From: a virus
Length of the DNA: 38,974 nucleotides
Virus record (IMG/VR): IMGVR_UViG_3300026116_000023
Coordinates: 1-38,974 of that record
Reading direction: 5' to 3' (one strand)
The notes under the pieces are model-generated. The model was not told where the DNA came from. It ran no database searches and saw only the letters and a program-made list of their open reading frames with translations. The stretch's first letter is position 1; every line of letters starts with the position of its first letter. Below, piece after piece: positions 1-38,974 of the stretch. Both the position numbers and the translations under genes were made by a program.

Positions 1-60
1 CATCTAGTCCGTATATCTCGGATGATTGCCAACCTTAATGGCGTAGCTTGGCCGGAATAA
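1..60 (+). CDS. 3' end of small hypothetical gene (complete copy at 38735-38935)
   Basis: The last 19 codons and TAA stop of the 66-residue gene are repeated at the right end of the window. The reading frame begins at base 1. It is partial only because the circle was cut here. Confidence 0.8.
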   Translation, partial: HLVRISRMIANLNGVAWPE

Positions 61-99
61 CAACCCGCCCTTCGGGGCATCACCTGGAGAATCAATCAT
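61..99 (+). promoter_or_regulatory. UUCG-capped hairpin plus ribosome-binding site
   Basis: GCCC (67-70), the tetraloop TTCG (71-74) and GGGC (75-78) form a short very stable hairpin. It is followed by CTGGAGA, a Shine-Dalgarno sequence, seven bases before the ATG at 98. There is no T-run, so this looks like an RNA-stabilising or processing hairpin rather than a full terminator. The same layout recurs before several other genes of this phage. Confidence 0.5.
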
Positions 100-181
100 G
101 TGGACCAAAATCAAAGCAGCGTGGCGCTGGCTCACCGCGCCAATGACCGACGAAGAAAAAGCGGAAATGCAGATATGGTGA
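98..181 (+). CDS. Very small hypothetical protein (27 aa)
   Basis: An ATG with a good Shine-Dalgarno sequence (CTGGAGA) opens a 27-codon frame. The N-terminal half is basic and Trp-rich (WTKIKAAWRWL, an amphipathic helix) and the C-terminal half is acidic. Its stop overlaps the start of the HTH gene at 175, as in translational coupling. The family is not recognised. The short length keeps confidence moderate, but the ribosome-binding site and the coupling both support expression. Confidence 0.5.
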   Translation: MWTKIKAAWRWLTAPMTDEEKAEMQIW

Positions 182-372
182 CAAGAGAAGAAATCCGGGC
201 CGCGCGCATCGCCGCCGGCCTGACGCAGGCCGAAGCCGGGCGCATATGCTACATGAGCGAGCGCGGCTGGCAGGACATCGAGCGCGGCGTTCGCGAGGTG
301 AAGGGCTCGAATAGGGCCAACTGGGAGTTGTTTTTGATCCGTACCAAGACGGCGCGCAAGAGCGCCAAATAA
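175..372 (+). CDS. Small helix-turn-helix DNA-binding protein
   Basis: This 65-residue protein has a Cro/CI-like (XRE) helix-turn-helix, with segments IRAARIAAGLTQAEAG and MSERGWQDIERG. The invariant-like Gln after the turn and the 'W..IE.G' end match the family. I start it at the ATG at 175, which overlaps the previous stop. The in-frame ATG at 100 lies inside the preceding small gene and lacks its own ribosome-binding site. It is probably a transcriptional regulator acting on phage promoters. It follows the early genes that cross the circle junction. Its operator is unknown. Confidence 0.7.
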   Translation: MVTREEIRAARIAAGLTQAEAGRICYMSERGWQDIERGVREVKGSNRANWELFLIRTKTARKSAK

Positions 373-386
373 CCAAGGGGGATGAG

Positions 387-689
387 ATGGACAAGTTTCT
401 GACCGAAGAGGGCCTCAACCTGATCAGTGTTCTGCTGGTGCTGGGTGTCGCTGGCTACTGTTTCTGTGCATGGCTTTGGCACCGCATGGAGGAGGACGAC
501 GCTCTGTGGCTGGCTGCGAACGAGCTCGACACTGAGCCGCTGCCGTTCGATCCTGACCCAGTGCACATCAAGCAGGTGTTGGGCGACATTGAAGCCTTGC
601 GCAGCCCGCTCAAGCAGTACCGCAACATGCAGGGTGCAGCGCAGGCAGACCCATACGTGCCGCACATCAGCGATGTGAGAATGCCATGA
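387..689 (+). CDS. Small membrane-anchored hypothetical protein
   Basis: This is a 100-residue protein with one N-terminal membrane helix (about residues 9-31, LISVLLVLGVAGYCFCAWLW), followed by an acidic cytoplasmic or periplasmic tail. The start ATG follows AAGGGGGATGAG, a strong Shine-Dalgarno sequence. It sits between an HTH regulator and a run of tightly coupled small genes. No family is recognised. A role at the host membrane is inferred only from topology. Confidence 0.65.
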   Translation: MDKFLTEEGLNLISVLLVLGVAGYCFCAWLWHRMEEDDALWLAANELDTEPLPFDPDPVHIKQVLGDIEALRSPLKQYRNMQGAAQADPYVPHISDVRMP

Positions 690-772
690 TCGCCGCCAGG
701 ATCGCCCGCATTGCGGAAATCGAGTACAGCATGCTGATGATGCGCATCCGTGCGCTGCTGGAGGCGCTATGA
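686..772 (+). CDS. Very small hypothetical protein (28 aa)
   Basis: A 28-codon frame overlaps the end of the previous gene by four bases (ATGA) and ends by ATGA overlap with the gene at 769. The peptide is a single amphipathic, Arg/Ile/Leu-rich helix. Coupled starts on both sides make it likely to be translated. Its function is unknown. Confidence 0.45.
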   Translation: MIAARIARIAEIEYSMLMMRIRALLEAL

Positions 773-1080
773 ACGACCGCGAACTGTTAGAGCTAGCTGC
801 CAAGGCGGCCGGATATAGTTTTTTCTATTTGGATGATCTGGAGCCGCATATTCATTCCAAGGAGAGGGGAACTGAATATTGGAACCCGCTCACCGGCGAC
901 GGCGACCGCCTCCGCCTGATCCGCGCCTTGAAGATGAACATCGACTATGCCGACTGCGGCGTGAGCGCGCGCTACAACTTCGACCGGCATCTGGCGCAGG
1001 AATGGTGGGGTGGTGATGAGGGCGACGAAGCGCATGCCGTGCTGCGCGTGGCTGCCGCAATCGGAAAGGCCATGCCATGA
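769..1080 (+). CDS. Conserved phage hypothetical protein
   Basis: This 103-residue soluble protein opens with ELLELAAKAAG and contains WNPLTGDGDRLRLIRAL. Both are recognisable blocks of a conserved hypothetical family found in phages of Burkholderiales and Pseudomonas. No catalytic motif is visible. Both ends are ATGA-coupled to neighbours (772 upstream, 1077 downstream), placing it in one polycistronic unit. Its function is unknown. Confidence 0.75.
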   Translation: MNDRELLELAAKAAGYSFFYLDDLEPHIHSKERGTEYWNPLTGDGDRLRLIRALKMNIDYADCGVSARYNFDRHLAQEWWGGDEGDEAHAVLRVAAAIGKAMP

Positions 1081-1412
1081 TGGAATTTATCCACCTTCTG
1101 GCGATGTTGACTTTTGCGCACGCACTGGCCGACTATCCTTTGCAGGGACCTTTTTTGTCTGAGGCAAAGAACCGTAACACGTCGCTGGGCAAGATGTTTT
1201 GGCCGCATGCGCTGGGTGCGCACTCGGTCATCCATGGCGGGTTTGTGCTGTTACTGACAGGATCCCTTGTGCTTACTTTGGCCGAAACAGTGATCCATGC
1301 CGTTACGGACTGGCTGAAATGTGAGGGGCACATTGGGCTCAATACTGATCAGGCAATCCACATCGGCTGCAAGATACTTTGGGCGGTCATATCAACATGG
1401 GGACTGACATAA
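1077..1412 (+). CDS. DUF3307-like membrane protein
   Basis: This 111-residue integral membrane protein begins with a helix ending in HALADYPLQG. That His-x-x-Ala-Asp-x-x-Leu-Gln signature fits the DUF3307 family of small phage and bacterial membrane proteins. Further hydrophobic segments lie near residues 47-75 and 95-110, with a conserved-looking HAVTDWLKCEGH between them. The biochemical role of the family is unknown. It overlaps both neighbours by one to four bases. Confidence 0.7.
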   Translation: MMEFIHLLAMLTFAHALADYPLQGPFLSEAKNRNTSLGKMFWPHALGAHSVIHGGFVLLLTGSLVLTLAETVIHAVTDWLKCEGHIGLNTDQAIHIGCKILWAVISTWGLT

Positions 1413-1615
1413 TGGCACACGATAACCGCCTGCTGCACCACCTGCGCGCCCAGCAGCTCCAGGCCCTGGCGCGCATCGTGCACGAACTGGCGCCGCCAGA
1501 CGCCGAGGCAGTGCGCCGCTACGCCGCTCTGGCCGGCCAGCTCTACGACACCCGCAACCTGTCCGACAAGTCGCTGGAAGAGGTCGATACGATAGCCGGG
1601 AGGTACTTCCAATGA
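1412..1615 (+). CDS. Small helical hypothetical protein
   Basis: The start is taken at the ATG at 1412, which overlaps the previous TAA (TAATG), giving 67 residues. An upstream in-frame ATG lies inside the preceding gene. The protein is Leu/Ala/Arg-rich and predicted all helical (LLHHLRAQQLQALARIV). No family is recognised. Confidence 0.6.
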   Translation: MAHDNRLLHHLRAQQLQALARIVHELAPPDAEAVRRYAALAGQLYDTRNLSDKSLEEVDTIAGRYFQ

Positions 1616-1680
1616 CGACAGAGGAGCATGAGCGCGCGCGGCGTGAGCTGGGGTTCCCTAGCAAAGGGGCGGGGCGATGA
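1612..1680 (+). CDS. Very small hypothetical protein (22 aa)
   Basis: A 22-codon frame starts by ATGA overlap with the upstream gene and ends by ATGA overlap with the next one. The peptide is charged (TTEEHERARRELG). It may serve mainly to couple translation of its neighbours. Its function is unknown. Confidence 0.4.
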   Translation: MTTEEHERARRELGFPSKGAGR

Positions 1681-1874
1681 GCGACGAAAAGAAGGTATTG
1701 GCGATCCGCCCCGGGATAGTGCCTGAAGCGAAAGACGTCAAGTTCATTAATTCGTTGCTCTTTGATCGCGTTTTGCAGGTGGTTGACGGGCCTGATTTCG
1801 ATACTATGACGATCGCCGCCGCAGTTGGTGTGATGGAGATGGTGAAGCACCATATTTTGACGCGGCAGGATTGA
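1677..1874 (+). CDS. Small hypothetical protein
   Basis: This 65-residue soluble protein is the last gene of the rightward block that crosses the circle junction. GGGGCGGGGCG lies just before its ATG. No motif is recognised. Its stop codon overlaps the -35 box of the promoter that drives the downstream non-coding RNA. Confidence 0.6.
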   Translation: MSDEKKVLAIRPGIVPEAKDVKFINSLLFDRVLQVVDGPDFDTMTIAAAVGVMEMVKHHILTRQD

Positions 1875-1898
1875 CTCGGCCGCAAGCTGGTGTAGAAT
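1871..1898 (+). promoter_or_regulatory. Sigma70-type promoter of the tRNA-like non-coding RNA
   Basis: TTGACT at 1871-1876 and TAGAAT at 1893-1898 are separated by 16 bp, with five of six matches to the consensus in each box. Transcription would start near 1905, at the beginning of a region with no gene. It is the best promoter upstream of the late block. Confidence 0.6.
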
Positions 1899-2073
1899 CA
1901 AGGTTCTCGCTGCCGCCCGCATAGGCCTACCCCACAGATGGAAGCCCATTATTGCCGACGGCGGCGAGACTGGCTCCGACCGAGTAGATAGGTCGGAGCG
2001 GTCAACGTAAGAAGCCGCGCACCGCAAGAGAGCGCTGGGAGAGGCAACTCCCAAGATCAACAGGAGCAACACA

Positions 2074-2143
2074 GGTGCGGTCGCGGGTCCGATTCCCGCC
2101 GTCCTAGGCCACCAGGACGAGCGCTCAGATGGCGAGCGGCACC
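2074..2143 (+). tRNA. Circularly permuted tRNA-like cloverleaf
   Basis: All four tRNA helices are present, but with the 3' half first. The anticodon-stem 3' strand GGTGC (2074-2078) is followed by a GGTC variable loop and the T-arm GCGGG-TCCGATT-CCCGC (2083-2099). The acceptor 3' strand CGTCCT (2100-2105) and a short linker come next. Then follow the acceptor 5' strand AGGACG (2114-2119), the D-arm GCTC-AGATGGC-GAGC (2123-2137), one base, and the anticodon-stem 5' strand GCACC (2139-2143). The D-loop keeps A14, G15 and GG18-19. No normal anticodon loop with U33 can be formed from the flanks, and T-loop U55 is C. It may therefore be a tRNA mimic rather than a decoding tRNA. The identity of the amino acid is unknown. 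Confidence 0.55.
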
Positions 2144-2170
2144 AAATAGTTTTAAATCTCGCAAGAGACG

Positions 2171-2309
2171 CCACACAAAGAGGTAATTGATAAGTTGGCT
2201 TGGGGCGTAGGGCCAGCATCACGGCGATGTGCAGCAACAGCGAAAACGCGTAAGTAGCTGGGGCGTAAGTCTTGGGGTTCGAGTCCCCGCCAATTATCTC
2301 TTTGTGTGG
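2171..2309 (+). ncRNA. tRNA-like module enclosed by a 19-bp helix
   Basis: CCACACAAAGAGGTAATTG (2171-2189) pairs with 2291-2309 in 18 Watson-Crick pairs and one G-U. At its inner end the helix doubles as a tRNA-like acceptor stem, directly after a consensus T-arm (stem GGGG/CCCC, loop TTCGAGT, 2274-2288). In place of a D-arm is GTTGGC/GCCAGC (2194-2199 with 2212-2217) with a G-rich 12-nt loop. The region where an anticodon arm should be holds CAGC/GCTG around a GCG-AAAA-CGC hairpin. No canonical cloverleaf fits. Confidence 0.5.
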
Positions 2310-2341
2310 TGCAATGCGCAGTGATGATGCGCGCGCGTGGA

Positions 2342-2409
2342 GCTAAGGTGCATAGCGGCTATGGCCGACTTGTAGCAACGACTGGGCTGGTTCGACTCCG
2401 GCTTGCCTC
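2342..2409 (+). ncRNA. Third tRNA-like module (D-arm-like, anticodon-like and T-arm)
   Basis: GCTA-AGGTGCA-TAGC (2342-2356) resembles a D-arm. GCTAT/GTAGC (2358-2362 with 2372-2376) closes a 9-nt loop. GCTGG-TTCGACT-CCGGC (2386-2402) is a consensus T-arm. The seven bases after it, TTGCCTC, find no partner just 5' of the D-arm. They are perfectly complementary to GAGGCAA at 2041-2047, whose last six bases lie in a hairpin loop. A degenerate tRNA is an alternative reading. Confidence 0.4.
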
Positions 2410-2537
2410 GCAGGCTAATAGATGACGCCTCGGGAAGCCGGGATCATCTCCGGTGCACCACTTCAGTTTCATCGCATTAGCCTTGGGAGGATTAGCCGGA
2501 AGTCATCCGCCGGCGGTTTGAACCGAAGCATGACCTT

Positions 2538-2563
2538 TGACCAGCTCAGGCTGGTCTTTTTTT
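2538..2563 (+). terminator. Rho-independent terminator of the non-coding RNA
   Basis: GACCAGC, loop TCAG and GCTGGTC form a perfect 7-bp stem followed by seven T residues. It separates the non-coding RNA from the terminase genes. Confidence 0.85.
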
Positions 2564-2573
2564 GCCCAATGCG

Positions 2574-2581
2574 TGTAGAAT
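2574..2581 (+). promoter_or_regulatory. Possible -10 element upstream of the late genes
   Basis: TGTAGAAT at 2574-2581 repeats the GTGTAGAAT seen at the promoter near 1890 and lies between a terminator and the first late gene. No good -35 box is present at the usual distance, so it could need a phage activator. This is a weak call. Confidence 0.25.
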
Positions 2582-2634
2582 TGCCATGACTCAACCAACA
2601 GGCGGAACAATCCCAAGGGAACTCCGAACACATC

Positions 2635-3063
2635 ATGGCTCGGCCCAGCAAGTTCAAAGAGGAATTCATCAAGCAGGCGACGAAACTATGTCGCATTGGC
2701 GCAACAGATGCGGAGGTTGCTGATTTCTTCGGCATCGATGTCCGCACGCTCTACCGATGGAAGAATGAAAGTGAGCAATTTTGTCAGGCCCTAAAGGCTG
2801 GCAAGGTGGAAGCGGATGAACGAGTAGAGCGCAGCCTCTTCGCTAGAGCCCTAGGTTACGAGCATCCGGAAATTGATATTCGCGTAGTCGACAAAGAAAT
2901 CGTCCAGACGCCGATTATCAAGCACTATCCCCCTGATACGACGGCTGCGATCTTCTGGCTGAAGAATCGCAAGCCGGCTGAGTGGCGCGACCGCCAGGAG
3001 ATCGAGCATGCTGGCACTGTCGAGTTCACAAAGATCACGCGCCAAATCATCAAGCCAAAATGA
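2635..3063 (+). CDS. terS: Terminase small subunit
   Basis: The small subunit recognises the packaging site and delivers DNA to the large terminase. The 142-residue protein starts with a homeodomain-like helix-turn-helix (about residues 18-44: ATDAEVADFFGIDVRTLYRW). The rest of the protein is charged and contains FWLKNRKPAEWRDR, a motif common in this small-terminase family. It is the first gene of the late block and overlaps the large subunit by ATGA at 3060. This adjacency is the strongest contextual support. Confidence 0.85.
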   Translation: MARPSKFKEEFIKQATKLCRIGATDAEVADFFGIDVRTLYRWKNESEQFCQALKAGKVEADERVERSLFARALGYEHPEIDIRVVDKEIVQTPIIKHYPPDTTAAIFWLKNRKPAEWRDRQEIEHAGTVEFTKITRQIIKPK

Positions 3064-4286
3064 GTGAGCTCATCCTGCAGACTGCTGAAGTGTTCGAGCC
3101 TTTGCTGCATCCTGCTCGATACAAGGGTGGCCACGGCGGCCGAGGTAGCGGAAAGTCGCATTTCTTCGCCGAGATGCTGATCGAGGAGCACATTCGAGAG
3201 CGCATGGATTCGGTTTGCCTGCGCGAGATACAGAAGTCCCTGAAGTTCTCTGTCAAGAAGCTGCTCGAAACCAAGATTGAGGCCATGAACGCGGGCGCCT
3301 ATTTCGAGGTGCAAGACGCCGTGATAAAGGCGAAGAACGGCGGCATCTGCATGTTCCAAGGCATGCAGGACCACACCAATGATTCGATTAAGTCGCTCGA
3401 AGGGTTCAAGCGCGCGTGGTTCGAGGAGGCGCAGACTGCCACGCAGCGCAGCCTAGACCTGTTGCGCCCCACCTTGCGAGCACCAGGAAGCGAACTGTGG
3501 TTCAGTTGGAACCCTCGCTTTGCTACGGATCCTGTCGATGTTCTATTACGAGGTGAGAACCCACCGCCTGGCGCCGTCGTGGTTGAGTCGAACTACATGG
3601 ATAACCCGTGGTGCCCGCAAGAGCTGCTAGACGAGATGGCTTATGATAGGGCGCGCGACCCAGAGAAGTACCGTCATATTTGGTTGGGCCAGTACGAGAC
3701 GAACAGTGAGGCGCGCGTATTCAAAAACTGGAAGGTCGAGGAGTTCGAGCGGCCCGCAGGCACAGTTCACCGGCTGGGCGCCGACTGGGGCTTCTCGGTC
3801 GATCCTTCGGTATTGGTGCGCTGCGATATCGAAGGGCGGCGCCTCTATGTCGACTATGAGGCGTACATGGTGGGCTGTGAGATTGACCAGCTTCCCGACC
3901 TTTTCGACCGCGTGCCAGACTCGCGCAAGTGGTTCATCACTGCCGATAGCGCACGTCCGGAGACAATCAGCTATATGCGACGCCACGGCTTCCCGAAGAT
4001 CAATCCAGCTCAGAAGGGCGCTAAATCGGTCGAGGAAGGTATCGAGTTCCTCAAGTCGTACGACATCATCGTCCATCCACGCTGTGTTCATACGATCGAT
4101 GAGTTGACGCTGTACCGCTACAAGACCGATCCGCTGACTGGGCTCGTCTTGCCGCTGCTGGAGGACAAGAAAAACCACGTGATAGATTCCTTGCGCTACG
4201 CCTGCGAGGCCGCCAGGAAAGCGAAGAAACCCGCACCACCAGCGGCGCCGCGACAGCATGCCGCCGCTGGTGGTTGGATGGGCTAG
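3060..4286 (+). CDS. terL: Terminase large subunit (packaging ATPase and nuclease)
   Basis: This motor translocates DNA into the prohead and cuts it. I start at the ATG at 3060, overlapping the small-subunit stop, giving 408 residues. Walker A is GGRGSGKS (26-33). The Walker B/catalytic Glu segment is RAWFEEAQ (118-125) and the coupling motif is ELWFSWNP (145-152). The C-terminal RNase H-like nuclease shows the acidic residues Asp242 (GADWG), Asp296 (TADSA) and Asp376 (HVIDSLRY). Length and motif order are normal for the headful-type terminases that accompany P22-like portals. Confidence 0.95.
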   Translation: MSELILQTAEVFEPLLHPARYKGGHGGRGSGKSHFFAEMLIEEHIRERMDSVCLREIQKSLKFSVKKLLETKIEAMNAGAYFEVQDAVIKAKNGGICMFQGMQDHTNDSIKSLEGFKRAWFEEAQTATQRSLDLLRPTLRAPGSELWFSWNPRFATDPVDVLLRGENPPPGAVVVESNYMDNPWCPQELLDEMAYDRARDPEKYRHIWLGQYETNSEARVFKNWKVEEFERPAGTVHRLGADWGFSVDPSVLVRCDIEGRRLYVDYEAYMVGCEIDQLPDLFDRVPDSRKWFITADSARPETISYMRRHGFPKINPAQKGAKSVEEGIEFLKSYDIIVHPRCVHTIDELTLYRYKTDPLTGLVLPLLEDKKNHVIDSLRYACEAARKAKKPAPPAAPRQHAAAGGWMG

Positions 4287-4298
4287 CCCGATTCCTGA

Positions 4299-4327
4299 TT
4301 GCATTGTTTAAGGAAAAGGCATAATAT
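4299..4327 (+). promoter_or_regulatory. Candidate promoter upstream of the portal gene
   Basis: TTGCAT (4299-4304) and TAATAT (4322-4327) are spaced by 17 bp in the 80-bp gap between terminase and portal, the only sizeable gap in this part of the late block. Confidence 0.4.
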
Positions 4328-4366
4328 CGCGAAAATCCCACCGCATTACCCTGATTGGCGCGAACA

Positions 4367-6508
4367 ATGACCACGAAAAAAGATGATGATCTGATCATTG
4401 AGGCGCGCGAGGCTTTCAACCTTTGCCGTGACAAAGAGGATCTGAATCGCCAAAACTGGATAGATGACGTCCGTTTCGCCCGTTTGGGCGAGCAATGGCC
4501 TGAAGAAATTCGCCAGCAACGCCAGCGCGAAGGGCGCCCCTGTCTCACCATCAATCGCCTACCAGCCTTCATCCGCCAAGTCACCAACGACGCCCGCCAG
4601 AACACGCCTAGCATCAAATTCCACCCTGTGGGCGACGGCGCCGACCAGGAAACAGCGAAGATCCTAGACGGCTTAGCCCGCAACATCGAATACACCAGCA
4701 ATGCCGATGTCGCCTATGACAACGCGCTCGACAACGCCGTGACGGGCGGCTTCGGCTACTTCCGCATCAGCACTGACTATGCTGGTGACGACGTCTTCGA
4801 CCAAGACATCTGCATCGAGGTCATCAAGAACCCGCTGACGGTATATGGCGACCCGATGTCATGCGCGGCCGACTCTGCCGACTGGAACGTGTGCTTCGTC
4901 ACCGAGATGTACAGCAACAAGGAATTCAAGCGCAAGTGGCCCAAAGCCCAATTGGTGGACTGGGAAGCCGACAGCCGCGACGGCGCTGACTGGTTCCGAA
5001 AGGATGAAGTGCGTGTTGCCGAGTGGTGGAGGCGCGAGGAAGTCCCTGCCACCCTAGTTAAGCTGAGCAATGACGCGGTGATGTTGGAAGAGCAATACGA
5101 AGAGAACCGTGACTTCTTCGACATGTTGCAGGTGTCCGTCACCGACACGCGCCCGACGAAGACCATGAAGGTAACGCAGCGCATCATTAGCGGCGCCGAG
5201 GTGCTTGAGACGAACGACTGGGCCGGGAAGTACATCCCGATCGTACCGGTTTACGGCGATGAAGTGGTGGTTGACGGAGAGCGCCATTTCCTATCGCTGG
5301 TGCGCTTTGCCAAGGATCCGCAACAGATGCTGAATTTCTGGCGCACGGCCAGTACCGAGCTCGTCGCTCTGGCGCCGAAGACTCCGTTTATCGGCGCTGT
5401 CGGCCAATTCGCCACTGACTCCGTCAAGTGGCAGAGCGCCAACACGGTCAGCTACTCGCATATCGAGTACGACGCAATCGAGATTAACGGCGTCAACGTG
5501 CCTCCACCGCAGCGCCAGCCGTTCGCTGGGCCGCCGGCCGGCGCGCTGCAAGAGGCCATCAACGCATCGGACGACATGAAGTCGATCATGGGTATATTCG
5601 ATGCCTCGTTGGGCGCCCAATCGAACGAGACGAGCGGCAAGGCCATTCTGGCGCGCCAGCGCGAGGGCGACGTCAGTACCTTCAACTTTACCGACAACCT
5701 ATCGCGCGCCATCCGCCACGCCGGCAGGATCCTGTGCGACATGATCCCTAAGGTCTACAGCGGGCCACGGATGCTGCGCGTGATCCACGAAGACGGCACC
5801 AATCAGCAAGTGCCGGTCAACGGGCAGCAGCCACCTCCACCGCAGCAACAGGGGCAAATGGACCAGCAGCAGGACGCCCAGAACGTCGCCCGGGTGTTCG
5901 ACCTGACCGCTGGCAAGTACGATGTCACGTGTGAAACTGGTCCGAGCTACACCACGCGCCGCGAGGAAGCTGCAAGTCAGATCATCGAGTTCATGCGCGC
6001 CGTTCCCGCTTCGGCAGCGCTCATCGGCGATCTGCTGGCGAAGAACCTGGACTGGCCGGGCGCCGAAGAGATTGCCGAACGACTCAAGAAAATGTTGCCG
6101 CCGCAATTGCAGGGCCAGAGCCCTGAAGCGCAGGCGATGCAGCAACAGGTTCAGCAGCTCACGCAGCAGTTGCAACAAGCTGTTCAGCAGCTCAACGACA
6201 AACAGGCCGACCGCGACGTGGACAAGGAAAAAGTCAACGTCGACAAGCGCAAAGCCGATATCGACGCCTACAAGGCCGAAACCGACAGGATGGCAGCATT
6301 GGGCCTTCAGGCATCGCCTGAGTTCGCCGCGTCACTTGGCATGCAGGTCACGCAATCGGCGCTCAACGGGCCGGATATCACGCCTGGAGGCCAGCCGTCA
6401 CAGCAACAGCAGATGCCCCCACAGCCTCCGCAAGTTCCACCAAACCAGATGCAGCAAGAACAACCGCAACCCATGCCGCAAGGCGCCCCACCTGAAGGAA
6501 TGATGTAA
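4367..6508 (+). CDS. Portal protein (P22-like)
   Basis: The dodecameric portal forms the DNA channel at the packaging vertex. The 713-residue size and the N-terminal block around RPCLTINRLPAFIRQVTND followed by GGFGYFRI fit the P22-like portal family (large podovirus portals). The C-terminal 200 residues are a long Gln-rich coiled coil (QQQVQQLTQQLQQAVQQL), a charged linker and a Pro/Gln/Met-rich tail, probably the internal barrel and a flexible end. The start is the ATG at 4367. A TTG at 4355 is an alternative. The stop overlaps the next ATG (TAATG). Confidence 0.9.
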   Translation: MTTKKDDDLIIEAREAFNLCRDKEDLNRQNWIDDVRFARLGEQWPEEIRQQRQREGRPCLTINRLPAFIRQVTNDARQNTPSIKFHPVGDGADQETAKILDGLARNIEYTSNADVAYDNALDNAVTGGFGYFRISTDYAGDDVFDQDICIEVIKNPLTVYGDPMSCAADSADWNVCFVTEMYSNKEFKRKWPKAQLVDWEADSRDGADWFRKDEVRVAEWWRREEVPATLVKLSNDAVMLEEQYEENRDFFDMLQVSVTDTRPTKTMKVTQRIISGAEVLETNDWAGKYIPIVPVYGDEVVVDGERHFLSLVRFAKDPQQMLNFWRTASTELVALAPKTPFIGAVGQFATDSVKWQSANTVSYSHIEYDAIEINGVNVPPPQRQPFAGPPAGALQEAINASDDMKSIMGIFDASLGAQSNETSGKAILARQREGDVSTFNFTDNLSRAIRHAGRILCDMIPKVYSGPRMLRVIHEDGTNQQVPVNGQQPPPPQQQGQMDQQQDAQNVARVFDLTAGKYDVTCETGPSYTTRREEAASQIIEFMRAVPASAALIGDLLAKNLDWPGAEEIAERLKKMLPPQLQGQSPEAQAMQQQVQQLTQQLQQAVQQLNDKQADRDVDKEKVNVDKRKADIDAYKAETDRMAALGLQASPEFAASLGMQVTQSALNGPDITPGGQPSQQQQMPPQPPQVPPNQMQQEQPQPMPQGAPPEGMM

Positions 6509-8538
6509 TGCCGACCTTTTCTATCAACGCCGGCCATATTTCACGACCTCGCGTCGTGGGCGCCGGGCAAATCGTCAACGTGAATCCAGCGGCCGGCGCG
6601 ACTGCTATTGTCGAGTACACCACAGGAACAGGCGTTGACGTAGCCAACAACGCGGCCACCTGGCGTATTTGGCCGAAGGGCGCAGTAACGGCCTCTGCTT
6701 CGGACCAGATGAACAACGGCGGTTATATCCGCGTGACTGCTGTTGGCGGCAATGTCAGTTACGACATTGACGAACAGCCGTCAACAGCCAACGCGAGCGG
6801 TTATCGCATGGACTGGCAGAGTGCCGTCAGCGCTACCGGCGCGCCAATACTTAGCGGACAGCCTATTGTCGGCGGCGTCATCAACGCAAAAATGCCGCCT
6901 GGCGTGCTCGCCACCTTGCAATTTACCAAAACGCTCAAGGCAGCTCCATATACCAAATCCAATATTGCCGGCGCAGTGGCAAATGCCGTGAACACACTAA
7001 ACTACACGGTGCTGCAGGCCGATACCCCGTACGCCATCGGGTGCGACGCCTCGGCGCAAGTAAGCCCAGCGCTGGGCATGGAAATCGTGGATAACACAGG
7101 CGGGGTGGTTACGCCTACTTCTCCAGTCATCACGGCAGTGACCGGTTTTAACAATCGCGTCATGGTTAATTTGATCGCTCCGGCGACCGGTACCGCCAGC
7201 CAGTACAGGCTCACATCTTCGAATGGGCAGATCACGACGGTTGCGGCAAATGGGTTGCCATACCAGGCCGTGAGCATCGGCAGTCAGCCGAACGGTGTAG
7301 CGGTGACGATCCAGGCCGAGGCCATCAACTCGGTTGGCGCGGCGTCGCCTCTCTCGTCCGCATCCGCATCGGTGACGCCGGTTGCATCGCGCCAGATCAG
7401 TGCCGCAGGCAACACATTCATACCTGATGCTAAACATGCGTCGAATACCCAATCGATGAACGTTACGTTCTATACCGCTGCGCGCGATCTTACTACATTG
7501 GGGGTTGAGTTCCCCGGTTGGTATGTCACCGGCCGAGCGGAAGCAAACAACACCGGTACCGAGACGTGGGAGGCGGATGTCACATACAACGGTAATGTGA
7601 CGCGTATCACGTTTGGCGGCCTGAACTCGGGGACGGTGGCGCCTGGTGCAAACTTAAAGTCCGACGAAGTGACGTTAGGCTTCACTATCCCGGCCGGCGC
7701 CGAGTTCAGTATCGGGAACTACTGCACAACCACCGGACAAATCACGTTCTTTTCCTGGTATGCAGCGGACGGCAAAGCTCGCCAACAATATGGCACCACA
7801 GGCGTTCCTAATCTTGTCGGCGTGCTAGATAAATCCGCACTTCCCCTTGCAACGTCCACCCCGTCTGCTGGTGCCTTCGTTCGCACACCATCGGCCATCT
7901 TCAGCACGGCAGACGGTCCAGCAGTCGCCCTGAGCATCGACAGCAACTCTGTCGGTCGCGGGGATACCGGCGACAACACGCATGCTCAGGGGCATCTTGG
8001 GCGCGCGTTGCGTGCCGCTAATGTGCCGTACATGCATGTTGGGGTCTCCGGTGATCAGTTATCCGGGTCAGGCAACGGCTGGTTGGCCTCAAGCACGAAA
8101 CGAATCGCGCTTGCCAAGCGGTACAGCACGCACGCGCTGGCCGAACCGGCGATTAATGACCTTTCCTCAGGCAGAACCGCCGTACAAACCATTGCGGACC
8201 GCCTGACGTTCAAGAACCTGTGGGGCTCTACCTACCCCATCGCATTCACTACATTGCCATCGATCACCACTGGCGATTGGACGACCATCGCGGGGCAGAC
8301 CCCGAATGCGATATCGAGCGAAATCCAGGCATACAACACTTCGACGCTTGCTGGTGTTGCGGGCGCTATCGCGATCTTCGATGTCAATTTGATGACGAGC
8401 GCACCTGGTGACCGTACGCGCTGGAACGTGGGCGCTGGTGGCATCGCGTACACCGTTGAGGGCACCCACTACAACCAAGCCGGCTCGCTGTTCGTGGCAC
8501 CACAGATTGCGGCGCAAATCTCGATGATGGTGGGCTGA
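6508..8538 (+). CDS. Virion protein with fibronectin-like and SGNH-hydrolase domains
   Basis: This 676-residue protein is translated by TAATG overlap with the portal. The N-terminal ~220 residues are beta-rich with no clear family. About residues 205-295 resemble a fibronectin type III domain. The C-terminal ~210 residues have SGNH/GDSL-hydrolase blocks: Ser479 (in IDSNS), Gly515 (VSGDQ), Asn550 (AINDLSSG) and His654 (EGTHYNQAG). The usual Asp three residues before the His is Glu651. SGNH domains in phage virions usually remove acetyl or other ester groups from surface polysaccharide. A receptor-processing role is therefore inferred. Its place between portal and scaffold is unusual for a tailspike. 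Confidence 0.65.
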   Translation: MPTFSINAGHISRPRVVGAGQIVNVNPAAGATAIVEYTTGTGVDVANNAATWRIWPKGAVTASASDQMNNGGYIRVTAVGGNVSYDIDEQPSTANASGYRMDWQSAVSATGAPILSGQPIVGGVINAKMPPGVLATLQFTKTLKAAPYTKSNIAGAVANAVNTLNYTVLQADTPYAIGCDASAQVSPALGMEIVDNTGGVVTPTSPVITAVTGFNNRVMVNLIAPATGTASQYRLTSSNGQITTVAANGLPYQAVSIGSQPNGVAVTIQAEAINSVGAASPLSSASASVTPVASRQISAAGNTFIPDAKHASNTQSMNVTFYTAARDLTTLGVEFPGWYVTGRAEANNTGTETWEADVTYNGNVTRITFGGLNSGTVAPGANLKSDEVTLGFTIPAGAEFSIGNYCTTTGQITFFSWYAADGKARQQYGTTGVPNLVGVLDKSALPLATSTPSAGAFVRTPSAIFSTADGPAVALSIDSNSVGRGDTGDNTHAQGHLGRALRAANVPYMHVGVSGDQLSGSGNGWLASSTKRIALAKRYSTHALAEPAINDLSSGRTAVQTIADRLTFKNLWGSTYPIAFTTLPSITTGDWTTIAGQTPNAISSEIQAYNTSTLAGVAGAIAIFDVNLMTSAPGDRTRWNVGAGGIAYTVEGTHYNQAGSLFVAPQIAAQISMMVG

Positions 8539-8606
8539 TTAGGTCGATTACCACATCTTGAAATATGTATGCGTAGAGCTTCAACAATCCACTAAATAAG
8601 GACGTT

Positions 8607-9446
8607 ATGAAACGCATCATCACCGCGATTATCGTCGCATTGGTCGCCCAGTCTGCGCAGGCGCAAATCGCCTACGCCATTCGCTACGACCAGAGAAATA
8701 GCGCCAACAGCGCCTATATCAGCCGCTTTGCTCCGCCGAACGCCACCGAGCCGTGCATGCTGGTCATGCCGTCAATCGCCGATGGGGCTATTCCTACCTG
8801 CGTGCGCATGGGGACGGCCTTGGGCATCGACGGCGGCGTGGTGTCGGTGGCGGTAACGACTGGCCCACAGGGGCCACAAGGACCAATCGGGCCGCAAGGC
8901 ATCCAAGGCGTCCAAGGTCCGGCTGGTTTAGATGGAACAGTGGGAGCTACTGGGGCGCAAGGCGCTGCCGGAGTGCAGGGGCCGGCTGGCCCGCAAGGCC
9001 CAATTGGATTGACAGGTGCTCAGGGGCCAATAGGAAATACTGGTGCGACGGGCCCCACCGGGCCAGTGGGGCCTGCAGGCACGCCAGCGCCTACATTCAA
9101 CTTCGGCACCCCAGCCGCGCGCACTATCGCTGTCTCGACTGCATATCAAGCCGCAGACGTGACCAAGGCGGCCAACATCGCCATCAGCCCATCGTGCACC
9201 AACGCGACGACTGTACTGGCCGCCAGCGCCTGCACGATGAACGTTCGGCAATCGTCTGCTGCTGGCTTGACATGCAGCACAGGTACCATCGTCAAAACCT
9301 GGTCGAGTACGATCGCGCTCGGGTTGGTGATCACGCAGGGCAACACGTTTCCTTTCGATATCAAATTGCCGATTGGTGGATATTTCATCCTCTGCCCATC
9401 GGCTGGCACATTCACGATTTCTGCTGTTGACCAGTCCGCTGGCTGA
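8607..9446 (+). CDS. Collagen-like protein with signal peptide
   Basis: This 279-residue protein begins with a clear Sec signal peptide ([19 protein letters not shown], cleavage near residue 19). A short Cys-containing domain follows, then about 25 Gly-X-Y triplets (about residues 85-160, rich in GPQGPQG, GPAG and GATG), and finally a 115-residue beta-rich C-terminal domain with several Cys. Gly-X-Y repeats form trimeric collagen-like shafts in phage fibres. A signal peptide is unexpected for a virion protein assembled in the cytoplasm. It may instead be exported to alter the host surface, or the hydrophobic N-terminus may have another use. AAGGACG precedes the ATG. Confidence 0.75.
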
Positions 9447-9488
9447 TAGCTAAACCGCCGGCGTAAGTCGGCACTTCTGGAGAAGCAA

Positions 9489-10364
9489 ATGAGTGACATG
9501 GAACAACCTGGCAGCACGCAGGATTCCGGCGCAGCAGAAAGCACTGCCGTCGAGGATCAAAACCTAGACGTGGTGGACAACGACCAGCAAATCGATACGG
9601 GGGAGGACTCGCAAGAGCAAACCGAAGCCGAAGAGTTTGGCGAAATCGAAGTCGATGGCAAGAAGTTTGAATTGCCGAAGTCGGCCGCTGAAAAGCTCCA
9701 GGCCGAGCGGATGATGCATGCGAACTACACGCAGAAGACGCAGGCGCTGGCGGAAGAGCGCCGCGCGTTTGAGGCACAGTCGTCCGAGCAACAAAAGCAG
9801 CAGCAGGAATACGTGCAGGAATATGCCAAGGTGGTTGCGATCAGCGACCAGCTCGCCCTGTACGACAAGGTCGATTGGGAGGCGTTGATTCGTGACGACC
9901 CCCAGCAGGCCATGCTCTACCAGCAGCAACAGCGGGCGTTGGAAGCTCAACGTCAGCAAGCAGTACAGTCGGTCACGCAGAAGCAGCAGCAATTTGCTCT
10001 GAACGAGCAGCAAACCCTTGCCAAGCAAGTTCAGGAAGCGAGTGCGTACGTAACGCGTGAAATCCCCAACTGGTCGCCAGAGCGCGATAACCAACTGCAG
10101 AAATATGTGCAAGAGAACGGCATCCCGGAAAAGGCCATTGGCCCGATCCTGGTCAAGTATCCGGCTCTGTTCAAGATTCTGCACAAGGCCGAGCAGTTCG
10201 ACCAGATGGCTAAAAAGCCAGCCGCCAAACCACCGGCCACCGTTCAAGAAAAGCCAGTCACTCGCGTCAACAGCGCCCGCAGCCCGGCGCAGCGCGACCC
10301 CGGCAAGATGAGCACGGCCGAATGGATGGCGCACAGAGATTCACAACTTCGTAAATCGCGCTAA
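9489..10364 (+). CDS. Scaffolding protein
   Basis: The scaffold guides coat assembly into the procapsid and then leaves or is degraded. The 291-residue protein lies directly before the coat gene, the usual position. It has an acidic, disordered N-terminus (residues 1-50), long Gln/Glu-rich coiled coils (about 60-180) and a basic C-terminal tail ending in WMAHRDSQLRKSR. A basic helical C-terminus is the coat-binding feature of P22-type scaffolds. CTGGAGAAG precedes the ATG. Confidence 0.8.
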   Translation: MSDMEQPGSTQDSGAAESTAVEDQNLDVVDNDQQIDTGEDSQEQTEAEEFGEIEVDGKKFELPKSAAEKLQAERMMHANYTQKTQALAEERRAFEAQSSEQQKQQQEYVQEYAKVVAISDQLALYDKVDWEALIRDDPQQAMLYQQQQRALEAQRQQAVQSVTQKQQQFALNEQQTLAKQVQEASAYVTREIPNWSPERDNQLQKYVQENGIPEKAIGPILVKYPALFKILHKAEQFDQMAKKPAAKPPATVQEKPVTRVNSARSPAQRDPGKMSTAEWMAHRDSQLRKSR

Positions 10365-10394
10365 TCGGCGCAACCACTCAAAGGAAATAGCATC

Positions 10395-11579
10395 ATGGCA
10401 AATACGCTCCTGACCCCGCAGATGATCACACGCGAATCGCTGCGGATTCTGCACCAGAAGATCAACTTCATCGGTTCGATCAACCGCCAGTATGACGACT
10501 CGTTCGCCAAATCCGGCGCCAAGATCGGCGACTCGCTGAAGATCCGTCTGCCGAACGAATACGTCGTCCGCACCGGCGCCACCATGGTTCCGCAGGACAC
10601 CGTCGAACAATCGGTGACCATCCAGGTCGCTACGCAAAAAGGTGTCGATCTGAACTTCACCGCCGTTGACTTGACCCTGTCTCTGGACGACTTCAGCTCG
10701 CGCATCATCGAGCCAGCAATGGCAGTCCTGGCCGCCAACATCGAAGCCGACGCGCTGTCGATGGCACTCGACGTCTACCAGACCGTCAACAACATTGGCA
10801 GCACCATGACCATGCGTACCGCGCTGCAAGGTCGCAAGCTGCTGACCGACGCCCTGGCCCCCTCGTCCAACCGCACGCTGCTGCTGAACACGCAGGACAA
10901 CCTCGACTTGGTCGACGCGCTGAAAGGTTTGTTCCAGGACTCGACCGAAATCGCCAAGCAGTACCGCGAAGGGAAGGTTGGCCGCACTGCCGGTTTCGGT
11001 GACATCTACGAGAACACGCTGTTGCAGTCGCAACTGACCGGCACCGCCGCATCGGCCACCGGTTACACCGTCAACGGCGCCGGCCAGACCGGTTCGACGG
11101 TGGTTGTTGCCACTGGTACGGCCACCTTCAAGCGCGGCGACGTCGTCACGTTGGGCGTAAACCGAGTTCACCCGGAGAGCAAGGCCGACACTGGCAACCT
11201 GCAACAGTTCGTTGTCACCGCCGACTACGCTGGCGGCGCCGGCTCGCTGGCAATCTCGCCAGCCATCGTCGCTACTGGCGCGCGCCAGAACGTCGTGGCC
11301 TCGCCTGCCAACGGCGCCGCAGTGGTCAAGATCGGCGGCGCCAGCGCCGTCTATCGCCCATCGCTGGCCTACCACAAAGATGCGTTCGCATTCGTGAGCG
11401 CCGACCTGGTCATGCCTGATGGCGTGGACTGGAAAGCCCGCGAAACCTTCGAGGGCATCAGCATGCGTATGGTTCGCCAGTACACCATTGCCAATGACCA
11501 GTTCCCGGCCCGCGTCGATGTGCTGTATGGCTACAAGACGTTGCGCGCGCAACTGGCCGCGCGCATCCTGTCGAACTAA
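10395..11579 (+). CDS. Major capsid protein (P22 coat family)
   Basis: This 394-residue protein is the building block of the icosahedral head. The N-terminal segment (LLTPQMITRESLRILHQ), the block KIGDSLKIRLPNEY and the helix with TLSLDDFSSRIIEPAMAVLAA match the P22 gp5-like coat family (HK97 fold with an inserted domain). The middle region (about 215-310, TGYTVNGAGQ...) would be the surface-exposed insertion domain. Codon usage here is the most biased towards C/G-ending codons in the window, as expected for the most abundant product. AAAGGAAA precedes the start. Confidence 0.92.
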   Translation: MANTLLTPQMITRESLRILHQKINFIGSINRQYDDSFAKSGAKIGDSLKIRLPNEYVVRTGATMVPQDTVEQSVTIQVATQKGVDLNFTAVDLTLSLDDFSSRIIEPAMAVLAANIEADALSMALDVYQTVNNIGSTMTMRTALQGRKLLTDALAPSSNRTLLLNTQDNLDLVDALKGLFQDSTEIAKQYREGKVGRTAGFGDIYENTLLQSQLTGTAASATGYTVNGAGQTGSTVVVATGTATFKRGDVVTLGVNRVHPESKADTGNLQQFVVTADYAGGAGSLAISPAIVATGARQNVVASPANGAAVVKIGGASAVYRPSLAYHKDAFAFVSADLVMPDGVDWKARETFEGISMRMVRQYTIANDQFPARVDVLYGYKTLRAQLAARILSN

Positions 11580-11585
11580 ACCACG

Positions 11586-11608
11586 GACCCCGCTTCGGCG
11601 GGGTCTTT
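11586..11608 (+). terminator. UUCG hairpin after the coat gene
   Basis: GACCCCGC, TTCG and GCGGGGTC form an 8-bp stem closed by a UUCG tetraloop, followed by only three T residues. It may be an attenuator that lowers expression downstream of coat, or a 3'-end stabiliser of coat mRNA. A Shine-Dalgarno sequence (CTGGAGA) follows immediately. Confidence 0.6.
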
Positions 11609-11621
11609 ACTGGAGAACGAA

Positions 11622-11861
11622 ATGGAAGAATACCCAAAAGCGCTGTATCGAGGCGGAGAGGTGCGGCAGGTTGCCGACGTCGATCAAGAGCTTGGCGCGC
11701 GTGACGAGGGATTCAAGGACTGGGCTGACGATCAAGCCGGCGCCAATCAGGCCGATACCGTGCATGACGCATATGAGGAAGTGCCGCCTGTCAATGCCGA
11801 GCCAGATCCATCCTTGCCGCCGGCTCGCAATAAACCTGGCCGCAAACCGAAGGCGGCATAA
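11622..11861 (+). CDS. Small acidic hypothetical protein between coat and adaptor
   Basis: This 79-residue protein is mostly disordered and acidic (DVDQELGARDEGFKDW). It ends in a short basic AT-hook-like tail (NKPGRKPKAA). Genes of this size and position sometimes encode minor head proteins, but I recognise no family. Its TAA overlaps the next ATG by one base. The Shine-Dalgarno sequence CTGGAGA is well placed. Confidence 0.65.
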   Translation: MEEYPKALYRGGEVRQVADVDQELGARDEGFKDWADDQAGANQADTVHDAYEEVPPVNAEPDPSLPPARNKPGRKPKAA

Positions 11862-12511
11862 TGGCTGGCCGCGACTACACCTGGTTGCTGGCTGCTGTCG
11901 CGGACGAGCTGCACCGTGCGGACCTGACCGCCCGTATTCCTGACTGGATCGTGTTCGCGGAAGCGACGATCAACCGCAAGCTGAACATCTACGCCAAGGA
12001 AATTGAGGCGCCGCTGACGACCGAAATAGCGTCGCGCTTCATCCCACTCCCGGATGACTATGGGTCGCCACTACGTCTAGAAATGCGCGATATCGAGCCC
12101 CGCTCAGATATCATCGCGGTTGAAGCCACGCAACTCAGCATCAACGATGATGCTGCTGGTATCCCCATTTATTGGGCTATTGACGGCGCCAATATCGCGT
12201 TTGACCGGCCGGCTGACAAGTCCTATCCGCTCATGTTCCGCTACGTTGAATCGCTGAATCTCTCGTCCACCAATCTCACCAATCCGATCCTGCTTAAAAA
12301 CCCGGACCTATACCTGTATGGCTCGCTGTTGCACTCGGCACCATATATCAAGGATGACATGCGGATTGGCACGTGGAAGGCCATGTTTGACGATGCTTTG
12401 CGCCAAGTAGCGGCGGAGGCGTCACGTTCTAAATCGGTTGCGCCGCTGCGCACCGAGTTGCCTATTTCTTTAATCGGAACACGCCGCACCACGCGCGGCT
12501 GGGGATACTAA
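11861..12511 (+). CDS. Head-tail adaptor protein
   Basis: This 216-residue protein matches the size and pattern of the adaptor proteins that sit under the portal in SU10- and P22-like podoviruses. It has an N-terminal helical pair (WLLAAVADELHRADLTARIPDWI), ATINRKLNI, an IPLPDDY turn, and a C-terminal helix (GTWKAMFDDALRQVAAEASRS). The adaptor joins the portal ring to the tail nozzle. Gene order (coat, small gene, adaptor, fibre, nozzle) supports this call. Confidence 0.7.
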   Translation: MAGRDYTWLLAAVADELHRADLTARIPDWIVFAEATINRKLNIYAKEIEAPLTTEIASRFIPLPDDYGSPLRLEMRDIEPRSDIIAVEATQLSINDDAAGIPIYWAIDGANIAFDRPADKSYPLMFRYVESLNLSSTNLTNPILLKNPDLYLYGSLLHSAPYIKDDMRIGTWKAMFDDALRQVAAEASRSKSVAPLRTELPISLIGTRRTTRGWGY

Positions 12512-12512
12512 A

Positions 12513-14156
12513 ATGGCACTTGAAACAGGCAATTACATCTCTTCGCTGGTCGCGGCGAACCCGCCGCCTGGCGACCCGAAGTCGCAGGGTGACGACCATC
12601 TCCGGTTGCTGAAGACTGCCGTTAAAAATTGCTTCCCGGGCTTCACAGGGACCGTGTTCGTCACCGGCACCGATATGGGCTCCGCAAATGCTTTCGCGCT
12701 GACGCCGACACCTGCGTTGCTCGCGTACAGCCTGAACATGGTTGTCGTGTTCATCCCAATCACGTCCAGCACCGGAGCCAGCACACTCAATATCTCAGGG
12801 CTCGGCGCCATCGCCATCAAGACGGTGGCGGGCGCGGATACCACTGTCGCCGACGTCATGGCCGGTCAGCCCCAATTGCTGATGTACAACGGGACGAACT
12901 TCTACCAATCGGCGATCACGAAGCGCTATGCCGACGCGCTGGCGTTCGCCGCCGCGCTGCCAAACCAAGCAGGCGCAGGTGGCCGCCTGCTGGGCACGGA
13001 CGGCACCACGGCGAGCTGGACGAACCTGATCAACACCACGGTGATGCGCCTGGCGGACGGCGCCGATCCCACAAAGCAGTTGGCCGTCAATCTTGCCGGT
13101 ATCACGACTGGAACGACGCGCACAATAACCATGCCGAACCGTGATGTCGTGCTTGGTCAGAGCGTTGTCCGCGATGCGCGCACCAGCAATACGGCGCTGG
13201 CCCAAGCCGACATCGGCAAGTTGGTGGATATCACCAGCGGAACGTTCACGCAGACTTTTGCCGCCGCATCAACGCTTGCTTCGGGCTGGTATGTCTATCT
13301 GCGCAACTCAGGTACTGGCGATATTACGCTTGATCCGAACGGCGCCGAGCTGATCGACGGCATGGCCTCATACATCATGTACCCAGGCGAATGCCGCCTG
13401 ATCCAATGCGACGGCACGACGCTGACATCGATCGTCATCAACAGCTATACGAAGCGCTATTTGGCCGGCGCAGTGTGGACGAAACCACCGGGTTATCGAT
13501 CGCATGCCGGCGTCGTTTGCTCGGCCGGATCGAGTGGCATCAAGCCATTGGCCCCTACTACAACCCCTGGCGCCATCGGCGGCCCAGGTGGTGGGGCCTT
13601 CCCGTTCAGCTTCGTTTCAAGCGTGCTGGGCGCGACCGAGATAATCCAAGTCGGTGCCGGCGGTGCTGCCGTCACTGTAGCCGCAAATACAGCAAATGCC
13701 GGTGGCAGCAGCGCATTCGGTACTCGCCTAGTAGTTGCTGGCGGCGATGCGACGGTGTTGTTTGGTGGTGGCCTCAATAATATTGGTGGTGCGATTCAAG
13801 TCAATGGCCAAAAAGTAGTGGTATCTGGTAGCGGAAGCGGAAATTCAGTTGGGTTTGAGGCTGGGACTGGTTCCAATGGCAGTAATTCTATTTGGGGTGG
13901 TGGCAAGCCAGACAATTCCGCATCGGTAGACTCAGGATCTTCGGTCTATGGCGGCGGGGCTGGTGGATCAATAAATTCTTCCGGTGTTATCCGCGCCCCC
14001 GGCCTATCGGCTAATGGTGGCGCAGGCGGCGCGGCTGGCGACGCCGTCAGCGGTTCGCCCGGCGTGTTCCCCGCCGGCGGTGGCGGCGCTACGCGAACCG
14101 GCGCGCAATCCGGTGCCGGCGCCAATGGCTACGTCGACGTGTGGGGGGAACGATGA
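12513..14156 (+). CDS. Tail fibre with glycine-rich adhesin tip
   Basis: This 547-residue protein has an N-terminal virion-anchoring block (residues ~1-45, NPPPGDPKSQGDDHLRLLKTAVK), typical of tail fibres of podoviruses and prophages. A beta-rich shaft follows (45-330). The C-terminal ~200 residues contain repeated Gly-rich strands (GGPGGGAFPF, YGGGAGGS, GGAGGAAGDA, GGGGATRTGAQSGAG). Gly-rich repeats form the polyglycine-helix receptor-binding tips of some fibres and adhesins. The tip therefore probably determines host range. The small gene overlapping its 3' end may encode a fibre-assembly factor. Confidence 0.75.
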   Translation: MALETGNYISSLVAANPPPGDPKSQGDDHLRLLKTAVKNCFPGFTGTVFVTGTDMGSANAFALTPTPALLAYSLNMVVVFIPITSSTGASTLNISGLGAIAIKTVAGADTTVADVMAGQPQLLMYNGTNFYQSAITKRYADALAFAAALPNQAGAGGRLLGTDGTTASWTNLINTTVMRLADGADPTKQLAVNLAGITTGTTRTITMPNRDVVLGQSVVRDARTSNTALAQADIGKLVDITSGTFTQTFAAASTLASGWYVYLRNSGTGDITLDPNGAELIDGMASYIMYPGECRLIQCDGTTLTSIVINSYTKRYLAGAVWTKPPGYRSHAGVVCSAGSSGIKPLAPTTTPGAIGGPGGGAFPFSFVSSVLGATEIIQVGAGGAAVTVAANTANAGGSSAFGTRLVVAGGDATVLFGGGLNNIGGAIQVNGQKVVVSGSGSGNSVGFEAGTGSNGSNSIWGGGKPDNSASVDSGSSVYGGGAGGSINSSGVIRAPGLSANGGAGGAAGDAVSGSPGVFPAGGGGATRTGAQSGAGANGYVDVWGER

Positions 14157-14314
14157 TCGCGGCGGTGATCGGCCCCGGCGGCGTGGTGGTCAACCGCGTC
14201 ATCGTGGACGAGCTCCTGACGTCGCCCTTTATGGTGGATGGTGCGGATCTGAACATCGGCGACATCTGGCCTGGCGACGCTTCGCAGGCTGACGTGCAGG
14301 AGCCGACAGAATGA
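14153..14314 (+). CDS. Small protein after the tail fibre, possible fibre chaperone
   Basis: A 53-residue frame overlaps the fibre stop (ATGA at 14153) and the next start (ATGA at 14311). It opens with MIAAVIGPGGVVVNRVIVDE and has an IGDIWPGD turn. This resembles the small proteins often encoded directly after tail fibres, some of which assist fibre folding. The resemblance is weak. Confidence 0.55.
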   Translation: MIAAVIGPGGVVVNRVIVDELLTSPFMVDGADLNIGDIWPGDASQADVQEPTE

Positions 14315-15864
14315 GCATGATCCGTGTGCCCAACTGCGGCGCCGCAGGCGTCATCAAGGATTTGAGCGTGCACGAATTGCCGCTCGGCGCCTGGACGGAC
14401 GCGCAGAATATCCGCTTCCTCGACGGCTACGCGTCGCAGTTCCTGGGCCATGGCGAAGTCTACAACTCGCCAAGCTTCGCGCCGCAGTACATCATGCCGG
14501 TGCTGGTGGCCGGCGCGCGGTACTGGATCTACACGACAGCGACAAAGCAGTTTGCCGTGACCAACTTGGCCGGCGTCACAACGCACACCGACATCAGCCA
14601 CGTGACGCCCCGCGCCGGCGTGGTCAACAACTGGACGGGCACGGTGTTCGCTGGCATCCCGATCCTGAATGCGGGCGACGCGGCGACGGTCCCGATGTAC
14701 TGGGATCAGAACCTCGCCAACAAGTTCAATGATCTGCTTAACTGGCCGGCGGCCACGTACTGCAAATCGCTCAAATCGTACAAAAACTTCCTGATCGCCC
14801 TGAACGTCACCAAAGGCAGCACCAACTACCCGTACATGGTGAAGTGGTCCAGTTTGGCCGACCCTGGCGCGCTGCCTTCGACGTGGAACCCTGCGGATGC
14901 TACGAAGGAGGCCGGGGAAAACGACCTCGCGGAGGGGCAGGATCACATCGTTGACGGCTTGCAGTTGCGCGACTCGTTCATGATCTACAAGCAGGCCAGT
15001 ATCTGGCGCATGGATTTCGTCGGCGGCACGTACGTATTCCGATTCTCCAAGGTGCTCGGCACCAGTGGCGCGATGAACCGCAATTGCATCGTGGAGCTCG
15101 ATGGCTTTCATTGCGTGCTGACAGGGGAGGACGTCATCGTTCATGATGGGCAGTCGTCCAATTCCGTGCTGGATAAGCAGTCGCGCCGGTTCCTGTTCCA
15201 GAACATCGACGTTGACTCGAAAAACCTGTGCTTCCTCGTCAAAAACCCGTTCCTCAATGAAGTGCTGATCTGTTATCCAAGCATCGGCAGCAGCGTATGC
15301 GACCGTGCCATGGTATGGAACTACGTGGACAAGACCATCAGTTTCCGTCAATTGCCGTCCGTCAACCATGCCAATTTTGGGCCAGTCGACAGCTCGCTGG
15401 GCGGCAACTGGAATCAGGACAGCGACCCATGGGACTCTGACCTGACCGCGTGGAATGGCCCGGATTATACGCCTGACACCTCGCGCGTTCTGATGGCGAG
15501 CGCGCTGACCAAGATTTACATGCTCGATGCCTCCGCGACGTTCGATGGCGTCTACCCGATCGCGTACCTCGAAAGGCGTGGACTATCAGTCGGCGAGCCC
15601 GAGACAATCAAGCTGGTGCGCGGCGTGCGCCCTCGCATCATCGGCAACAACGGCGAGACTGTGACGATAAAAATCGGTGCGTCGAACGACCCATATGCCA
15701 CGCCGACATACGGGCCGGCCATGACGCACGTGATAGGGCAGACGGTGGCCAATGATTGCTTTGTTTCCGGCAGGTACATAGCTGTTAGAATCGAGAGCGG
15801 GACGTCACTCAATTGGCGCCTGGACAGCTACGACCTGGACATAGAAGGCGGGGGGATGTGGTGA
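14311..15864 (+). CDS. Tail nozzle/hub-like structural protein
   Basis: This 517-residue protein is rich in beta-strands and aromatic residues and has no catalytic motif. Early segments (LPLGAWTDAQNIRFLDGYASQ and VLVAGARYWIYTTAT) resemble the opening of the beta-propeller-like tail hub/nozzle proteins (P22 gp10 type) of podoviruses. These proteins bind under the adaptor and form the tail exit. Position after the adaptor and fibre agrees. The identification rests on pattern and order rather than a decisive motif. Confidence 0.6.
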   Translation: MSMIRVPNCGAAGVIKDLSVHELPLGAWTDAQNIRFLDGYASQFLGHGEVYNSPSFAPQYIMPVLVAGARYWIYTTATKQFAVTNLAGVTTHTDISHVTPRAGVVNNWTGTVFAGIPILNAGDAATVPMYWDQNLANKFNDLLNWPAATYCKSLKSYKNFLIALNVTKGSTNYPYMVKWSSLADPGALPSTWNPADATKEAGENDLAEGQDHIVDGLQLRDSFMIYKQASIWRMDFVGGTYVFRFSKVLGTSGAMNRNCIVELDGFHCVLTGEDVIVHDGQSSNSVLDKQSRRFLFQNIDVDSKNLCFLVKNPFLNEVLICYPSIGSSVCDRAMVWNYVDKTISFRQLPSVNHANFGPVDSSLGGNWNQDSDPWDSDLTAWNGPDYTPDTSRVLMASALTKIYMLDASATFDGVYPIAYLERRGLSVGEPETIKLVRGVRPRIIGNNGETVTIKIGASNDPYATPTYGPAMTHVIGQTVANDCFVSGRYIAVRIESGTSLNWRLDSYDLDIEGGGMW

Positions 15865-16130
15865 GGAAAGTAAGCCTAAGCACGATCGGGTATCAGCCTG
15901 GCCCAGTCCCGGTGAATGCGGCGGATATCCCGCGCTACCTGCAAGAGGAAACGCAAAAGATCGCCAATGCCATTCTGCTGCTCTCTGATGGCCACTTGGA
16001 GCGCATGACGGCGCCCCCGCCAAAGCCGTTCGACGGGGATTTTCGATACGCGGATGGCGTCAACTGGAATCCTGGCGGCGGGCGTGGCTTCTACTACTAC
16101 GACGGCACCACTTGGAACCAACTCGGATAA
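15861..16130 (+). CDS. Small tail-region hypothetical protein
   Basis: I start at the GTG at 15861, which overlaps the nozzle stop (GTGA) and follows GGCGGGGGGATG, giving 89 residues. The C-terminal part (FRYADGVNWNPGGGRGFYYYDGTTWNQLG) is aromatic and Gly-rich, like short carbohydrate-binding or trimer-tip segments in tail proteins. Its function is otherwise unknown. Confidence 0.65.
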   Translation: MRKVSLSTIGYQPGPVPVNAADIPRYLQEETQKIANAILLLSDGHLERMTAPPPKPFDGDFRYADGVNWNPGGGRGFYYYDGTTWNQLG

Positions 16131-16140
16131 CGGAGAAATC

Positions 16141-16455
16141 ATGATGCAACAGGGACTTTTAGGGGCGATGGCCCAGCCGCAGCAGCCACAGGCTCAACAG
16201 CCGGGATTGCTCGGAGCAATGGGTGGCGGAGCGCCGCAACAGGGCGGTGCATCGCAACAAGATATCCAACTGGCGATGCAGCTTGCGCAGAATCCCACTC
16301 CACAGATGGCGCAGCAGGTCGTGCAGCAGCTTAAGCAAGCAGGCAATCCAAATGCGGCGCAGCTCGAGCAAGTCCTTAGCCAGGCTGGCAATGATTCTGA
16401 GTTCATAAAGCACATCGCCGACTCGATTTTGCAGAAGATGCAGGGGCAGGTATGA
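16141..16455 (+). CDS. Gln-rich small virion-module protein
   Basis: This 104-residue protein has two copies of GLLGAM near the N-terminus and a Gln/Pro/Gly-rich linker. Its helical C-terminal half (QDIQLAMQLAQNP and MAQQVVQQLKQAGN) suggests oligomerisation. GGAGAAATC precedes the ATG. It is not recognised. Its place before the ejection-protein genes suggests a minor virion component. Confidence 0.6.
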   Translation: MMQQGLLGAMAQPQQPQAQQPGLLGAMGGGAPQQGGASQQDIQLAMQLAQNPTPQMAQQVVQQLKQAGNPNAAQLEQVLSQAGNDSEFIKHIADSILQKMQGQV

Positions 16456-16772
16456 CAACCGAATTGGACCTCAAAATCGAACACTTCTTTTCCGGCCGTG
16501 AGTACGCGAAGAAAATGGAACTGCCGGCAGGTCACTATGCCGAAACGCATTCGCATGCATACGATCACTTGAGCATACTTGCCACGGGCGAGGTCGTCGT
16601 TACGCTGGATGGCGTCGAGCGGCTTTATATCGGGCCGACCTGCATCACCATCGGTGCCGGCAAGATGCATCACATTGACGCTGTGACGGACTCGGTCTGG
16701 TTCTGCGTGCACGCGACGGATGAAACAGACCCTGAGAAGGTCGACCACGTTTTGATTAAAAGCCATGACTAG
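16452..16772 (+). CDS. Cupin-fold protein
   Basis: This 106-residue protein has a single cupin barrel. Motif 1 reads G-x5-H-x-H-x3-H-x6-G (Gly27, His33, His35, His39, Gly46), the standard spacing with His in place of the usual Glu. Motif 2 includes GAGKMHHIDAV (His73/74). Such residues normally hold Fe, Mn or Zn in small oxygenases, isomerases or binding proteins. It overlaps the next gene, a 2-oxoglutarate oxygenase, by eight bases, so the two probably act together. The substrate is unknown. Confidence 0.75.
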   Translation: MTTELDLKIEHFFSGREYAKKMELPAGHYAETHSHAYDHLSILATGEVVVTLDGVERLYIGPTCITIGAGKMHHIDAVTDSVWFCVHATDETDPEKVDHVLIKSHD

Positions 16773-17331
16773 CTTTCTGAAAATCGCCGAAGGCATCAAT
16801 ATAGCGCCTTTGCAAATGGCGCTAGTACGACAGCCTGAGTTGTTTGGGCGCCGTACATTGCGCGCTGACCGCTACGACTCCCCCCATACGCAAATGACCG
16901 ATATATGGGTACGGTACAACGAGTACGCGAATCTTGAGCGTTCGCCGGCCACGTTTAACGATGAACACGATTCGGTCTGGTATCCGGAGGCGGAGTGCAT
17001 CCCCGAGGTGCGCGGGGTTGTCATGAGCCTGATGGCGCATGTCGGCGGCGAGCGCCTGGGTGGCGTACTAATCACCAAGATCCCGCCTGGTGGCGGCATA
17101 GCTCCCCATGTCGATACGGGATGGCACGCGGAATATTACGACAAATACTATGTGCCGATCCTGAATGATGCGGGCGCCGTTTTCGGGTTCCCTGATGGGG
17201 TAATCAACGCTACTCCGGGTGAGGCGTATTGGTTCAGAAACGATGTGCCGCACTGGGTAAAAAATGATTCACAGCGCGACCGGATTGCAATGATCGTCTG
17301 CATCCGCACCAACAAAAGTAAAGGGGAATAA
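16765..17331 (+). CDS. 2-oxoglutarate/Fe(II)-dependent hydroxylase (Asp/Asn beta-hydroxylase-like)
   Basis: This 188-residue protein has the double-stranded beta-helix motif set of Fe(II)/2-oxoglutarate oxygenases. His115-x-Asp117 (in HVDTGWH) and His163 (VPHWVKN) would bind iron. Arg173 (in QRDRIAMIV) would bind 2-oxoglutarate. The closest pattern is the aspartyl/asparaginyl beta-hydroxylase group, which also contains free-proline hydroxylases. It lies among virion genes, directly after a cupin gene. A virion protein, perhaps a fibre, is the likely target, but that is inference. The hydroxylated residue is unknown. Confidence 0.75.
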   Translation: MTSFLKIAEGINIAPLQMALVRQPELFGRRTLRADRYDSPHTQMTDIWVRYNEYANLERSPATFNDEHDSVWYPEAECIPEVRGVVMSLMAHVGGERLGGVLITKIPPGGGIAPHVDTGWHAEYYDKYYVPILNDAGAVFGFPDGVINATPGEAYWFRNDVPHWVKNDSQRDRIAMIVCIRTNKSKGE

Positions 17332-17333
17332 TT

Positions 17334-18653
17334 ATGCCATGGGGAGTCGCAGCCGCCGCAGTCGGCGCATACGGGGCGATGAGTGCCGCAAAGACAAACA
17401 AGCAGGCCGCCGAAGCTGGCGCGAACCAGACGCAAAAGCTGGACCCGCGCGCGGACGCGATCGTGTACGGGGATGGCACAACCGCCAACCCGGGTCTGCT
17501 GTCGCAATATCAGGACCTGGCAAAAACTCCTCAAATGTCGGGGAGCGCGAATTTCGGGAACCAGTCCCAACAATTCTTGGGGACGCAGGGTGGCAACATC
17601 CTGAACCAACTACAAAGCGGTGCCAGCGGCCTGATGAATAACCCGACTGCGGCGCCGCAGTCCAGCGCGGCAAGCGCCGGGATGGATCCGCGCACCTACA
17701 ACGTCCAGAACGCGCAGGCGGCGACGGTCCAGGCGCCGAGTCAAAACGGCGTCGGACTGGCGCAGTCGTTCAACAACATCATATACGGCGACGCGGCGGC
17801 CAACCCGTATCTTACGAAATCCTTGCAGGCCGGCGTCGACGCCACGAACGCCGGGTTCCAGAAGAATGCCAACACGCTGGCCGACAGCCTGCAAAAGAAC
17901 CTCCTGCCCAGTATCCGCAGCGAGTCTGTGCTGTCGGGGCAGTATGGCGGCTCGCGCCAGGGTATCGCCGAGGGCAACGCGCTGAGCGACTACTCGCGGC
18001 AGCTGACCGATGCGAATTCCGCCCTTGCCGCGCAGAACAGCGCGAATACGACCGCCGCCCAGGCCGCATCGTACAACGCTGGGCAAGACCGGGCGCTCTC
18101 GGCTACGCAGACTCTGAGCGGCCAACAATACGGTGTCGCGCAGCAGAACGCGGCGCAGGCGCAGCAGACCGCCATGGCGAACGCGGCAGCGCAAAACGCG
18201 TCGTCAGCGCAAAACGCCAACGCCTACAACAACCACAACCAGTTCAATGCTGGGTTGCAGCAGCAGACCGGTTTGGCGAACCAGTCGGCGCAGTTGCAGA
18301 CCAATGCCCTCAACAGCACGAATCAGCAGGCCGGCCTAGCTGGTCTCAGCGGGTTGTTGGGCAACGTATATGGCTACGCGCAGAATCAGGACAACTACGC
18401 GATTAATCGGGCGGGCCAAGTCAATGGGCTGTTGGCGCCGTACCTTGGCGCCGGCGGCAGCACGAACACCACGCAGCCATATGCCAGCAACACCGGGGCG
18501 AATATCCTTGGCGGCGCAACAGCCGGCCTTGGTCTGTTCAACGGCATCAAGCAGTCCGGCGCCTTTGGTAGCTGGGGTACTCCGAATGCGCAAAATGTCG
18601 CGCCAGGCAGCTACCAGCCAAACGCGCAAAATATCACGCCTGGCACTTACTAA
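17334..18653 (+). CDS. Ejection (internal virion) protein 1
   Basis: This 439-residue protein opens with an Ala-rich hydrophobic stretch (WGVAAAAVGAYGAMSA). It is dominated by Ala/Gln/Asn-rich helices. The centre has LPSIRSESVLSGQYGGSRQG, a block I associate with ejection proteins of SU10/P22-like podoviruses, whose products leave the head with the DNA and span the host envelope. The C-terminus has two copies of the PNAQNx(A/T)PG(S/T)Y repeat (residues ~416-439). It is the first of three large consecutive ejection-type genes. Confidence 0.65.
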   Translation: MPWGVAAAAVGAYGAMSAAKTNKQAAEAGANQTQKLDPRADAIVYGDGTTANPGLLSQYQDLAKTPQMSGSANFGNQSQQFLGTQGGNILNQLQSGASGLMNNPTAAPQSSAASAGMDPRTYNVQNAQAATVQAPSQNGVGLAQSFNNIIYGDAAANPYLTKSLQAGVDATNAGFQKNANTLADSLQKNLLPSIRSESVLSGQYGGSRQGIAEGNALSDYSRQLTDANSALAAQNSANTTAAQAASYNAGQDRALSATQTLSGQQYGVAQQNAAQAQQTAMANAAAQNASSAQNANAYNNHNQFNAGLQQQTGLANQSAQLQTNALNSTNQQAGLAGLSGLLGNVYGYAQNQDNYAINRAGQVNGLLAPYLGAGGSTNTTQPYASNTGANILGGATAGLGLFNGIKQSGAFGSWGTPNAQNVAPGSYQPNAQNITPGTY

Positions 18654-18664
18654 TTGGGGACATC

Positions 18665-19972
18665 ATGGGAATTCTTGACAGCCTCACCAACTTGAGCCCG
18701 GAGCAGACGCAGGGGCTGTTGGCGTTTGCCGCAAACACGCTACAGGGCGCGAACACTGGACGCCCGATGAGCTTCGGCGGCGCGCTGGGCGGCGGCATCC
18801 AGGCATACCAGCAAAGCATTGACGCGCAAAAGCGTAAAAAGATCGAGGAGGAGCAAGCGGCGCAAATTGCAAAACTTACCGGCCTGAAGATACAAGATGC
18901 GGAAAGCGACCTTACCAACCAGCAGACATTGCGTGACCGGGCTGAGCAGTTGCGCCAATTCTATATCAAGCAATCCGGAGCGCAACCGCAACAGGGGGCG
19001 ATTCAAACGGCGCCAGCTATGGGCAATAGCCTATCACCTACCATCGAGAATGCGGCGCGTATGCAGTCCATGGCGCCACCCCAAGCTCAAGCTGGCGGGT
19101 CATCGCAAAGCGGTAGCTTGTATCATCAAAGGCTGGCTCAGGCGCAAGCTCTGCGCAATGCTGGCTTCGGCCCCGAGGCGGATGCCACTGAGGCGGCGGC
19201 TCTAAAATTTCAGCCTAAAGTAAAGGAGTGGCAAAAGGTTCAGGATGGAGGAAGGGTTCTTTACGCGCCATACTTCGAAGATGGCACCAGCGGCGCGCCT
19301 GTCCCGCTGGAAGTGGCCGAGAAGCTGGAAAAGATCAACACCGGCGGCACGACACAGTTGGCGAATCCATACACCGGCGCCACCGTTCGTTCACTACAGA
19401 ACACTCAATCCCCGGATTCCGCCGCGCAGGTTGCTGCGACCATTCGAGGCCAAAACCTTAACAATGCACGCGGTATCGAGGCCAACGCCATTGCGCGCGA
19501 TCGAGCATCGAGCGAAAAGGCCCCCACCGAGTTCCAAGGGAAATCAGCGGCGTATGGTCTGCGCGCGACTGAGGCCGACAAGATTTTGACAGGTTTGAGC
19601 AATAAGTACAGCCCGGGTTTGATCAACTCGAAATCGCAGGTGGCTAACTGGCCGCTGATCGGTGGCGCATTGGGTGCCGCCACAAACTACGCCCTGAGCG
19701 ACAATGACCAGATCGCCGAACAGGCGCAGCGCGACTTCATCAATGCCACGTTGCGCCAGGAGTCAGGCGCCGCAATCGGAAAGGATGAATTCGACAATGC
19801 CCGCAAGCAGTATTTCCCGCAGCCAGGGGATTCAGAAGCGGTAATCCGTAACAAGGCAACGAATCGGCAATTGGTCATTCAGGGCTTTAACAACAGCTCT
19901 GGCCGAGCGAAGATGACTGCGCCAGCACGCGCCAGCTCGGGCGGCGGCTGGTCAATCCAGAAGGTGGACTAA
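18665..19972 (+). CDS. Ejection (internal virion) protein 2
   Basis: This 435-residue protein has a Gly/Ala-rich N-terminus, a charged coiled coil (about 52-100: DAQKRKKIEEEQAAQIAKL) and a conserved C-terminal block with LRQESGAAIGKDEFDNARK and YFPQPGDSEAV. That block recurs in podovirus DNA-transfer or internal virion proteins, which are packed in the head and injected before DNA. No lytic catalytic motif is visible. Its stop is one base before the next start. Confidence 0.7.
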   Translation: MGILDSLTNLSPEQTQGLLAFAANTLQGANTGRPMSFGGALGGGIQAYQQSIDAQKRKKIEEEQAAQIAKLTGLKIQDAESDLTNQQTLRDRAEQLRQFYIKQSGAQPQQGAIQTAPAMGNSLSPTIENAARMQSMAPPQAQAGGSSQSGSLYHQRLAQAQALRNAGFGPEADATEAAALKFQPKVKEWQKVQDGGRVLYAPYFEDGTSGAPVPLEVAEKLEKINTGGTTQLANPYTGATVRSLQNTQSPDSAAQVAATIRGQNLNNARGIEANAIARDRASSEKAPTEFQGKSAAYGLRATEADKILTGLSNKYSPGLINSKSQVANWPLIGGALGAATNYALSDNDQIAEQAQRDFINATLRQESGAAIGKDEFDNARKQYFPQPGDSEAVIRNKATNRQLVIQGFNNSSGRAKMTAPARASSGGGWSIQKVD

Positions 19973-22228
19973 ATGCCAAAATACCGCGTCACCAGCCCGG
20001 AAGGGCAAACCTACGAGGTCAACGCTCCTGACGGCGCCACCGATGACGAGGTGATGGCCTATGCGCAACGCACTTTCAAGATGTCCAAAGCAGCGCCTAA
20101 GGAGGCGCCGGCAGGAAAGCAGCTCGACATCCTGATCAACGACACGCCGACGCAGCTCGGCCTTGGCGCGCGAGGTATCTTGCAAGGGTTGGGAACCGCC
20201 GCTGAATTCGTGACATCGCCTATCCGAAAGGGCATCAACTCCTTCATCGCCGACTCTCAGGAGCGGGTCAACCGTTATCGCGCGCCAGCGGAACGTGAGC
20301 AGCCATTCCAGTTCGGGCCTATTAGCGGCCAGGCGCTTGCCGACGACATCGGGCTACCAAAGCCCCGCAACGCGGGCGAGCGCATCGCTGGAGACGCTGT
20401 GGGGGCCGTTGCGGGCGGCCTGGTCCCGATCGGGATCGGCAATACGTTGGCGCGAGTTGGGAGCGGCGCCGCGCAGGGGGTAGGCCGTGCGCTGGCGTCG
20501 CAACCAGTATCGCAATTGCTATCGGCTGGCGCTGGCGGCGCGGCTGGCAGTTACACGCGCGAAACCGGCGGCGGGGAAGGCGCTCAGATGGCCGCCTCGA
20601 TCGGCGCTGGACTTGCCGCACCTCTTTTGATGGGAGTTGCCAGCAGGGCAGGAAACACAATAGCCGGCCGTGCGTCCCGTTCTTCACCGCTGACGGCCGA
20701 GCAGCAATTGCAGGTCGACGTTACGATCAACAACGCTTTAGGTGGCCAGGGCGGGGCCGGGGTGACGCTGGCCGACCTTCCGGCTGAGGTAGCAAGCAGC
20801 CTGCGCAAGGACGTTGCCGAGGCCATGAAGATCAGCGACAACCTTTCACCGGATGCCGTGCGCCGTCTGGCCGATTACCGGCTGACGGGCGCAGCGCCTA
20901 CCAAGGCCGGTCTAACCTTGGATGTCGCCGATATCACGCGCCAGCGTAATCTGGCAAAGCAGGGCGTCAACAGCAATGACCCGGCGGCGCAGGCACTGGC
21001 GCAGACGCAGAACAGCAACAACATGCAGTTGACGAACAAGCTGAACGAGTTCGGCGCCGCGACTGCAGATGACCAGATCGGCGGTGCGCAACGGGTGATC
21101 CGCGCCCTCGACGCCAAGGACCAAGGCATGCGCGCTCGAATCGGTCAACGCTACGACGCTGCACGTGCGACGAACGGCCAATCTGCGCAACTTGATCCGG
21201 CCGAGTTCGTTGCACGTGCGAATGCTGCACTCGATCAGAATTTGCTTGGCACCAAGCTGCCGGCCGACGTCCGCAATATCCTCAACAAACCGTGGAATGA
21301 AGTCGTAGCGCCACAGGGCGGCAACGCCCCGGCGCCGCAGGGCCTGACGGTGGAAGCCGCCGAGCAGATGAAAACGCGTATCGCGCAACTACAACGCTCG
21401 TCCACGGACCCGCAAGAACGCATGGCGCTGGGGATTGTTCGCGGCGCCCTGGACGATACGCCGTTGCTCCCCGGCCAGGACATCGGCCGCGAGTCGATTG
21501 ATGCGTTCAACACCGCGCGCACCGCCAATCGCCGCTATATGAAGATCGTGGAAGCGACGCCGGCATTGCAAGCCATCCGTGACGGCGTGGAGCCCGACAA
21601 ATTCGTCAACGATTTCATCATAGGCAAAGGCAAGGACGCCAATGTGATGAGCGTTGCGCGCCTCAAGAGCGCAGTCCGCGACAGCCCCGACGCGCAGGCG
21701 GCCATCCGCGAACAAATCGCGGCCTACCTCAAGGCTCAGGCCAAGGGTAGTGCGGCTGACGAAATCGCCAACTTCAGCCAATCTGGCTATAACAAGGCTC
21801 TGCGCAACATTGGTGACCGAAAACTGAATTTGTTCTTCCCGAAAGATCAGGTCGAACAGTTGAAGGCGCTTGGCCGCGTTGCCAGCTATGAGCAGGTGCA
21901 ACCTGCAGGGACCGCCGTCAACAACTCAAATACGGCCGCAGGTTTGGCCGGGATGATCGACCGCATCGCTGGTAGCTCTCTGCTTGGCAAGATTCCATTT
22001 GGCCGCCAAGCCATTGGCGAACCACTGCAAAACATCATCATTAGCACACAGGCAAAGAATACGCTCAGCGCGCCGCGTTCGCTGGTAGCTGGCCCCGGTT
22101 CGGGAACGCTTCCGCCCGCTTCTGGAACAATGCCGTATGGTATTTCGCCAGTTCCGTTTATGCCCCAAACGGACCAACTTAACCAAGACGAGCGCGAGCG
22201 CCAATTGCGGCAACTGCTCGGCCAATAA
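19973..22228 (+). CDS. Ejection (internal virion) protein 3
   Basis: At 751 residues this is the largest product in the window. It begins with a small beta domain (YRVTSPEGQTYEVNAPDGAT and DDEVMAYAQ), a conserved N-terminal module of phage injection proteins. Glycine-rich potential membrane segments follow (about 135-230: AVAGGLVPIGIG, GAGGAAGSYTRETGGG, GAGLAAPLLMG). The rest is a long helical body with AEQMKTRIAQLQR. The glycine-zipper-like segments suggest insertion into the host membrane during DNA ejection. Confidence 0.7.
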   Translation: MPKYRVTSPEGQTYEVNAPDGATDDEVMAYAQRTFKMSKAAPKEAPAGKQLDILINDTPTQLGLGARGILQGLGTAAEFVTSPIRKGINSFIADSQERVNRYRAPAEREQPFQFGPISGQALADDIGLPKPRNAGERIAGDAVGAVAGGLVPIGIGNTLARVGSGAAQGVGRALASQPVSQLLSAGAGGAAGSYTRETGGGEGAQMAASIGAGLAAPLLMGVASRAGNTIAGRASRSSPLTAEQQLQVDVTINNALGGQGGAGVTLADLPAEVASSLRKDVAEAMKISDNLSPDAVRRLADYRLTGAAPTKAGLTLDVADITRQRNLAKQGVNSNDPAAQALAQTQNSNNMQLTNKLNEFGAATADDQIGGAQRVIRALDAKDQGMRARIGQRYDAARATNGQSAQLDPAEFVARANAALDQNLLGTKLPADVRNILNKPWNEVVAPQGGNAPAPQGLTVEAAEQMKTRIAQLQRSSTDPQERMALGIVRGALDDTPLLPGQDIGRESIDAFNTARTANRRYMKIVEATPALQAIRDGVEPDKFVNDFIIGKGKDANVMSVARLKSAVRDSPDAQAAIREQIAAYLKAQAKGSAADEIANFSQSGYNKALRNIGDRKLNLFFPKDQVEQLKALGRVASYEQVQPAGTAVNNSNTAAGLAGMIDRIAGSSLLGKIPFGRQAIGEPLQNIIISTQAKNTLSAPRSLVAGPGSGTLPPASGTMPYGISPVPFMPQTDQLNQDERERQLRQLLGQ

Positions 22229-22252
22229 TCATCAACCACGAAAGGAAGCATC

Positions 22253-22342
22253 ATGTACATCAATCAAGCAACCGGAGCAGGCGGCGGCGAACAGAAACCA
22301 CCGCCGAAACCGAAGGGTACGACCAAGAAGACCAAGAAATAA
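22253..22342 (+). CDS. Very small Lys/Pro-rich protein (29 aa)
   Basis: A 29-codon frame follows AAAGGAAGC. The peptide changes from GAGGGE to KPPPKPKGTTKKTKK. Its stop overlaps the start of the membrane protein at 22342 (TAATG). Position between ejection and lysis genes and the coupling argue that it is real. Its function is unknown. Confidence 0.5.
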   Translation: MYINQATGAGGGEQKPPPKPKGTTKKTKK

Positions 22343-22764
22343 TGAACGGATGGCGCTCAAGGATAACGCTGGCGGTGGTCATTCTGCTGGCGATGCATGC
22401 ACACTCGGTGGCGTTGGCCAACAAACCCAACACCGATGCCGGTCTGCTTGCATTCCACTTGAGCGCCGCCGTCGTAGATTTACTGATTATGAAAGCCGCG
22501 CCCCGATTTGTTTCGGGCCGCTTATGCAGCGACATGCAGATCCTATGCCTCGTCTCAATTGTCGCTAATTTCGTAGGCTGGTTAGCCTACACGGCCTATG
22601 CCCCGCCGATCTTCTACAACGTTTTTATGTGGGGATTGAGCTATGTGCAATGGGGCCGACTTCTTCTGGTGGACCACCATGGGGCTGATTATTTACGGGT
22701 CGATCTGGTTCGCGGTGGTTATCGTGGCTGGCACCAGAATGTTATTGGAAAGGCGTTTATATGA
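22342..22764 (+). CDS. Membrane protein of the lysis region
   Basis: This 140-residue protein has about three hydrophobic helices (near residues 9-27, 36-52 and 65-86), with SGRLCSDMQILCLVSIVANF in the middle. It has a charged C-terminal tail (LLVDHHGADYLRVDLVRGG). Similar proteins occur before holin genes in related podoviruses, as far as I recall the family. A lysis or membrane role is inferred from topology and position. A second frame at 22643-22870 overlaps its 3' end. Confidence 0.6.
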   Translation: MNGWRSRITLAVVILLAMHAHSVALANKPNTDAGLLAFHLSAAVVDLLIMKAAPRFVSGRLCSDMQILCLVSIVANFVGWLAYTAYAPPIFYNVFMWGLSYVQWGRLLLVDHHGADYLRVDLVRGGYRGWHQNVIGKAFI

Positions 22765-23021
22765 ACGACGAGCACGTAACCGTAGGGCAAGCAATCGAGG
22801 CGGCGGCCAGCAATCCGAAGGTGGCAACCGTGGTGGCGGGGGCGACCGCCGCCGCCGGTGGCGCCCTTAAGTTGGACATGGTGCAAAGCGTCATCGGCAC
22901 TATGAGTTTGGCGATCGGTACGCTAACCGGCGCCGTGGTGCTGGCCATCCAGTTGATCAAACTAATCCGCGTGTGGAAGGCCTGGCAGGCCGATGCGCCG
23001 GAGCCGGAGGATTTGAAATGA
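22761..23021 (+). CDS. Putative holin
   Basis: This 86-residue protein has two hydrophobic helices (about 20-37, VATVVAGATAAAGGALKL, and 44-68, IGTMSLAIGTLTGAVVLAI) and a charged C-terminal tail (RVWKAWQADAPEPEDLK). That is a common class II holin layout. It is ATGA-coupled to the muralytic-enzyme candidate downstream. Holins permeabilise the inner membrane at the end of infection. No sequence motif is diagnostic, so the call rests on topology and context. Confidence 0.6.
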   Translation: MNDEHVTVGQAIEAAASNPKVATVVAGATAAAGGALKLDMVQSVIGTMSLAIGTLTGAVVLAIQLIKLIRVWKAWQADAPEPEDLK

Positions 23022-23512
23022 CCCCCCAACGACTGTACCAAACCGCCATCCGTCCCGCGCTCGATGAGCTGGCGCAGCTCGGTATTCCATCCAGCCCGCT
23101 GGCCGCGCGCCACCTCCTGGCGATAGCCATTCAGGAATCCGGGCTGAAGCATCGACGCCAAGTCACTGCAGGCGGCGCCGAGAATGGGCCTGCTGTCTCG
23201 TTCCTGCAAGGGGAAATCACGGGCGGCTTGATCGACATGCTGAACAGGCCAGCCACCAGCAAATACATGAAGGCGATTTGCGAGGCCTACAACGTGACGC
23301 CGACGCCGGCCGGCCTGTGGGAAGCCATCCGGTATCAGGACATCGTGGCCTTCGCTGCTGGCCGCCTGTTGCTCTACACGCTTCCGTCGAAACTGGCGGT
23401 GATGCAAGATGAAGGCTGGGCGCAGTACAAGAAAGCATGGGCGCCGGGGAAGCCAAAGCCAGAAACCTGGGCTGCTGCATGGGCGCTGGCGACTGTTACG
23501 GTGGGGTGCTGA
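23018..23512 (+). CDS. Putative endolysin (lysozyme/transglycosylase-like)
   Basis: I take the ATG at 23018 (ATGA overlap with the holin), giving 164 residues. LLAIAIQESGLKHRRQ puts a candidate catalytic Glu at residue 40. A GPAVSFLQGEITGG block follows at 57-70. This Glu-helix followed by a Gly-rich beta turn is the pattern of lytic-transglycosylase-like phage lysis proteins. It would cleave peptidoglycan glycan strands. No signal peptide is seen, consistent with holin-dependent release. Confidence 0.65.
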   Translation: MTPQRLYQTAIRPALDELAQLGIPSSPLAARHLLAIAIQESGLKHRRQVTAGGAENGPAVSFLQGEITGGLIDMLNRPATSKYMKAICEAYNVTPTPAGLWEAIRYQDIVAFAAGRLLLYTLPSKLAVMQDEGWAQYKKAWAPGKPKPETWAAAWALATVTVGC

Positions 23513-23513
23513 T

Positions 23514-24035
23514 ATGGATCCGATCACGATTGCGCTTGGCCTCGCCAAGTTCGCCCCTTCCCTGATCCAGTATTTCACCGGCTCGGAGAAGGCTGCAACG
23601 GTTGCGCAGCAGGTCGTGAACATCGCGCAGACCGTCACCGGCGAGCCTACACCGGATGCGGCGCTTGCTGCCATTCAAGCGGATCCACAGAAGGCCATGG
23701 AGTTCCAGCTGGCCGCGCAAGCCGCCGACAATGATCTTACCCGCGCCTACCTCGCTGACGTGCAGAGCGCCCGCGTGCGCGACGTGGAACTGGCCAAGCT
23801 GGGCAAGCGTAACGTGCGCGCCGATATCATGGTGGCGCTCGATGTGGTCGGGCTGCTGGCTTGCCTGATCGTGCTGTGCTTCTTCCGCGACAAGATCCCG
23901 GGCGAGGCCATCGGTCTGATATCGACAATCGCGGCCACCTTCGGGCTGTGCCTGCGTGACGCTCACCAGTTTGAATTCGGTTCCTCCCGAAGTTCTCAGG
24001 TTAAAGATGCGACGATCAGCAGCCTGACGAAATGA
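23514..24035 (+). CDS. Holin-like protein (3TM GTA-holin family)
   Basis: This 173-residue protein starts at the ATG at 23514 (after GTGGGGTGCTGAT). It has an N-terminal amphipathic stretch (residues 1-20), a helical charged middle, two clear membrane helices (about 104-124 and 130-147) and a short polar tail. The order matches the holins associated with gene-transfer-agent and phage release (Holin_3TM family). It is the last late gene and is followed immediately by a strong terminator. Two holin-like genes flanking an endolysin could be holin and antiholin. Confidence 0.65.
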   Translation: MDPITIALGLAKFAPSLIQYFTGSEKAATVAQQVVNIAQTVTGEPTPDAALAAIQADPQKAMEFQLAAQAADNDLTRAYLADVQSARVRDVELAKLGKRNVRADIMVALDVVGLLACLIVLCFFRDKIPGEAIGLISTIAATFGLCLRDAHQFEFGSSRSSQVKDATISSLTK

Positions 24036-24038
24036 AAA

Positions 24039-24065
24039 AGCCCGGTCCTTGAACCGGGCTTCTGT
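24039..24065. terminator. Bidirectional terminator between convergent operons
   Basis: AGCCCGGT (24039-24046) and ACCGGGCT (24053-24060) form an 8-bp stem with a 6-nt loop. On the plus strand TTCTGTTT follows. On the minus strand the stem is followed by TTTTTC. It ends both the rightward late block and the leftward accessory block. Confidence 0.85.
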
Positions 24066-24079
24066 TTGGTAGTGGTGGA

Positions 24080-24451
24080 TTACCAATCGCTACCACCGCT
24101 GGACGATGATCCGCTGTCGTAGCTGCTGGAAGACCCGTAATCGCTGCTGCTTGAACTGCTGGAGCAACTACTACTGTGGTCGTGGCTGCTTGAATGCGAA
24201 CTGTTGTGCGATGGTGATTGGTCACAATCACTTGTTCGCGCCGGAGCAGTGCTTGGACTGGAATAAAATGCCGCCTGATGTAGAGGGCTCAGCGGACTGG
24301 CGAGATTCATCGGGTTCAAAAGATCGCTATCCCAACGGTTCTTCTGTGCGGCCTGGGCAGCTTGGTATTCTGCTGCCTGCGCCTCTTGTTTGCGCTTTTT
24401 CTCGGCTTCTTCTTTCTCTTTGCGCCTACGCACAAAATCAAACATGAACAT
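24080..24451 (-). CDS. Ser-rich low-complexity protein
   Basis: This 123-residue protein has a highly charged N-terminal helix (FVRRRKEKEEAEKKRKQEA) and ends in about 50 residues of Ser, Asp, His, Gly and Tyr (SSSSSSSDYGSSSSYDSG and SGGSDW). AAAGGAATAATC precedes the ATG on the minus strand. Proteins with this charged-helix plus Ser-rich tail occur in many phages and plasmids without known function. It is the last gene of the leftward operon. Confidence 0.65.
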   Translation of the reverse strand: MFMFDFVRRRKEKEEAEKKRKQEAQAAEYQAAQAAQKNRWDSDLLNPMNLASPLSPLHQAAFYSSPSTAPARTSDCDQSPSHNSSHSSSHDHSSSCSSSSSSSDYGSSSSYDSGSSSSGGSDW

Positions 24452-24494
24452 GATTATTCCTTTGCGTTGATGCCGTCATCCGGACGGCTACGGT

Positions 24495-24722
24495 TTAAAT
24501 CTCTTCCCCCGCCAGCCAGCCGGCCAACGTAGAAACCTTGATGCCGGTCCGCGCGGAAATTCCCGCCAACGTCGACAGCTTCATGCCAGGCTTTGGGTGA
24601 TGGTGCAACTTGCTGATCACTGATGGGTTTAGGTCCAACATGCGCCCCAATTCCTGGTGACATATGGCCCCGGTGTGCACCATTAGTTGGTCGATGAACT
24701 TGCGTTGATTGGCGATGGTCAC
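24495..24722 (-). CDS. Small XRE-like regulator
   Basis: I start at the GTG at 24722, which overlaps the upstream stop (GTGA), giving 75 residues. It contains a Cro/CI-type helix-turn-helix with ELGRMLDLNPSVISKLHHH. A second helical segment (TLAGISARTGIKVSTLAGWL) follows. It is probably a DNA-binding regulator of the leftward operon. A hairpin (GCCGTC/GACGGC) follows its stop. Confidence 0.65.
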   Translation of the reverse strand: MTIANQRKFIDQLMVHTGAICHQELGRMLDLNPSVISKLHHHPKPGMKLSTLAGISARTGIKVSTLAGWLAGEEI

Positions 24723-24943
24723 GGCTGATCCCCTCCCGCCAGCTTGACGGCGGCCAGCTTCCCCTCGGGCCACTTCGCGACCTCGGCCTGCGCTTCGGCT
24801 ACCTGCTGGGCGAGCGTGGAGGGTGGCTTAAGCACAGGCACGATGACATGCGCGATGCGCTCACGCAGTTGGCCGCTGCTGTGGTATTTCACAGCGATGT
24901 CGCGCAGATCGTTCACGAGCGCCTTAATTTCGTGGTCCTTCAT
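24719..24943 (-). CDS. Small hypothetical protein
   Basis: This 74-residue soluble helical protein starts at the ATG that overlaps the upstream TGA (TGATG). The preceding GGGGAGG is a strong Shine-Dalgarno sequence. It contains the segment KALVNDLRDIAVKYHSSGQL. This resembles small early phage proteins without a known role. Confidence 0.6.
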   Translation of the reverse strand: MKDHEIKALVNDLRDIAVKYHSSGQLRERIAHVIVPVLKPPSTLAQQVAEAQAEVAKWPEGKLAAVKLAGGDQP

Positions 24944-25347
24944 CACGCCTCCCCTGGCTGTGGTGGAGTGGGAGCGGCGGCGAGCATAAAAGCCCAGACG
25001 TGTTGCGTGACGCCGTATGTCGAGTGCGCATCTGAAAGGCTGATGTTATCAAAAGCGCCGTCCATCATGGTGGTCGTCGGCTCCTTTGGCACCAACTGCC
25101 AGCCCGGCACCTCCCGCGCTACTGGTGCGCTGGGCGCTTGAGCAGGGCGACGATTCCAGGCCGCTACGACTTCGTCCCTCGTGTCGGCTATCATGCCGCA
25201 GCAGCCCTCAGTTGGGCATTCCACCGTAAAGCTGCCGGGGTGGTCCGGCATCTTTAAATCGCCAAATACTAAGCCATGCACATGTGGCTCGATTTCATTC
25301 ATCAGCGGCTCGCTACCGCAAAACGGGCATGGCAAAAGTTCGCTCAT
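24943..25347 (-). CDS. Lar-like zinc-ribbon protein (restriction alleviation family)
   Basis: This 134-residue protein opens with LLPCPFCGSEP (Cys7, Cys10). A second Cys pair lies at 44 and 49/50, and the domain ends with AAWNRRP. That set is the signature of the Lar/restriction-alleviation zinc-ribbon family. Lar of the Rac prophage modulates type I restriction, and many phage relatives are uncharacterised. The C-terminal half (WQLVPKEPTTTMM to FMLAAAP) is a module common in accessory phage proteins. A role against host restriction is plausible but not shown. Confidence 0.75.
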   Translation of the reverse strand: MSELLPCPFCGSEPLMNEIEPHVHGLVFGDLKMPDHPGSFTVECPTEGCCGMIADTRDEVVAAWNRRPAQAPSAPVAREVPGWQLVPKEPTTTMMDGAFDNISLSDAHSTYGVTQHVWAFMLAAAPTPPQPGEA

Positions 25348-25355
25348 GGCTTCTC

Positions 25356-25937
25356 CTAATCCGTTATTTCAACTTGATAATTAATCAATGCGGCAAACGC
25401 GCGTGGGTCAATTGCGTGCTTGTACTTATGCGCCAATTCCTTTATGGCTGATTCTTTCGCTTCCTTGTACGCCAGAAAAGCTTCGTTCGGCGTTTCATAT
25501 GATCCAATTCGGCGATTCCTTTGACTGATGCTGATACACGCTCTGAAAGGATTAATCGCCTGACCTGCGTTCCGAAGAACCCCAATGGGCAGATCGCCCC
25601 TGATACCAGAGTTTTTTATAAGCGAGCTATTTATCTCATGCGGAAGAAAAATACATTGATCGGGACCATAAGTCCGATTGCCTTTTACGAGTAGGTCTTT
25701 GTCTAGCTGGAAACCATCATAAAAACCGATCTGCTTAGTCACCCACGCGGCAAATGCTTGAAATCCATAGAATCTAGGGTCTACTGTGCAATCCTTATAT
25801 CCTGCGTCTTTCTTGCTGCTATTCCTAAAGCAGCGTGCGCGGATACCTTGCCAGAGGCTGTATTCGCGAGTACCTTTATCCCCAATGTAAGATTTGAACT
25901 CGCCTTTATCGCAATACATCAGATCAATCTTTTCCAT
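25356..25937 (-). CDS. HNH/AP2-like homing-endonuclease-type protein
   Basis: I start at the ATG at 25937, after GGGGGAGCA, giving 193 residues. LWQGIRARCF, a central LDKDLLVKGNRTYGPDQCIFLP and a C-terminal DNA-binding repeat (SYETPNEAFLAYKEAKES) match phage proteins with an HNH-like core and an AP2-like DNA-binding tail, a pattern of mobile endonucleases. The canonical second HNH His is not obvious. The gene is clearly more AT-rich than its neighbours, suggesting recent arrival. It overlaps the upstream gene by 14 bases. Confidence 0.6.
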   Translation of the reverse strand: MEKIDLMYCDKGEFKSYIGDKGTREYSLWQGIRARCFRNSSKKDAGYKDCTVDPRFYGFQAFAAWVTKQIGFYDGFQLDKDLLVKGNRTYGPDQCIFLPHEINSSLIKNSGIRGDLPIGVLRNAGQAINPFRACISISQRNRRIGSYETPNEAFLAYKEAKESAIKELAHKYKHAIDPRAFAALINYQVEITD

Positions 25938-27030
25938 TGCTCCCCCTGTCCCGCCCCGCATCCGGTACGCTGGCAGCAGGAACATCGATCGCCGAAACGA
26001 AGACAGCGGTTCCTTCTCGCATCTCACGCGCCAGCTTTTCAGCAAATAATTCCTTTGCTGGTACGCTGGCGATATCCGCCTGATCGTACCAGCCTTCGGA
26101 GCCATCCTTACGGTTGCGGAAGAAGATGCTGTACTTGCCGTCCTCGTCGCGTTTGACGTCGATGTAGTGGCCGTCGCAGTCAAAATACCACTGGTCGCCA
26201 TCTTCACCCATCGACGTCAAGGGCTGCGCCGGTACGCTGGCGGCGCGTTGGGTGAGAACGGCGCGGGCCTGCCAACCCTCATATGCCATTTGCGTTTCTT
26301 CGTGGCCGTATTCAGAAGCATTGACGAGCCACGTTTCAGGCTTGAACCCATAGTTGAAAGTGTTTTTGCCCCAAGCCTCAAACGCCGCCCGCTCATCCTG
26401 CGGCAACTCCCCGCACTGCTTGGTCGCGGGTGGCGTGTAGGTCGCGTCAGCCTTATCCCCCAGTATGTAGGTCGCTGGTGCTGCGGCTGGCTGATGGCTG
26501 GCGGCGAGGATGGCGCGTTTCATCGCGTCGCACATTTTTTCGGTGGACTGCTCATCCATATCCGAGATGGCCGGCCATTTAGAAATAACGCCGCAAACAA
26601 CATCGACCATGTATCGTGCTTGCTCATCGCTCAGCCCCGCTTGCGCATGCTGCTGTGGGGCGGCCATGCGCGCCACAATCGAATTGGTCGCTTCGTGCAG
26701 CTCGAATTTCAGGTGGTCAATCTCGGCTTGCTTTGCCGCCACGGCTCGCGCTGTGTGCGCGTCGATGTGGGCGGCCATTTCAGCCCATGCCTTACCTAGT
26801 TCTGCCGTGCTGATAAAGCGAGAGCTAAACCATTTGTTTGCCAGCCTTTCAAAGTCTTTCGTATCCGCCGATGCCGTTGGCGCGGCCGGTGCTGGCGCGG
26901 CAGCCAGCAGGGCGCGTACGTCGGCAACAAGATACGCCTCGCCGTCGTGGCAAGGCTCATGGAATGGCCCCGACTCGCCGCAATCGGCCGTATAACGTTG
27001 CAGCCCCGACAGATCAACCGGCGCGCTCAT
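25924..27030 (-). CDS. Mosaic accessory phage protein
   Basis: This 368-residue soluble protein appears to be built from several short modules: an N-terminal LSGLQRYTADCGESG segment, a helical middle, an ERAAFEAWGKN...AYEGWQARA module, and a C-terminal beta module with DGDQWYFDCDGHYIDVKRDEDG. The FEAW...WQAR block is common in variable early proteins of lambdoid and Burkholderiales phages. No enzyme motif is seen. It overlaps the gene upstream by ATGA. Confidence 0.65.
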   Translation of the reverse strand: MSAPVDLSGLQRYTADCGESGPFHEPCHDGEAYLVADVRALLAAAPAPAAPTASADTKDFERLANKWFSSRFISTAELGKAWAEMAAHIDAHTARAVAAKQAEIDHLKFELHEATNSIVARMAAPQQHAQAGLSDEQARYMVDVVCGVISKWPAISDMDEQSTEKMCDAMKRAILAASHQPAAAPATYILGDKADATYTPPATKQCGELPQDERAAFEAWGKNTFNYGFKPETWLVNASEYGHEETQMAYEGWQARAVLTQRAASVPAQPLTSMGEDGDQWYFDCDGHYIDVKRDEDGKYSIFFRNRKDGSEGWYDQADIASVPAKELFAEKLAREMREGTAVFVSAIDVPAASVPDAGRDRGSNGKD

Positions 27031-27293
27031 GGCGTCACCTTGGAAAGTGCCAAATCCATCTTTGCGAATGCTGCCTTCACATCTGGACTATTCATGGCAA
27101 TCAGCATTGCATTTCCATCCTGGCCCGCTAGCCAGTCCCTTGCGTATTTCAGCGCTTCTACCAGCCCAGCCTGCATCACCAGTAGCCCGCCAATCCGCGA
27201 CTGTGCCTCAGAAAGCGCCAGTGTCAGCGAGTCAATATGCGCGACTTGCGCGCGGACCAGGTCGGCCCATTCTTCGTTATTGTTCGGTTCCAT
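27027..27293 (-). CDS. Coiled-coil hypothetical protein
   Basis: This 88-residue helical protein has heptad-like Leu spacing (HIDSLTLALSEAQSRIGGLL). A short Asn/Asp-rich N-terminus precedes it. Its start lies inside the end of the upstream Cys-rich gene (17-base overlap). No family is recognised. Confidence 0.6.
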   Translation of the reverse strand: MEPNNNEEWADLVRAQVAHIDSLTLALSEAQSRIGGLLVMQAGLVEALKYARDWLAGQDGNAMLIAMNSPDVKAAFAKMDLALSKVTP

Positions 27294-27480
27294 CGTGTTG
27301 CTCCTTGGGTTGGTATTTCTGGCAATGCTTGACGTCCTCGCCGCGCCTGTTCGAAAGATCGAAGCACGGCAGGCGGAAGACCATCGTGTGCACCGCGCCG
27401 CCGGCCAGCGCCAGATACTGGACGTCGGCGCGGCAGCAGCGGGCCTGTGCGGGATCTTGGAAAAAAGCGCACAGGCTCAT
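27277..27480 (-). CDS. Cys-containing small protein
   Basis: This 67-residue protein contains SLCAFFQDPAQARCCRADVQYL and a second half with FRLPCFDLSNRRGEDVKHC. The Cys and His spacing hints at metal binding, but no named zinc-finger pattern fits. It starts two bases after the stop of the gene upstream in the operon. Its function is unknown. Confidence 0.55.
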   Translation of the reverse strand: MSLCAFFQDPAQARCCRADVQYLALAGGAVHTMVFRLPCFDLSNRRGEDVKHCQKYQPKEQHDGTEQ

Positions 27481-27482
27481 GA

Positions 27483-28124
27483 TCAGAACGGCGGCGCCGG
27501 CTCAGGGGTGAGGCCGATCAGTTCCTCGGGCGACTGCGCGCCGGCCGGGTTGGTGAATGCCTTCTCGGCTTCCTCGCGCGCGGCGCTCTTCGGCTCCTGG
27601 CTCAGCAGGTCGGCCTGCTCGAAGTTGTCGGGCTCTTCTTCCATGGCCGCTTGCCACAGGCTGATTGGCACCGTCTGGTTGTCGATGCGCAGCAGCTTGA
27701 GCAACGATCCTTCTTCGAGCTGACCCAGCACCACGCGCAGTTTCATGCTGACCGTTCCGCCTTCCTTGAGCGTCAGCTTGATGTCTTTGATGTCCTTGCC
27801 GATCAGATACAGGTCTTCGGCCGCGAACTCGGCGTCATGTACCACCAAGGTCATGCGCGACTTTTCCAGCCCCCATGCAATCGGCCCCATCAGCGGGAAG
27901 CGCAGGTTGGGGTAGTAATCCTGCTCAATGTCCTGCTGGTCATCGGGCGCGTAGAACACGCCGCGCAGATCCGAGTCAAGCTTCATCAGGACCGCGTTGG
28001 GGAAGTCGCCGGTCAGCACCGCATCATAGGCTGCGACCTTGTTGTCGCCATGCTGCTCGTCGCGTTTCTTGACGTTCAGCGCCATGCGTTCTTTGGTCAG
28101 GTAGAAATCTTCGGTATCGCTCAT
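27483..28124 (-). CDS. Conserved phage protein of the recombination cassette
   Basis: I start at MSDTEDFYLTKERM (28124), giving 213 residues. An upstream extension would be Arg-rich, out-of-character sequence inside the neighbouring gene. The fold looks mixed alpha/beta, with LKEGGTVSMKLRVVLGQLEEG in the middle. The C-terminal 60 residues are acidic and disordered and end in ...PEPAPPF. Position beside an SSB-like protein and a RecA-like ATPase suggests a role in recombination or replication. Its biochemical activity is unknown. Confidence 0.65.
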   Translation of the reverse strand: MSDTEDFYLTKERMALNVKKRDEQHGDNKVAAYDAVLTGDFPNAVLMKLDSDLRGVFYAPDDQQDIEQDYYPNLRFPLMGPIAWGLEKSRMTLVVHDAEFAAEDLYLIGKDIKDIKLTLKEGGTVSMKLRVVLGQLEEGSLLKLLRIDNQTVPISLWQAAMEEEPDNFEQADLLSQEPKSAAREEAEKAFTNPAGAQSPEELIGLTPEPAPPF

Positions 28125-28143
28125 GTTTTTCTTTCGTGGTGGG

Positions 28144-28491
28144 TTAAGGGGTTTTGTGCTGCATCGCCATCTGCCAGAGCTTCCACGCCCTGATGGTGAT
28201 TGGGTGGAAATAAGACCCGTCATCTTTTTTGGCGATCGGGAAGTTTTCGATCTTGGCGGCTTTCTCAAACGCTTCTTTGTCCGATAGTTTTTCCGCCAAT
28301 TGCATTTCGGTCGGAAGGGTATCAACGGGATCGATGCGCCGAATACGATCCGCCATCAGGCGCAAACTGTCCTTCTCTCGCTGATACCCTTCAGCCTGCA
28401 CAGGAGGGGCGTAACGCTCGATTTCAGCCGCACAAGCGGCCCGCATAGCCAGCGCCACGGCGACGCGCTCGGTGTGAGTGCTCTTTTCCAT
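28144..28491 (-). CDS. Conserved phage hypothetical protein
   Basis: The start is set at MEKSTHTERVAVALA (28491) after GGAGAGGCGCC, giving 115 residues. It is helical and charged. The C-terminal block with IENFPIAKKDDGSYFHPIT and WKLWQMAMQ resembles a short conserved phage protein. Its function is unknown. It sits between recombination genes. Confidence 0.65.
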   Translation of the reverse strand: MEKSTHTERVAVALAMRAACAAEIERYAPPVQAEGYQREKDSLRLMADRIRRIDPVDTLPTEMQLAEKLSDKEAFEKAAKIENFPIAKKDDGSYFHPITIRAWKLWQMAMQHKTP

Positions 28492-28501
28492 GGCGCCTCT
28501 C

Positions 28502-29149
28502 CTAGAACGGGACATCGTCGTCAAACGGAATGCTGTCCGGTGGGCCATCAGCGTTGGCCGCTGCCACGCGCTGCCCTGGCGAGCCCTTCTTCAGCGGTTT
28601 GTCGGCCAGCATGGTGACGATCTTTTCCAGCGCTTCCGGTTTGGTCTTGCTGGCCAGGATCTCCGACGCCATCAGTTCGGTGTCGGCCTGGAAAACGGCG
28701 AACAGGCCGACGCGCCAGCCGGTCTCGCCTGTCTTTGCGCCGTTCTTCATCTTCTCGTATTCTTCCATGCGCAGCAGCAGGCCGATGCGCTTGCCCATCA
28801 ACTCGGCGAAGCACGGCGCATCCTGCAGCGTGTCCATGCCTTTGTCGGCGTCCCACTTCTTGACGTTCAGGGCGACCGGCTTCATGGTCCGGACCTTCAG
28901 GCAGCCCATCATGGCGTTGATCTGGTTCAGGCCCGAAAGCTCGGTGCCGTCAGGCTTGCGCGTCCAGACATCGAAGCGGCATTCCCGGCCGGAATCGTCT
29001 TTGAAGGCGAAGCCGATGCCATCGGTTCCGGCCTTGGCGCTCACCAGCTTTTCGGCGCGCAGGAACGTGCCGACGTATTTGCCGGTGTCTTGGATATAGG
29101 CGCCGATGACGTCGGCTTTTTTTGCGAGATTGGGATCGAGGTTGTACAT
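28502..29149 (-). CDS. Putative single-stranded-DNA-binding protein
   Basis: This 215-residue protein is mainly beta-strand in its first 150 residues, compatible with an OB-type fold. A flexible region follows, and the acidic C-terminus ends in DSIPFDDDVPF. The tip closely resembles the DDDIPF tail with which bacterial SSB recruits partners. It lies next to the RecA-like ATPase gene. Phage Sak4-type ATPases usually act with an SSB. I cannot confirm the fold from sequence alone. Confidence 0.6.
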   Translation of the reverse strand: MYNLDPNLAKKADVIGAYIQDTGKYVGTFLRAEKLVSAKAGTDGIGFAFKDDSGRECRFDVWTRKPDGTELSGLNQINAMMGCLKVRTMKPVALNVKKWDADKGMDTLQDAPCFAELMGKRIGLLLRMEEYEKMKNGAKTGETGWRVGLFAVFQADTELMASEILASKTKPEALEKIVTMLADKPLKKGSPGQRVAAANADGPPDSIPFDDDVPF

Positions 29150-29152
29150 GGT

Positions 29153-29821
29153 TTAGTCCTGGGTAGGTGGGGTGATGCCGTAGTAGGCGCAAATGGCCGT
29201 GTCCACTTCGGCGAGGTCGTTCTCGATGTGGTCGTCTTCAAACAAACCGAGAGGCGATTTGGTGGTGTCGCTGCCGCTGTTCTGCGTGGCGAACACGTAT
29301 TGATCGTTGATCTTGAGAGTGCGCAGTACGATCGTGACCAGGCCTTCCAAGACGATCTTTTCGTCCAGCAGCTTGCCGATGGTCTTGATCTTGGTCTTGC
29401 CAGCTTCGTCCGTGGTGGTGTGGCTCAGGATATAGACGCGCTTGTGGTCCGGCAGCGCCGACGCCGCCATGAACACGTCCCACGCTTTGCGGGCGATCTC
29501 GTTGTACTTGGCGAACGCGCCGTTGCCGCTTTCCTGATCGGTAACACGACGCATGAACTCGTTGGCCAGCGTGTACTGGAAATCGTCGATGATGATGATG
29601 TCGGCCTTGGTGGCGGCCATCGTCTTGCAAATCTTGTCGCTGTTGTCGGTGACGAAGATATTGCCGCCGGCGCCTTTCACTGCGGTCTTCCAGTCGGCAG
29701 ACCGGAACGGCAGGGGCTTCTTGACTGCTTGGATGAGGAAGGTGTTGGCGGGGTCCAGGTTGCGCAGGCTGGTAGATTTGCCGGTGCCGGACTCGCCCAT
29801 AACGAGGGAGACGATGCTCAT
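29153..29821 (-). CDS. RecA-like/Sak4-type ATPase
   Basis: This 222-residue P-loop protein has Walker A GESGTGKST (9-17). Walker B is IIIIDD (75-80) followed by FQYT. A central block LSHTTTDEAGKTKIKTIGKLL lies near residues 133-152. Size and layout fit the phage Sak4 group, single-domain RecA-fold ATPases that promote strand annealing, or closely related phage ATP-binding proteins. AAGGAAAACC precedes the ATG. With the SSB-like gene downstream it forms a recombination cassette for repair or end joining. Confidence 0.75.
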   Translation of the reverse strand: MSIVSLVMGESGTGKSTSLRNLDPANTFLIQAVKKPLPFRSADWKTAVKGAGGNIFVTDNSDKICKTMAATKADIIIIDDFQYTLANEFMRRVTDQESGNGAFAKYNEIARKAWDVFMAASALPDHKRVYILSHTTTDEAGKTKIKTIGKLLDEKIVLEGLVTIVLRTLKINDQYVFATQNSGSDTTKSPLGLFEDDHIENDLAEVDTAICAYYGITPPTQD

Positions 29822-29869
29822 GGTTTTCCTTGGTGGTTGCGATGGTTAAACTTGGTTGGTGCAGCGATA

Positions 29870-30022
29870 CTAAAACGGGATTTCTCCCCGGTCAATCTGT
29901 TTTTGCCTTTCCTCCTTTTCTTCCTTGGTGGTGGTCGGCCGCCAAACGGCGACCGGTTTGTCTTGTTGCCGGGCTTTTTCTTTGTCGAGGCGCTCGGCGA
30001 TTTCCTCTTGCGTTGGTTTCAC
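29870..30022 (-). CDS. Small charged protein ending in -GEIPF (50 aa)
   Basis: A GTG-initiated 50-codon frame with an excellent Shine-Dalgarno sequence (ATAGGAGAAGCC). The peptide is nearly all charged helix (EEIAERLDKEKARQQ and TKEEKEERQKQIDRG), with a short VAVWRP centre. It ends in GEIPF, like the tip of SSB. It is the first gene before the RecA-like ATPase. It may bind SSB-partner proteins or the ATPase, which is inference from the tip. Confidence 0.55.
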   Translation of the reverse strand: MKPTQEEIAERLDKEKARQQDKPVAVWRPTTTKEEKEERQKQIDRGEIPF

Positions 30023-30298
30023 GGCTTCTCCTATAAAGGTACTGCGGTTTTCACCTTAAAAATGGAAGCCCGCACGGCTGGTTGAGTGCGTTTTTCCGTA
30101 GAAGCTTGTAGCCGCTAAGGCGTAAAGCTCATAAAGCAGGATGGTACGGAACCAGTCTAGGCTGTACAACCATAACAACCAGCAATCCTATTACTTTTGA
30201 GTATTTGATAAAAATCAAAGAATCGGCGATATGCTTTTCTGATGCATATTCGTATAATGAAAACATAAGCTATTACTAAAGTATCTAAAGCTGACCAG
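30023..30298. promoter_or_regulatory. AT-rich intergenic region with inverted repeat and perfect -10 hexamer
   Basis: This 276-bp gap has no gene. It is the most AT-rich part of the window (about 30181-30290). ATATGC (30229-30234) and GCATAT (30244-30249) form an inverted repeat. A perfect TATAAT lies at 30253-30258 on the plus strand but without a good -35. On the minus strand TTGATT (30218-30213) and TAATAG (30193-30188) have a long 19-bp spacer. It probably contains the promoter and operator of the leftward recombination operon, or serves as an origin-type unwinding element. Confidence 0.4.
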
Positions 30299-30373
30299 TT
30301 ACTTTCTGGCGATCGCGACCAGAACGGCAACAGCGCCCAGCACCGCCCATATCACGTAGACAGCGTTATCCAT
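30299..30373 (-). CDS. Tiny membrane protein (24 aa)
   Basis: A 24-codon frame encodes MDNAVYVIWAVLGAVAVLVA and then IARK. This is a single membrane helix with a basic end. Its ATG overlaps the end of the upstream small gene by eight bases. Tiny single-helix proteins of this form are common in phage early regions. Its function is unknown. Confidence 0.45.
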   Translation of the reverse strand: MDNAVYVIWAVLGAVAVLVAIARK

Positions 30374-30452
30374 ACTGGCGCTCGTCCTTGAGGTCTGCGC
30401 GCTCCTGGGCGGTGATCGGCTCGGGCGTGATGGGGGCGTCGTCAACGATCAC
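30366..30452 (-). CDS. Tiny acidic protein (28 aa)
   Basis: A GTG start overlaps the upstream stop (GTGA) and follows GGAGGTGAAGCC, a very strong Shine-Dalgarno sequence. The peptide is charged (IVDDAPITPEPITAQERADL). The strong site and coupling argue for expression. Its function is unknown. Confidence 0.45.
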   Translation of the reverse strand: MIVDDAPITPEPITAQERADLKDERQYG

Positions 30453-30919
30453 GGCTTCACCTCCACGCCAGCAGCGGCAAGGGCTGCGCGGGCACGGATG
30501 GCGTCGCCAATATGTGGGCGCGTGTCCGGGTGGTAATGGTGCAATCGATCAGCAATCCCTGCACATGCAGCACGCTCGGCAGCAGCGCAGGCTTTGCCAT
30601 ATGCGCGCATCTGGCGCTCAATTTCTTTATCAACATACTGGAATAGTGCGTCGTATGTCGGCTCAACATCCTCTTGTTTTCTGACGCAATGATACGCATC
30701 CGCCAGCTTGCGGAATTCCTCGCAGTCGATGCTTTCCACGGCCGGCGCACCACTGGCGACTGAGGGAGCGGCGCCGTAGCCGATTGCCAGTTCAGCGGCA
30801 GCGTGCCGGGCATCGCGGTGCCCTTCCTTGTACAAAATTCTGTCATGCGCGTTATCAAATTCCAAGTGCCTTCGCTTCTCTCGGATATTCATGATTTTGT
30901 CGTGCAGGTCTTTGCTCAT
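30449..30919 (-). CDS. Accessory phage hypothetical protein
   Basis: This 156-residue soluble, mostly helical protein has SKDLHDKIMNIREKRRHLEF at its N-terminus. Its Ala-rich C-terminus contains PDTRPHIGDAIRARAAL. It starts by TAATG overlap with the upstream gene. It resembles variable early proteins of Burkholderiales phages, with no enzyme motif. Confidence 0.6.
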   Translation of the reverse strand: MSKDLHDKIMNIREKRRHLEFDNAHDRILYKEGHRDARHAAAELAIGYGAAPSVASGAPAVESIDCEEFRKLADAYHCVRKQEDVEPTYDALFQYVDKEIERQMRAYGKACAAAERAACAGIADRLHHYHPDTRPHIGDAIRARAALAAAGVEVKP

Positions 30920-31425
30920 TATTGCTTCTCCTTTGCAATTTCCGCGTCTATGGCAGCAATAGCTTTGTGAATGAATCCAGTATGCTCGCGGCCCTTAATC
31001 GCATATTCGGCAGTATTGAGAGCAGCGCGGGCTACCTCTAATCCGTTAACGCGCATTACAATTACATCACGCTGCGCGGGTTCGGGTTGTGGGGCGGCGT
31101 AGAGCGGGCGGATTACGCGGTCGCGATCCGGGTATGCTAAATCCATGTGGCGCTTGTGCTCCTCCGCGCGTTTCATGGTAAGGAAAATGTTCCCGCATGA
31201 TTCGCCGTCGTACATTACGTCATGTGCTACTGGCACCTGATCCGGCACCGCTACTATGGCTGGCTGGGCGGTAGGCTCCACCCAATCCCGTACCATCATG
31301 TCCGCAACCGCCAGCTCGCCCTGAATCTGGTTGTAGAGTGCCGGGCACTCGGCCGCGTCAAGCTGGCGCACGATGTCGGCCAAGCGCTTGAGCGCCAGCA
31401 TCGGCGTTACAGTCGAGCGGGTCAT
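30919..31425 (-). CDS. Accessory phage hypothetical protein
   Basis: This 168-residue protein starts at the ATG at 31425 (ATGA overlap with the small basic gene upstream). It contains a module HDVMYDGESCGNIFLTMKRA and IRPLYAAPQPEP. The 'RPLYAAPQP' ending is a common linker of mosaic early phage proteins. Its function is unknown. Confidence 0.6.
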   Translation of the reverse strand: MTRSTVTPMLALKRLADIVRQLDAAECPALYNQIQGELAVADMMVRDWVEPTAQPAIVAVPDQVPVAHDVMYDGESCGNIFLTMKRAEEHKRHMDLAYPDRDRVIRPLYAAPQPEPAQRDVIVMRVNGLEVARAALNTAEYAIKGREHTGFIHKAIAAIDAEIAKEKQ

Positions 31426-31589
31426 TTCCAAACTCCATTGCGGTACATGCGAACTGCGAACGCCGTTGGCGCGGCCGGCTTGCGTACAAAGATCAGGCTG
31501 ATGCCGTGCACTGCGCTCAAGATCTTGGCGCGTGTGTGCTTACCTTTGTTCACACCTACATACAGTCCTTCTTTTTTATTGCGGCTCAT
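31422..31589 (-). CDS. Small basic protein (55 aa)
   Basis: The start is set at MSRNKKEGLYVGVNKGKHT (31589), after GAAGGAAGGAAG, giving 55 residues of mainly beta and basic character. The basic surface could bind nucleic acid. No family is recognised. It is ATGA-coupled to the next gene. Confidence 0.55.
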   Translation of the reverse strand: MSRNKKEGLYVGVNKGKHTRAKILSAVHGISLIFVRKPAAPTAFAVRMYRNGVWK

Positions 31590-31621
31590 CTTCTTCCTTC
31601 CTTCTGCTGGTAGACCAGCGT

Positions 31622-31840
31622 TTAAACTTCGGGTGGTGGTGGGATGGGCATCCAGTGACTTGGGCAGGCAGAACCAATGCCGCAATATTCATCACCAATT
31701 CCAGGGAATCCTCCCTCTTGCCAGTTAGACCAGGGCTGGAACCAGCGCGCGATAGTAACTCTCGAGAATGGCGCGCCCAAGTAGAGCATTACTTCGGTGC
31801 CATTGGTAGGCGCCGTGTTGATTGGTTGCCACTCACTCAT
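31622..31840 (-). CDS. DUF551-family protein
   Basis: This 72-residue protein has the DUF551 signature: it opens with SEWQPINTAPTNGTEVMLYL, has ARWFQPWSNW in the middle, and ends with SHWMPIPPPPEV. The family is frequent in phage and prophage accessory regions and its activity is unknown. I start at 31840, where the ATG overlaps the upstream stop. Confidence 0.75.
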   Translation of the reverse strand: MSEWQPINTAPTNGTEVMLYLGAPFSRVTIARWFQPWSNWQEGGFPGIGDEYCGIGSACPSHWMPIPPPPEV

Positions 31841-31944
31841 TTCGGCCACCCCGCACCCAGCAGGAAAGCGGCCACGATCAGCACGATCAGGCGGAAGGCC
31901 CAGCGGTTCCACACCGGGCGGCAGGTTGGTATTGGTCGGTTCAT
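31837..31944 (-). CDS. Tiny membrane protein (35 aa)
   Basis: A 35-codon frame starts by ATGA overlap with the upstream gene and ends by ATGA overlap with the DUF551 gene. It has a basic N-terminus and one membrane helix (FRLIVLIVAAFLLGAGW). Coupling at both ends supports it. Its function is unknown. Confidence 0.5.
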   Translation of the reverse strand: MNRPIPTCRPVWNRWAFRLIVLIVAAFLLGAGWPK

Positions 31945-32123
31945 TCTTTCACCCGCGCGCTCAAATCGATGTAGTTGTTTGACCATTCTTGAGCAATTTC
32001 ATCAAGCAGCTTTTCACGCTCTTCTTTGTTAAGACTTTCCCAAAGTTCATCGTCAATTTCTTCCACGTCTGTGCGTGAGGCATTTGAGTAACCGATAGAC
32101 AGGTGCAATTCAATAGTTGGCAT
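31941..32123 (-). CDS. Small acidic hypothetical protein (60 aa)
   Basis: Of two possible ATGs, the one at 32123 is chosen because AAGGGG lies at better spacing. The protein starts with a beta segment (TIELHLSIGYSNA) and continues with acidic helices (EEIDDELWESLNKEERE). Similar small proteins occur in other phages. Its function is unknown. Confidence 0.6.
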   Translation of the reverse strand: MPTIELHLSIGYSNASRTDVEEIDDELWESLNKEEREKLLDEIAQEWSNNYIDLSARVKE

Positions 32124-32164
32124 TTTCATCCCCTTGGTTTGGCCAGCGGCGCCGACCTTTTCAG

Positions 32165-32190
32165 CTAAAAACCCGGCACGCGGCCGGGTT
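32165..32190 (-). terminator. Rho-independent terminator of the exported-protein gene
   Basis: On the minus strand AACCCGGC, a short loop and GCCGGGTT are followed by TTTTAG. It directly follows the gene at 32210-32617. That gene is therefore probably transcribed alone or with partial readthrough into the rest of the operon. Confidence 0.75.
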
Positions 32191-32209
32191 GGTGTAGAGC
32201 GCAGCGCGA

Positions 32210-32617
32210 TTACTGCGACGCGCCCTTCGCGGCATTGAAGAACGCGCAGCCGTCGGCCAGCGTCTCGGCCATGCCGACGTTGGGCCACGCCACCAGCGAC
32301 TGGCCGCCCTGGCACGCGATCGTGTTCACCTTGGCGATATCGTAGATCAGCGTCGGCGTCGCCGCGACCGGCAGCGCGAAGCTCGCGACGATCTTGGCGT
32401 AGCGCGCCCAGCTCGCATCGTCGTTCACGTACTGGTAGCCGGACGAGTATTTGACCTTGACGCGGTTGACGCCGGACGAGGTGTCCTTCTCGACCGACAG
32501 CGCCTGGTCGGTGCCGAAGACAGCGGTGCCGGTCGAGTTGGTGACGGCGGTTGGCGTGCCGGCGTGGGCGGCGATGGCGAACACGGATGCGGCGATTGCG
32601 GTGGCGATGCGTTTCAT
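32210..32617 (-). CDS. Exported protein with signal peptide
   Basis: I start at the ATG at 32617, after AGGAGCTTCAAT, giving 135 residues. Residues 1-19 form a classical Sec signal peptide (MKRIATAIAASVFAIAAHA). The mature part is small, beta-rich and has two Cys (likely a disulfide) near the C-terminus. It is the first gene of the leftward transcript, directly behind a strong promoter, with its own terminator. An exported early phage protein suggests a periplasmic job, such as blocking superinfection or altering the envelope. No family is recognised. Confidence 0.7.
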   Translation of the reverse strand: MKRIATAIAASVFAIAAHAGTPTAVTNSTGTAVFGTDQALSVEKDTSSGVNRVKVKYSSGYQYVNDDASWARYAKIVASFALPVAATPTLIYDIAKVNTIACQGGQSLVAWPNVGMAETLADGCAFFNAAKGASQ

Positions 32618-32674
32618 ATTGAAGCTCCTGTGGTTTAGGGTGAATGGCCCGCTGAGTGCGATGCCATGGAGAGA

Positions 32675-32703
32675 ACTATATCCCCGCAACAATCATCGGT
32701 CAA
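32675..32703 (-). promoter_or_regulatory. Leftward early promoter
   Basis: On the minus strand TTGACC (32703-32698) and TATAGT (32680-32675) are spaced by 17 bp, a strong sigma70 promoter. It reads into the exported-protein gene. Confidence 0.7.
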
Positions 32704-32751
32704 GAACTATTTATGTTGTTGATTGAAATATTCTTGGCGAAATTATTCTTG
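32701..32751. promoter_or_regulatory. Putative operator cluster between divergent promoters
   Basis: CAAGAA (32701-32706) and two TTCTTG copies (near 32730 and 32746) give three related half-sites between and overlapping the divergent promoters. This suits binding of the Cro-like protein encoded at 32822. The half-sites are short, so chance cannot be excluded. Confidence 0.4.
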
Positions 32752-32777
32752 CAAGGTACCGCATTAAGCGTTACTAT
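32749..32777 (+). promoter_or_regulatory. Rightward early promoter
   Basis: TTGCAA (32749-32754) and TACTAT (32772-32777) have 17-bp spacing. Transcription would start near 32784 and read the Cro-like gene and the rightward early/middle operon. Confidence 0.65.
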
Positions 32778-32821
32778 GATCATCAGTAGCCATTTGGCTT
32801 CTTTTGAAAAAGGAATAGTTC

Positions 32822-33049
32822 ATGAGTAACAAGCCATCGGAAAAGAAACACGCCTTGCTGGATACTATTGCAAGCGAATTTTTGCTTAAGAATGACGCCC
32901 ATGTAGCAAGATTCATCGGTGTTCAACCTGCGGCAATCTGCAAATACCGCGCTGGCATGGCAGTGAGCGATTCGACAAAGGTCAAGATCATGCGCGCCAC
33001 CAACTGGCCGATTGCTCGCGTCGATAAGTTGGACCCGCCAAAGGCCTAA
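32822..33049 (+). CDS. Cro-like transcriptional regulator
   Basis: This 75-residue protein has a helix-turn-helix in which DAHVARFIGVQPAAICKYRAG fits the Cro/CI pattern. AAAAGGAATAGTTC precedes the ATG. It is the first gene of the rightward early operon and lies next to divergent promoters. It therefore probably autoregulates and switches between early transcripts. No CI-like repressor with a peptidase domain is seen, which argues against a classical lysogeny switch. Confidence 0.75.
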   Translation: MSNKPSEKKHALLDTIASEFLLKNDAHVARFIGVQPAAICKYRAGMAVSDSTKVKIMRATNWPIARVDKLDPPKA

Positions 33050-33051
33050 CT

Positions 33052-33510
33052 ATGGAAATCGTTCTCGCCAAAGCCGCGAACGGCTCGCTTGTTCCGGTCG
33101 ATCCGCAGGGCGTCGAGGCGATCGCCAAAATGAAGCTCGGGCAGGGCGTCAAGGTCCAGATGACACGCCACAACAATGTGAAATTTCACCGTAAGATTTT
33201 CGCTTTGGCCAACCTTGCGTATGAGGCGTGGACGCCGGTGGCGAAAGAGCACAAGGGCGTGCCGATCGAAAAGAACTTCGACCAGTTCCGCGAGGACATC
33301 ACCATCTTGGCCGGCTTCTACGAAACGCGAGTCCGGGTCAACGGCGAGACTCGCTACATCGCCAAGAGCTGGTCGTTCAGCAGCATGCCGGACGATGAAA
33401 AAGACCGGCTCTACAACTCGATTATCAACGTCATCCTGAAGCACGTTTTAACCAACTACACGCGGGACGACCTCGACAATGTTGTCGAGCAGGTGCTGCG
33501 CTTCACCTAA
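33052..33510 (+). CDS. DUF1367-family protein
   Basis: This 152-residue protein contains KMKLGQGVKVQMTRHNNVKF and FHRKIFALANLAYEAWTP, the core of the DUF1367 family of phage early proteins, commonly placed near ninB/rusA genes. Its biochemical role is unknown; context suggests recombination or replication support. It starts two bases after the regulator stop. Confidence 0.75.
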   Translation: MEIVLAKAANGSLVPVDPQGVEAIAKMKLGQGVKVQMTRHNNVKFHRKIFALANLAYEAWTPVAKEHKGVPIEKNFDQFREDITILAGFYETRVRVNGETRYIAKSWSFSSMPDDEKDRLYNSIINVILKHVLTNYTRDDLDNVVEQVLRFT

Positions 33511-33522
33511 CGAGGGGAAATC

Positions 33523-33759
33523 ATGAATCAAATAAGCCAACCAGAGGCACTCGCTCAATTAATCAAAGAGACTGAAGCCGCCAACGCCGTCACGCAAGGC
33601 CGGCGCCAGCTCGAGAAGACCGCGCCGATCCCGATGCTGGTCGACCCGCGCCGCGCGCAGTTGATCGCGCTGTTCGACCTGTCCGACGTGCGCGGTCAGG
33701 ACCTGCTGATCGCCATCGCCGGCATCCACGCGGCGCGTTACCCCAAGGAGCGGAAATGA
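33523..33759 (+). CDS. Small hypothetical protein
   Basis: This 78-residue soluble protein has a helical N-terminus and the segment RRAQLIALFDLSDVRGQDLL. CGAGGGGAAATC precedes the ATG. The stop overlaps the next start (ATGA at 33756). No family is recognised. Confidence 0.6.
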   Translation: MNQISQPEALAQLIKETEAANAVTQGRRQLEKTAPIPMLVDPRRAQLIALFDLSDVRGQDLLIAIAGIHAARYPKERK

Positions 33760-33838
33760 ACCGCTACGAGAAATTCGCCCTGGAGCGCATGCTGGGCATC
33801 TACGACTTCGTGGCGGCCAACCCGGGTGCTCTGTCATG
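33756..33838 (+). pseudogene. N-terminal part of a frame-broken winged-helix gene
   Basis: An ATG coupled to the upstream stop encodes MNRYEKFALERMLGIYDFVA and then AANPGALS. This reads as the first helices of a winged-helix domain. In this frame the sequence then turns into Ser/Arg-rich nonsense up to 34127. The sensible continuation (MQLCAKFELRSSAIRDNLHKL) is in the frame starting at 33836. One base appears missing near 33830-33838, or ribosomes shift by -1. Confidence 0.5.
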
Positions 33839-34162
33839 CAACTTTGCGCTAAGTTCGAGCTCCGTTCTAGCGCGATTCGGGACAATCTTCACAAATTGCG
33901 CGAGTCGGGGCATGTGGAGTGCGCGCCAGGCTTGCGCAGTCGTGGCGGCCAACTGCCGAGCGCATGGACGGCAACGGAGAAAGCGCGCCCTGACGCCTCG
34001 CCACCATCGAAGAAGCGCGGCAAGAAGTCCAAGCTTCCGCAGATCATCCAGCCACGCAAAGTCGAGGATGCCAAGCGAATCATCACGCGCGCGCGGCAGA
34101 TCGGCATGGTACGGGACGAGCTCGTAGCTGCACTGTTCGGGCCTGCGGCGGTGCATGCATGA
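33836..34162 (+). CDS. Winged-helix protein, C-terminal body of the frame-broken gene
   Basis: This 108-residue frame holds the recognition helix and wing of a MarR-like winged helix (FELRSSAIRDNLHKLRESGH, then GLRSRGGQLPSAWT) and a basic tail (PPSKKRGKKSKLP). It may start independently at the ATG at 33836, or be joined to the 33756 segment by frameshifting. The joined protein of about 135 residues would have a complete N-terminal helix. Its stop overlaps the next gene by ATGA. Confidence 0.6.
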   Translation: MQLCAKFELRSSAIRDNLHKLRESGHVECAPGLRSRGGQLPSAWTATEKARPDASPPSKKRGKKSKLPQIIQPRKVEDAKRIITRARQIGMVRDELVAALFGPAAVHA

Positions 34163-34569
34163 CCTGGGCACGCTCCAAACCGATGACCCGCACCGCGTTC
34201 AAGCCGAAGCCGGCGGCCACCAGCAAGACGCCGACGCCGCGCGCGAAACGGTCGACCCTGAAGCAGAAGGGGCCGAAGATGACGCCGATTCGCAAGAGCG
34301 CCAAGGGCGAAGAATGCACGTTGCGTTTCCCGTGCTGCACCCGTGGCACCGACACGACGGTCTGGTGTCACTCCAACCACTACGCGGACGGTAAGGGCGC
34401 CGGGCTCAAGGCGCGCGACGAGGAAGGCGCCTATGGTTGCTACGCCTGCCACACGTTCCTGGACGGCGGCTACGCTGGCCACATGCACCGCTCGCTGGTG
34501 GACAAATATTTCGACCTGGCCCGCACCGAGAGCCAGGCGATACTTAAACGAAAGGGCTTGATGCCATGA
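34159..34569 (+). CDS. YbcO-like nuclease (DUF1364)
   Basis: This 136-residue protein has a basic, disordered N-terminus (residues 1-40) and then a Cys/His-rich core. SAKGEECTLRFPCC (Cys53, Cys59, Cys60), VWCHSNH (Cys70, His71, His74) and YGCYACHTFLDGG (Cys94, Cys97, His98) match the YbcO/DUF1364 family. Members are HNH-like nucleases encoded near rusA in lambdoid phages. Placement directly before RusA agrees. It probably acts in recombination or DNA repair. Confidence 0.75.
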   Translation: MTWARSKPMTRTAFKPKPAATSKTPTPRAKRSTLKQKGPKMTPIRKSAKGEECTLRFPCCTRGTDTTVWCHSNHYADGKGAGLKARDEEGAYGCYACHTFLDGGYAGHMHRSLVDKYFDLARTESQAILKRKGLMP

Positions 34570-35003
34570 TAGTTCTCACCCTGCCGATATTCTCGGCCAA
34601 CCGTTACCTCATGCCGGTGTCGCGCGGCAAGCACCTGTCGATCATGAACACGAAGGAGGCCAGCACCTACAAGGCCGAAGTGCGCGCCGCCGCGCTGGCC
34701 GCCGGCTTCCAGAAGATCGTCGGCCGGGTCAAGGTCGAACTGTGGATGTACCCGCAGCGCCCGAAGGATTGGCAGAAGCGCATGCGCAAGCTCGGCGCCC
34801 ATTGGGATGATAGCGTTCGGGCAATTGACGCGGACAATATAACCAAATTATTGCTGGACGGCCTGAAGGATTCCGCCTTCGGCGACGACAAGACCGTGTT
34901 CCAGCTGCTGGTATCGCGCATGGAACCCGACGATAAGCCGGCGCGCGTGGTTGTCCGCATCAGCGCCATCCCATCGGCCCCGCCGCAGGCGTCGTTAATT
35001 TGA
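34566..35003 (+). CDS. rusA: RusA-family Holliday-junction resolvase
   Basis: This 145-residue protein carries the RusA signature: Asp88-x-Asp90-Asn91 (RAIDADNITK), LLLDGLKDSAFGDD (Asp98, Asp107, Asp108) and a basic patch (RPKDWQKRMRKLG). RusA dimers cut Holliday junctions and here would resolve concatemers or recombination intermediates before packaging. It is ATGA-coupled to the YbcO-like gene. It is followed by a region with no gene. Confidence 0.88.
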   Translation: MIVLTLPIFSANRYLMPVSRGKHLSIMNTKEASTYKAEVRAAALAAGFQKIVGRVKVELWMYPQRPKDWQKRMRKLGAHWDDSVRAIDADNITKLLLDGLKDSAFGDDKTVFQLLVSRMEPDDKPARVVVRISAIPSAPPQASLI

Positions 35004-35021
35004 TTAACCGCAAGATTTCGC

Positions 35022-35051
35022 TTGACCAGCAGCAAAAGAAACATGTAGAGT
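35022..35051 (+). promoter_or_regulatory. Candidate promoter of the small structured RNA
   Basis: TTGACC (35022-35027) and TAGAGT (35046-35051) have an 18-bp spacer, just after rusA and about 50 bp before the large hairpin. The match is moderate. Confidence 0.35.
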
Positions 35052-35102
35052 TCGCCTTGTCGAAGCCGGCCAGCTTAGACAATAAATGTTTGACGGTGCT
35101 GT

Positions 35103-35210
35103 AGCCCCAAGGTTTTTTGGTGGATCGCAAAATGGAGTAGGGACGTTACACCGTCCGTCCTTACTCCAGGTTGGCCGACCCGATCCACCAAAGCATCTTG
35201 GGGCTTTTTT
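35103..35210 (+). ncRNA. Nested-hairpin RNA ending in a terminator
   Basis: Three helices are stacked inside one another. AGCCCCAAG (35103-35111) pairs with 35197-35205. TTGGTGGATC (35117-35126) pairs with 35182-35191. TGGAGTAGGGACG (35133-35145) pairs with 35156-35168, with one G-U. Six T residues follow at 35205-35210. This is much longer than a normal terminator and can be a small regulatory RNA of about 110-150 nt with its own terminator. No coding frame here is convincing. Confidence 0.6.
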
Positions 35211-35493
35211 GCGTTTAAGGCCGGTATCGGTAGCGTCCACAAGATCCCACAGGACGCGCCGCGTTAGAGCATGGCGGGTGGTGGCCACGGCAATTTGTGG
35301 CTGGGCGACAGCCCGGGGTTTGCTCAAGGGATTAGTGTCCGTGGCTCGTCGCACAGGCAGTATCCAACCTTCTTTTCTTCCTCCGGGGGGATTGGGGGGT
35401 TATGAGGGAACGGAGCCGGGTCTGAGCGCTAGGCAGTAACGAAAAACAACAGCAGTACCAACAACAGTACTAAAACTTAACTATAGGGAAGAT
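35211..35493 (+). other. Gene-free GC-rich leader before the replication genes
   Basis: No convincing gene lies in these 283 bp. It contains a GGCTG/CAGCC hairpin near 35300, G-runs (CCGGGGGGATTGGGGGG near 35383) and, just before the gene at 35494, a repeated AACAACAG-(C)AGTAC element. It could hold a promoter, an operator or the replication origin for the ParB/replication genes downstream. I see no decisive motif. Confidence 0.35.
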
Positions 35494-35766
35494 ATGAACA
35501 TTATCGAATACCTGGAAGCAAAATACGGTGAAGAAGGTCCACGCATCGTAACGGCCATGGAAGCGCACGCTTTCGGCATCAAGTACCCCCTGCAATCCGG
35601 TTGGCTGGAAGCGCATGGCGGCAAAGAAATCACCCCTGAGATTGCTGGAGAACTCGGCCCCAAGCTGTACGAGAAAGGCATGCGCACCACCACCGAGTCG
35701 AAGGCGAACTACTGCCTTGCAGGCGCTGCTGTGCTTCGTAAAATCGCTGTTGGAGGTCGTCCATGA
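35494..35766 (+). CDS. Conserved small phage protein
   Basis: This 90-residue soluble protein contains YPLQSGWLEAHGGKEITPEI and GKEITPEIAGELGPKLYEKG. AGGGAAGAT precedes the ATG. It is ATGA-coupled to the ParB-like gene, suggesting a related role in replication. No family is recognised. Confidence 0.65.
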   Translation: MNIIEYLEAKYGEEGPRIVTAMEAHAFGIKYPLQSGWLEAHGGKEITPEIAGELGPKLYEKGMRTTTESKANYCLAGAAVLRKIAVGGRP

Positions 35767-36575
35767 AATCCTTCAAGCAAATGCGTCTGGACGGTGAATT
35801 GATCCGTGCCGATGCAGAAAAGATTGACTACTTCGACCTGCACGTGGAACCCGGCTTTAACCCCGGCGGCCGAACCGACGAACAGGACGAGGACGACGAA
35901 CAGCTTTACCGCTTTATCGTCAAGCACGGCGTGCTGGCGCTGCCGCAGATGGATGTGCGACCGCGTGAAGGCGGCGGTGTGTGGATCGTGGATGGCCATC
36001 GCCGCCACAAACAGATCGGCCGCGCTATCGAAGCGGGCGAATTCCTGGCCGACAAGAAAACCGGCAAGTACCCCATTCCTATCCGGCAGTTCACCGGCAA
36101 CGACCTTGAACGCCTGTACCATGTTCGCAAGAGCAACAAGAAAAAGACGCTCAAGCCGATGCAGCTGGCAGAGCTGTGCATCCGCGCGCGCGACGGCTTC
36201 GGCCAGACAGTCGAAGAAATGGCCGAGGGCTTTATCGAGTCGGTGTCGGCCATCCGCGCGGCGCTGGTGCTAGGCGGCGCCAACCATGATGTACAGCAGA
36301 TGGTTGTCAAGGGCGAGGTGTCGAAGTCGGTTGCGGTGCGTATGGTCAAGGCTAAAGGCGAGGGCGCCGGCTCGGTGCTGAAGGAAGCGCAGCACTTCGC
36401 GCAAATGCAGGGCAAAAGCAAGGTCACGGCCAAGCAGCTGGAGGGCAACACGCCGGCCGACCTGGTGCGCGCTATCCAGTCGGAAATCGACAGCGGCGGT
36501 AAGTTCCGCGCCGAAGACCTGGCGCCGAAGTATGCCGAGTTGGTGCTGTACCTGCGCGGGACGGCCAAGCCATGA
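35763..36575 (+). CDS. ParB/Spo0J-like domain protein
   Basis: This 270-residue protein has a ParB nuclease-like box, GGGVWIVDGHRRHKQIG (residues 70-86), with the DGHRRH core typical of the family. A second domain follows that resembles a ParB/KorB helix-turn-helix (GQTVEEMAEGFIESVSAIRA). ParB domains bind CTP and load on DNA in partition systems; phage versions also act as nucleases or replication regulators. No ParA partner is seen, so partition is unlikely. It opens the replication cluster. Confidence 0.78.
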   Translation: MKSFKQMRLDGELIRADAEKIDYFDLHVEPGFNPGGRTDEQDEDDEQLYRFIVKHGVLALPQMDVRPREGGGVWIVDGHRRHKQIGRAIEAGEFLADKKTGKYPIPIRQFTGNDLERLYHVRKSNKKKTLKPMQLAELCIRARDGFGQTVEEMAEGFIESVSAIRAALVLGGANHDVQQMVVKGEVSKSVAVRMVKAKGEGAGSVLKEAQHFAQMQGKSKVTAKQLEGNTPADLVRAIQSEIDSGGKFRAEDLAPKYAELVLYLRGTAKP

Positions 36576-37099
36576 CCACCGACCACATGGACCTGCGCAC
36601 GCGGCTGGCATCCTACACCGCGCTGGGCGCCGAAGAAATTACGGTGCCGTTGATCGACTTGGCCGAGCTGCTGGCCGCCTACGATGCGCTGGTCGCCTGC
36701 GCCACCGTCAAGCGCGGCAAGAAAGAATACCCGGCCGAGTTCTCGGCGGCCTATGACGCGATGAAGGATTACGGCGCACGCTGGCGCGAAGGTTCCACGC
36801 CGGCCGCCGCGTTCAAGCAGTGGCAGGCCCGCATCAAAGCTGGCGCAGACCCTGCGCAAATACTGGAAGGCGTCCGCCGCTACTCCGCTTACATCGCTGC
36901 CACATCTGGTGAGCCGAAAATGGCGCAGACCTTTTTCGGCCCCGGTGAGCACTACACCGCAGAGTGGGCCGCGCGCGCGCCGCGCTTGGCTCGTTACCAG
37001 GATCGCGCGCAAACGGTGGTCGACACCAATCAGGAAGCACTGCGCCGGCTGGCGGGCATCCCGACCTTCGACCCGAACGTCATCGACATGGAGCAATAA
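36572..37099 (+). CDS. Putative replication protein (initiator or DnaT-like)
   Basis: This 175-residue protein has an N-terminal helical part. Its central EYPAEFSAAYDAMKDYGARW and AAAFKQWQARIKAGADP, followed by ILEGVRRYSAYI, resemble the C-terminal domain of phage replication initiators and primosomal DnaT-like proteins. It lies between the ParB-like gene and the next replication candidate and overlaps both. Assignment is by pattern and context. Confidence 0.5.
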   Translation: MTTDHMDLRTRLASYTALGAEEITVPLIDLAELLAAYDALVACATVKRGKKEYPAEFSAAYDAMKDYGARWREGSTPAAAFKQWQARIKAGADPAQILEGVRRYSAYIAATSGEPKMAQTFFGPGEHYTAEWAARAPRLARYQDRAQTVVDTNQEALRRLAGIPTFDPNVIDMEQ

Positions 37100-37767
37100 T
37101 GGAAGAACACGAAAAGCTGCCGTTTTTTGAGCTGCTGGATGCGACGTGCGAGGCGATCAGCATGCGCACGCCGATGACGGCCGGCGCCAAGGTTCTGCTG
37201 TGGGAGGATCTGGAGCGCTACCCGTTCGATCTGGTCCGCGCCGCGCTGGCCGCGCACCGTCAGGACAAGGACCGGGGGCAGTGGCAACCGAACACCGCGC
37301 ACATCGAATACCAGATCGATCGCCGCCGCCGCAACACATGGCTTGGCGCCGATGAAGCGTTCGCCCGTTTATCGTTCGATGAACGCGTGCCGGTGCTGCT
37401 GAACCAAGTGACGGCCGCCGCGCTGGCCGTAGCCGCCCCGTTCATGGAGCAGGCCCGGCCCGACCAGAACGCTGCGCGCATGGCCTTTCGCGCTTGCTAC
37501 GATCGACTGGTAGAGCAGGAGAAGCTGGCGCGCCGTGGGCCGCAGCACTGGATATCCCCGGCCGGCACGCAGGAAGCCCGGGAAGCGCTCCAGGCCGAAG
37601 CCGCGCGCCTTGGCTACCTGAACATGCAGGGCAAGCCGTTCGCAGCGCCAGAGGCCGCGCTGCAGCTCGGCCACACCACCACAGCCGAGCGCGCCAAGTT
37701 CAAGGAGGCGCTGGCCGGCCTACGGATGAAATCCCTCACACCACCAGGAGCAGATGACCATGGGTGA
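37099..37767 (+). CDS. Putative replication protein P-like/helicase-loader candidate
   Basis: The start is set at the ATG at 37099 (TAATG overlap), giving 222 residues. It is helical, with WEDLERYPFDLVRAALAAH and GQWQPNTAHIEYQIDRRR near the N-terminus. The segment PNTAHIEYQID resembles a conserved piece in phage proteins encoded next to replication initiators. Gene order (initiator, then loader) suggests helicase loading. No ATPase motif is present. Confidence 0.45.
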   Translation: MEEHEKLPFFELLDATCEAISMRTPMTAGAKVLLWEDLERYPFDLVRAALAAHRQDKDRGQWQPNTAHIEYQIDRRRRNTWLGADEAFARLSFDERVPVLLNQVTAAALAVAAPFMEQARPDQNAARMAFRACYDRLVEQEKLARRGPQHWISPAGTQEAREALQAEAARLGYLNMQGKPFAAPEAALQLGHTTTAERAKFKEALAGLRMKSLTPPGADDHG

Positions 37768-38014
37768 AATTGCCGAAATGATGCTTGATGGCACGCTTTG
37801 TGAGGGCTGCGGCTGCTTTCTTAACGAAGTGCCATTCGGCTACCCAAACCGGTGCGATGACTGCACCAAGGAACGGGCGCTGGCAAAGCGAGCACCGAAG
37901 GTAAAAGGCGGATTGCAGAAGCAAGCCAAGGTTAAATGCGAATGCGGCCGGTGGATTGCCCCGCGCGGCATGCAAAAGCATATCCATGATTTTCACAACC
38001 GGACAAAAACATGA
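37754..38014 (+). CDS. Zinc-ribbon-like small protein
   Basis: This 86-residue protein has CEGCG (16-20), a CDDC pair (34-37), CECG (62-65) and a C-terminal HIHDFH. Two Cys4/Cys2His2-like metal sites are likely. The opening EIAEMMLDGTLCEGCG is a conserved start in many phage proteins of this type. CAGGAG precedes the start, and the ATG at 37760 is also possible. It probably binds nucleic acid or protein partners. Confidence 0.7.
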   Translation: MTMGEIAEMMLDGTLCEGCGCFLNEVPFGYPNRCDDCTKERALAKRAPKVKGGLQKQAKVKCECGRWIAPRGMQKHIHDFHNRTKT

Positions 38015-38388
38015 GCGACCCAGCACACAGCATTTACTGCGCCGCGAACGGATGCCCGATGCTGGGCACGCAGTCGAGCAGCGCCACCGGCGGCAGCGAC
38101 TGGTATTGCGCGCTTCACTTCGGCTGCAAGTCCGGCACCGCGCACGCCATCACCGCCGAACTGCAGCGCCTGTCCTGGCTGGTGCGGATCACGCAGGGCG
38201 TGCGCGCCGCCAACAGCAAGGGCTGGGACAAGGTCGAGGCGGCCATGAACAAGGAAATCGTCCTGAACCAGTCCAGCCACCTGCTGCGCGGCGATCACGA
38301 GAGCCTGCCGAAGTGGCTCGCCCGCCTCGAAGACACGCTGCGCATAGCGTGCGCGGAAATCGGCGAGCAGCAGCCGCTTGGCGTTTAA
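38011..38388 (+). CDS. Conserved phage hypothetical protein with N-terminal Cys motif
   Basis: This 125-residue protein begins with IYCAANGCPMLGTQSSS and SDWYCALHFGC, a Cys/His pattern likely to bind zinc. A helical part follows (ELQRLSWLVRITQGVRA). Similar proteins are found in Burkholderiales phages. It overlaps the previous stop by ATGA. Its function is unknown. Confidence 0.65.
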   Translation: MSDPAHSIYCAANGCPMLGTQSSSATGGSDWYCALHFGCKSGTAHAITAELQRLSWLVRITQGVRAANSKGWDKVEAAMNKEIVLNQSSHLLRGDHESLPKWLARLEDTLRIACAEIGEQQPLGV

Positions 38389-38414
38389 TCTACAACATCG
38401 CACGCAAAATGTGC

Positions 38415-38442
38415 TTGCATTCACACGTGGGCGGTGTATTAT
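38415..38442 (+). promoter_or_regulatory. Promoter of the junction-crossing small-gene operon
   Basis: TTGCAT (38415-38420) and TATTAT (38437-38442) have a 16-bp spacer. Transcription would start near 38449 and continue across the circle junction into the small genes at 98-1874. Confidence 0.6.
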
Positions 38443-38488
38443 ACGTACATGGGCAGCGCAACGGGCGCGGCGGAATGGAGAAATGATC

Positions 38489-38692
38489 ATGGCACGTATC
38501 GAATTTAGCGGCAGCGACTTATTTATCGGCTTGGATGTCCATGTCTACCCGTCGCATCTCGGGTATTGGGTTGATAAAACCGAAGGTCTGCACACGCGGT
38601 CGAAATCTACCGTAATGGACGACTTCGGGAATCTGGTCGACATTCTGGACGCTGCTCACCAGCGCGCCGCCTACCGCGCCGTGCTGCACTAA
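38489..38692 (+). CDS. Small hypothetical protein (67 aa)
   Basis: The ATG at 38489 is chosen because GGAG lies eight bases before it; the ATG at 38483 is too close. The protein is beta-rich at the start (RIEFSGSDLFIGLDVHVYP) and ends in a helix (LVDILDAAHQRAAYRAVLH). It is the first gene after the promoter at 38415. Its function is unknown. Confidence 0.65.
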   Translation: MARIEFSGSDLFIGLDVHVYPSHLGYWVDKTEGLHTRSKSTVMDDFGNLVDILDAAHQRAAYRAVLH

Positions 38693-38699
38693 TCAACCC

Positions 38700-38714
38700 G
38701 CCCGCTAGTCGGGC
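38700..38714 (+). promoter_or_regulatory. Intergenic hairpin before a ribosome-binding site
   Basis: GCCCG, a 5-nt loop and CGGGC form a short stem. It is followed by TTGGAG, the Shine-Dalgarno sequence of the gene at 38735. The arrangement repeats that seen at 61-99. Confidence 0.45.
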
Positions 38715-38734
38715 ATCAATTGGAGCAAGACATC

Positions 38735-38935
38735 ATGGCAAATAAAAAACCGCCTAGGCTCAGTCCTAAAGCCCGTCGTGAAGTGGTCCGTTCGTTGAAC
38801 ACTGCTATCTCGGACTATAACCATGAAGCGCATATGTACGGCCGCTTCACCATCCCAACGCCGCCGCCGACATCGCATCTAGTCCGTATATCTCGGATGA
38901 TTGCCAACCTTAATGGCGTAGCTTGGCCGGAATAA
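38735..38935 (+). CDS. Small basic hypothetical protein (66 aa)
   Basis: I start at the ATG at 38735 after TTGGAGCAAGACATC. The protein has a basic N-terminus (ANKKPPRLSPKARREVVRSL), a Pro-rich centre (PTPPPTSHL) and a hydrophobic helix at its end. It could bind nucleic acid. Its last 60 bases are repeated at the left end of the window. Confidence 0.65.
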   Translation: MANKKPPRLSPKARREVVRSLNTAISDYNHEAHMYGRFTIPTPPPTSHLVRISRMIANLNGVAWPE

Positions 38936-38974
38936 CAACCCGCCCTTCGGGGCATCACCTGGAGAATCAATCAT
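38876..38974. repeat. Terminal direct repeat, right copy
   Basis: This is the second copy of the 99-nt end repeat and is identical to 1-99. Removing one copy gives a circle of 38,875 bp and joins the early operon across the junction without breaking any gene. Confidence 0.9.

Follow-up and report, generated by a model that had tools for sequence, protein, structure and literature searches.

The window, by which we mean the whole stretch of viral DNA analysed here (38,974 nucleotides, a virus record of IMG/VR), carries a 99-bp direct terminal repeat at positions 1-99 and 38876-38974, and because this repeat is common to both ends the contig is probably a complete circle. An intrinsic terminator at 2539-2562 is followed by the genes for the terminase small subunit (2635-3063; PHROG 309, E 1.9e-59), the terminase large subunit and the portal, in this order, and the relatives of the portal gene are annotated as P22-like. 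The segment under study lies upstream of the terminator; like the terminase small subunit gene, it and all its features described below are on the + strand of the window.

The terminator, GACCAGCTCAGGCTGGTC-TTTTTTT, consists of a 7-bp stem and then seven T, in agreement with the original prediction. At the other end of the segment, a pattern scan found the sigma-70-type promoter TTGACT-16-TAGAAT (1871-1898), with a 10/12 match and a predicted +1 near 1905. Its description as a good promoter stands as far as placement is concerned, but the pattern by itself is no more frequent than chance would have it, with one occurrence found in the window against 2.4 expected. In line with the claim that the segment contains no convincing gene, there is no + strand open reading frame of more than 55 aa within 1904-2562, and the longer frames that overlap the RNA (281 and 92 aa) are on the - strand and extend over opposite-strand genes. 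The 659-nt RNA has an MFE of -286.1 kcal/mol, as compared with -249.3 +/- 7 kcal/mol for shuffled controls (z -5.25), and therefore folds far better than these. The observation of ~650 nt between promoter and terminator with no convincing gene was thus confirmed computationally, and the prediction that they encode a large non-coding structured RNA is supported.

In the MFE structure the RNA begins with a hairpin TCTCGC...GCGAGA (1905-1969), followed by a second one formed by CTCCGACC and GGTCGGAG (1974-1998). The three T-arm motifs reported previously, two of them as exact, were all recovered. On both strands of the 38,974 bp, the strict motif (a 5-bp stem plus TTCRANY) matches only at 2273-2289 and at 2386-2402, the latter reading GCTGG-TTCGACT-CCGGC, and the remaining T-arm, at 2083-2099, is looser (TCCGATT in a perfect 5-bp stem). 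It had also been stated that none of them could be drawn as a canonical linear cloverleaf. Indeed, no linear tRNA was found, but the looser T-arm belongs to a putative tRNA-like module (module 1, 2074-2143) that can be drawn if it is circularly permuted. Besides this T-arm, the module comprises a 5-bp anticodon-like closing stem (2074-2078/2139-2143), a 6-bp acceptor-like hairpin (2100-2119) and a D-arm-like hairpin of 4 bp (2123-2137). The permuted cloverleaf is the exact MFE structure of the module folded alone (-34.8 kcal/mol); when a longer stretch is folded, the closing stem is not the one chosen, and the module is known from the window's copy alone.

A separate observation is that GAGGCAA at 2041-2047 is exactly complementary to TTGCCTC at 2403-2409, immediately 3' of the last T-arm. 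This pair was considered as a distant 7-bp acceptor stem around that T-arm and rejected, as a 7-mer match within 600 nt is not significant and could be due to chance.

Searches for known RNA classes gave no assignment for the window. ARAGORN reported no linear tRNA or tmRNA there, either by default or with introns, and neither ARAGORN nor Rfam returned a linear cloverleaf with a 7-bp acceptor and a 7-nt anticodon loop; with a lowered score cut-off, ARAGORN made only many implausible overlapping calls on both strands. Since the default searches gave no ordinary tRNA, the view that this is not a normal tRNA cluster holds. Rfam 15 includes models for GOLLD, ROOL, YrlA and tmRNA, none of which reaches its threshold in the window, and at gathering and E-value thresholds it provided no family for the window RNA; group I/II introns and tmRNA had no profile match in the window, and GOLLD and ROOL had none either there or in 19 related loci. 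GOLLD, which the original prediction had offered as a precedent, is thus an apt one as a large structured phage RNA, but the window RNA is not a GOLLD RNA.

Two classes deserve closer comparison. The tRNA-like domain of YrlA resembles the D, T and acceptor arms; TruB and DusA can modify it, and it is able to bind PNPase (PMC8394870). Module 1 is similar in that a permuted domain was found, in the order closing stem, T-arm, acceptor-like hairpin, D-arm and closing stem. It differs in being one domain of a much larger RNA, seen in the window alone, and in its score, since the YrlA model (RF02553) gave a sub-threshold 16.9 bits over 2075-2144 against a threshold of 69 bits; moreover, the window has no Ro60/Rsr TROVE gene (PF05731). 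The tRNA-like domain of tmRNA likewise has a T-arm stacked on a long helix within a larger RNA. In the window, however, only a T-arm scores with the tmRNA model, at about 11 bits against a 47-bit threshold, and default ARAGORN detected no tmRNA.

The family core and its members

Comparison by sequence did not reveal relatives of the RNA: blastn found no match among phages, and neither blastn nor nhmmer found one among 239 neighbours in terminase small subunit (TerS), terminase large subunit (TerL) or portal, presumably owing to rapid sequence change everywhere but in a few short motifs. A motif spotted by eye, CCGGGATNANCTCCGG, was exact only in the window and in two related loci, L105 and L163, and had one mismatch in L023; all four sites are upstream of the terminase small subunit gene. 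A scan of IMG/VR for CCGGGATNANCTCCGG-N0-3-CACCA returned 46 stretches, many with matching surroundings, although a match alone does not define a member, as some of the 46 look coding and lack the hairpin that we call H1. A scan for this hairpin, GGTGAATGCNCAGNNTGATGNGC, gave at least 120 matches.

In the core that emerged from these matches, a strand B (xxxGGTG) is paired with a strand C (CACCxxx). Between the two strands are the hairpins H1 and H2, the loops of which are complementary and covary as a kissing loop, and both the family and this fold are well supported. In the window, H1 is GCGCA-GTGATGA-TGCGC (2316-2332), which is conserved and covaries in the alignment, and H2 is CCGG-GATCATCT-CCGG (2438-2453), found in a pattern scan of the viral collection and supported by covariation. 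Strand C, TGCACCAC (2454-2461), pairs with positions 2306-2313 of strand B (2291-2313); these pairs were checked and B:C covaries. The loop sequences GATGAT (2323-2328) of H1 and ATCATC (2443-2448) of H2 allow a kissing interaction of 6 bp, which may be intramolecular or intermolecular.

The scans for H1 and H2 each select one hairpin, so that the rest of the core is a fair test. H2 plus CACC was present within 237 nt downstream in 69 of 114 distinct H1-selected loci, as opposed to 5 of 2079 windows drawn at random from these loci, and those positions of the H1 stem that the pattern did not fix were complementary in 120 of 120 sequences among the matches listed. Beyond GGTG:CACC, the B:C complementarity extended over a mean of 3.91 bp, against 2.20 bp with swapped C strands (maximum 2.67 in 500 shuffles). 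In an alignment of 37 non-redundant members, which excluded the window, 91.1% of the cells were paired and there were 60 two-sided changes versus 19.8 in shuffles (0 of 500), with the reservation that members were partly chosen by H2 complementarity and some by B:C, so that the test on H1-selected loci is the cleaner one. All aligned sequences maintain the three variable inner pairs of B:C, each of which shows 8 to 18 two-sided changes. At the variable position of the kissing loop, 32 of the 37 sequences have a CG pair, 4 have GC and one has AU, and none is unpaired. An offset by one in the H2 columns between two subgroups lowers the count for this hairpin. The many compensatory changes among homologues, and a 3' half that is a covarying core common to many phages, support the original prediction of a large structured phage RNA.

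A covariance model built from the 37 sequences (R1), to which the window did not contribute, matches the window over its full length at 2298-2468 with 39.4 bits (E 8.1e-10), the next match having 9.1 bits. The same model matches all 71 of the H1-selected loci searched, some of which hold two or three copies, and eight other loci on the side upstream of the terminase small subunit. Terminators lie 3' of 25 of 75 family members, compared with 21 of 294 control windows. The core was found in more than 100 viral contigs and is present in P1, N4-like phages, Ackermannviridae and phages of Xanthomonas, Pseudomonas and Burkholderia. Phages matched by model R1 include the P22-like CUS-3 and IME10, the N4-like IME11, PY54, mEp460, Burkholderia CSP3, Xanthomonas Kintu, Pseudomonas PS-1, Klebsiella T751 and P1, and the named members are phages and prophages of Pseudomonadota. 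A similarity search with a query of 145 bases from E. coli gave matches in 853 of 5,426 complete genomes of this species, about one in six, at 724 places on chromosomes and 237 on plasmids, and no annotated feature covers these places among the matches listed. Of 399 genomes from the order to which Pandoraea belongs, 2 contain the exact H1 pattern, as do 0 of 392 Bacillota genomes, and such exact patterns underestimate occurrence; a covariance search of 369 genomes, in which nine candidates per genome were scored, gave 2 matches and is no estimate of prevalence.

The reference genome of P1 (NC_005856) has two copies, at 69.81-69.92 and 70.07-70.21 kb, which follow the tRNA genes trnA and trnT, and between these copies and the tRNAs a further unit with a T-arm inside an A:B-type helix can be recognized by eye. 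The two copies are on the strand opposite the predicted ORFs plp and upl, which are antisense to them (positions 1473-2206 of our P1 locus, L461) and may not be real genes.

Three further observations concern the variety of these units. A second type, with an H1 loop like GCTAAG and an H2 loop GAGGMAC or GAAGCAC, occurs in L325, L374, L397, L400, L412, L426 and L461. Several of these loci have it in tandem with the main core, and its loops are not obviously complementary. In L163 (2631-2781) H1 has a GAAA tetraloop and the H2 loop is GATAAGCT; the usual kissing pairing is missing and has perhaps been replaced by another loop contact. Finally, positions 2501-2718 of the phiKO2 locus (L319) are ~90% identical to the region downstream of the core in L300, yet phiKO2 has no core match, and from this similarity a further conserved 3' domain may exist.

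The position of the window RNA, between a promoter and a terminator ahead of late genes, raises the possibility that it is a lengthened counterpart of the lambda PR'-6S-tR' leader, acting in cis. Transcription would start at 1871 and stop at 2562 until antitermination carries it into the terminase genes, and the RNA structure would be part of the switch. This reading was considered first. It agrees with the fact that the nearest TerL relative (L082, 89% identical) has at the equivalent place (2873-3165 of L082) a good promoter (TTGACA-16-TACAAT) and a strong terminator, and that other relatives have promoter-terminator pairs upstream of TerL; moreover, the core is found between Q and holin S in CUS-3 and IME10, and Xanthomonas phage PBR31, a TerL relative, encodes Q. 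However, the RNA in L082 is a different one of ~260 nt, which indicates that the site works without an RNA of the window type, and none of the window proteins scanned could be recognised as Q-like. The family is also not confined to such leaders: in P1 it follows tRNA genes, in E. coli IAI39 and EPP-1 it is flanked by a LexA-like repressor gene on one side and by yfdP or rdgC on the other, and in SopranoGao it is found at one end, next to lysis genes. Because of these other sites the reading was demoted, and we regard it as distinctly unlikely: a cis role as late leader fits the window phage, not the family as a whole, and in comparison with the lambda PR' leader and 6S RNA the RNA described here is much larger and tRNA-like, and is present at other sites as well.

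The A:B helix and its tRNA-like inserts

Upstream of the core, strand A (2171-2189) pairs with positions 2291-2309 of strand B in an unbroken helix of 19 bp (19/19 pairs checked) that ends at the GG of GGTG. Just 5' of strand A, sequence and MFE structure place a hairpin with a GNRA loop, H0 (TCTC-GCAA-GAGA, 2157-2168), which has a counterpart of sequence GTCTC-GTAA-GAGAC in L309. The helix is capped by a tRNA-like insert (module 2, 2190-2290) which in the MFE structure contains a D-arm-like hairpin (2194-2217), GNRA hairpins and the T-arm 2273-2289; no canonical anticodon arm was found in it. The A:B helix is enriched across the members, with a median score of 8 versus 5.5 in shuffled controls, and a T-arm adjoins its 3' side in 14 of 142 members and in 0 of 7100 shuffles. 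In 5 of the 142, a T-arm is found in the variable region between H1 and H2, as is the one at 2386-2402 in the window. The T-arms occur in a minority of members, and the tRNA-like modules are optional.

Strand B appears to be shared by two helices. Uninterrupted A:B pairing over 9 bp or more, with the GG of GGTG included, is found in 23 members, and 22 of these 23 also extend B:C by at least 3 bp, so that A and C are in competition for one and the same part of B. Among the 23 A strands several may be chance matches, and a part of the set had been selected by B:C extension. In the window A:B and B:C overlap by 4 nt (2306-2309), and a fold in which B:C is forced together with a 15-bp A:B helix is less favourable by about 8 kcal/mol when modelled without the kissing loop.

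In some members the insert is closer to a real tRNA. L163 holds a tRNA-Arg(TCG). The insert of L299 is tRNA-like, with an Rfam tRNA match of 119 nt and an intact acceptor stem. In both loci the acceptor stem is continuous with the A:B helix. Phage tRNA genes are often nearby, being found within 1.5 kb of 13 of 73 members as opposed to 1 of 102 control windows. These inserts, together with the neighbouring tRNA genes and the place of the P1 RNA after trnA and trnT, would suit a tRNA carrier, that is, a precursor that protects embedded tRNAs and then releases them late in infection. However, most members, the window included, have no complete tRNA, and the acceptor stem runs on into a longer helix and has no free 3' CCA, which, from what is established for RNase P, makes it a poor substrate for tRNA 5' and 3' processing. 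A role as carrier is thus unlikely.

Ordinary tRNA genes are present at the equivalent site in L012, L105, L163 and L193 and no linear tRNA is left in the window, so one might ask if the T-arms are what decay has left of tRNA genes formerly located ahead of the terminase genes, and have no present function. Decay would hardly have left the 19-bp A:B helix unbroken and all three T-stems fully paired, nor the T, D, acceptor-like and closing stems of module 1 intact in a permuted order. The core covaries strongly across distant phages, and owing to these compensatory changes the idea of a degenerate cluster is largely refuted and can be considered highly improbable.

Relation to known phage RNAs and possible roles

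Two families of large phage RNAs invite comparison. GOLLD is a large structured RNA of phages and prophages, of unknown function, often encoded close to tRNA genes; it has kissing loops, and its 3' region is conserved and its 5' region variable. ROOL is a phage-encoded ornate RNA, often near tRNA islands, that also has kissing loops, and in both RNAs such loops can build RNA cages (PMC12286853). The RNA family described here shares with GOLLD its occurrence in phages, its large size, a kissing loop, the conserved 3' and variable 5' regions and the proximity of tRNA genes, but its core is about 100-200 nt, has its own layout of H1, H2 and B:C, and can accommodate tRNA domains inside a helix. 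With ROOL it has in common the kissing loops and the location in phages near tRNA genes, and it differs in giving no match to the Rfam model, in having named members in Pseudomonadota and in the absence of the exact H1 pattern from the Bacillota genomes mentioned above. We therefore consider the family to be separate from both GOLLD and ROOL. No earlier description of it was found in open-licence papers, and subscription journals may hold one.

Thus, we put at nearly four in five the probability that the window segment is a trans-acting structured RNA of a family with no listing in Rfam 15. Two features of the window speak against this reading, as a simple count does not favour its promoter match and a simple energy test does not favour its B:C state. 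The gene context varies between phages, so the RNA most likely acts in trans. As to what it does, our first choice, tentatively held, is a scaffold or decoy. The core would be a rigid scaffold that holds out tRNA-like arms, possibly formed after self-association through the kissing loop; in the window the A:B helix carries a tRNA-like domain with its T-arm, and the permuted module lies further 5'. Such arms would attract tRNA-binding enzymes or tRNA-targeting defence nucleases and could act as a decoy or a tether. In a more elaborate proposal, the scaffold would carry whole tRNAs as well as mimics, B would switch between A and C, and the RNA would serve as decoy or assembly against host tRNA-targeting defences or the tRNA-processing machinery. 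This proposal is rather unlikely.

GOLLD, ROOL and other large RNAs of phages are ornate and remain unexplained. With members of this family in phages as well known as P1, PY54 and CUS-3, the role of such RNAs becomes approachable in E. coli with P1.
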